From positions 1 to 33,961 of the forward strand of contig DXBP01000015.1 of the NCBI GenBank assembly GCA_019116445.1: a DNA stretch of 33,961 nucleotides. The letters are read 5' to 3'. This document shows, in pieces, positions 1 to 33,961 of the stretch; the first letter of the stretch is position 1; each line of letters begins with the position of its first letter. The translations under genes were made by a program, and so were the position numbers. The notes beneath the pieces are model-generated. The model had not been told where the DNA came from. It made no database searches and worked only from the letters and a program-made list of their open reading frames with translations. The stretch comes from Candidatus Gemmiger excrementigallinarum (GTDB lineage: Bacteria; Bacillota; Clostridia; Oscillospirales; Ruminococcaceae).

Positions 1-219
1 TTCTTCAACAACTATCGTCCTCAGTTCTACTTCCGCACCACCGACGTTACCGGCATCATCACCCTGCCCGAGGGCACCGAGATGTGCATGCCCGGCGACA
101 ACGTCGATATGCATGTTGAGCTGATCACCCCCGTTGCCATGGAAGAAGGCATGCGCTTCGCTATCCGTGAAGGCGGCCACACCGTTGGTTCCGGCGTTGT
201 TTCCAAGATCGAGAAGTAA
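1..219 (+). CDS. tuf: Elongation factor Tu, C-terminal end (5' part outside window)
   Basis: The reading frame is open from base 1 and ends at a TAA after 72 codons. It encodes the last part of EF-Tu, the GTPase that delivers aminoacyl-tRNA to the ribosome. The start [18 protein letters not shown] is the highly conserved opening of the EF-Tu C-terminal beta-barrel (domain 3). It continues through MPGDNV, the [13 protein letters not shown] block and the terminal VGSGVVSKI. The GTP-binding domain and the start codon lie upstream of the window. A strong terminator follows 24 bases after the stop, so this is the end of its transcript. The identification is very secure from sequence alone. Confidence 0.97.
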
Positions 220-242
220 TTTTTCGCTCTAAAACAGCATTC

Positions 243-280
243 AGGCAGGCATCTACCGCAAGGCAGATGCCTGCCTTTTT
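243..280 (+). terminator. Intrinsic terminator after tuf
   Basis: A perfect 12-bp stem (AGGCAGGCATCT at 243-254 with its complement at 265-276) encloses a 10-base loop and runs directly into a T-tract at 276-280. It ends the tuf transcript before the guaA promoter. Confidence 0.93.
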
Positions 281-328
281 GTATAGTTTCCCGGGGGAGA
301 GAAGCAAAACATTTTTCGATCTGCCATC

Positions 329-357
329 TGTTCAACACCAGAACAGTATGCTATAAT
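329..357 (+). promoter_or_regulatory. guaA promoter (extended -10)
   Basis: A TATAAT -10 box at 352-357 is preceded by TGC, the extended -10 pattern. With a 17-bp spacer the -35 is TGTTCA (329-334), a weak match, so the extended -10 probably does most of the work. The expected 5' leader before the guaA ATG at 394 is only about 30 bases, too short to hold a purine riboswitch, and none is visible. Confidence 0.75.
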
Positions 358-393
358 AATCCAAAATACGTAAGATGAGAAGGGAGCAACTCC

Positions 394-1938
394 ATGCAGC
401 AGGAAACCGTCATTGTTCTTGACTTCGGCGGCCAGTACAATCAGCTGATTGCGCGCCGTGTTCGTGAATGCAACGTTTACTGCGAGATCTATTCATACCG
501 CACGGACCTCGCCAAAATCAAAGCCAAAAATCCCAAAGGCATTATCTTTACCGGTGGGCCTAATAGTGCCTATCTGCCGGATTCGCCCACAATTGACCCC
601 GAGATTTATACCTGGGGGGTTCCCATTCTGGGCATTTGTTATGGCAGCCAGCTGATGATGCACATGCTGGGTGGTCATGTGACCAAGGCTCCTGAACGGG
701 AATACGGCAAAACGTTGGTGGATCTGGATGTTACCAGCCCCATGTTTGATGGTCTGCCGGCGCAGAATGTATGCTGGATGAGCCATAACGACTATATCGA
801 AACGGCGGCTCCCGGCTTCCAGATTGTGGCGCACACTCCCAATTGCCCGGTGGCAGCGGCCCAGGATGCGGCCAGGGGACTGTACTGTGTGCAGTTCCAT
901 CCCGAAGTGCTGCATACCGAGCATGGTACCCAGATCCTGCACAACTTCGTGTATAAGGTCTGCGGCTGTGCTGGTACCTGGAAGATGGATTCCTTTGTGG
1001 AGCAGTCGGTTAAGGCTTTGCGGGACAAGATCGGCGATGGCAAGGTGCTGTGCGCTCTGTCCGGCGGTGTTGACTCCAGCGTTTGTGCGGCTATGCTGGC
1101 CAAAGCTATTGGTAAACAGTTGACTTGCGTTTTTGTGGACCATGGTTTGCTTCGCAAAAATGAGCGTGAGCAGGTCTGCGAGGTATTCGGTGAGGGCGGT
1201 CAGTTTGACATCAACTTTGTCTGTGTGGATGCCCGGGATCGTTTCTACAGCAAGCTGGCAGGGGAGGATGCTCCCGAACGCAAGCGCAAGATCATTGGCG
1301 AAGAGTTCATCCGTGTGTTTGAGGATGAGGCCAAAAAGATTGGTGCAGTGGATTTCCTGGCACAGGGCACCATCTACCCCGACGTGGTAGAGAGTGGTCT
1401 GGGCGGAGAGTCTGCTACCATCAAGAGCCACCACAACGTAGGTGGTTTGCCCGACTATGTGGATTTCAAAGAAATCGTTGAGCCGCTTCGGGATCTGTTC
1501 AAGGACGAGGTCCGTCAGGCAGGGCGGGAACTGGGACTTCCCGAGTATCTGGTTGCCCGTCAGCCGTTCCCCGGCCCGGGCCTGGCCATCCGTATTATTG
1601 GCGATGTGACAGCCGAGAAGGTGGCCATCGTTCAGGATGCTGACGCTATCTGGCGTGAAGAGGTGGACAAGCTGCCGATGGAGCAGCGTCCCAGCCAGTA
1701 CTTTGCAGCGTTGACCAATATGCGCAGCGTGGGTGTCATGGGCGACGAGCGTACCTATGACTATGCCATTGCATTGCGCGCCGTCACCACTACGGACTTT
1801 ATGACTGCTGAAGTGACGCTGTTGCCCACGGCGACCATCACCACCGCCGCCAACCGTATCGTCAATGAAGTAAAAAACATCAACCGTGTGCTGTTTGACT
1901 ACACCACCAAACCGCCGGCAACCATTGAGTTCGAATAA
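394..1938 (+). CDS. guaA: GMP synthase (glutamine-hydrolysing)
   Basis: This enzyme makes GMP from XMP, glutamine and ATP, the last step of de novo guanine nucleotide synthesis in the cytosol. Its 514 residues are the normal bacterial length. The N-terminal class I glutamine amidotransferase domain has the nucleophile Cys82 in GICYGSQ, an oxyanion-type GGPNS at 54-58, and the His169/Glu171 pair in QFHPEV. The ATP-pyrophosphatase domain carries the SGGVDSS loop at 223-229. The C-terminal dimerisation domain ends in the family-typical PATIEFE. The ATG at 394 follows an AGAAGGGAG ribosome binding site. It is a single-gene unit with its own promoter and a terminator 90 bases downstream. Nothing is missing or altered. 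Confidence 0.98.
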
Positions 1939-2026
1939 TTTCAGTCTGTAAAAATCGCGTTTCTATGGAAAATATAGATACAAAAATGCTTTCTGACAGC
2001 AATTTGATAGCATTAGCTTAATTTAT

Positions 2027-2069
2027 AAACGGAGTCAACTGATCGGTAAAAGCAGTTGACTCCGTTTTT
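2027..2069 (+). terminator. Intrinsic terminator after guaA
   Basis: A 14-bp perfect inverted repeat (AACGGAGTCAACTG at 2028-2041, complement at 2053-2066) has an 11-base loop and is followed by a T-run to 2069. The stem is preceded by A residues, so it could also stop transcription coming from the opposite side. Confidence 0.92.
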
Positions 2070-2192
2070 GTTGGATGCGGCTTCCCTGGTAAAACAGCTG
2101 GTTGTAAGGAATTCATTATGCAGCAAAATCTGGAGCAGAATGTGCTGCGGCCGGTAAAGTGCCTGATGGCTTTCCCATCCACAATTCTTGTG

Positions 2193-2221
2193 TTTGCAAA
2201 AATGGCCTGTGCTGATATAAT
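2193..2221 (+). promoter_or_regulatory. Promoter of the two-component operon
   Basis: TTTGCA (2193-2198) and TATAAT (2216-2221) are separated by exactly 17 bp, a good housekeeping-sigma promoter. The predicted leader is about 65 bases to the response-regulator ATG at 2295, which has AAGGAG at 2281-2286. Confidence 0.75.
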
Positions 2222-2294
2222 CAAAGGGATACATGGCTTGTGACCGAAAAAGGCAAGGCAAGAATTTTGCTTTCATTTCCAAGGAGTAGGGAAG

Positions 2295-2978
2295 ATGGAA
2301 CGGATTTTTCTTCTGGAGGATGACGCTACATTGGGCCGCGGCATTTGTATGGCTCTTTGCGGGCCTGAGCGGACGGTGGTTTTGGCAGATTGTGTCGAGC
2401 AGGCGCGGCAAAAGCTGGCGCAAACGCAGTTCGATCTGCTGCTGCTGGATATCAATCTCCCGGACGGCAGCGGTTTAGACCTTTTGCGAGCTCTGCGTTC
2501 CCGGGGGGATGCTACGCCTGCGATTCTGCTTACGGCCAACGACCTGGAATTGGACGAGGTCACCGGTCTGGAGGCGGGGGCAGACGATTACATCACCAAG
2601 CCTTTCTCCCTGGCGGTGCTGCGGGCCCGGGTGAATGCACAGCTTCGCCGCAGGACGGCGCAGCCCTCTGCCCGGATGGAAACAGGGCCATTTCTTTTTG
2701 ACTTTGAGCAGATGTATTTCTGCAGGGATGGCATTACGGTAGAACTTTCCAAGACTGAGCAGAAACTGCTGCGGGTGCTGGTAGAAAATCGGGGCCATGC
2801 TGTACCGCGGGCTACGCTGGTGGACCGGGTGTGGACGGACGGAGCGGAATTTGTGGAGGAAAACGCCCTTTCGGTGACCGTGAAGCGTCTGCGCACCAAA
2901 CTGGAGAAGGACCCTGCCAAGCCGGAATATCTCAAAACGGTGTACGGCATCGGCTATACCTGGGCGGTGCAGCCATGA
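2295..2978 (+). CDS. OmpR/PhoB-family response regulator
   Basis: This is a 227-residue cytoplasmic transcription regulator. The receiver domain (about 1-120) has the acidic pair Asp9/Asp10 (LEDDATLG), the phospho-acceptor Asp52 in LLLDINLPDGSG, the switch Thr80 in ILLTAND and Lys102 in ITKPFS. The winged-helix DNA-binding domain (about 130-225) shows the usual LSKTEQKLLRVL and VTVKRLRTKLE segments and ends in YGIGYTW. The stop overlaps the kinase start in an ATGA, so the two are translationally coupled and form a cognate pair. From the neighbours, the likely target is the downstream ABC exporter, as in BceRS-type cell-envelope stress modules, though this is inference. Confidence 0.95.
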   Translation: MERIFLLEDDATLGRGICMALCGPERTVVLADCVEQARQKLAQTQFDLLLLDINLPDGSGLDLLRALRSRGDATPAILLTANDLELDEVTGLEAGADDYITKPFSLAVLRARVNAQLRRRTAQPSARMETGPFLFDFEQMYFCRDGITVELSKTEQKLLRVLVENRGHAVPRATLVDRVWTDGAEFVEENALSVTVKRLRTKLEKDPAKPEYLKTVYGIGYTWAVQP

Positions 2979-3874
2979 CCGGGTATATTGTGGCGGGACT
3001 AGCTCTGGCGGCGGCGCTGGTGATCGTGGTGATTGATCGCTGGCGGACGGTATGCACGGTAAAGCGCCTGGACAGGATGATGGAGGCTGCCATCAAGGGA
3101 CGTTTTACGGAGGAAACCTTTGACGAGAGCCGCCTCTCTGCCCTGGAAAGCCGGATGGCCCGGTATCTGACAGCCAGTGCGCTGTCCGCACGAAAAGTGC
3201 AGGAGCAAAAGGACCAGATCAGCACCCTGATTTCGGATATATCCCACCAGACCAAAACCCCGGTGGCCAACCTGCAGCTCTATGCGCAACTGTTGGCGGA
3301 GCAGCCTCTTACGCCCCAGGGGACCGAGTGTGCTTTGGCGATTTCCGCCCAGGCAGACAAACTCCAGACCCTCATCGAAGTACTGGTCAAAACTTCCCGG
3401 CTGGAAAATGGGATTCTGGCGGTACACCCGGAACCGTCGGAGCTTTCCGCTGTGATGGAGCGTGCGGCGGCTCAGTATCTGCCCAAAGCCCGCGAAAAAG
3501 GCCTTACCCTAACGGCACTGCCGGCAGCCGGCACAGCTGTTTTTGACCCGAAATGGACGGAAGAAGCTCTGTGCAACCTTCTGGACAATGCCGTGAAGTA
3601 CACGCCTTCCGGCGGGACGGTGACGGTAGCGGTGAAACATTATGATATGTTTTCCGCCCTGCAGGTCACCGACACCGGCCCGGGCATCCCGGAAGGGGAG
3701 CAGGCCAGAATTTTTGGCCGGTTTTACCGCAGTGCCGGGAATTATCAGCAGGAAGGTGTAGGCATCGGGCTTTACCTCACCCGCCAGATTGCCGAAAAGC
3801 AGGGCGGCTATGTGAAGGTGGAGAGCGTACCGGGGCAGGGAAGTACCTTTTCTCTGTTTCTGCCCCGCCCGTAA
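2975..3874 (+). CDS. Sensor histidine kinase, single membrane segment
   Basis: This is a 299-residue kinase whose start is the ATG in the ATGA overlap with the response regulator. Only one hydrophobic segment is visible (about residues 3-21), with no extracellular sensor domain. The HisKA box SDISHQTKTP places the phosphorylated histidine at 91. The ATPase domain has the N box NLLDNAVKYT (201-210), the G1 box DTGPGIP (233-239) and the G2 box GVGIGL (261-266). Such small kinases cannot sense ligands outside the cell by themselves. In Bce-type systems the partner ABC transporter does the sensing, and the transporter genes do follow here, which supports that model without proving it. Bce kinases normally have two membrane segments, so this is a variant. 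Confidence 0.93.
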   Translation: MTGYIVAGLALAAALVIVVIDRWRTVCTVKRLDRMMEAAIKGRFTEETFDESRLSALESRMARYLTASALSARKVQEQKDQISTLISDISHQTKTPVANLQLYAQLLAEQPLTPQGTECALAISAQADKLQTLIEVLVKTSRLENGILAVHPEPSELSAVMERAAAQYLPKAREKGLTLTALPAAGTAVFDPKWTEEALCNLLDNAVKYTPSGGTVTVAVKHYDMFSALQVTDTGPGIPEGEQARIFGRFYRSAGNYQQEGVGIGLYLTRQIAEKQGGYVKVESVPGQGSTFSLFLPRP

Positions 3875-3882
3875 GAGAATTC

Positions 3883-3896
3883 TGTCAGAACTGTCA
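3883..3896 (+). promoter_or_regulatory. TGTCA direct repeat upstream of the ABC genes (possible regulator site)
   Basis: TGTCA occurs at 3883-3887 and again at 3892-3896 (9-base period), just after the kinase stop. A third copy lies in a downstream hairpin loop (3942-3946). Tandem half-sites are the usual binding pattern of OmpR-family dimers, so this is a candidate site for the adjacent regulator. I see no convincing -10/-35 pair after it, only a weak GATAAA at 3928-3933. Confidence 0.35.
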
Positions 3897-3930
3897 CATT
3901 CTCGAAAGCGCCAGGACAGATTTGTGTGAT

Positions 3931-3966
3931 AAAGTCTGTATTGTCAGAAGACGATACAGACTTTTT
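3931..3966 (+). terminator. Hairpin with T-run between kinase and ABC ATPase
   Basis: An 11-bp perfect stem (AAAGTCTGTAT at 3931-3941, complement at 3954-3964) with a 12-base loop ends in five Ts. It could terminate or attenuate transcription leaving the kinase gene, so that the ABC genes depend on their own or read-through transcription. The ATPase ribosome binding site (GGGAGG, 3971-3976) follows immediately. Confidence 0.6.
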
Positions 3967-3984
3967 CGTTGGGAGGAAAAGAAT

Positions 3985-4653
3985 ATGACCATCTTGCAGA
4001 CCAGCGGCCTGAAAAAATATTACGGTACCGGAGATACTCGGGTAAAGGCGCTGGACGGTGTGGACCTCCGCATTGAGCAGGGGGAATTTGTGGCTATTGT
4101 GGGCACTTCGGGGTCCGGTAAATCCACCCTGCTGCACATGTTGGGCGGGCTGGACCGCCCCACCGCCGGTACCGTTACCGTGGACGGTAAGGACATTTTC
4201 GGACTGAAAGATGAAGCCCTGACGATCTTCCGTCGCCGGAAAATCGGCTTTGTGTTCCAGGCTTACAACCTGGTGCCGGTTTTGAGCGTATGGGAGAATA
4301 TCGTTCTGCCCATCCAGCTGGACGGCAACAAGGTGGATGCGGACTTTGTGGGAGCTGTTGTTTCCGCCCTGGGGCTGGAACCGAAGCTGCGCAGTCTGCC
4401 CAACCAACTTTCCGGCGGGCAGCAGCAGCGGGTGGCCATTGCCCGGGCGCTGGCCACCAAACCTGCCATCCTTTTGGCCGATGAGCCCACAGGCAACTTG
4501 GACAGCAAGACCAGTCAAGATGTGCTCAGCCTTATGAAGGTGACGGGGCAAAAATTTGGCCAGACCATGGTGATGATCACCCATAATGAAGAGATTGCCC
4601 AGATGGCCGACCGCATCGTGCGCATCGAGGACGGGCGGATCGTGGAACGGTAA
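3985..4653 (+). CDS. ABC transporter ATP-binding protein (MacB/LolD/BceA type)
   Basis: This 222-residue ATPase energises the permease encoded directly downstream. It shows Walker A (GTSGSGKST, 40-48), the Q-loop in [10 protein letters not shown], the signature LSGGQQQR starting at 142, Walker B ILLADEP (162-168) with the family-typical TGNLDSKT after it, and the H-loop His200 in MITHNEE. This pattern is typical of ATPases that serve FtsX-type permeases (LolD, MacB, BceA). I chose the ATG at 3985 because GGGAGG lies eight bases upstream. A longer version from a TTG at 3922 would have to translate through the hairpin and is unlikely. The permease follows after 14 bases. Confidence 0.95.
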
Positions 4654-4667
4654 AGGGGGCGACAGGC

Positions 4668-7322
4668 ATGAAAGTATCCAACGGCAGCTGCATCCGCCGG
4701 TTGAGCGTACGGGCCCTGCTGGCCAACCGTACCCGCAATATTGTGGCGGTGCTGGCTATTGCCCTTACGGCGGTATTGTTTACGTCGCTCTTTACCATCG
4801 CCCTGTCCATCAATGAGGGTATCCAGCAGAACAATTTCCGCCAGGCCGGGGGCTGTTCCCACGGCAGTTTCAAATACTTGACGGAAGAACAGTGTGAGGA
4901 ACTGAAAACCGATCCTCTCATTCAAGCGTATGGTATCCGCCGCTTTCTGGGGATGCCCACGGCGGCGCCCTTCAACAAGTCCCATGTGGAGATCGGTTAC
5001 TCCGACGCCAACGAGGCCCGCTGGGGCTACTGTGTTCCCGTAGAGGGCCGCCTCCCCCAGGAAGGCACCAACGAAGCGGCTACCGACACCCATGTGCTGG
5101 AATTGCTGGGCGTGGAGCCGGAGATCGGCGCGGAATTTACCGTCACCTTTGAGGTGGACGGCCGCGAAACTACCCAGACCTTTACCCTGTGCGGTTGGTG
5201 GGAATATGACGAGGCTGTTGTAGCCAACCATATCCTTATCCCCGAAAGCCGGTTGAATACCGTTTTGGCGGAAGTAGGAGTGACCCCGCCGGGCAGCGAC
5301 AGTATGACCGGAAGCTGGAACCTGGACGTGATGCTTCGGCACGGTGCCCGGTCCATTGCCGCGGATATGGAGGGAATCCTGGCAAACCACGGTTACCAGT
5401 CTGAAACCGCGGGGGAAAACTATATCTCCATCGGTGTCAACTGGGGGTACACCGGGGCGCAGCTCTCAGACAAACTGGATCCTACCGTGGTGGCTATTAT
5501 TGTGGGGATGCTGGCCCTTATTCTGTTTACCGGTTATCTCATCATCTACAATGTCTTTCAGATTTCGGTGGCGGGGGATATCCGTTTTTACGGTCAGCTG
5601 AAAACCATCGGCACCACGCCCCGCCAACTGCGGCGGATTATCCTCATTCAGGCGTTGTTGCTTTCTTCGGTGGGCATCCCCGTGGGCCTGCTGCTGGGGT
5701 GGTTTCTGGGCGGCGTGCTCACTCCGGTGATCACCGCACGGCTCGACGGGGTGACGACGGTGGTTTCGGTCAGTCCACTGCTCTTTGTGGGGGCGGCTGT
5801 TTTCGCCCTGGCAACAGTGCTCATTTCCTGCCGCCGCCCCGGACGTCTGGCAGGTAAGGTTTCTCCGGTAGAAGCGTTGCGCTATACCGAGGGAAAAGCC
5901 TTGCACCGAAAAGAAAAACGAAACAGAAAAGGAGTGTCTTTGCTGTCCATGGCCTGGGCCAATCTGGGCCGCAGCCGGGGCAAAACCTCCCTCACGGTGC
6001 TGTCCCTCACATTGGCGGTGGTGCTGCTGACCTTCACCGTCACCTTTGCAGGCGGTTTTGATATGGACAAATATGTGTCCAACTTCACGGCCAGCGACTT
6101 TATCCTGGCGGATGCAGGGCAGTTCCAGACCGGTGGGGAGGTCTTTAACGATGAGATGGGCGTGCCGGCCGAAGTTATCGACGCTGTGAACGCCCAGGGC
6201 GGCATCACGGACAGCGGCCGCGTCTATGGTAAGACAGCGCCGGCCCAGGAGTTTGTCACCGAGGAATACTACCGCTCTATGTGGAGTCGGTGGAACACCC
6301 CCGAGCAGCTGGACAGTATGGTGGCCTTCATGGACCGAACGGCCGATGGCCTGCTGGCAGACGGGGTGCAACTCTACGGTATGGAGCCCTTTGCCCTGGA
6401 CCACCTGACAGTGCTGGAAGGGGATCTTTCCCAACTCAATGACCCCGAAGGCAACTATATTGCCGCCGTGTACAGCACCGATGACTACGGTGACCCGGTC
6501 ATGGGGAGTCATTGGGCCCGGCTGGGCGATACCGTGACCATCCGCTATGTGGAAGAGTTTGAATATTATGACCCTGCCACCGGTGAAGTCTACGGTTCCC
6601 GGGAGAATGTGCCCGAAAATGCTGTTTACGCTGAACGGGCCGTGAAATACCGTGAGGTAAAGTATACCGTGGCGGCCCTGGTATCCGTGCCGTCTGCGTT
6701 GAGTTACCGTTACTACGGCAGGGACGAGTTCGTTCTGGGGGCAGAAACGTTTATCCGGGATACCGGCACAGATTCTGTGATGTACTACGCTTTTGATACC
6801 ACCAAGGCGTCCAATGCGGCTATGGAAGCCTTCCTCAAAGACTATACGGAAAATGTGAACCCTCAGTTCGATTATGAGAGCAAAGCCATTTATGCCGCAG
6901 AATTTGAGAGTATTCGAAGTATGTTCCTTTTGCTGGGCGGGGCCCTTAGCTTCATTGTGGGGCTGGTAGGGGTACTCAACTTCTTCAATGCCATTCTTAC
7001 CGGCATTACCGCCCGCCGCCGGGAACTGGCAGTGCTTCAGTCCATTGGCATGACCACCCGGCAGCTGCGCGCGATGCTGGCGCTGGAGGGGCTGCTGTAT
7101 ACCCTGGGGTCTGCCCTGCTGGCCCTTGTTCTGGTTCTGGTTACGACGCCCATTGTGGGGCCCGGTCTTAACGGAATGTTTTGGTTCTTCGCCTATCATT
7201 TTACCCTCTGGCCCATCGCAGTGGTCCTGCCGCTGTTTGCGGTGCTGGGGATCGGGATTCCGGTGGTGACCTGTCGGATCACTCAGCGCTACTCGGTGGT
7301 GGAACGGCTGCGGGTAGAGTAA
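4668..7322 (+). CDS. FtsX-type ABC transporter permease with two extracellular domains
   Basis: This 884-residue integral membrane protein has two FtsX/MacB-like halves. An N-terminal membrane helix (about 22-46) is followed by an extracellular domain of about 220 residues. Three helices follow (around 270-300, 325-355, 365-390), then a cytoplasmic link and a fifth helix near 440-460. A second large extracellular domain (about 465-745) precedes three final helices. Each half ends with the FtsX-type pattern in which a basic segment such as TTPRQLRRI or TTRQLRAM sits between helices. With the ATPase upstream it probably forms an exporter or a mechanotransmission complex for antimicrobial peptides or envelope components. 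Paired with the adjacent two-component system it resembles a resistance/stress module, but the substrate cannot be read from the sequence. Confidence 0.9.
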   Translation: MKVSNGSCIRRLSVRALLANRTRNIVAVLAIALTAVLFTSLFTIALSINEGIQQNNFRQAGGCSHGSFKYLTEEQCEELKTDPLIQAYGIRRFLGMPTAAPFNKSHVEIGYSDANEARWGYCVPVEGRLPQEGTNEAATDTHVLELLGVEPEIGAEFTVTFEVDGRETTQTFTLCGWWEYDEAVVANHILIPESRLNTVLAEVGVTPPGSDSMTGSWNLDVMLRHGARSIAADMEGILANHGYQSETAGENYISIGVNWGYTGAQLSDKLDPTVVAIIVGMLALILFTGYLIIYNVFQISVAGDIRFYGQLKTIGTTPRQLRRIILIQALLLSSVGIPVGLLLGWFLGGVLTPVITARLDGVTTVVSVSPLLFVGAAVFALATVLISCRRPGRLAGKVSPVEALRYTEGKALHRKEKRNRKGVSLLSMAWANLGRSRGKTSLTVLSLTLAVVLLTFTVTFAGGFDMDKYVSNFTASDFILADAGQFQTGGEVFNDEMGVPAEVIDAVNAQGGITDSGRVYGKTAPAQEFVTEEYYRSMWSRWNTPEQLDSMVAFMDRTADGLLADGVQLYGMEPFALDHLTVLEGDLSQLNDPEGNYIAAVYSTDDYGDPVMGSHWARLGDTVTIRYVEEFEYYDPATGEVYGSRENVPENAVYAERAVKYREVKYTVAALVSVPSALSYRYYGRDEFVLGAETFIRDTGTDSVMYYAFDTTKASNAAMEAFLKDYTENVNPQFDYESKAIYAAEFESIRSMFLLLGGALSFIVGLVGVLNFFNAILTGITARRRELAVLQSIGMTTRQLRAMLALEGLLYTLGSALLALVLVLVTTPIVGPGLNGMFWFFAYHFTLWPIAVVLPLFAVLGIGIPVVTCRITQRYSVVERLRVE

Positions 7323-7344
7323 GCGTGCACAAAACAGCAAAAAA

Positions 7345-7379
7345 TCCCGGGGGCCTTGCTGCGCAAGGCCCCCGGGATA
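7345..7379. terminator. Bidirectional terminator between permease and MFS genes
   Basis: A 16-bp perfect, very GC-rich stem (7345-7360 with 7364-7379) has a three-base loop. It sits between two convergent genes. The five A residues at 7341-7345 become a T-run on the minus strand, so it is a good terminator for the MFS gene. On the plus strand the following bases (actttgcttt) are less T-rich but the stem is very strong. Confidence 0.9.
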
Positions 7380-7426
7380 CTTTGCTTTATGGATGGACAG
7401 ATGTTTGATTGAGAGGGGGATGGCGT

Positions 7427-8593
7427 TTAAGCCAGCCGCAGTTTGCGGTAGTAGTGGTCAACATATACAACGTATACGATGGCACCGATTCCATAGGCAA
7501 TAGCAGTCAAAGCAAAGCCGACAGGAAGGCCCAGGGATTCCTGCATAAAGCCCATAAGCAGCGAACCGATGCCAATGCCCACATCATAAGAGAGCATATA
7601 AGTGGCGTTGGCCACACCCCGCTTGGGTGCGGGGGTGGTGCCGGTGACAAAGGACTGGAACAACGGCTGCAGAATTCCGTACCCCAACCCGAAAAAGAAG
7701 CCGGCGGCCAGCAGATGTACGCCGGTAGACAGGAACAGATAGCTGATCATTGTCAGAATCAGAATTACCAGGCTGAGATAGACGAGTACCCGATGATGAC
7801 CTGCATCGATCATCTTCTGCGTGGACAGCTTGGAAACCAGCATCCCCACCACGAGGCAGATGTAAAAATAGGGCAGATAGGCGGAAAGTGATTTTTCCTG
7901 TGCCAGGATGGAAGAGTAGGCAATCACAGCGCCATAGGGAATCATCAAAAACATCATGTTGAACATAAACGGCAGGGCAGGTCCATAGATGGAATCCCGG
8001 AGAGAAAACTTTTTGCGCTGCACTTTCGGGTATTTGATGCGGCAGCAGGAAACACAGATAAATGCCAGTACGGTGATGCCGAAAATTGTCAGGAAGGAAG
8101 CCTTACTGCTCATGTGGCTCTGGACCTGCAGACCCACATAGGGTCCTACCGCCATACCGATGGAAACGGTAAAAGCAAAGCGGCTGATGCCTTCGGTGAT
8201 TTTGGTGGGAGGCAGTACATCGCCGGCCAGTGTCATGGTTGCCGAACCACATACGGAATAAACGGCGCCCATGTACAATCGAATCACGATCAAAGCGCCG
8301 AACAGGGGGAAGGCAATGAACGCCGGGAAGGAAAGGCAGAACAGGGCCAGAAACAGCAGATAAACCCGATAGCGGTTAAAGTTATCCAGCGGATACCCGG
8401 CCACCGGACGGAACAGAATGGTGGCTACCGACATAGCCGTCAGGACGATGCCCACCCGGGAACCGGTAATGCCAATCTCCTGGCAGTAGATAGGGATAAT
8501 GGGGATGGATGCATAAAAGGCAGCCAGCACCAACAGGTTTGTAAGGAAAAGAAGGATAAATCTTCGATTCCAGATTTTTTGATTTTTTTCCAT
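7427..8593 (-). CDS. Major facilitator superfamily transporter (drug-efflux-like)
   Basis: This is a 388-residue integral membrane protein with about twelve hydrophobic segments and a short cytoplasmic start (MEKNQKIWNRRF). The loop between helices 2 and 3 has a degenerate motif A (RPVAGYPLDNFNRYRVY), and a glycine/proline-rich helix 5 (SIGMAVGPYVG) resembles the antiporter motif C of drug exporters. The start is taken at 8593 because AAAGGAG lies about eight bases upstream on the minus strand. A longer frame from 8725 would cross the operator region. The gene is divergent from a MarR regulator and its predicted promoter is covered by a palindrome, so an inducible efflux pump is the most likely role. 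The substrate is unknown. Confidence 0.9.
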   Translation of the reverse strand: MEKNQKIWNRRFILLFLTNLLVLAAFYASIPIIPIYCQEIGITGSRVGIVLTAMSVATILFRPVAGYPLDNFNRYRVYLLFLALFCLSFPAFIAFPLFGALIVIRLYMGAVYSVCGSATMTLAGDVLPPTKITEGISRFAFTVSIGMAVGPYVGLQVQSHMSSKASFLTIFGITVLAFICVSCCRIKYPKVQRKKFSLRDSIYGPALPFMFNMMFLMIPYGAVIAYSSILAQEKSLSAYLPYFYICLVVGMLVSKLSTQKMIDAGHHRVLVYLSLVILILTMISYLFLSTGVHLLAAGFFFGLGYGILQPLFQSFVTGTTPAPKRGVANATYMLSYDVGIGIGSLLMGFMQESLGLPVGFALTAIAYGIGAIVYVVYVDHYYRKLRLA

Positions 8594-8630
8594 AGCATAA
8601 GCTCCTTTTGTAAACGGTAAAAATGCAAAA

Positions 8631-8656
8631 AATATAGTGGCAATTGCCACTATATT
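8631..8656. promoter_or_regulatory. Perfect 26-bp palindromic operator (MarR-type)
   Basis: The half-site AATATAGTGGCAA (8631-8643) is followed immediately by its exact reverse complement (8644-8656). There is no loop and no T-run, so this is a DNA-binding site rather than a terminator. The right end contains TATATT on the minus strand (8636-8631), a plausible -10 for the MFS gene with TTTAAT 17 bp upstream. Binding here would block the exporter promoter. The MarR protein encoded next door is the obvious ligand. Confidence 0.8.
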
Positions 8657-8688
8657 AAAACAGCACGAATTTTGTGCGGCGTCAATAC

Positions 8689-8706
8689 TGGTTGCAAATG
8701 CCACCA
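8689..8706. promoter_or_regulatory. Second, imperfect operator over the marR -35
   Basis: TGGTTGCAAATGCCACCA matches its own reverse complement at 14 of 18 positions. It also matches the central 18 bp of the perfect palindrome (8635-8652) at 14 of 18. It covers the -35 box of the marR promoter, and the two sites are centred 54 bp apart. It is best read as a weaker autoregulatory site. Confidence 0.6.
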
Positions 8707-8720
8707 AAAGAAGATATAAT
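8692..8720 (+). promoter_or_regulatory. marR promoter
   Basis: TTGCAA (8692-8697) and TATAAT (8715-8720) have a 17-bp spacer. The -35 lies inside the second operator. The leader to the ATG at 8744 is short and holds the AAAGGGGGAAG ribosome binding site. Confidence 0.8.
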
Positions 8721-8743
8721 GACAATCAAAAGGGGGAAGCACG

Positions 8744-9178
8744 ATGGCCTATACAACAGACAGCCCGTTCAAGTCCATCTCGATTTTATACAGAAAATCT
8801 CACATCTGGCTCAACAGCGGGTGCGCCCGGTATGACCTTACAGCGGCACAGGCGTTGGTGATTTTGATCGTGTGTGATTTTAAAATGCTTACTCAGGATG
8901 AAATCACCAAGCGTCTTTCTCTGGATAAAAGTGTCATCGCCAAAACGGTGAATAAACTTTTGGAAACGGGATTTTTGCTGCGTCAAACCAATGCCCGCGA
9001 TAAACGCACCTATGATATATGCGCCACAGAAAAAGCCTGGGAAGCATACCCGGTAGTAAAAGAGGAAGTGGAGCGGTGCTTTCAGCGCATGACGCAGCGC
9101 ATGACCGACGAAGAGCGGGAAACTTTTCGCCGGCTGCTCCTTTTGGCGGAAGAAACGACTCTGGAACAGGAAGAATAA
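8744..9178 (+). CDS. MarR-family transcriptional regulator
   Basis: This 144-residue cytoplasmic DNA-binding protein has the MarR layout. The N-terminal helices (RKSHIWLNSGCARYDLTAAQALVI) form the dimer interface. A winged helix-turn-helix follows (about 45-95), with LTQDEITKRLSLDKSVIAKTV as the recognition region, and the wing carries the typical R-D-K-R motif (NARDKRTYDI). C-terminal helices close the dimer. It is divergent from an MFS exporter across a 150-bp region with two matching palindromes, so it very probably represses both the exporter and itself and is released by a small ligand. The inducer cannot be told from sequence. Confidence 0.93.
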   Translation: MAYTTDSPFKSISILYRKSHIWLNSGCARYDLTAAQALVILIVCDFKMLTQDEITKRLSLDKSVIAKTVNKLLETGFLLRQTNARDKRTYDICATEKAWEAYPVVKEEVERCFQRMTQRMTDEERETFRRLLLLAEETTLEQEE

Positions 9179-9244
9179 AGTGTATCTGTTCGCACCCCGT
9201 ACCTGCAAACCGGAGCCGATCCAGTGGAATTTTGCGGCAGAATC

Positions 9245-9253
9245 TGCTACAAT
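9245..9253 (+). promoter_or_regulatory. Extended -10 element for ogt
   Basis: TGC followed by TACAAT (9248-9253) makes an extended -10, with only a poor -35 (TGGAAT at 9225-9230). The predicted leader is about 27 bases to the ATG at 9287. Confidence 0.5.
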
Positions 9254-9286
9254 GTAGCCATACAAAGGGACAGGGGGACTACCGGT

Positions 9287-9802
9287 ATGCTGTATTATAC
9301 AAACTATCCATCCCCTCTGGGTGAAATTTTGCTTCTGGCTACAGAGGAGGCACTTGCCGGGGTCTGGCTTCCCGGGCAAGCAGTGGATCAAAAACTTCTG
9401 GCGCAGGCGCAGCGGTGGGACCAGGCTCCGCTTTTGGTTGCTGGCTGTGCGTGGCTGGAACGTTACTTTCACGGGGCGTGCCCGGTGCCGCAAGAACTCC
9501 CTTTGGCACCCCAAGGCACGCCGTTCCGCCAGAGGGTTTGGAAACGACTTTGCGAAATCCCCTATGGGCAGCTGGTTACTTACGGCCAACTTGCCGGTGA
9601 AATAGCCGAAGCGGATGGGCATAAAATGTCAGCCCAGGCGGTGGGCGGTGCCGTGGGACATAATCCCATCAGCATCATAATTCCTTGCCACCGGGTAATC
9701 GGTGCAAATGGCAACCTGGTGGGATACGGCGGTGGTCTGGCGTTGAAAAAACGTCTTTTGGAATACGAGGGCATTGATATCCGGACCCTGTATAACCCCT
9801 AA
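9287..9802 (+). CDS. ogt: Methylated-DNA-[protein]-cysteine S-methyltransferase
   Basis: This suicide repair enzyme removes alkyl groups from O6-alkylguanine and O4-alkylthymine in DNA by transferring them to its own cysteine. It is 171 residues, the same size as E. coli Ogt. The active-site PCHR (Cys134) lies in IIIPCHRVIG. The DNA-binding segment RQRVWKRLCEIPYG and the asparagine hinge region AVGHNP precede it. The start is the ATG at 9287, which follows a CAGGGGGA ribosome binding site. An upstream TTG at 9224 would lie before the predicted promoter. It is transcribed in the same direction as marR and the following peptidase gene but appears to have its own promoter. Confidence 0.95.
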   Translation: MLYYTNYPSPLGEILLLATEEALAGVWLPGQAVDQKLLAQAQRWDQAPLLVAGCAWLERYFHGACPVPQELPLAPQGTPFRQRVWKRLCEIPYGQLVTYGQLAGEIAEADGHKMSAQAVGGAVGHNPISIIIPCHRVIGANGNLVGYGGGLALKKRLLEYEGIDIRTLYNP

Positions 9803-9851
9803 ATGAAAACGTGAAAAGCAAAAACACTTTACATTTTGCAGGAGAAGGACT

Positions 9852-10814
9852 ATGAAGGAAATTGCAATCACGGAATTTGAAAACCTGAAAATCGGTCAGG
9901 CAGAAAATGTTCAGGCAGGTACCGGATGTACGGTTTTGCTGCTTGGCAAGGAAGGCGCCCCGGCGGGGCTGGATGTGCAGGGCGGCGGCCCGGCTTCCCG
10001 AGAAAGCGAATTGCTGAAACCGACGGCCGCAGCGGGGGTCATCCATGCCATTCTGCTGTCCGGCGGCAGCGCTTTCGGCCTGGATGCTGCCGGGGGCGTG
10101 ATGCGCTATCTGGAAGAGCGGAATATCGGTTTTGATGTGGGGGTTACAAAGGTGCCGCTGGTCTGCCAGTCCTGCCTGTTTGATCTGACAGTGGCCGATG
10201 CCTCCACGCGCCCGGATGCGGCAATGGCCTATCGTGCCTGCCAGAATGCCGAACAAGGCAACTATCGGGACGGCAACTTTGGCGCCGGTACCGGTGCCAC
10301 GGTAGGCAAACTGCTGGGTATGGACTATTGCATGAAATCCGGCATTGGCAGTTACGCCATTCAGACCGGGGAGCTGAAAGTCGGTGCGATTGTGGCTGTC
10401 AATGCATTGGGGGATATCTATGACTGGCAAACCGGCCGTAAGGCGGCGGGCCTTCTTGCGGAAGATCACAAGACTTTTTTGGATGCCGAACAGGTAATGC
10501 TCCGGAAAACCGAGGTGGTGGAGAACAAATTCGTCGGTAATACGACGTTGGGCGTGATTCTCACCAATGCGGCCTTTGACAAGACACGTCTGTGCAAGAT
10601 CGCGGGCATGGCTCATGATGGCTATGCCCGGGCCATTCGTCCGGTGCACACTACCGCAGATGGGGACAGCATCTATGCGGTATCCCTTGGCACGGTGGCA
10701 GCCGACCAGGATGTTGTGGGAGCGTTGGGGGCACAGGTCATGGCAACAGCCATTGTTCGCGCCGTGCAGGCTGCAAAGTCTGTATACGGCTTTCCGGCAG
10801 CCTGTGATCTGTAA
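9852..10814 (+). CDS. P1-family (DmpA/NylC-like) peptidase or amidase
   Basis: This is a 320-residue enzyme of the N-terminal-nucleophile S58/P1 family, which includes DmpA, beta-aminopeptidases and the nylon hydrolase NylC. Members are made as one chain that cuts itself to expose a catalytic Thr or Ser. Family landmarks are the LLSGGSAFGLDAAGGV block (68-83), NFGAGTGATVGK (142-153) and KVGAIVAVNALGD (176-188). NTTLGVILTNA (230-240) predicts self-cleavage between Asn230 and Thr231. There is no signal peptide, so it acts in the cytosol. The ribosome binding site GGAGAAGG precedes ATG 9852. The substrate is unknown. A strong terminator follows. Confidence 0.9.
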   Translation: MKEIAITEFENLKIGQAENVQAGTGCTVLLLGKEGAPAGLDVQGGGPASRESELLKPTAAAGVIHAILLSGGSAFGLDAAGGVMRYLEERNIGFDVGVTKVPLVCQSCLFDLTVADASTRPDAAMAYRACQNAEQGNYRDGNFGAGTGATVGKLLGMDYCMKSGIGSYAIQTGELKVGAIVAVNALGDIYDWQTGRKAAGLLAEDHKTFLDAEQVMLRKTEVVENKFVGNTTLGVILTNAAFDKTRLCKIAGMAHDGYARAIRPVHTTADGDSIYAVSLGTVAADQDVVGALGAQVMATAIVRAVQAAKSVYGFPAACDL

Positions 10815-10828
10815 ATTTGTAAAAAATG

Positions 10829-10861
10829 AAAGTTCCCGCCGTAAAACGGCGGGAACTTTTT
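10829..10861 (+). terminator. Intrinsic terminator after the P1 peptidase
   Basis: A 13-bp perfect stem (AAAGTTCCCGCCG at 10829-10841, complement at 10847-10859) has a five-base loop and ends in Ts. It separates the peptidase from the ligase cluster. Confidence 0.92.
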
Positions 10862-10871
10862 GGTGGGGCCG

Positions 10872-10900
10872 TTGCCTTGCCGGAACTTTCGGGGTATAAT
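10872..10900 (+). promoter_or_regulatory. Promoter of the glutamate-cysteine ligase/ATP-grasp operon
   Basis: TTGCCT (10872-10877) and TATAAT (10895-10900) are 17 bp apart, immediately after the upstream terminator. The ligase ATG lies at 10950, preceded by GGGAG at 10936-10940. No riboswitch or operator palindrome is visible in the short leader. Confidence 0.78.
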
Positions 10901-10949
10901 AGGAAAACCGAAAACGGTGCGAATTTTCATCTGCCGGGAGTTCTGGAAT

Positions 10950-12182
10950 ATGGCAAAACTGGACGAACAAAAACGGGTCTTGATTGAATACTTTCAGCAA
11001 GGATGCAAGCCGGAAGGCAAGCTCACGCTGGGGCTGGAAGTGGAGCATTTTGTCACACATGCAGGCGGCGAGCCTGTTACTTTTGCAGAGATACAAAGTG
11101 TCATGCGGCAGATGCAGCAGCCTTACGATACCCCCATTATGATTGATGGGGAATACATGGGCTATATGACGGAATCCTACGGTATTTCGCTGGAGCCTGC
11201 CTGCCAGGTGGAAATCAGTATCATGCCGCAGAGCAGTGTGCCGCGGATCATGGATATCTATAACCAGTTTTACCTGCAGCTGAGCATGACGTTGGCGGCC
11301 CGGGGGCTCCGGGCCTGGACGGTAAGCTACCATCCCACCCGCCGCGCCGAGGAACTGCCCCTGATCCCGAAACAACGGTACGAAGCCATGGACCGCTACT
11401 TTAAAAATACCGGTTCCTGCGGTATCCAGATGATGCGTGCCACGACTTCCACGCAGCTGTCCATAGACTATTTCAACGAGCGGGATTTTGTCCAAAAGAT
11501 GCGGGCTGCGTGTTTGCTGACGCCTTTCTTTGCGCTGCTCAGTGACAATGCGGTGCGTTATCAGGCAAACCGCAACAATGCCTACAGTGTGCGTACCCGC
11601 ATCTGGCAGGATGTGGACTCCGAGCGGTGCGGCGTGCCGCCCCATCTGATGGACCCGGATTTCGGGTTTGAACGGTATGCCGAAACAATTCTGACGCGGC
11701 CGCTGATTGTGGCGCTGCGGGGGAACCGTACCAAAGCGGTAGGATGCAAAAGCGCCCAGGAAATTTACGGCAGCCATCTGCTGAAAAAAGAAGTGGAACA
11801 CGTTTTGTCCATGTTCTTCTTTGATGTGCGGCTGAAAACCTATCTGGAGATTCGTGGGGCAGACTGTATGCCGCCTAAGTTTATCGCCGCCTATGCGCAG
11901 CTGGTAAAGACGATTTTCGGCAGTCAGGCGGCGCTGCAGAATGTGCTGCGCCACTACGAGGGCGTTACCACCGGCGACATCGCCAATGCAAAAATGGCGG
12001 TTTGCAAGGATGGCTATAATGCCTGGGTTTATGGCCGTCCCATCGGCAAAGAACTGGCCTGGCTTTTGCTGCAGGCCCGCAGCCGCACCCCCTCGCAGGA
12101 GGAACGTGCACTGCTGGAACCGCTGGCCAAGCTGATTGTTACAAAGAAAACCATACGGGAAGAAGAATCCGAAAATGACTGA
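10950..12182 (+). CDS. Glutamate-cysteine ligase family (GCS2-type) carboxylate-amine ligase
   Basis: This 410-residue cytoplasmic enzyme belongs to the GCS2 fold used by plant-type gamma-glutamylcysteine synthetase, EgtA and related ligases, which join glutamate through its side-chain carboxylate to an amine using ATP. The ATP/metal-binding LGLEVEHF is at 27-34, and LEPACQVEIS (81-90) corresponds to the family's LEP-G-Q-E-S motif. An MMRATTSTQLSIDY stretch and a basic RTRIWQDVD segment follow. The ATG at 10950 has GGGAG ten bases upstream; a longer frame would begin inside the terminator. It overlaps the next ATP-grasp gene by eight bases, so the products are made together. The amine substrate (cysteine or another amino acid) is not provable here. 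Confidence 0.85.
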   Translation: MAKLDEQKRVLIEYFQQGCKPEGKLTLGLEVEHFVTHAGGEPVTFAEIQSVMRQMQQPYDTPIMIDGEYMGYMTESYGISLEPACQVEISIMPQSSVPRIMDIYNQFYLQLSMTLAARGLRAWTVSYHPTRRAEELPLIPKQRYEAMDRYFKNTGSCGIQMMRATTSTQLSIDYFNERDFVQKMRAACLLTPFFALLSDNAVRYQANRNNAYSVRTRIWQDVDSERCGVPPHLMDPDFGFERYAETILTRPLIVALRGNRTKAVGCKSAQEIYGSHLLKKEVEHVLSMFFFDVRLKTYLEIRGADCMPPKFIAAYAQLVKTIFGSQAALQNVLRHYEGVTTGDIANAKMAVCKDGYNAWVYGRPIGKELAWLLLQARSRTPSQEERALLEPLAKLIVTKKTIREEESEND

Positions 12183-13509
12183 ACTGCAAGCGATAAATGA
12201 GTCCTATCTGGCAGCAGCTGCTGCCGACCCGAACCGTTTGGCGGAAGAATTTGATGCCATTACGGAATACATGAAGGCATCCACGGCCATCCACCATGGG
12301 GAATATGTACGTACCTGCTATATGCCCAAACTGTTTACCGAAAAAATTTTTGCAGGCTTTTCAGCAGACATCCAAACGCTGTACGGAATCCTTGCCAAAG
12401 TGATGCGGGCCTATTACCGGGGCCCTGCTTACCGGAAACTGTTCGGCTTTGACCGTACGACGGAAGAACTGATACTCCGCGCTGATCCGTCTGTTTCGTT
12501 GCTGCCCATGGCGAGAATTGACTTCTTTTACAACGAACAGACCGGCGCTTATAAATATTGCGAATTCAATACAGACGGAACCAGTGCCATGAATGAGGAC
12601 CGGGAACTGAACAAGGCCCAGGAACTGTCCACGGTATATCGCGAATTCCGGGCGGCGCACAGCACACGGACCTGTGAACTGTTCAACAGTTGGGTCAAAA
12701 CACTGTGTGAAGTTTATCACCGGGCACGTCATACGCAACAAACGCCGTATGTGGCCATTGTGGATTTTATGGACTGCGGAACGGTCAATGAATTTGAAGT
12801 GTTCCAGGGATATTTTGTTCAGAACGGTGTTCCGGCGGAAGTTTGCGATTTGCGCAGTCTGCGGTATGATGAAGCCAAAAAGGTGCTGTATGGCCCCGGC
12901 GGGCATAAAATCGATGCCATTTACCGCCGTGCGGTCACCAGTGATATTCTGGAACGGTACGAGGAATGCGGTCCGTTGCTGGCTGCGGTACGGGACGATG
13001 CGGTGTTGCTGGTAGGGGATTTCCATACCCAGCTTGTGCACAACAAAACCATTTTCCGGATTTTGCATGAACCCCAGACGCAGAAGCTGCTGACGCCGGA
13101 GGAACAGGCTTTTGTGCTGGCTCATGTGCCGCTGACCAAAACGTTTGAAGCTGCGGATATTCCCCGCGCCCTGGCTGATAAAGATGCCTGGATTCTCAAA
13201 CCGCTGGATTCCTACGCGTCCCGCGGCGTGCATGCCGGCGTGGAATCTACCCCGGAGGAGTGGGAAAAAATCGTCCGCTCCACACCGCTGACAGGCTATT
13301 TGCTGCAGGAATTTTATCGTCCGTACGTGACGGAAAATTTCGGCATTGGTCCCGACGGAAAATTCGGCCGAAACCGCTATTACAACCTGACCGGTGTGTA
13401 TGTTTACGACGGCGTGGCACAGGGGATTTATTCCCGCGTTTCGCTGACTCCCATCATCTCCAGCCAGTACAGTGAAAAAACGCTGCCGACGCTGTTGGTG
13501 GCTGAATAA
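12175..13509 (+). CDS. ATP-grasp ligase, glutathionylspermidine-synthase-like
   Basis: This 444-residue cytoplasmic protein looks like a circularly permuted ATP-grasp ligase of the glutathionylspermidine synthase/YgiC group. CEFNTDGTSAMNEDREL (129-145) resembles the metal- and ATP-binding block of that group. DFMDCGTVNEFEVFQGYF and VEVCD-like segments follow. ILKPLDSYASRGVHAG (340-355) is the lysine/glycine-rich nucleotide loop, and LLQEFY (376-381) plus NLTGVYVYDGVAQGIYSR (404-421) complete the ATP site. ATP-grasp enzymes make amide bonds between a carboxylate and an amine. Because its start (ATG 12175) lies inside the glutamate-ligase gene, it probably extends or modifies the gamma-glutamyl product. 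Family placement is by motif reading only and no precise substrate is claimed. Confidence 0.72.
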   Translation: MTELQAINESYLAAAAADPNRLAEEFDAITEYMKASTAIHHGEYVRTCYMPKLFTEKIFAGFSADIQTLYGILAKVMRAYYRGPAYRKLFGFDRTTEELILRADPSVSLLPMARIDFFYNEQTGAYKYCEFNTDGTSAMNEDRELNKAQELSTVYREFRAAHSTRTCELFNSWVKTLCEVYHRARHTQQTPYVAIVDFMDCGTVNEFEVFQGYFVQNGVPAEVCDLRSLRYDEAKKVLYGPGGHKIDAIYRRAVTSDILERYEECGPLLAAVRDDAVLLVGDFHTQLVHNKTIFRILHEPQTQKLLTPEEQAFVLAHVPLTKTFEAADIPRALADKDAWILKPLDSYASRGVHAGVESTPEEWEKIVRSTPLTGYLLQEFYRPYVTENFGIGPDGKFGRNRYYNLTGVYVYDGVAQGIYSRVSLTPIISSQYSEKTLPTLLVAE

Positions 13510-13560
13510 ACGCGCAGCAGATCAGGCATACTAACCCCAAAAACAAAGGGGCGTGGCTGC

Positions 13561-14082
13561 GTGCGGGAAACATCTTATCATGCTGTGATTACCGAGATGA
13601 CGGTGCGCGCCCTGTGGGAAACACAGAACGTCATCGACTGCATCCCGGACGAAATGTGGGACAAACTCTATGGCGGTTCGCCCCTGTGGCAGCATCTGTA
13701 TCATATGCTGCACAGCCTGGATCAGTGGTTTATCAATCCCCGGGCCAATGACTTTGTGGAACCGCCGATCCATACCCCTGACCTGCAGGACCTCGACATC
13801 TACCCGGCTACCCACTTGGACCGCAGACAAATCGACGCATATTTTTATACGATCAAGGCAAAGCTGTCGTTGTATCTGACCTCTCTGCACGACGAGGATC
13901 TTCTGCAGCGGCCGGAAAACTGTGAATGGACACGGTTTACTTTGATATTGTCGCAGTACCGGCACCTGCATCTGCATCTGGGTATGCTGATGGGATTTGT
14001 GGTGTCGGAAATCGGACTGTGCCCGCGGACGCTGGAACCGGGCGATGAATTCCCGCGCCCGCCTTACGACCCCTATCGCTGA
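13561..14082 (+). CDS. DinB/YfiT-fold protein (possible thiol-dependent transferase)
   Basis: This 173-residue protein has the look of the DinB four-helix-bundle superfamily. An N-terminal helix ends in IPDEMWDKLYGG, followed by the metal-type histidine helix LWQHLYHMLHSLDQWF (His45, His48, His51). A C-terminal helix QYRHLHLHLGML carries further histidines (135, 137, 139). The fold includes bacillithiol and mycothiol S-transferases as well as proteins of unknown role. The GTG start at 13561 is backed by AAAGGGG about nine bases upstream. It follows the two ligase genes by 51 bases with no terminator between, so it is probably in the same operon. A role in using the ligases' product is attractive but inferred. 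Confidence 0.7.
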   Translation: MRETSYHAVITEMTVRALWETQNVIDCIPDEMWDKLYGGSPLWQHLYHMLHSLDQWFINPRANDFVEPPIHTPDLQDLDIYPATHLDRRQIDAYFYTIKAKLSLYLTSLHDEDLLQRPENCEWTRFTLILSQYRHLHLHLGMLMGFVVSEIGLCPRTLEPGDEFPRPPYDPYR

Positions 14083-14097
14083 GGAAAGGAACCATCT

Positions 14098-14586
14098 ATG
14101 AAGAAACCCTATTGTATTGTACCGCTGTGCCTGCTGGTGCTGGGCGGGTGTGCATCGGCACCGGTGGATACGACCCCGGTGTGGTCGGAGCAACTGCCGG
14201 AAACCGGTGTACAGATGGAACTGAGCAACTGCGAACTCTTGGGGGAGGAACCGGTATATTATACGCTGGACCGGGACAGCACCGAAAAGTGGAGGGAAAA
14301 ACCGGCACTGCAGACCAAGGGCGTGCCGGTCGTGACGCTTTGGGGCGTTACAGAGGATGAAGTGGAACTTCGCTATGTGGAAAATATCGACACGCTGTAT
14401 TTGTATTACGACAGGGTAATGCCCCAGCAGGATCTGGACTACATAAAAACAGAAACGGCAGACGGTGGTCTGCAGTATCGGCTGGATACGGTATACAACT
14501 TTGAGTTTGTGATCACAACGCCGGATGGTACCGATACAATGATCATTACCTGTGAGCGGGATGGCCTTACCGATACCGCAGAATAA
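14098..14586 (+). CDS. Small secreted lipoprotein of unknown function
   Basis: This 162-residue protein has a short lipoprotein signal: a KK start, a hydrophobic stretch and the lipobox LVLGGC, so Cys18 should be lipid-anchored at the outer face of the membrane. The mature part is acidic and probably beta-rich (YYTLDRD, VVTLWGVTEDEVELRYV, TLYLYYDRV, FEFVITTPDGTDTMIITCE). I do not recognise a family. It begins 15 bases after the DinB-like gene with an AGGAAAGGA ribosome binding site and is likely cotranscribed with the ligase cluster. A terminator follows. Confidence 0.75.
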   Translation: MKKPYCIVPLCLLVLGGCASAPVDTTPVWSEQLPETGVQMELSNCELLGEEPVYYTLDRDSTEKWREKPALQTKGVPVVTLWGVTEDEVELRYVENIDTLYLYYDRVMPQQDLDYIKTETADGGLQYRLDTVYNFEFVITTPDGTDTMIITCERDGLTDTAE

Positions 14587-14594
14587 TATAACAG

Positions 14595-14628
14595 AAAGCC
14601 CCCGGCGGAAAATCCCGTCGGGGGCTTT
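14595..14628. terminator. Bidirectional terminator between lipoprotein and mscS genes
   Basis: A 14-bp stem with one G-T pair (AAAGCCCCCGGCGG at 14595-14608 with 14615-14628) lies between two convergent genes. The flanking A/T bases serve either direction, though the T-run is short. Confidence 0.82.
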
Positions 14629-14640
14629 GGTGTGTGTAAA

Positions 14641-15699
14641 TCAGTTTTTGGCGGCAGGCATATCCAGTGTGGTGGTGGGGAAGGCGAAGCTGCAGCCGGC
14701 GTTGGCGACCAATTGCATGATTTCCAGGTTCAGACGGCTTTTTTCCTGCAGGAATTCGCCGTAAGGCAGGGTTGTTACGTACAGGCGCGCCAGAATGTCG
14801 ATGCTGTAATCGTTGAATTTGTCCACGGTGACTGTAACGGTGTCCGCCTGCACAGAAGGCTGTGCCTTGAGCATTTCGGACAGATCGTGGCAAACCTGGC
14901 TCAGTTGCTCACGGGTAGTATCATAGGTCAGCCCCAGGGTGAATTGCCACAGGCGGCTGCTGCGCTGGTTGCAGTTCTGGATATATTCCGAACAGACTTT
15001 GGAATTTTCGATCGTGACGGCAACGTTGTCCGTTGTGCGGATGCGGGTGGAACGGAAGGAAATATCCTCCACGGTACCTTCGGAAGAACCCAGGATCACA
15101 TAATCCCCGATGCCAAAGGGGTGTTCCAGCACCAGCGTGATGCCGGCAATCAGGTTGGACAGGGTGGACTGTGCGGCCAGAGAAATGGCAAGGCCGGCAA
15201 CACCGGCGCCGGTCAGCAACCCGGCTACAGGAACACCCAGGCGGTCCAGCATGGCGATGCCGGTAAAGACCGTGACCAGTGCCCGGAAGATGTTTTCAAA
15301 AAAGCACCCCATGGTGTTGTTGGTGGTAAGGTCCAACTTGTTCTGCGCGCTGCGCAGCAGCAGGCGGCACATCGGCGCGGAACGCCAGGCGCCCAGGCCA
15401 ATCAGGAAGGTGAGCGCCAGGTCAAACAGCAACCGCAGCACGGTAAGATAGGTGGCACTGTTGAAACTGAACGGCACGACTACCAGAGCCAGATACAGCA
15501 GTACCGAGCGCAGGATCAGGGCGGTAGGCTGTACATAGCTGTCAAACAGGATATACAGCCATTCGGACAGATGACCGTGCAAGCCGTCCAGAATGCGGCG
15601 GATGATGCGCGTGTACAAAATGGGAAGGACCAAAGAGCCCAGGGCCAGCAAAACGGTGGGTAGCAGGTCCAGCAACAGGGTTACAGTAAATACTTGCAT
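14641..15699 (-). CDS. Mechanosensitive ion channel, MscS family
   Basis: This 352-residue membrane protein opens under membrane tension to release solutes during osmotic downshock. Several N-terminal hydrophobic helices (about 5-30, 55-80, 85-108, 135-150) precede the glycine/alanine-rich pore helix TGAGVAGLAISLAAQSTLSNLIAG. The beta domain motif EHPFGIGDYVI and the GTVEDISFRSTRIRTTDN block follow, as usual for MscS. The C-terminal alpha/beta domain (about 260-345) is complete. The minus-strand ATG at 15699 follows a GGAG. It has its own promoter, which overlaps that of the divergent riboflavin transporter. The gene symbol is left blank because MscS paralogues are not separable by eye. Confidence 0.93.
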   Translation of the reverse strand: MQVFTVTLLLDLLPTVLLALGSLVLPILYTRIIRRILDGLHGHLSEWLYILFDSYVQPTALILRSVLLYLALVVVPFSFNSATYLTVLRLLFDLALTFLIGLGAWRSAPMCRLLLRSAQNKLDLTTNNTMGCFFENIFRALVTVFTGIAMLDRLGVPVAGLLTGAGVAGLAISLAAQSTLSNLIAGITLVLEHPFGIGDYVILGSSEGTVEDISFRSTRIRTTDNVAVTIENSKVCSEYIQNCNQRSSRLWQFTLGLTYDTTREQLSQVCHDLSEMLKAQPSVQADTVTVTVDKFNDYSIDILARLYVTTLPYGEFLQEKSRLNLEIMQLVANAGCSFAFPTTTLDMPAAKN

Positions 15700-15736
15700 A
15701 GGCGTACTCCATCAATCACAGGTATTCGGATAAAAC

Positions 15737-15765
15737 ATTATACCATAGCCTCTTGCATTTTGTAA
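15737..15765 (-). promoter_or_regulatory. mscS promoter (minus strand)
   Basis: On the minus strand, TTACAA (15765-15760) and TATAAT (15742-15737) have a 17-bp spacer, and TGG before the -10 makes it an extended -10. Its -35 region interlocks with that of the riboflavin transporter promoter on the other strand. Confidence 0.72.
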
Positions 15766-15780
15766 AACCTGTGGTATACT
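15753..15780 (+). promoter_or_regulatory. Promoter of the FMN-riboswitch/ribU transcript
   Basis: TTGCAT (15753-15758) and TATACT (15775-15780) have a 16-bp spacer and a TGG extended -10. The FMN riboswitch begins about 18 bases downstream. Confidence 0.75.
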
Positions 15781-15797
15781 AAGCAGGTAGAAAGTCT

Positions 15798-15929
15798 GTT
15801 TCAGGGCGGGGTGCAACTCCCCACCGGCGGTAATCGGCCATAAGGCCGTAAGCCCGCGACCGGCTGCCAAGGCAGCCGCTGATCCGGTGTGAATCCGGGG
15901 CCGACGGTATAGTCCGGATGAAAGAAACG
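15798..15929 (+). promoter_or_regulatory. FMN riboswitch (RFN element)
   Basis: The region carries the conserved RFN blocks: TTCAGGGCGGGGTG, AACTCCCCACCGGCGGTAAT, the GCCCGCGAC junction, the variable hairpin around CGGCTGCC/GGCAGCCG, GATCCGGTGTGAATCCGG, and the closing GGTATAGTCCGGATGAAAGA. It binds flavin mononucleotide. With the terminator at 15955-15992 it should switch off expression of the riboflavin transporter when FMN is plentiful. Confidence 0.96.
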
Positions 15930-15954
15930 GAAAGCTGTTTGCTATGCTTTTTTT

Positions 15955-15992
15955 CGCCCTGTTGCTGTCATCATGCGGCAACAGGGCGTTTT
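15955..15992 (+). terminator. Riboswitch-linked terminator before ribU
   Basis: An 11-bp perfect stem (CGCCCTGTTGC at 15955-15965, complement at 15978-15988) with a 12-base loop is followed by four Ts. It lies 25 bases after the FMN aptamer, so it is probably the expression platform acting at the transcription level. Confidence 0.85.
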
Positions 15993-16081
15993 GTTTGCCG
16001 GCAGCAAGCATAACCAGCCTCCCGCATTTTTATCACATACAAACCGGCTTTCGCAAATCATTTTACGGGAGGAATTTTCTC

Positions 16082-16681
16082 ATGACCAAAACCCACAACC
16101 ATGTACGTGAACTGACGGTGACCGCTATGCTGGCCGCCATCGCCACACTGCTGATGTTCATGGACTTCAGCCTGCCGATGCTCATTCCCAGCTTCGTCCA
16201 GATGGATATTTCGGAACTTCCGGCGTTGTTGGCTTCTTTCAGCTTGGGGCCTGTCTATGGCGTTGCTGTCTGTCTTCTCAAGAACCTTTTCAATCTCATC
16301 TTCCATAGTTCTACCGGCGGCATCGGCGAACTGTGCAATTTCCTGCTGGGTGCCTTCTTTGTGGGAACTTCGGGTGTGATCTATCGTTTTCACAAAACGC
16401 GGAAGGGTGCGGTGGCTGCCTGTCTGATCGGTGCGGTGGTGATGGCGCTGGTCAGCGTTCCGGTCAACTACTTCCTCAGCTATCCTGTCTACGCAGCCAT
16501 GTTCGGCGGCATCGACAGCATTATTGCCGCATACCAGGAGCTTCGCCCCGGCACCGATGGCCTGCTGGAATGCCTGCTGGTATTCAATATGCCGTTTACT
16601 TTTGTCAAAGGTTTGATCGATGCGGTGCTCTGCTTCCTGATCTACAAACCCCTTTCTCCCATTCTGCACGGCCGTCACTGA
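16082..16681 (+). CDS. ribU: Riboflavin transporter RibU (ECF S component)
   Basis: This 199-residue membrane protein is the substrate-binding unit of an energy-coupling-factor transporter. It takes up riboflavin with a shared EcfA-EcfA'-EcfT module encoded elsewhere. About six hydrophobic helices are visible, with the S-component pattern PSFVQMDISELPALLASFSLGPVYGVAVCLLKNL-type region at about 38-72 and a short basic N-terminus (MTKTHNHVREL). The FMN riboswitch directly upstream makes riboflavin the near-certain substrate. ATG 16082 has GGGAGGA at 16068-16074; earlier in-frame starts would fall inside the riboswitch terminator. The metK promoter follows without an obvious terminator. Confidence 0.93.
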   Translation: MTKTHNHVRELTVTAMLAAIATLLMFMDFSLPMLIPSFVQMDISELPALLASFSLGPVYGVAVCLLKNLFNLIFHSSTGGIGELCNFLLGAFFVGTSGVIYRFHKTRKGAVAACLIGAVVMALVSVPVNYFLSYPVYAAMFGGIDSIIAAYQELRPGTDGLLECLLVFNMPFTFVKGLIDAVLCFLIYKPLSPILHGRH

Positions 16682-16725
16682 GAAGATAGATGTAAAAAAG
16701 AACGCAGAACCGATGGGAAACCCTA

Positions 16726-16754
16726 TTGACGAGATCGGGACATTGTGCTATAAT
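16726..16754 (+). promoter_or_regulatory. Promoter of the SAM-riboswitch/metK transcript
   Basis: TTGACG (16726-16731) and TATAAT (16749-16754) are 17 bp apart with a TGC extended -10. It is one of the strongest promoters in the window. Confidence 0.88.
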
Positions 16755-16776
16755 GCGACATACAACAGAATAGCAA

Positions 16777-16871
16777 CTTATCAAGAGTGGCAGAGGGAAC
16801 AGGCCCTGTGAAGCCCGACAACCTACACAAACGTGCAAGGTGCCAATTCCTGCGGGGAACCGAAAGATAAG
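16777..16871 (+). promoter_or_regulatory. SAM-I riboswitch (S box)
   Basis: The aptamer opens with CTTATCAAGAGTGGCAGAGG and shows the S-box core GGCCCTGTGAAGCCCGACAACC, GCAAGGTGCCAATTCC and the closing GAACCGAAAGATAAG, whose end pairs with the CTTATC start (P1). It senses S-adenosylmethionine and, with the terminator just after it, should lower metK expression when SAM is abundant. Confidence 0.97.
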
Positions 16872-16875
16872 CGTC

Positions 16876-16906
16876 AGCGCGCGGTCTTTTGGCTGCGCGC
16901 TTTTTT
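16876..16906 (+). terminator. SAM-riboswitch terminator before metK
   Basis: An 11-bp stem (AGCGCGCGGTC at 16876-16886, partner 16891-16901, one G-T pair) has a four-T loop and is followed by six Ts. It begins five bases after the aptamer and is the switch's expression platform. Confidence 0.92.
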
Positions 16907-16957
16907 GTTCTCGTCAGTTGCGCTTCTGCTTACATTCATAAGGGAGGCAATTTTACA

Positions 16958-18103
16958 ATGTCCAAAGTTCTTTTTACTTCCGAGTCGGTGACCGAAGGGC
17001 ATCCCGACAAAATCTGCGACCAGATCTCGGATGCGATCCTTGACGCCATCCTGACCCAGGATGCTGACGCCCGTGTGGCTTGCGAAACCACCTGCTCCAC
17101 GGGTCTGGTGCACATCATGGGCGAAATCACCACCAGCTGCTATGTGGATATCGCAGAAACCGCGCGCGATGTGATTCGTTCCATCGGCTACGACCGCGCC
17201 AAGTACGGTTTCGACTGTGATACCTGCGGTGTCATCGTGAACATCGACGGCCAGAGCCCCGATATTGCGCTGGGTACCAATGATGAAGTGGCCGGTGCGG
17301 GCGACCAGGGTATGATGTTCGGCTACGCCTGCGACGAAACGCCGGAACTGATGCCGCTGCCCATCAGCCTGGCGCACAAGCTGGCCAAGCGCCTGACTGA
17401 GGTGCGCAAGAGCGGTCTGCTGGATTACCTGCGTCCGGACGGCAAGAGCCAGGTGACCGTGGAGTACGATGACGGCAAGCCGGTGCGCGTGGACGCGGTT
17501 GTTATTTCCAGCCAGCACAGCCCGGAAGTCACCCAGGAGCAACTCCATGAAGACATCAAGCGGGAAGTTATCGAAAAGGTGATCCCGGCAGAGATGCTGG
17601 ACGAAAACACCAAGTACTTCATCAACCCCACCGGCCGTTTTGTGGTCGGCGGTCCGCAGGGTGATACCGGTCTGACCGGCCGTAAGATCATCGTGGATAC
17701 CTATGGCGGTTATGCCCGTCATGGCGGCGGCGCCTTCAGCGGCAAGGACCCCAGCAAGGTGGACCGTTCCGCCGCGTACGCTGCACGCTGGGTTGCCAAG
17801 AACATCGTGGCTGCCGGTCTGGCCAAAAAGTGTGAGGTGGAACTTGCCTACGCCATCGGCGTGGCGCAGCCTGTTTCCATCATGGTCGATACCTTCGGTA
17901 CCGGCACGGTGGCCGACAACAAGATCGAAGAGGCCGTCAAGAAGGTGTTTGATCTGCGTCCGGCTGCGATCATCCGCGACCTGGATCTGCGCAAACCCAT
18001 CTACCGCCAGCTGGCTGCTTACGGTCACATGGGCCGTGAGGACCTGGGTGTCAAGTGGGAAAATACCGACCGTGTGGACGCACTGAAGGCAGCCTTGAAC
18101 TAA
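16958..18103 (+). CDS. metK: S-adenosylmethionine synthetase
   Basis: This cytoplasmic enzyme makes SAM, the main methyl donor, from methionine and ATP, releasing phosphate and pyrophosphate. It has 381 residues, normal for MetK. The N-terminal [10 protein letters not shown] contains the catalytic His15. [12 protein letters not shown] (113-124) and [16 protein letters not shown] (256-271) are the two family signatures, and the metal and ATP ligands around them are intact. ATG 16958 has AGGGAGG upstream; a longer frame would start inside the riboswitch terminator. Expression is controlled by the SAM-I riboswitch and the gene stands alone, with its own terminator. Confidence 0.98.
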
Positions 18104-18148
18104 CAAGTTCAGCACGGAACGGCAGATTCCGAAATCTCCAAAAACAAC

Positions 18149-18178
18149 AAAAGCGCAGGGGTGACCCTGCGCTTTTTT
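18149..18178 (+). terminator. Intrinsic terminator after metK
   Basis: A perfect stem (AAGCGCAGGG at 18151-18160, complement at 18165-18174) with a GTGA loop is followed by a T-run to 18178. It is just upstream of the recD2 promoter. Confidence 0.92.
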
Positions 18179-18181
18179 GGT

Positions 18182-18210
18182 TTGCCAAATGGGGACGGTT
18201 GGGGTATAAT
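18182..18210 (+). promoter_or_regulatory. Promoter of the recD2-comF-mreB run
   Basis: TTGCCA (18182-18187) and TATAAT (18205-18210) have a 17-bp spacer. The start codon lies about 40 bases downstream. No clear promoter is visible again until after mltG, so it may drive a long operon. Confidence 0.78.
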
Positions 18211-18250
18211 ATAAAGGATATTGTGGAAGTGTGCCAAAGGGGGTGGGGAT

Positions 18251-20482
18251 GTGGAAAACGAAGCACAGGGCCTGCAAAAACTGGAAGGCGTTGTGGAGCG
18301 CGTGATCTTTGAAAATGCCGAAACGGGGTACATTGTTTTTGAGGTCAATGTAGGGGACCAGGACATCGAAGTCGTGGGCAAGGTCGGCAGCGTAGACAAC
18401 GGAATGCACGTCACAGCCTATGGCCACCTGGAAAAACATCCCCATTACGGGGAACAGTTCCGCGCCACCGCCTGTGAAACCAGTCTGCCCCAGGATACCA
18501 CCGGCCTGCTCAGTTACCTTTCCAGCGGGGTGTTGCCCTATATCGGCCCCTCCACGGCCAAAAAAATCGTCAAAGCCTTCGGGGAAGAAGCCTTGACCGT
18601 GATTTCCGAAACCCCGCAGCGCCTTTGCGAGATCAAAGGGATCACCCCTGAAAAGGCGGCGACCATCTCCAATGAGTTCCGGCGGCTGTATGGTGTACGG
18701 GAAGTGATCGATTGGTTCGCCCGGTTCGATCTGCCGGCCCAAAGTGCGGTGACCGCTTACCAGGCTTTTGGCCCTCACACCATGGAAGCGCTGCAGCAAA
18801 ATCCCTATTTGCTGTGTGGCGAACCGCTGAAACTGACAGTGGAAAAGGTAGACCCCATTGCGCTCAGACTGCAGTTTGAGATGGGGAATCCGATGCGCAT
18901 TACGGCGGGGCTGCTGTATCTGCTGCGCCGCAATGCGGGTAACGGCCACACCTGCCTGCCCCGGGGTAAACTTACGGAAAGTACAGCTTCTTATCTGAAA
19001 CTCACCCGGGAAAGCGTGGAGGACGAACTGGACGAACTACTGCAGTCCGGGGAACTGCGGGCATACCCGTACGGTGAAACCGAGTATATTTATCTGCCGG
19101 ATCTTTTTTCAGCCGAACAGGATATTGCAGCGCGATTGGGGCAGATTTCCACGTTTCCCACGGAACCGCCCAAAACGCTGGAAAGCGATCTTCGCGCCCT
19201 TGAAATCGTGCAGGGGTTTGCCTATGCACCGCTGCAAAAAGAAGCCATCCGGATGGCACTGTCCAACCGCGTGATGGTGCTCACCGGCGGTCCCGGTACC
19301 GGCAAAACCACTACGGTCAATGCAATCTTAAGTCTGTACGAGGCTATGTACGACCGCGTGGCGCTGTGCGCCCCTACGGGGCGGGCGGCCAAACGCCTGA
19401 GCGAACTGACCCATCACAATGCCTCCACCATCCACCGCCTGCTGGAGGTGGACTATAGTACCGGAACGGTGCGCTTCATTCATAACGAAAAAAATCTTTT
19501 GAAATATGACGTCATCATTCTGGATGAAATGAGTATGGTGGACGTCAAACTGTTTCAGGCGTTGCTGGCGGCTGCCCGGTACCATTGCCGCATCATCATG
19601 GTGGGGGACGTTGACCAGCTGCCCAGTGTTGGCCCCGGCAACATTCTGGGGGAAATTCTTGCAACGCAGGTGGTGCCTACCGTGCGTTTGACTGAGATTT
19701 TCCGTCAGGCGCAAAAGAGCCTGATCGTCCAGAACGCCCACCGTATCGTGCAGGGGCAGATGCCCCAAAAGGGCGCGGCGAAGGATGATTTTTTCATGAT
19801 GGAAAAGAGCGGATTCGAGTGCCAGCAGCTGGTTTGCGACCTTGTCAGCGTGCGCCTGCCCCGTGCCTATGGTTTTGATCCGGTGCGGGACATTCAGGTC
19901 CTCTGCCCGACCAAAATGGGGGCAACCGGCAGCATGGAACTCAACCGCCGTTTGCAGGAAGTGCTGAATCCGCCAGCCTGGGGCAAACCGCAGCTGGGCG
20001 GAGAAAACGGAAGCAAAATCCTGCGACTGGGCGATAAAGTCATGCAGATCAAGAATGATTACGATATCACCTTTGAACGTGACGGAGCGGAAGCCGGTGC
20101 GGGTGCGTACAATGGGGATATGGGCATCATCACAGCCGTTGACGAGGATGCACGTTCAGTCACCGTCATGATGGATGACAGAAAATACGTCTACTCGGGG
20201 GACCAGCTTGGCGAATTGGAGCCCGCCTATGCGGTTACCATTCATAAAAGTCAGGGATCGGAATTTCCGGCGGTCATTGTTCCGGTGGCAGAGGTCCCGG
20301 CGCGGCTGCGGTATCGTAACCTTTTGTATACCGGCGTGACCCGTGCCCGGAAACTCTGTATCCTTACAGGGAACCATCGCACGGTGGAGCAGATGGTGCA
20401 AAATGTGCGCCAGAATCTGCGCTACAGCTGTTTGCGTTATATGCTGGTGGAAGCCGTCACGCCGGCTTCCAAAACTTCATGA
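18251..20482 (+). CDS. recD2: RecD2-type ATP-dependent DNA helicase
   Basis: This is a 743-residue 5'-3' superfamily 1B helicase of the RecD2/YrrC type, which works in DNA repair without RecB/RecC. An N-terminal OB-like domain (about 10-85) and tandem helix-hairpin-helix region (about 85-185) precede the motor. Walker A GGPGTGKTT is at 346-354, and motif II is LDEMSMVD with Asp425/Glu426. MVGDVDQLPSVGPG follows, and near the C-terminus come the motif V-like VTIHKSQGSEF and the TGVTRARK segment. I chose GTG 18251 because AAGGGGG lies seven bases before it; a TTG at 18221 would add ten residues without a good ribosome binding site. Its stop overlaps the comF start. Confidence 0.94.
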   Translation: MENEAQGLQKLEGVVERVIFENAETGYIVFEVNVGDQDIEVVGKVGSVDNGMHVTAYGHLEKHPHYGEQFRATACETSLPQDTTGLLSYLSSGVLPYIGPSTAKKIVKAFGEEALTVISETPQRLCEIKGITPEKAATISNEFRRLYGVREVIDWFARFDLPAQSAVTAYQAFGPHTMEALQQNPYLLCGEPLKLTVEKVDPIALRLQFEMGNPMRITAGLLYLLRRNAGNGHTCLPRGKLTESTASYLKLTRESVEDELDELLQSGELRAYPYGETEYIYLPDLFSAEQDIAARLGQISTFPTEPPKTLESDLRALEIVQGFAYAPLQKEAIRMALSNRVMVLTGGPGTGKTTTVNAILSLYEAMYDRVALCAPTGRAAKRLSELTHHNASTIHRLLEVDYSTGTVRFIHNEKNLLKYDVIILDEMSMVDVKLFQALLAAARYHCRIIMVGDVDQLPSVGPGNILGEILATQVVPTVRLTEIFRQAQKSLIVQNAHRIVQGQMPQKGAAKDDFFMMEKSGFECQQLVCDLVSVRLPRAYGFDPVRDIQVLCPTKMGATGSMELNRRLQEVLNPPAWGKPQLGGENGSKILRLGDKVMQIKNDYDITFERDGAEAGAGAYNGDMGIITAVDEDARSVTVMMDDRKYVYSGDQLGELEPAYAVTIHKSQGSEFPAVIVPVAEVPARLRYRNLLYTGVTRARKLCILTGNHRTVEQMVQNVRQNLRYSCLRYMLVEAVTPASKTS

Positions 20483-21252
20483 GAGCGCCGGACTGGCGCT
20501 ATGCGGCAGAACAGGCGGCAGCGTGGCTTTATCCCCGGCGGTGCCCGTTTTGCGGCGCTGTGCTGGGCATAGACGCCGTTCAGGGGAGTGTCTGCCCTCA
20601 GTGCGTGGAAGAGGAAGAACGACTGACACACAATCCGCCGCGTCTGCCCGGCACCGAGCATACCTTTTATGCACTGAACAGCGGGCTGGCGGCTTATTAC
20701 TACAGCGGCAAAGTGCAGGAAGCCATTCTGCTTTGCAAACGCGGATTCCATCCCTGGTATGCCAGAGAACTGGCCGACCGTATGGCGGTGCGGATCTGGG
20801 GTGCAACGCCGCCGGACAGGCCGGGACGGCGCCCCAAAAATGAGCTGTTCCGGGATATGCCCCTCTACCAGTGTATTGTGCCGGTACCGCCGCACCAGCC
20901 GTTGCCCGGTGTACCGGGACTGCCGTTGTTGCTTGCCAGGCGGCTGGGCATACTACTGGGGATACCAGTGGAAACGCCGTTGTATGCAGTGCGCGGTACA
21001 GCGGTGCAAAAAGACCTGACCCGCCAGCAGCGAATGCAGAATGCCCGGAAAGCATACGCCTGCCGGACCGATGCGGACTTTGGCGGCAAACGGGTTCTGC
21101 TGGTGGACGATATCATCACCACCGGCGCAACTGTTTCCGCCTGCGCTATGCTGTTGCTCAAAGCCGGTGCTGTGGAAGTGACCGCAGCGGCGGTGGCAGC
21201 AAGCGAAGAATTGCCGAAAGATAAACGAACCTCTACGGAGAAGTGCAAATGA
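20479..21252 (+). CDS. comF: ComF-family phosphoribosyltransferase-like protein
   Basis: This 257-residue cytoplasmic protein is related to ComF, which is needed for DNA uptake during competence. An N-terminal zinc-finger motif has Cys22/Cys25 (CPFC) and Cys39/Cys42 (CPQC). The C-terminal phosphoribosyltransferase fold has PRPP-loop VLLVDDIITTGATVS (206-220), and VPVPPHQ with RQQRMQNARKAY as the preceding conserved blocks. The start (ATG 20479) overlaps the recD2 stop in ATGA, and the stop overlaps the mreB start in another ATGA, so all three are tightly coupled. Association with a helicase suggests a role in handling incoming or damaged single-stranded DNA, which is inference. Confidence 0.92.
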   Translation: MRAPDWRYAAEQAAAWLYPRRCPFCGAVLGIDAVQGSVCPQCVEEEERLTHNPPRLPGTEHTFYALNSGLAAYYYSGKVQEAILLCKRGFHPWYARELADRMAVRIWGATPPDRPGRRPKNELFRDMPLYQCIVPVPPHQPLPGVPGLPLLLARRLGILLGIPVETPLYAVRGTAVQKDLTRQQRMQNARKAYACRTDADFGGKRVLLVDDIITTGATVSACAMLLLKAGAVEVTAAAVAASEELPKDKRTSTEKCK

Positions 21253-22307
21253 ATCAACAGGATATCGGCATTGATCTGGGGACGACCTCGATCATTATAG
21301 CAACCGAAAAACAGGGAGTCGTGTTCAGCCAGCCTACCATTGGGGCGGTGGATACCCGTAACAATACCATTCTGGCGGTAGGGGACGAAGCCCTGCGCAT
21401 GGTGGGGCGTGCCCCGGCGCATATCGATCTGGTCCGGCCACTGCGTGACGGTGTGATCCAGGACCACCGTATGACCAATGAACTGATTGTACGCTTCGTC
21501 AACGAGGTGTGCCGTTCCCGTTTCTTTAAGCCGCGCATTTCCGTTTGCGTACCGGCGGCCATCACCGGTGTGGAAGCGGATGCGGTAGTGGAATCGGTCA
21601 TGGCCGCCGGCGCCAGGCAGGTGTACCTGGTGGACGAGCCGGTGGCGGCAGCGCTGGGGGCGGGATTGCAGATCCGCCAGCCCCACGGCTGCATGGTCGT
21701 GGATATTGGCGGTGGTTCCACCGACATTGCCGTCATCAGCATGGGGGGCCGTGTGCGTGCGGCCAGTGTGCCGGTGGCGGGCAACGCCTTCGACCGTTGC
21801 ATTGCACAGTTTGTACAGGAAAAATATCAGATTGCCATTGGCCCGCTGACGGCAGAAACCCTGAAAAAACAGGTGGCCTGCTGTACCAAAAGTGAGTTTG
21901 AAGGGGTCATGGAAGTACGCGGTCATTCGTGGGAAACCAATCTTCCGGCCCGTCGCCTGATTTATACCCACGATCTCTATGAACCCGTCCAGGAACTGGC
22001 GACGCGCATTGTGGCAGCGGCTCGTGCCGTGCTGGAAAGTACGCCCCCGGAACTGGCAGCGGATGTATCCTCTACCGGCGTATTGCTCACGGGGGGAGGC
22101 TCCCTGCTGCGTGGCCTGGCCAGTTATATGGCCGGGGAGCTGCACGTGGATGTTGCCATCGCGCCCGACCCGATCAACTGTGTGGCGCGGGGAACGGCCA
22201 TCAGCCTGAGTGAAGGCAAATATCTGACGGCCGGTTTCCGCGATGCCACCCCGAAAGCGTGGAAAAAGACGCTGCAAAATATACGCGATCCCTTTGCGGC
22301 CGACTGA
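21249..22307 (+). CDS. mreB: MreB/Mbl-family actin-like cell-shape protein
   Basis: This 352-residue protein forms membrane-bound filaments that guide cell-wall synthesis in elongating bacteria. The actin-fold ATP site is complete: phosphate 1 DLGTT (9-13, in GIDLGTTS), phosphate 2 VDIGGGSTDIA (151-161) and adenosine motif LLTGGGSLL (279-287). YLVDEPVAAALGAG (126-139) is the usual MreB connecting region. I use ATG 21249, which overlaps the ComF stop and has GGAGAAG five bases upstream; a GTG two codons earlier is possible. It could be MreB or a paralogue such as Mbl. It does not lie next to mreC/mreD, the more common arrangement. Confidence 0.9.
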   Translation: MNQQDIGIDLGTTSIIIATEKQGVVFSQPTIGAVDTRNNTILAVGDEALRMVGRAPAHIDLVRPLRDGVIQDHRMTNELIVRFVNEVCRSRFFKPRISVCVPAAITGVEADAVVESVMAAGARQVYLVDEPVAAALGAGLQIRQPHGCMVVDIGGGSTDIAVISMGGRVRAASVPVAGNAFDRCIAQFVQEKYQIAIGPLTAETLKKQVACCTKSEFEGVMEVRGHSWETNLPARRLIYTHDLYEPVQELATRIVAAARAVLESTPPELAADVSSTGVLLTGGGSLLRGLASYMAGELHVDVAIAPDPINCVARGTAISLSEGKYLTAGFRDATPKAWKKTLQNIRDPFAAD

Positions 22308-22359
22308 CCGGCATAGAAAGGGTAGGAAATCTGTAACTTTTGAGAAGGGAAAACGAGTC

Positions 22360-24972
22360 ATGCCTGAGCTTACCCAGGAATATATCGCGCTGCGCGATCA
22401 GTATATCGAAAGCAAATTCACCCGCCTGAACCCGGTTCAGCGGCAGGCGGTATTCACCACCGAGGGCCCGCTTCTGATTCTGGCGGGCGCCGGTTCCGGA
22501 AAAACCACGGTCCTGGTCAACCGTATCGCCAACATCATTCGTTTTGGCTCGGCACACGGCAGCCGGGAACTGCCCCGCACCGTAACCCAGCAGGACCTGG
22601 AAGACCTGCGGGCCGCCGTGGCATCCGGCCGGGACCTGCCGCGGGAAACTGCCTATCTGGCCGTTCGCCCGGCCCGGCCTTGGAATGTGCTGGCCATTAC
22701 TTTCACCAACAAGGCGGCGGGGGAACTCAAAGAACGTCTGCGCGCCATGCTGGGGGAAACCATGGGCGGCGATGTCAATGCATCTACCTTCCACTCGGCC
22801 TGTGTGCGGATCCTGCGCCGGGATGCCGAGCGTATCGGCTTCCCCAAAAGTTTTACCATCTATGACTCGGATGATCAGCAGCGGGTACTCAAACAGATCT
22901 ATAAGGACAAAATGATCGACGACAAGTTCCTTCCCATCAAGTCGGCCATTGCCCAGATCAGTTCTTATAAAGATAAGCTCATGTCGGCTGAGGATGTGGC
23001 CGCGGAAGCTCCGCGGGATACCAAGGCGGCATTGATTTCCAAGATTTATACCACCTATGCGGGTCGCCTGAAAACCGCAGGGGCAATGGACTTTGATGAT
23101 CTGATCTTCCATACGGTCCGCTTGCTGCAGAAAGATGCAGAGGCACGGGAATACTATCAGAACAAGTTCCGGTATGTGGTGGTAGACGAATACCAGGATA
23201 CCAGTGTGGCACAGTTTCATTTGGTCCGGCTGCTGGCGGGCGGCACCAACAATGTGTGCGTGGTCGGCGACGATGACCAGTCCATCTACAAGTTCCGGGG
23301 TGCCACCATCGAAAATATTCTGAATTTTGAGCAGGTGTTTACCGGTGCCAAGACCATCCGCCTGGAGCAGAACTACCGTTCCACTTCCAACATCCTCAAC
23401 GCGGCCAACAGCGTCATCAAGAACAATACCGGGCGCAAAGGCAAAACGTTGTGGACCCAGAACGGTGATGGCGATAAGGTGCACCATTACACGGCATCCA
23501 GTGAACAGGATGAAGCCAGTCACATTGCCGATGTGATCGGGGAACACTTGCGGGAAGGCGCTCATCTGCGGGATCATGCGGTTTTGTATCGCATGAACGC
23601 ACAGTCCAACCCGATCGAAACCTATTTCGCCCGTGCGGGTATTCCGTACCGCATTGTGGGCGGTCAGCGCTTCTTTGACCGCAAGGAAGTCAAGGACATC
23701 AACTCCTATCTGGCGGTGATCGTCAACCCGCGGGACGATGTGCGTCTGCGGCGGATCATCAATGAACCCGCCCGCAAGATCGGTGCCTCCACGGTGGATA
23801 AGGTGGGCGAACTGGCGGCCCGGGCCGGTGTGCCGATGCTGCAGATCATTGCCGATGTAAGGCAGTATCCGGAGCTGATGCGGGCGGCATCCGCACTGGA
23901 AAAGTTCTATGATATGTACCGGGAACTGTGCGATCTTTCCGTTTCGATGCCGCTGGATGAATTTGCCGGGGAAGTCATCAAAAAAACCGGCTATGAGGCG
24001 ATGCTGAAAGCCCAGAAAGAGGAGGGCGAAACCCGCCTGGAAAACCTGGGCCAGCTGGTCAGCTCGGTGAAGACCTACGCGGATCAGAACGGGGAAGACG
24101 CAACGCTTTCCGGATTCCTGGAGGAAGTGGCCCTGATCTCGGACCTGGACAGCTATGACCAGGATGCCGACAGTGTCACGATGATGACGATTCACTCCGC
24201 AAAAGGCCTGGAATTCCCCTATGTGTTCGTTGTGGGTATGGAGGATGGCATCTTCCCCGGCGATATGGCCCGTTACAATGAGGAGGACATGGAGGAAGAA
24301 CGTCGTCTTTGTTATGTGGCCATCACCCGGGCCAAGAAAGAACTGTATCTTTCCACTTCCCGCAGCCGGTTGATCTTCGGCCAGACCCGGCGTAACCCGC
24401 CGTCCTGCTTCCTGAGCGAGATCGACCCCGGTCTGCTGGATGAAACCCAAAGCCCGGAACTGGCGTATTCCGCCGGTGGTTTCGGGGCGGGGTACGGCAG
24501 CTACAGCACCAGCGTGCCCGGCGGGCGCAGCGGCTATTCCGGCGCATCCCGCGGCTATCTCAACAGCGACTACAACGCTCGTCCCCGGGGCGGCTTTGGT
24601 GCTGGGTACAGCAGTGGCTTTGCCAGTGGCGGGCACGAAAGTCCGAACTTCAACGGCGGTCGTCACACGGTTCAAAGCAGCGGTTTCGGCGCGGGATACG
24701 GCAGCCGTACCAATCATCACAGCGGCACACCGACAGCTCCGGCGGGAGCGGGAACTTCCACCCTGACCGGTATGCAGAATACCGCACCCAAGAAGCAGAC
24801 TGTACAATATGCGGCGGGGGACCTGGTGGAGCACCGGGTGTTCGGCCGAGGTAAAGTGCTTAAGGCAACTCCGATTGCGGGCGACTGCATCGTCGAGATC
24901 CAGTTTGACCGGGTTGGCGTCAAAAAAACAATGGCCAATTATGCGCCGCTGAAAAAACTCACCGAGGAATGA
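22360..24972 (+). CDS. pcrA: UvrD/PcrA-family DNA helicase with a repeat-rich tail
   Basis: This 870-residue 3'-5' superfamily 1A helicase acts in nucleotide excision repair and replication/transcription conflict resolution. Walker A is AGAGSGKTT (42-50), motif Ia TFTNKAA (114-120), motif II VVVDEYQDTS (Asp276/Glu277), motif III DDDQSIYKFRGA, then MTIHSAKGLEFPYVFVVGMEDGIFPG and YVAITRAKKELYL near the end of the motor. About 40 extra residues (roughly 63-103) sit between motifs I and Ia. After the motor comes a Gly/Ser/Tyr-rich tail (about 700-815) with three GFGAGY units, then a C-terminal Tudor-like domain (818-870, GDLVEHRVFGRGKVL) as in PcrA proteins that bind RNA polymerase. ATG 22360 has GAGAAGGGA upstream. 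Confidence 0.95.
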   Translation: MPELTQEYIALRDQYIESKFTRLNPVQRQAVFTTEGPLLILAGAGSGKTTVLVNRIANIIRFGSAHGSRELPRTVTQQDLEDLRAAVASGRDLPRETAYLAVRPARPWNVLAITFTNKAAGELKERLRAMLGETMGGDVNASTFHSACVRILRRDAERIGFPKSFTIYDSDDQQRVLKQIYKDKMIDDKFLPIKSAIAQISSYKDKLMSAEDVAAEAPRDTKAALISKIYTTYAGRLKTAGAMDFDDLIFHTVRLLQKDAEAREYYQNKFRYVVVDEYQDTSVAQFHLVRLLAGGTNNVCVVGDDDQSIYKFRGATIENILNFEQVFTGAKTIRLEQNYRSTSNILNAANSVIKNNTGRKGKTLWTQNGDGDKVHHYTASSEQDEASHIADVIGEHLREGAHLRDHAVLYRMNAQSNPIETYFARAGIPYRIVGGQRFFDRKEVKDINSYLAVIVNPRDDVRLRRIINEPARKIGASTVDKVGELAARAGVPMLQIIADVRQYPELMRAASALEKFYDMYRELCDLSVSMPLDEFAGEVIKKTGYEAMLKAQKEEGETRLENLGQLVSSVKTYADQNGEDATLSGFLEEVALISDLDSYDQDADSVTMMTIHSAKGLEFPYVFVVGMEDGIFPGDMARYNEEDMEEERRLCYVAITRAKKELYLSTSRSRLIFGQTRRNPPSCFLSEIDPGLLDETQSPELAYSAGGFGAGYGSYSTSVPGGRSGYSGASRGYLNSDYNARPRGGFGAGYSSGFASGGHESPNFNGGRHTVQSSGFGAGYGSRTNHHSGTPTAPAGAGTSTLTGMQNTAPKKQTVQYAAGDLVEHRVFGRGKVLKATPIAGDCIVEIQFDRVGVKKTMANYAPLKKLTEE
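24475..24705 (+). repeat. GFGAGY repeats in the PcrA tail
   Basis: Three copies of G-F-G-A-G-Y-(G/S)-S are encoded at PcrA residues 707-714, 745-752 and 775-782, spaced 38 and 30 residues apart in a Gly/Ser/Tyr-rich, probably disordered linker. The codons differ between copies, so this is protein-level repetition rather than a recent DNA duplication. Confidence 0.8.
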
Positions 24973-24990
24973 TGAAAGGGAGGCGTTTAC

Positions 24991-25773
24991 ATGCTGGTTC
25001 AACTGATCGCACATACCAATGATCCGGAAAAAACAGTGGCGGCGGCCGCCAAACTGTGCTATTCAGATGCCCATATCGAAACGCTGCTCGACGGTCTGAC
25101 GCCGGAGAAAACAGCAGCCTTTTTGCAAAAGTTAACGGACCTGGGCCATGCCAGCCCGATCGAACATGCCAGTTTTACGTTTGGTATCGAGGGAGTTTCC
25201 CGCACCTTCCTGGCACAGGTGACGCGGCACCGCATTGCCAGTTTCAGCGTCCAGAGCCAGCGCTATGTGCGGCTGGAAGATTTTCGCTATGTGATCCCTC
25301 CGGAGATCGAAGCAATCCCGGAGGCTAAGGCCCAGTTCATCGATGTGATGAACGCCGATGCACAGAAATACCTGGATCTTGTACAGTCCCTGGAACAGGC
25401 CCATACCAAGCGCCTGATGGCCGAAGGCCTGGACGAGAAGGCGGCCCGCGCCAAAGCGTCCAAGCAGGCCAACGAGGATGCACGTTTTGTGCTTCCCAAT
25501 GCCTGCGAAACCAAAATGGTTATGACGATGAACTGCCGCAGCCTGCAGAACTTCTTCAATCTTCGCTGCTGCAACCGTGCCCAGTGGGAAATTCGTGCCG
25601 TAGCCGATGAAATGCTGCGGCTGGTCTTGCCGCTGGCTCCGCATATCTTTGCGTCGGCCGGGCCGCGTTGCCTGACCGGTCCCTGCCCGGAAGGACGGAT
25701 GTGCTGCGGTCAGCAGGCACAGGTGCGCGCAAAGTACGCCCAACTCAAACAGGAGGCGGTTTGCCATGGGTAA
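24991..25773 (+). CDS. thyX: FAD-dependent thymidylate synthase ThyX
   Basis: This enzyme makes dTMP from dUMP using methylenetetrahydrofolate, FAD and NADPH, in place of ThyA. It has 260 residues. The ThyX motif RHRxxSxxxxSxR is present as R79-H80-R81, S84, S89 and R91 in RHRIASFSVQSQRY. GHASPIEHASFTF (52-64) and the C-terminal NRAQWEIRAVADEM segment are also family-typical. ATG 24991 has AAAGGGAGG upstream, 18 bases after the pcrA stop. Its end overlaps the thymidylate kinase gene by eight bases, so dTMP synthesis and its phosphorylation are coupled. Confidence 0.96.
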   Translation: MLVQLIAHTNDPEKTVAAAAKLCYSDAHIETLLDGLTPEKTAAFLQKLTDLGHASPIEHASFTFGIEGVSRTFLAQVTRHRIASFSVQSQRYVRLEDFRYVIPPEIEAIPEAKAQFIDVMNADAQKYLDLVQSLEQAHTKRLMAEGLDEKAARAKASKQANEDARFVLPNACETKMVMTMNCRSLQNFFNLRCCNRAQWEIRAVADEMLRLVLPLAPHIFASAGPRCLTGPCPEGRMCCGQQAQVRAKYAQLKQEAVCHG

Positions 25774-26437
25774 GCTGATTATTTTTGAGGGGCTGGATGG
25801 TTCCGGAAAGGGGACCCAGACGGCCCTTACGGCCCAGAAACTGAAGGCGCGCGGTGTGGAACTTCGCCAGATTACCTTCCCCAACTATGCCAGTGATTCC
25901 TCTGCCCTTGTGAAAATGTATTTATCGGGACAGTTTGGCGACAAACCGGATGATGTGAACGCCTATGCGGCATCCAGCTTTTATGCGGTAGACCGCTTTG
26001 CCAGCTATAAAACGGACTGGGGCGAATTCTACCAGGCGGGCGGGTTGATCCTTTCGGATCGGTATACAACTTCCAACGCGGTGCATCAGTGCGCCAAACT
26101 GCCGCCGATGCACTGGGATGGCTTCCTCAACTGGTTGTTTGATTTCGAGTACAAAAAAATCGGAATCCCGGCACCGGATGCGGTGGTGTATCTGGCGGTT
26201 GATCCGGAAGTGTCACAGCGGCTGCTGAAAGAACGCTACCACGGGGACGAAAGCAAAAAGGATATTCAGGAAAAAGACCGGGAATATATCGCGCGCAGCC
26301 GGGCAGCAGCAGAATACTGTGCTAAAATGTGCGGCTGGCACCGTATCGAATGTACCGGCGGTGAGGATGTAAAAACGATCCGCTCGGTGGAGGATATCAA
26401 TGCCGAGATACTTGCGAAAATACAACTTATCCTGTAA
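25766..26437 (+). CDS. tmk: Thymidylate kinase-like enzyme
   Basis: This 223-residue cytoplasmic P-loop kinase should phosphorylate dTMP to dTDP, the product of the overlapping thyX gene. The P-loop is GLDGSGKGTQ (9-18), with Gly where most Tmk proteins have Ser (GKST). LSDRYTTSNAVHQ is the DRY-type substrate motif, and KERYHGDESKKDIQEKDREY forms the lid region. The context (thyX upstream with an 8-base overlap) supports the function strongly. The divergent P-loop suggests a Clostridia-type branch of the family. Confidence 0.9.
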   Translation: MGKLIIFEGLDGSGKGTQTALTAQKLKARGVELRQITFPNYASDSSALVKMYLSGQFGDKPDDVNAYAASSFYAVDRFASYKTDWGEFYQAGGLILSDRYTTSNAVHQCAKLPPMHWDGFLNWLFDFEYKKIGIPAPDAVVYLAVDPEVSQRLLKERYHGDESKKDIQEKDREYIARSRAAAEYCAKMCGWHRIECTGGEDVKTIRSVEDINAEILAKIQLIL

Positions 26438-26466
26438 AATGAGGTGGGCTGAAAGGGGACGTGTCT

Positions 26467-27288
26467 ATGGTACGAACGGCAGACACTGACGATCTGGAAG
26501 CCTTGGTAGAGCTGCGCTGTGCCCGCTATGGGGATTCCCCCGCAGATGCCGCCGGCTGGCTGCAGAATGTGGCGGGGCTGGAGCATATTCTGGTGTTGCA
26601 GCAACCTGGCCAGGCTCCGGCGGCCATGCTGGCAGCTGTGCCGGTGCGTTACAGTCACAGGCAGGGGGTCTGGTTTTGCGGCGGCGCCGCCGCGCAAGGC
26701 GTGTCCATGGGAAATCTGCTTCCCAAGCTGCTCAGCGGGTGCCTGCGTGCCTTTGGCGCAAAGGAATACGACTTCGCGGTTTTGGCCCCGGAAAATGCGC
26801 AGGAGGCTCAGTCGCTGGAAGCACTGGGGTTCCGCAATCTGCTGCCGATGCGTGTTCTGCAAAAGCCGATTCAGCGTAATTTGCTGGCACAGGCGGAGTT
26901 TGACAGCCTGACGGTGCGGCACCTGCTGGAAATGCGTATGCGGTGCCAGCCAGGATGCATCGCCCTTCCGGAACCTGCGATGAATGAGGTAATGACCCAG
27001 CTGTACCGGCGTGGGCTGACCGTGGTTTCCAATCGCCGCGGTTATGGATTGTATTTTACCAATGGCAATGAGCTGCAGTTTTTGGAGCTGCAGGCCGATA
27101 ATGATTATTGTGCCGATACTTTGCTGCAGGCTGCCCGGGAAAAGACCGGGGCCGAAAAAGCCCGGATTCTGCTGGCAGAAAACCAGACGTTGTATCTTGG
27201 TGCAGGGCGGCGCTGCGGCTATGGAATGATCGCGTTTTTGCGCGGGGAATTCCCGGTTACGGATGTGTATTTCAGGATGCTGCTGTGA
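26467..27288 (+). CDS. GNAT-like acetyltransferase (putative)
   Basis: This is a 273-residue cytoplasmic protein. The start MVRTADTDDLEALVELRCARYGD resembles the first strand and helix of GNAT N-acetyltransferases. A central strand/loop region (AAMLAAVPVRYSHRQGVWFCGGAAA) and LEALGFRNLLPMRVLQK resemble the acetyl-CoA fold's later strands. The second half may hold a further degenerate GNAT-like unit. I prefer ATG 26467 over GTG 26461 because AAGGGG then has an eight-base spacing. It lies between tmk and mltG in the same direction. The acceptor substrate is unknown and the family call is moderate. Confidence 0.6.
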   Translation: MVRTADTDDLEALVELRCARYGDSPADAAGWLQNVAGLEHILVLQQPGQAPAAMLAAVPVRYSHRQGVWFCGGAAAQGVSMGNLLPKLLSGCLRAFGAKEYDFAVLAPENAQEAQSLEALGFRNLLPMRVLQKPIQRNLLAQAEFDSLTVRHLLEMRMRCQPGCIALPEPAMNEVMTQLYRRGLTVVSNRRGYGLYFTNGNELQFLELQADNDYCADTLLQAAREKTGAEKARILLAENQTLYLGAGRRCGYGMIAFLRGEFPVTDVYFRMLL

Positions 27289-27346
27289 GCGGCTTGGATG
27301 AAAAGCGGCATGGATGGCCGCTTGAGGAAAAGTAAGGAGAACTCCG

Positions 27347-28663
27347 ATGAGGATCAATCGCAATGACAGCGGTGCGCCGAACGGTGCACCACAGGCACAG
27401 CCGACTCCGGCGGCACCGGAGAAAAAGGCTCCGGCGGAGCCGAAGGAACCTGTTACACAGGAAAAGGCCCCGGCGCCCAAACAGAAGCCGCGCAAGAGCA
27501 AGGCCAAAAAGGAAAAAGAGGCAGACGAACATACCGGACGGCGCTTTCCGGTTGGCTGCCTGATCGTACTGATCGTGCTGGCGCTGGTGGCGTTTGGCGG
27601 CTATCAGGTCATGAAGTTCTATGGCGAGATTGACGGCGGTACGGAACTGGGTGAGGAACAGACCATCACCATCGAACAGGGATCTTCGGTGGGGAATATT
27701 GCTACGCAGCTGAAAGATGCCGGTATTATTGAATATGACTGGCTGTTTAAACAGTATGTCAAATACAGTGGTAAGGCCGGCGGCATTCAGTACGGTGACT
27801 TTACGCTGCGCTCCGGCATGGATTATAACAGCATCATCCAGACCATCTCGCAGGAGGTCCGCCGCCCCACGACCAACATCACGATTCCCGAGGGAACCAC
27901 GGCGGTTGGTGTGGCCCAGATTTTTGTGGACGCCGGCCTGGTGGAGGATGTGGACACCTTCCTCAATTGCGCCAATGGTACCGATGGATCGGATTTCAGC
28001 CAGTACAGCTTCTGGACGCAGATTCCGGACAACGGCCGTCTGATGAAGTGTGAAGGCTATCTGTTCCCGGATACCTACAACGTCTACGCGGATGAAGATG
28101 TCTACTATTATGTGGACACCCTTTACAGTGAGTTTGCCGCCAAGACCGAAGGCCTGACTGATACCATCAATGAAAAAGGCACAACGCTGGATGATGTGGT
28201 CAAGCTGGCCAGCTTCATTCAGGAAGAGGCCGGTGTGGAAACGGAGGATGCCAAGGTCAGCGCCTGCTTCCACAACCGTCTGGAATCCGACGATCCCCTG
28301 TGGGCTGAGCATAAGCTGGAGTCCAATGCCTGCAGCTATATCACCCAGGATGTAGAGAACAACTACCTGTGGAACTCTCCGACCGCGGAATATTACGGCT
28401 GGCCCGAGGCCGGTGCCATCCCCGAGGAAGTGCTGAACGCCTACGACACCTACCGTATCAGCGGCTTGCCGGCAGGGCCCATTTCCTGCCCCGGGTATGC
28501 AGCCATTGAGGCAGCGCTGAATCCCGACCAGCAATTTATCGACGAAGGCTACTTCTTCTTTGTTACAGGCCATCCCGATACCGATGTGGCAGGCCAGTAT
28601 TTCTACGCCAAGACGGCGGATGAACACCAGGTCAACGTGGAAAAAGCGGGCTGGGCCTATTGA
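27347..28663 (+). CDS. mltG: Endolytic murein transglycosylase MltG (YceG-like)
   Basis: This 438-residue membrane-anchored enzyme cuts nascent glycan strands of peptidoglycan and sets their length. A Pro/Lys/Ala-rich cytoplasmic tail (1-66) precedes one membrane helix (about 70-87), a LysM-like region (about 103-128) and the catalytic domain. Family marks are KCEGYLFPDTYNVY (234-247), ASFIQEEAGVE (288-298) and YRISGLPAGPISCPG (369-383). The usual EKE triplet at the catalytic site is QEE here; the Glu that aligns with the general acid of lytic transglycosylases (294) seems kept. The usual SDPTxxY block is changed to SNACSY (326-331). It has AAGGAGA before ATG 27347 and a terminator after it. 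Confidence 0.92.
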   Translation: MRINRNDSGAPNGAPQAQPTPAAPEKKAPAEPKEPVTQEKAPAPKQKPRKSKAKKEKEADEHTGRRFPVGCLIVLIVLALVAFGGYQVMKFYGEIDGGTELGEEQTITIEQGSSVGNIATQLKDAGIIEYDWLFKQYVKYSGKAGGIQYGDFTLRSGMDYNSIIQTISQEVRRPTTNITIPEGTTAVGVAQIFVDAGLVEDVDTFLNCANGTDGSDFSQYSFWTQIPDNGRLMKCEGYLFPDTYNVYADEDVYYYVDTLYSEFAAKTEGLTDTINEKGTTLDDVVKLASFIQEEAGVETEDAKVSACFHNRLESDDPLWAEHKLESNACSYITQDVENNYLWNSPTAEYYGWPEAGAIPEEVLNAYDTYRISGLPAGPISCPGYAAIEAALNPDQQFIDEGYFFFVTGHPDTDVAGQYFYAKTADEHQVNVEKAGWAY

Positions 28664-28681
28664 TCTGATACAACACACGAT

Positions 28682-28712
28682 AAAAGCGCCCGGCGCGTCC
28701 GGGCGCTTTTTT
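28682..28712 (+). terminator. Intrinsic terminator between mltG and the U32 gene
   Basis: A 12-bp perfect stem (AAAAGCGCCCGG at 28682-28693, complement at 28699-28710) has a five-base loop and ends in Ts. The next gene's ribosome binding site starts only a few bases later, leaving no room for a promoter. Confidence 0.92.
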
Positions 28713-28728
28713 ACAGGAGGAACATTGT

Positions 28729-29964
28729 ATGCTGCAACAGCCGGAACTGCTGGCCCCTGCGGGCAGCCTGGAAACTTTGAAATATGCCGTTTTGTACGGT
28801 GCGGATGCCGTCTATTGCGCTCTGCCGGAATTTGGTATGCGCGCAGCCCCGGTGAATCTTACGGTGGGGGAATTGCACGAGGGCTGCATTTTCGCCCATG
28901 CCCGCGGTAAAAAAGTCTATCTGACATTGAATACGCTGCCCACCAACGAGGAACTGAAAAAACTGCCACAGTATATTCAGGATGCGGCAGAAGCCGGTGT
29001 GGATGCGTTCATCATTGCGGACCTCGGGGTGTTGGCGCTGGCCAAAAAGTACGCCCCTTATGTGGAACGCCATGTTTCCACCCAGGCGGGCATCACCAAC
29101 TACGAGGCGGCCAACGTCGCATACGAACTGGGGGCAAAGCGCGTTGTGCTGGCGCGGGAACTGCCCTTGACGGAAATTGCTCAGATCCGGGACAATTGCC
29201 CCCGGGACCTTGAGCTGGAAGCCTTTGTACATGGTGCCATGTGCATGAGTGTTTCCGGGCGGTGTTTGCTGTCCAGCTATATGACGGGACGCAGCGGCAA
29301 CCGCGGGGAATGTGCGCAGCCCTGCCGCTGGAAATACGCCCTTGTGGAAGAACATCGTCCCGGTCAGTATATGGAGATCGGGGAAAGCGAAAACGGAAGC
29401 TATATCCTCAATGCCAACGACCTGTGCACCGCACCGTTTTTGGACCTGATTTGTAAGGCCGGCGTGGATTCCCTGAAGATCGAAGGCCGTGCCAAGACCT
29501 TCTATTATGTGGCCTCGGTTACCAGTGCTTATCGCCGGGCGCTGGACCTGTATCTCAAAGATCCCTTTAACGATAACTATGAACTTCCCGATGACGTGAT
29601 TGCGGAGCTGAACCGCACCAGTCACCGTCACTACTCCCCGGGATTCTATTTCGGTAAAGAAAAGGCCCTGCAGACACCCAGCCATACCTATGTGCGGGAA
29701 TGGGACTTTATCGGCACGGTGGATTCCTGGGAAGAGGGCGTGGCCCATTGTACCCAGCGCGGTAAATTCTCGGTGGGGGATTCCCTGGAAATCCTGCAGC
29801 CGGACGGCAGCGTCGTGACGCTGGCGCCGGAGTGGATCGAAAATGAGGCGGGGGAGCGTGTGGATGCAACACCGCATCCGATGATGCACTATACCATTCC
29901 CTGCAAGACGCCTTTGATGCCTTACAGCTTGCTGCGTATGCAGAAGAAGGAAGAAACCGTATAA
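28729..29964 (+). CDS. trhP: U32-family tRNA hydroxylation protein (TrhP/YrrO-like)
   Basis: This 411-residue cytoplasmic protein belongs to the U32 family (formerly annotated as peptidase or collagenase). In E. coli and Bacillus its relatives TrhP/YrrO make 5-hydroxyuridine at tRNA position 34. The start LLAPAGSLETLKYAVLYGADAVY and the signature EAFVHGAMCMSVSGRCLLS, followed by NRGECAQPCRW, are diagnostic. Cys172, Cys179, Cys195 and Cys199 are the likely iron-sulphur ligands. A C-terminal beta domain (about 320-400) is complete. The gene order mltG then U32 is also found in Bacillus (yrrL to yrrO), which supports the assignment. AGGAGG lies eight bases before ATG 28729. Confidence 0.9.
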   Translation: MLQQPELLAPAGSLETLKYAVLYGADAVYCALPEFGMRAAPVNLTVGELHEGCIFAHARGKKVYLTLNTLPTNEELKKLPQYIQDAAEAGVDAFIIADLGVLALAKKYAPYVERHVSTQAGITNYEAANVAYELGAKRVVLARELPLTEIAQIRDNCPRDLELEAFVHGAMCMSVSGRCLLSSYMTGRSGNRGECAQPCRWKYALVEEHRPGQYMEIGESENGSYILNANDLCTAPFLDLICKAGVDSLKIEGRAKTFYYVASVTSAYRRALDLYLKDPFNDNYELPDDVIAELNRTSHRHYSPGFYFGKEKALQTPSHTYVREWDFIGTVDSWEEGVAHCTQRGKFSVGDSLEILQPDGSVVTLAPEWIENEAGERVDATPHPMMHYTIPCKTPLMPYSLLRMQKKEETV

Positions 29965-29968
29965 TACA

Positions 29969-30002
29969 AACAGCCCCGCAGAGATGCCTCTGCGGGGCTG
30001 TT
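29969..30002. terminator. Bidirectional terminator between the U32 and helicase genes
   Basis: A 15-bp perfect stem (AACAGCCCCGCAGAG at 29969-29983, complement at 29988-30002) has a four-base loop and sits between two convergent genes. T-rich bases follow on the plus strand (TTGTGCTGTTT), and AT-rich bases flank it on the other side. Confidence 0.85.
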
Positions 30003-30017
30003 GTGCTGTTTCAAAAC

Positions 30018-32393
30018 TTATTCACACCAGAAAGAAGCAAGCTCTTCGCGAAGCTGCTCGCAGCTTCCGACGGTGCGCAGATGATCCCAGTGCGGGGGCA
30101 TCAGGCGGCGTGTATCGGGACTGATAAAGCGGTCGTCTATCAAAAGAACGACACCCTTGTCCTGCGGCGTGCGGATTACCCGTCCGGCTGCCTGCAGCAC
30201 CTTGTTCATGCCGGGGTAACGGTAAGCGTAATCGAAACCGCAGCCGCGGGTTTCTTCAAAATGCTGTCGAAGCTGCTCCTGCCGGGAGCCTACCTGCGGC
30301 AGGCCGGGCCCTACCACAGCGACTCCGATCAAACGATCTCCGGTGAGGTCTACACCCTCGCCAAATACCCCTCCCAGCACGGCAAAACCGACGAGGGTAT
30401 GAGTAGGTTCCGGGACGAACTGTTCCAGAAACGCGGTGCGCTGTGCCTCGTCCATGCTGCTCTCCTGGCAAAGAATAGAAAAGTCAGGATAACGGGCAGA
30501 AAACTTCTCCTGAACGGACTGCATATAGCTGTAGCTCGGAAAGAAAACCAGATAATTCCCGCACTTTGCACCGGCCATACAAGCAATTAAATCAGCGATT
30601 GGTGCGAAACTGTCCGCACGGTCCTTGTAGCGGGTGCTGACGTGCCGGGCACACCACAGACCCAAATTCTCGGTAGGGAAGGGACTGCGCAGTGCAACGG
30701 CACGTGCTTCGGGGACTCCGCAAAGGTCCTTGTAATACCCGGCGGGTGCCAGCGTGGCGCTGAACAATACGGCGGCGCGGCCTTTGGAAAAATCATCGGC
30801 AAGAAAAGCACTGGGGTCCAGGCAGAGCATGGAGGCTCTTACTTCACTTCCATAGGCGGAAACCTGAAGAACGAAGTGGTCGTCAAAGGTATCTGCAATG
30901 CGCAGCCAGGCACGCGTATCAAAATAGAGCTGCAAAAGAGCATCGTGGGTTTCTCCCGGGTCGCGATGTTCGTCCAGCCAGATCTCCAATGGCTCACAAA
31001 GCCGCGTCAGCGCCCGGTCCAACGTGTCGGCGCGTTCTTTCTCAAAAAATGTTTTGCTGAAGCGGGCGTCCTTGCATTCTTCTTCGCAGCGGTGGCGCCA
31101 GACAAGAAACAACTCGTTGACCTTGTTCAGTGCATTTTTCAAGCTGCTTTTCCCCGGCCCCAATCGCTTTTTAGCGTCGAGAAAGGCACTTTTGCAAAGG
31201 GAGGCACTGTGCATATCCCGGGCGCGGGAGGGCAGGTTGTGGGCTTCGTCGATCAGGAACAGGTAATCTCCGCGACTTTCAAAAAAGCGCACCAGATGAA
31301 CGACGGGGTCAAACAGATAGTTGTAATCCCCGATAACCACATCGCACCAAAGGCTCAAGTCCAATCCCAGTTCAAACGGACAAACCTGATGGTTTCGGGC
31401 CAGGGTCTGCAATGTATCGGCAGTCAGCGCTGGAATATCCAATGCATTCCAAAGGGCGGTTTTGATGCGATCATAATAGCCGTTGGCGTAGGGGCAGGCT
31501 TCCGGGGTACATTCACGGGTATCCTGCAGACAGATTTTGTCCTTGGCAGTCAGGGTGACGCTGCGAAGTTTCAGTGAAGGGGTGTGCTCGCGCAAAATCG
31601 AAAGCGCTCCTTCGGCGGCAGCACGGGTGGTTCCCCGTGCAGTCAGGTAAAATACAGGGCCGCCGTCTTCCATTGCTTTCAGTGCAGGAAAAAGCACGCT
31701 CATCGTTTTGCCGATTCCGGTCGGTGCCTGACATAACAGCTGGCCGCCCTCGCGGCAGGTTTCGTACACGGCGCTGATCATGGCGCGCTGACCGGTTCGG
31801 TATTCCGTAAAAGGAAAGCGGAGCGCCTGTAAACTTTCCCGGCGGTCTTGCCGCCACTGTGCTGCGCGTTTGGCCCAAGGGGCGTACTGAGCCAGCAAGT
31901 CAAGAACAAAGGCGTTCAGTTCCTCCGCCAGGAAGTCTTTTGCAAAATGATAGATTTTCTCTTCCTCAACCTGGTAATAGGTCAAACGGACGCGCATATT
32001 TGAGAGCTGTTGCTGCCGGGCATAGATGGCGGCATAAATTTTGGCCTGCGCCCAATGTTCCGGGGACTGATCCCCGGTGATCTGGGCAGCGGGAAGCATC
32101 GTTGTTTTGATTTCATCAACTGTAACCGTGCCGTCTGTATCGGTAAAAATCCCGTCGGCGCGGCCTTCCAAGGTATATTCCACGTCACAGCAGCCATACT
32201 TTTGGGTAAGGGCAACCTCCGCCTTGTAGTCGGTGAATTCCTTCACAGCGGCTCGCTGCAGTTTTCGGTGCAGGCGTGCGCCTTCATTGGCGCGGTCAAA
32301 TCCGGTAAAACGGCTGTCTATGCTGCCGGAACGCAATAAAAATTCCACCAGCTGCCGGATCGGCAAAGTCACTGCCAGGGATTCCGGCTGCAT
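30018..32393 (-). CDS. RecB-family nuclease fused to an XPD/DinG-type iron-sulphur helicase
   Basis: This is a 791-residue protein with two parts. Residues 1-165 carry the RecB-like PD-(D/E)XK nuclease marks: His42 in GARLHRKLQ, Asp80 in EGRADGIF, Glu94/Lys96 in VDEIKTT, and the QAKIYAAIYA motif after it. The rest is a superfamily 2 helicase of the XPD/DinG type with Walker A APTGIGKT (223-230), four Cys for a 4Fe-4S cluster (288, 295, 300, 338) and a DEAH box (382-385). The C-terminal motor half includes FGEGVDLTGDRLIGV and QAAGRVIRTPQDKGVV. I use the minus-strand ATG at 32393 because AAAGGAG lies nine bases upstream; a TTG three codons earlier would overlap that site. The likely role is unwinding and cutting DNA during repair. 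Confidence 0.9.
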   Translation of the reverse strand: MQPESLAVTLPIRQLVEFLLRSGSIDSRFTGFDRANEGARLHRKLQRAAVKEFTDYKAEVALTQKYGCCDVEYTLEGRADGIFTDTDGTVTVDEIKTTMLPAAQITGDQSPEHWAQAKIYAAIYARQQQLSNMRVRLTYYQVEEEKIYHFAKDFLAEELNAFVLDLLAQYAPWAKRAAQWRQDRRESLQALRFPFTEYRTGQRAMISAVYETCREGGQLLCQAPTGIGKTMSVLFPALKAMEDGGPVFYLTARGTTRAAAEGALSILREHTPSLKLRSVTLTAKDKICLQDTRECTPEACPYANGYYDRIKTALWNALDIPALTADTLQTLARNHQVCPFELGLDLSLWCDVVIGDYNYLFDPVVHLVRFFESRGDYLFLIDEAHNLPSRARDMHSASLCKSAFLDAKKRLGPGKSSLKNALNKVNELFLVWRHRCEEECKDARFSKTFFEKERADTLDRALTRLCEPLEIWLDEHRDPGETHDALLQLYFDTRAWLRIADTFDDHFVLQVSAYGSEVRASMLCLDPSAFLADDFSKGRAAVLFSATLAPAGYYKDLCGVPEARAVALRSPFPTENLGLWCARHVSTRYKDRADSFAPIADLIACMAGAKCGNYLVFFPSYSYMQSVQEKFSARYPDFSILCQESSMDEAQRTAFLEQFVPEPTHTLVGFAVLGGVFGEGVDLTGDRLIGVAVVGPGLPQVGSRQEQLRQHFEETRGCGFDYAYRYPGMNKVLQAAGRVIRTPQDKGVVLLIDDRFISPDTRRLMPPHWDHLRTVGSCEQLREELASFWCE

Positions 32394-32424
32394 GGTGGTC
32401 AACTCCTTTTGTTTTGGATATTAC

Positions 32425-32991
32425 TCAATATGTGTGGTCGCAGATCTGGGTGATTTTTTCCCGCAGGGCTACAAAATCTCCAAACACGGCAGGCTTGTTT
32501 ACAGGATAGCGAAGCAGTGCGGCGGGGTGGTAGGTGGCCATAAACAGGGTGCCGTGTTTATCAAAGAATTTTCCGTGATCCCGTGATACGGAAAAGCCGG
32601 GATCAATCAACTGCTGGGCGGCGATACGGCCCAGGCATACGATGATTTTGGGACGCAGCAACTGGAATTGCTGCCGCAGCCAGGGCAGACAGGCGGCAGA
32701 TTCCTCCGGAAGAGGATCGCGGTTCTGCGGCGGACGGCATTTGACAATGTTTGCAATGTAGATGTTCTTCTCACGGCTCAGGTCTACGGCTTCCAGATAA
32801 TGGTCCAGGAGCTGACCGCTGCGCCCTACAAAAGGCAGCCCCTGCTCATCTTCGCTGGCACCGGGGCCTTCACCTACAAAAAGAACTTCCGCACCGGCAA
32901 CGCCTTGCCCGAATACCACATGGGTGCGGGATTCGCATAACCCGCAGCGCCGGCATTCAAGACATTCCTTCTGTAATGTTTCCAGATCCAT
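32425..32991 (-). CDS. Uracil-DNA glycosylase, family 4 (iron-sulphur)
   Basis: This 188-residue base-excision-repair enzyme removes uracil from DNA. The N-terminus has CLECRRCGLCESRT, and Cys16, Cys19, Cys85 and Cys101 are the likely 4Fe-4S ligands. The active-site motif GEGPGASEDEQGLPFVGRSG (40-59) and the C-terminal HPAALLR are characteristic of family 4 (the phage SPO1 polymerase-related group). ATG 32991 is used, with a modest GAGG upstream. It is the first gene of a two-gene minus-strand unit: the helicase-nuclease follows after 31 bases. Confidence 0.94.
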   Translation of the reverse strand: MDLETLQKECLECRRCGLCESRTHVVFGQGVAGAEVLFVGEGPGASEDEQGLPFVGRSGQLLDHYLEAVDLSREKNIYIANIVKCRPPQNRDPLPEESAACLPWLRQQFQLLRPKIIVCLGRIAAQQLIDPGFSVSRDHGKFFDKHGTLFMATYHPAALLRYPVNKPAVFGDFVALREKITQICDHTY

Positions 32992-33013
32992 GGGGAAAGC
33001 ACCTCTTCATCAA

Positions 33014-33041
33014 AATATAAGTGGGGGCGATAATGTGTCAA
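33014..33041 (-). promoter_or_regulatory. Promoter of the uracil-glycosylase/helicase operon
   Basis: On the minus strand a consensus TTGACA (33041-33036) and TATATT (33019-33014) have a 16-bp spacer. Its -35 overlaps the start codons of the divergent PlsY-like gene. Confidence 0.75.
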
Positions 33042-33643
33042 TGGAGCAAGGCTTTTTGCTGAAAGGATTGTGCCTGTTGGCCGGCTACGCCTTCGGTTGC
33101 TTCCTTACGGCGGAGATTGTGGCCCGCTGCCTTGCGGGGATGGGGACAGGTTCCATCGGGACAGGAAGCCCCAGCGCAGCCAATATTGCCGGACATTTGG
33201 GGAAACCGGCAGGAATTGCCGTGATTGCCGGGGATGCGCTGAAAACGATTCTGGCCTGTTGGTTTTGCTATCGGCTGGCCGCACCGGAACTGGAACACAT
33301 CGCCGTACTGTATGGCGGCATGGGCGTGGTACTGGGGCACGCATGGCCTCTGTGGCGCGGCGGCCACGGCGGCTGCATCACGGCGGTGGCGTGTACCTGG
33401 GCCATTATCTATTTCCCTGTGACAGGAGCACTGTGCTGCCTGGCGGGAGCTGTAGCTGCCATCGGAATGCGGCACCGCGCGCTTGGTATAGTTCTGGCCG
33501 GAGGTCTTGCCGTGGTTGTTGCGTTTCTGCAATTCGGCACACAAAGCGGGTTTGGCACGGTGGGGATTGCACTTGTTTTGATGTGGCAGTACCGGAAAGA
33601 ATTTCTTCCGGTCAGATACGAGAAAAAAGAAAAATCCCCTTAA
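33035..33643 (+). CDS. PlsY-like membrane protein with altered catalytic motifs
   Basis: This is a 202-residue membrane protein with about five to six hydrophobic segments, of the PlsY (glycerol-3-phosphate acyltransferase) type. PlsY starts phospholipid synthesis by acylating glycerol-3-phosphate from acyl-phosphate. Here the first motif (GSGNxGATN in PlsY) reads GTGSPSAAN and is followed by a normal GKPAG. The second (GHxFPxxxxFxGGKG) reads GHAWPLWRGGHGG, so the motif lysine is His. It may be a paralogue with changed substrate or lost activity. The start is uncertain: GTG 33035 fits a GGGGG ribosome binding site best, but ATG 33041 is possible. I see no clear promoter of its own. Confidence 0.75.
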   Translation: MSMEQGFLLKGLCLLAGYAFGCFLTAEIVARCLAGMGTGSIGTGSPSAANIAGHLGKPAGIAVIAGDALKTILACWFCYRLAAPELEHIAVLYGGMGVVLGHAWPLWRGGHGGCITAVACTWAIIYFPVTGALCCLAGAVAAIGMRHRALGIVLAGGLAVVVAFLQFGTQSGFGTVGIALVLMWQYRKEFLPVRYEKKEKSP

Positions 33644-33722
33644 AATAGAATGATATTATCATACCACCGGCAGGAAAATATTGCAATCTCGAAAGAAAAA
33701 CAACGAAGGAAAGTTGAAATAT

Positions 33723-33759
33723 AAAAAACTTGAAAAAATCTGAAAAAAATTCAAAAAAA
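33723..33759 (+). promoter_or_regulatory. Four phased A-tracts upstream of the tRNA promoter
   Basis: Runs of six or seven A residues start at 33723, 33733, 33743 and 33753, exactly 10 bp apart, and end three bases before a consensus -35. Such in-phase A-tracts bend DNA and act as UP-element-like sites for the RNA polymerase alpha subunits. Confidence 0.75.
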
Positions 33760-33762
33760 GCC

Positions 33763-33791
33763 TTGACAGTTGGCATAAGTTTGGCTATAAT
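33763..33791 (+). promoter_or_regulatory. Consensus tRNA-operon promoter
   Basis: TTGACA (33763-33768) and TATAAT (33786-33791) with a 17-bp spacer match the bacterial consensus at all twelve positions. It drives the tRNA-Asp/tRNA-Thr cluster. Confidence 0.95.
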
Positions 33792-33845
33792 AATTGACGT
33801 TGCAGCCGCCACGGCAAACAAAACGGCGGTCAACAAGCTGGGTAT

Positions 33846-33922
33846 GGCCCGGTAGTTCAGTTGGTTAGAACGCTAGCCTGTCACGCTAGAGGTCGTCAGT
33901 TCGAGCCTGATTCGGGTCGCCA
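33846..33922 (+). tRNA. tRNA-Asp (GTC)
   Basis: A complete 77-base tRNA with encoded CCA. The acceptor GGCCCGG pairs with TCGGGTC (two G-T pairs), the anticodon stem CTAGC/GCTAG holds the loop CTGTCAC with anticodon GTC (Asp), and the T-loop TTCGAGC is normal. Confidence 0.97.
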
Positions 33923-33925
33923 TTT

Positions 33926-33961
33926 GCTGCTATAGCTCAGTTGGTAGAGCGCATCCTTGGT
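33926..33961 (+). tRNA. tRNA-Thr (GGT), truncated by window end
   Basis: Four bases after tRNA-Asp begins GCTGCTA (acceptor), TA, and the D-arm GCTC/GAGC with loop AGTTGGTA. The anticodon stem CATCC and loop TTGGT follow, putting anticodon GGT (Thr) at the last three bases. The rest lies outside the window. Confidence 0.85.

Follow-up and report, generated by a model that had tools for sequence, protein, structure and literature searches.

A GCS2 ligase and a circularly permuted-type ATP-grasp ligase as a predicted glutathione-type thiol pathway in Gemmiger and other Bacillota

The window, i. e. the whole analyzed stretch of 33,961 nucleotides from Candidatus Gemmiger excrementigallinarum, harbors three open and co-directional genes that encode a GCS2 ligase, an ATP-grasp ligase and a DinB-fold protein. 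The first gene (10950..12182, + strand) encodes a predicted gamma-glutamylcysteine ligase of 410 aa that is closest to plant-type GCL. Its start is ATG 10950 rather than 10872, with methionine at that column in 18 of 19 aligned relatives, while position 10872 is the first base of an upstream promoter-like site (TTGCCT-17-TATAAT, 10872..10900, + strand). This site is a consensus match only (10 of 12 bases), and six such sites were found in the region versus 3.5 expected. The second gene (12175..13509, + strand) encodes a circularly permuted-type ATP-grasp ligase of 444 aa, a predicted glutathione synthetase analogue, whose ATG at 12175 creates an exact eight-base overlap with the GCS2 gene (ATGACTGA). 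The third gene (13561..14082, + strand) starts with GTG 51 bases past the ATP-grasp stop and encodes a DinB/YfiT-fold protein of 173 aa, predicted to be a metal-dependent, thiol transferase-like accessory. No convincing terminator lies between the three genes: a scan of 10700-14750 returned five terminator-like sites against 4.2 by chance, and the sole long one (10829-10859) is located upstream of the GCS2 gene and was called on the - strand. Coordinates and terminator scan thus bear out the layout given in the original prediction, namely three co-directional genes with an eight-base overlap of the first two and no terminator in between. A lipoprotein-like gene downstream has no Pfam match. 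The arrangement is more than chance, since the three-gene order recurs within Gemmiger and the GCS2 and ATP-grasp genes recur together across the phylum.

The GCS2 protein matches PF04107 well above the cut-off (4.5e-28, 98.9 bits vs 21). By sequence, it appears related to plant GCL without being an equivalog according to TIGR01436, the plant GCL model, which it matches with 181.1 bits, i. e. below the equivalog cut-off of 463.15. The plant GCL structures 6gmo and 2gwc match residues 9-333 at about 4e-40. An identity as EgtA of ergothioneine biosynthesis was rejected, as the score for the EgtA model TIGR03444 is far below cut-off (85.3 vs 370.8). GCS2 is a broad family, and a YbdK-type model likewise matches below its cut-off. 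These EgtA- and YbdK-type matches would fit a GCS2 branch that uses an amine other than cysteine, so that the pair would make non-thiol gamma-glutamyl peptides or amides. With plant glutamate-cysteine ligases as the best matches, such a product is considered improbable.

The ATP-grasp protein matches PF03738 below cut-off (6.9e-6, 25.9 bits vs 29.3) and no other domain was found in it; among 37 homologues, 18 match this family at E 0.01. No NCBIfam model, including TIGR01435 and NF002688, matches the protein. PF02955, the prokaryotic GshB family, has no match in it either and is matched by only one of the 37 homologues (3.6e-4). Moreover, the eukaryotic GSS family is absent from the seven Pfam families that these homologues match at E 0.01. 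On these NCBIfam and Pfam results, a GshF half or a proteobacterial GshB was rejected as the identity of the protein. In the alignment of the homologues, R114, D116, E130, N132, K291, K342, Q378 and R421 are invariant (37/37), and position 336 is occupied by K in 35 and R in two sequences. We take the roles of R114, D116, E130, N132, K336 and K342 to be those of their counterparts in GspS/TryS, while R421, by motif resemblance, may correspond to the arginine that presumably contacts the acceptor carboxylate in GSS. On these grounds, the nucleotide- and metal-binding residues are predicted to be intact, and the ATP site, which had been named beforehand as one of the points on which the proposal could fail, thus stands. 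Together with the model searches, this motif supports the proposed two-step gamma-glutamyl synthesis, in which GCS2 works with an ATP-grasp enzyme distinct both from standard GshB and from one half of GshF.

The AF2 model of the ATP-grasp protein (pLDDT 93.7) finds human GSS as its best Foldseek match (4.9e-20), followed by soybean homoglutathione synthetase (3.5e-19) and yeast GSS. In fact, ranks 1-11 are all GSS, homoglutathione synthetase or GSS-like, and GspS (1.2e-16) and YgiC (1.1e-15) follow lower down; the TM values with 8fbz_B are 0.73/0.71. Against a reading as glutathione synthetase, the Foldseek alignments show no more than about 10-16% identity with glutathione synthetases of known structure, and the best PDB sequence matches of the profile are not GSS but Cp1B (4.6e-6), then 3n6x, a putative glutathionylspermidine synthase (0.0034), and trypanothione synthetase (0.0056). 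A plain glutathionylspermidine synthetase was nevertheless rejected on account of the PF03738 score below cut-off, the second domain that was not found, and the eukaryotic GSS folds that outrank GspS and YgiC.

Outside Gemmiger, GCS2 is the next gene upstream in the same orientation, or is fused, in 44 of the 48 sampled genomes with a full-length ATP-grasp match. These comprise 28 genomes of the class sample and 20 of a further phylum sample, from which three matches in frames of 823-880 aa (E 1e-18 to 1e-22) with a different, larger architecture were left out. In the class sample, GCS2 occurs in 26 of 29 ATP-grasp genomes (own genome included) compared with 36 of 391 genomes overall, and the pair is found in 23 of 348 genomes of the phylum sample. 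One genome (G171) carries a natural GCS2-ATP-grasp fusion, an 886-aa frame without internal stop. The two proteins are also co-inherited, with a distance correlation of r = 0.94 over 65 loci that none of 1000 permutations reached. A possible exception to the pairing is a Lachnospiraceae locus (L027) that has the ATP-grasp gene, but where GCS2 was not found within the 12.3 kb of the locus. A MATE exporter gene is located just before the ATP-grasp gene in this locus and between GCS2 and ATP-grasp in the Selenomonas plasmid pSRC2. Such an exporter could fit an exported metabolite and, with it, a non-thiol product. In the open-licence PMC literature, no description of the GCS2 and ATP-grasp pair was found.

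Both genes are replaced in some genomes by known glutathione enzymes, and these swaps point to the product of the pair. For the first step, GCS2 is missing from four of 70 ATP-grasp genomes (G362, G398, G411 and, within Gemmiger, G028), all of which carry a class I GshA, unrelated to GCS2 (PF04262, 4.9e-59 to 8e-55), without the GshB half; in a TIGR01435 search, the other 66 gave no match to the GshA half. The class I GshA family is known for cysteine, and its presence in all four searched genomes of this kind speaks against a non-thiol product. For the second step, a GshF-type glutathione synthetase is found in some related genomes that have GCS2 and lack the ATP-grasp gene. The GCS2 tree places G122, G174 and G220 as sisters of G282; the latter possesses the ATP-grasp gene as well as a GshF-type GshB, and the three sisters have GshB only. 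G090 is a separate case, with a GshB of 518.8 bits against a cut-off of 425. TIGR01435 matches over the ATP-grasp half with E above 1e-6 were set aside as weak, and those in frames of about 500-960 aa as putative cyanophycin-synthetase-type ligases, in view of their size and because a GshB half likewise matches such models. The sole TIGR01435 match of the window genome is weak and lies elsewhere (C33, 9e-4).

A further link to glutathione comes from glyoxalase I (GloA), whose gene stands divergently beside the pair in six of the 20 phylum loci, from four families; in one of the six (L145), it is one gene away. In the neighbor census, glyoxalase is the sole leading family (6 of 122 neighbors scanned, 157 listed). 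These neighbors also argue against a non-thiol product, whereas the complete lack of GloA near the pair in the 28 class genomes counts against glutathione. Genome-wide, GloA above the curated cut-off occurs in 12 of 49 ATP-grasp genomes and in none of 31 without the gene, but this contrast varies with the threshold, the counts being 18/49 and 8/31 with a limit of E 1e-20, and both comparisons are uncorrected for kinship. E. coli GloA itself scores below the curated cut-off of the model, and the E 1e-30 threshold of one GloA count was picked after seeing the data. Glutathione peroxidase (E below 1e-30) is weakly enriched, with 10 of 29 ATP-grasp genomes versus four of 29 with neither gene (p = 0.06), and is present in eight of ten genomes with GCS2 alone. 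A further point against glutathione is that neither GloA (at E 1e-20) nor glutathione peroxidase (at E 0.001) has a match in the window genome, which is 83% complete.

A plausible pathway would start with GCS2 joining the gamma carboxyl of glutamate to cysteine to give gamma-Glu-Cys. This dipeptide may then be activated by the ATP-grasp protein at its cysteine carboxyl, via an acyl phosphate, and be coupled to an amino acid, with glycine as the most likely one, which would afford glutathione or a very close tripeptide analogue. The modelled fold of this second enzyme resembles the circularly permuted one of eukaryotic GSS and GspS; the enzyme is co-inherited with GCS2, and a single genome carries the two as a fusion. 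The case for gamma-Glu-Cys as the substrate shared by both enzymes is strong, and that for glycine as the acceptor moderate. Overall, it is rather likely that the pair makes glutathione or a very close analogue and that the ATP-grasp protein is an unrecognized, non-orthologous bacterial glutathione synthetase.

The same pathway might instead employ another acceptor, such as beta-alanine, serine, a different amino acid or a polyamine, and lead to a homoglutathione-like or undescribed thiol, an alternative that is possible though clearly less probable. The nearest folds include homoglutathione synthetase, which uses beta-alanine, as well as GspS and YgiC, and a GSS of fission yeast has reportedly been moved by mutation from glycine to beta-alanine or serine (PMC3473041). 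According to another report, Cp1B, the best profile match, couples trans-epoxysuccinate to L-amino acids, and YgiC/YjfC are called peptidylpolyamine synthetases (PMC12568646). The range of acids and amines taken by enzymes of this fold (Cp1B, YgiC/YjfC) counts against the preferred reading. A polyamine is disfavored relative to an amino acid because R421, the possible acceptor-carboxylate arginine, is invariant. Glutathione is the simplest fit, given that the ATP-grasp gene alternates with a GshF-type synthetase and that GloA stands beside some pairs. For the same reasons, the unrecognized thiol of the original prediction, though conceivable, is judged less probable than glutathione itself.

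The DinB-fold protein matches DinB_2 (PF12867) above cut-off (2.2e-6), and His48, His135 and His139, which we take to be metal ligands, are invariant in 18 of 18 aligned sequences. The best Foldseek matches of its model (pLDDT 81.6) belong to the DinB/YfiT family, with mycothiol S-transferase and BstA among them; these matches are weak (E 0.005-0.07), and none was found at E 0.001 or better. In Gemmiger, the protein might act as a transferase that uses a gamma-Glu-Cys-type thiol, although such a role on the thiol of the pair is weakly indicated. Conceivably, both ligases could make a dedicated new thiol with the DinB protein as its S-transferase, as the intact His pattern and the fold would allow. 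The DinB gene is present in 20 of 22 Gemmiger genomes with the ATP-grasp gene, missing in two, and directly follows GCS2 in three that retain these two genes and lack the ATP-grasp gene. No GshF-type GshB was found in these three genomes, which counts against the glutathione reading, and retention of DinB there implies that it seemingly does not need the final product. Since DinB also occurs in three of nine Gemmiger genomes with neither ligase and was found in none of the 61 loci outside the genus, a dedicated thiol of all three genes is very unlikely. The comparison of gene order therefore contradicts the notion of a trio inherited as one conserved system and leaves the first two genes as the conserved unit, with DinB as a predicted Gemmiger accessory. 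A broader view, by which the pair makes an undescribed gamma-Glu-Cys-X thiol (X not glycine, but perhaps a different amino acid or an amine) that serves many anaerobic Bacillota as their principal low-molecular-weight thiol and is used by DinB in Gemmiger, can be held only tentatively.

If the preferred assignment to glutathione or a close analogue is true, a minority of the phylum, including a gut genus, has a synthesis of glutathione-type thiols that has escaped annotation, and an ATP-grasp enzyme was once more independently recruited for the second step. Surveys for known gshA, gshB and gshF alone would probably miss this enzyme. Confirmation would bring to light an antioxidant pathway that annotation has so far missed in many microbes, both in the gut and among other anaerobes, and the swaps between GCS2 and GshA and between ATP-grasp and GshB make the substrate directly testable.

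Compared with known systems, the pair resembles GshF/GshAB in its two steps via gamma-Glu-Cys to a tripeptide and, in G171, in the fusion, which parallels GshF with different parts. GshF combines a PF04262 GshA half with a GshB, of which the GshF-type example examined (L160) matches RimK and D-Ala-D-Ala-ligase models, whereas the present pair consists of GCS2 and a GSS/GspS-like ATP-grasp enzyme. Glutathionylspermidine synthetase, YgiC/YjfC and trypanothione synthetase share the pre-ATP-grasp fold, and the R-x-D...E-x-N motif aligns with that of trypanothione synthetase; in contrast to glutathionylspermidine synthetase and YgiC, the ATP-grasp protein falls below the PF03738 cut-off, has a single detected domain and is paired with GCS2. 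Cp1B (9cjn), the ATP-grasp enzyme of the E-64 pathway and best PDB profile match, differs in its fungal origin, its trans-epoxysuccinate substrate and an identity of 14% in the Foldseek alignment; it is also structurally near homoglutathione synthetase (PMC12568646). BstA and mycothiol S-transferase share the DinB fold and the invariant histidines with the Gemmiger protein at 17% and 12% identity, respectively. The closest counterparts of the ATP-grasp protein are eukaryotic-type GSS and homoglutathione synthetase (8fbz, 3kal, 1m0w), which it resembles in fold, length and the gamma-Glu-Cys ligase partner. Unlike these, however, it is bacterial, about 10-16% identical, devoid of a GSS Pfam match, and encoded by a gene that overlaps or is fused with GCS2.

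As originally predicted, three co-directional genes lie at 10950–14082: a GCS2 ligase gene (10950–12182; PF04107, 4.5e-28) that overlaps an ATP-grasp gene (12175–13509; sub-threshold PF03738 match) by the sequence ATGACTGA, followed after 51 bases by a DinB gene (13561–14082; PF12867, above cut-off). Upstream of GCS2, a scan detected a promoter-like site (10872–10900) directly after a strong inverted repeat of 14 pairs (10829–10859), which is preceded by an S58-type peptidase gene and is terminator-like by scan on the minus strand only. Among named models and structures, GCS2 best matches plant glutamate-cysteine ligases, and the ATP-grasp protein gave no NCBIfam match at E 0.01. The small gene at 14098–14586 encodes a Pfam-negative, predicted lipoprotein-like, fast-evolving protein (25–75% identity to relatives); tblastn recovered it from 20 of the 22 Gemmiger loci with the ATP-grasp gene, and three genomes that lack the ligases carry it next to DinB.

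The conserved unit is the pair of GCS2 and ATP-grasp genes, not the trio. In the class sample (391 genomes), 29 genomes contain the ATP-grasp family, 36 GCS2 and 26 both, while all 23 genomes with a full-length ATP-grasp gene in the phylum sample (348 genomes) also carry GCS2, which occurs there in 31. When gene order was compared across homologues, the pair held up: outside Gemmiger, GCS2 immediately precedes the ATP-grasp gene in the same orientation, or is fused to it, in 44 of the 48 ATP-grasp genomes of both samples, a count that takes in G208 despite one in-frame stop codon in its GCS2. This single TAG (locus L065) may reflect a pseudogene or a sequencing error. In another genome (G171), both genes form one continuous frame of 886 aa. 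As for the four exceptions, the GCS2 gene of G175 sits on a different contig, and G362, G398 and G411 have none; gene absence is weak evidence in the several sampled genomes that are incomplete. The sequence distances of both proteins correlate (r = 0.94, 65 loci, 0 of 1000 permutations).

Two further loci come from outside the samples. On the Selenomonas ruminantium plasmid pSRC2 (L161, 4981–9323), GCS2, a MATE exporter gene and the ATP-grasp gene form one tight run; the annotation assigns GCS2 to the glutamate-cysteine ligase family and calls the ATP-grasp product a hypothetical protein. In the 12.3 kb Lachnospiraceae locus L027, GCS2 was not found; here, a MATE gene directly precedes the ATP-grasp gene, as one precedes a GshF-type GshB in L160. 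Within the samples, in genomes of family f35, a Met_gamma_lyase family gene (PF06838, checked on L059) adjoins the pair or a lone ATP-grasp gene in L059, L065, L068 and L078, three of which also contain a small ABM-domain gene.

DinB did not withstand the same comparison, as a six-frame scan found it at none of 61 non-Gemmiger loci. Among 35 Gemmiger genomes (the window's own and 34 others), 22 carry the ATP-grasp gene, 25 GCS2 and 26 DinB, the latter being present in 20 of the 22 ATP-grasp genomes and in three of nine with neither ligase. In G006, G017 and G027, DinB directly follows GCS2 and the ATP-grasp gene is missing; since these genomes form one clade nested within the Gemmiger pair in the GCS2 tree, the ATP-grasp gene was probably lost and DinB kept. 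The fourth GCS2 genome without an ATP-grasp match (G001) is uninformative because its contig stops right after GCS2. The structure predicted for DinB reached a modest pLDDT of 81.6, and its top structural matches are DinB/YfiT proteins with weak E-values.

Replacement of either enzyme bears on the product of the pair. The search for TIGR01435, which combines a class I GshA half with a GshB half, covered 70 ATP-grasp genomes (29, plus 21 further Gemmiger and 20). Class I GshA occurs in exactly the four that lack a GCS2 match (G362, G398, G411 and, inside Gemmiger, G028), with PF04262 at 8e-55 or better and the GshB half missing; the GshA half matched none of the remaining 66. Label shuffling, which ignores relatedness, puts this exclusivity at about 1 in 916,895. 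A GshA-half match was also obtained in two of 29 genomes without either pair gene (G061, G085). To our knowledge, gamma-Glu-Cys is the sole product common to both ligase families.

Ten class genomes possess GCS2 without the ATP-grasp gene. Four of these (G090, G122, G174, G220) match a standalone GshF-type GshB, which was checked for G090 (518.8 bits vs. a cut-off of 425). In the arbitrarily rooted GCS2 tree, G282, a genome with both second-step enzymes, is the sister of G122, G174 and G220, and G090 is placed apart; hence, the replacement looks independent. In five others, the gene after GCS2 belongs to a single protein cluster, and G407 shows neither alternative. At the loci of these five (L088, L089, L091, L092 and L094), GCS2 overlaps the cluster gene, a class II glutamine amidotransferase according to the one member checked (L091: GATase_4, weak EgtC match). 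This combination is a second, different GCS2 gene pair that forms one clade in the GCS2 tree; in L152, class I GshA precedes a member of the same cluster.

The predicted structure of the ATP-grasp protein (AF2; pLDDT 93.7, pTM 0.92) is closest to human (4.9e-20), soybean (3.5e-19) and yeast (1.4e-17) glutathione or homoglutathione synthetases (best chains), followed by GspS (1.2e-16), YgiC (1.1e-15) and Cp1B (3.8e-14). All 37 homologues share the motif R114-x-D116...E130-x-N132, which aligns with trypanothione synthetase; by analogy to GspS, it presumably binds the ATP phosphates and magnesium. K342, Q378 and R421 are likewise invariant. The enzyme would phosphorylate gamma-Glu-Cys on its cysteine carboxyl, which an amine would then attack; the swaps of the first and second step make glycine the simplest candidate for this amine. 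Another acceptor may be used, since the Cp1B paper lists homoglutathione synthetase and YgiC/YjfC, termed peptidylpolyamine synthetases, as structural neighbours of Cp1B (PMC12568646). Large ATP-grasp proteins with conserved small neighbours also occur (L156, L157, L158; frames of 823–880 aa); the one checked, L156, combines a CP_ATPgrasp_2-like and a GSP_synth part.

Glyoxalase I (GloA) gives a third line of evidence on the product. Glyoxalase I genes above the curated cut-off lie divergently beside the pair at six of 20 phylum loci (L131, L138, L141, L142, L149 and, one gene away, L145) and beside it in none of 28 class genomes. Genome-wide, GloA exceeds the cut-off in 12 of 49 ATP-grasp genomes vs. 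0 of 31 without (p = 0.0015), and reaches E 1e-30 in 16 of 49 vs. 0 of 31 and E 1e-20 in 18 of 49 vs. 8 of 31; the p-values are generous because the 1e-30 threshold was picked after data inspection, E. coli GloA itself scores below the curated cut-off and the genomes are related. Glutathione peroxidase (E <1e-30) was found in 10 of 29 ATP-grasp, eight of ten GCS2-only and four of 29 neither-gene genomes.

Reviews (PMC10295655, PMC7278568) describe the route with separate GshA/GshB, the fused form GshF, and ATP-grasp proteins recruited to catalyse the second step, and a GshAB-type enzyme is described for C. perfringens (PMC2940859). A thiol survey searched with gshA/gshB queries from E. coli and cyanobacteria, requiring ≥30% identity (PMC6282198); such a search probably misses the ATP-grasp second enzyme. 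No published description of the pair was found in the open-licence PMC literature. On computational support throughout, we rate the pair as a predicted pathway of the known glutathione type in which an ATP-grasp protein, so far unrecognised in this role, would serve as second enzyme.
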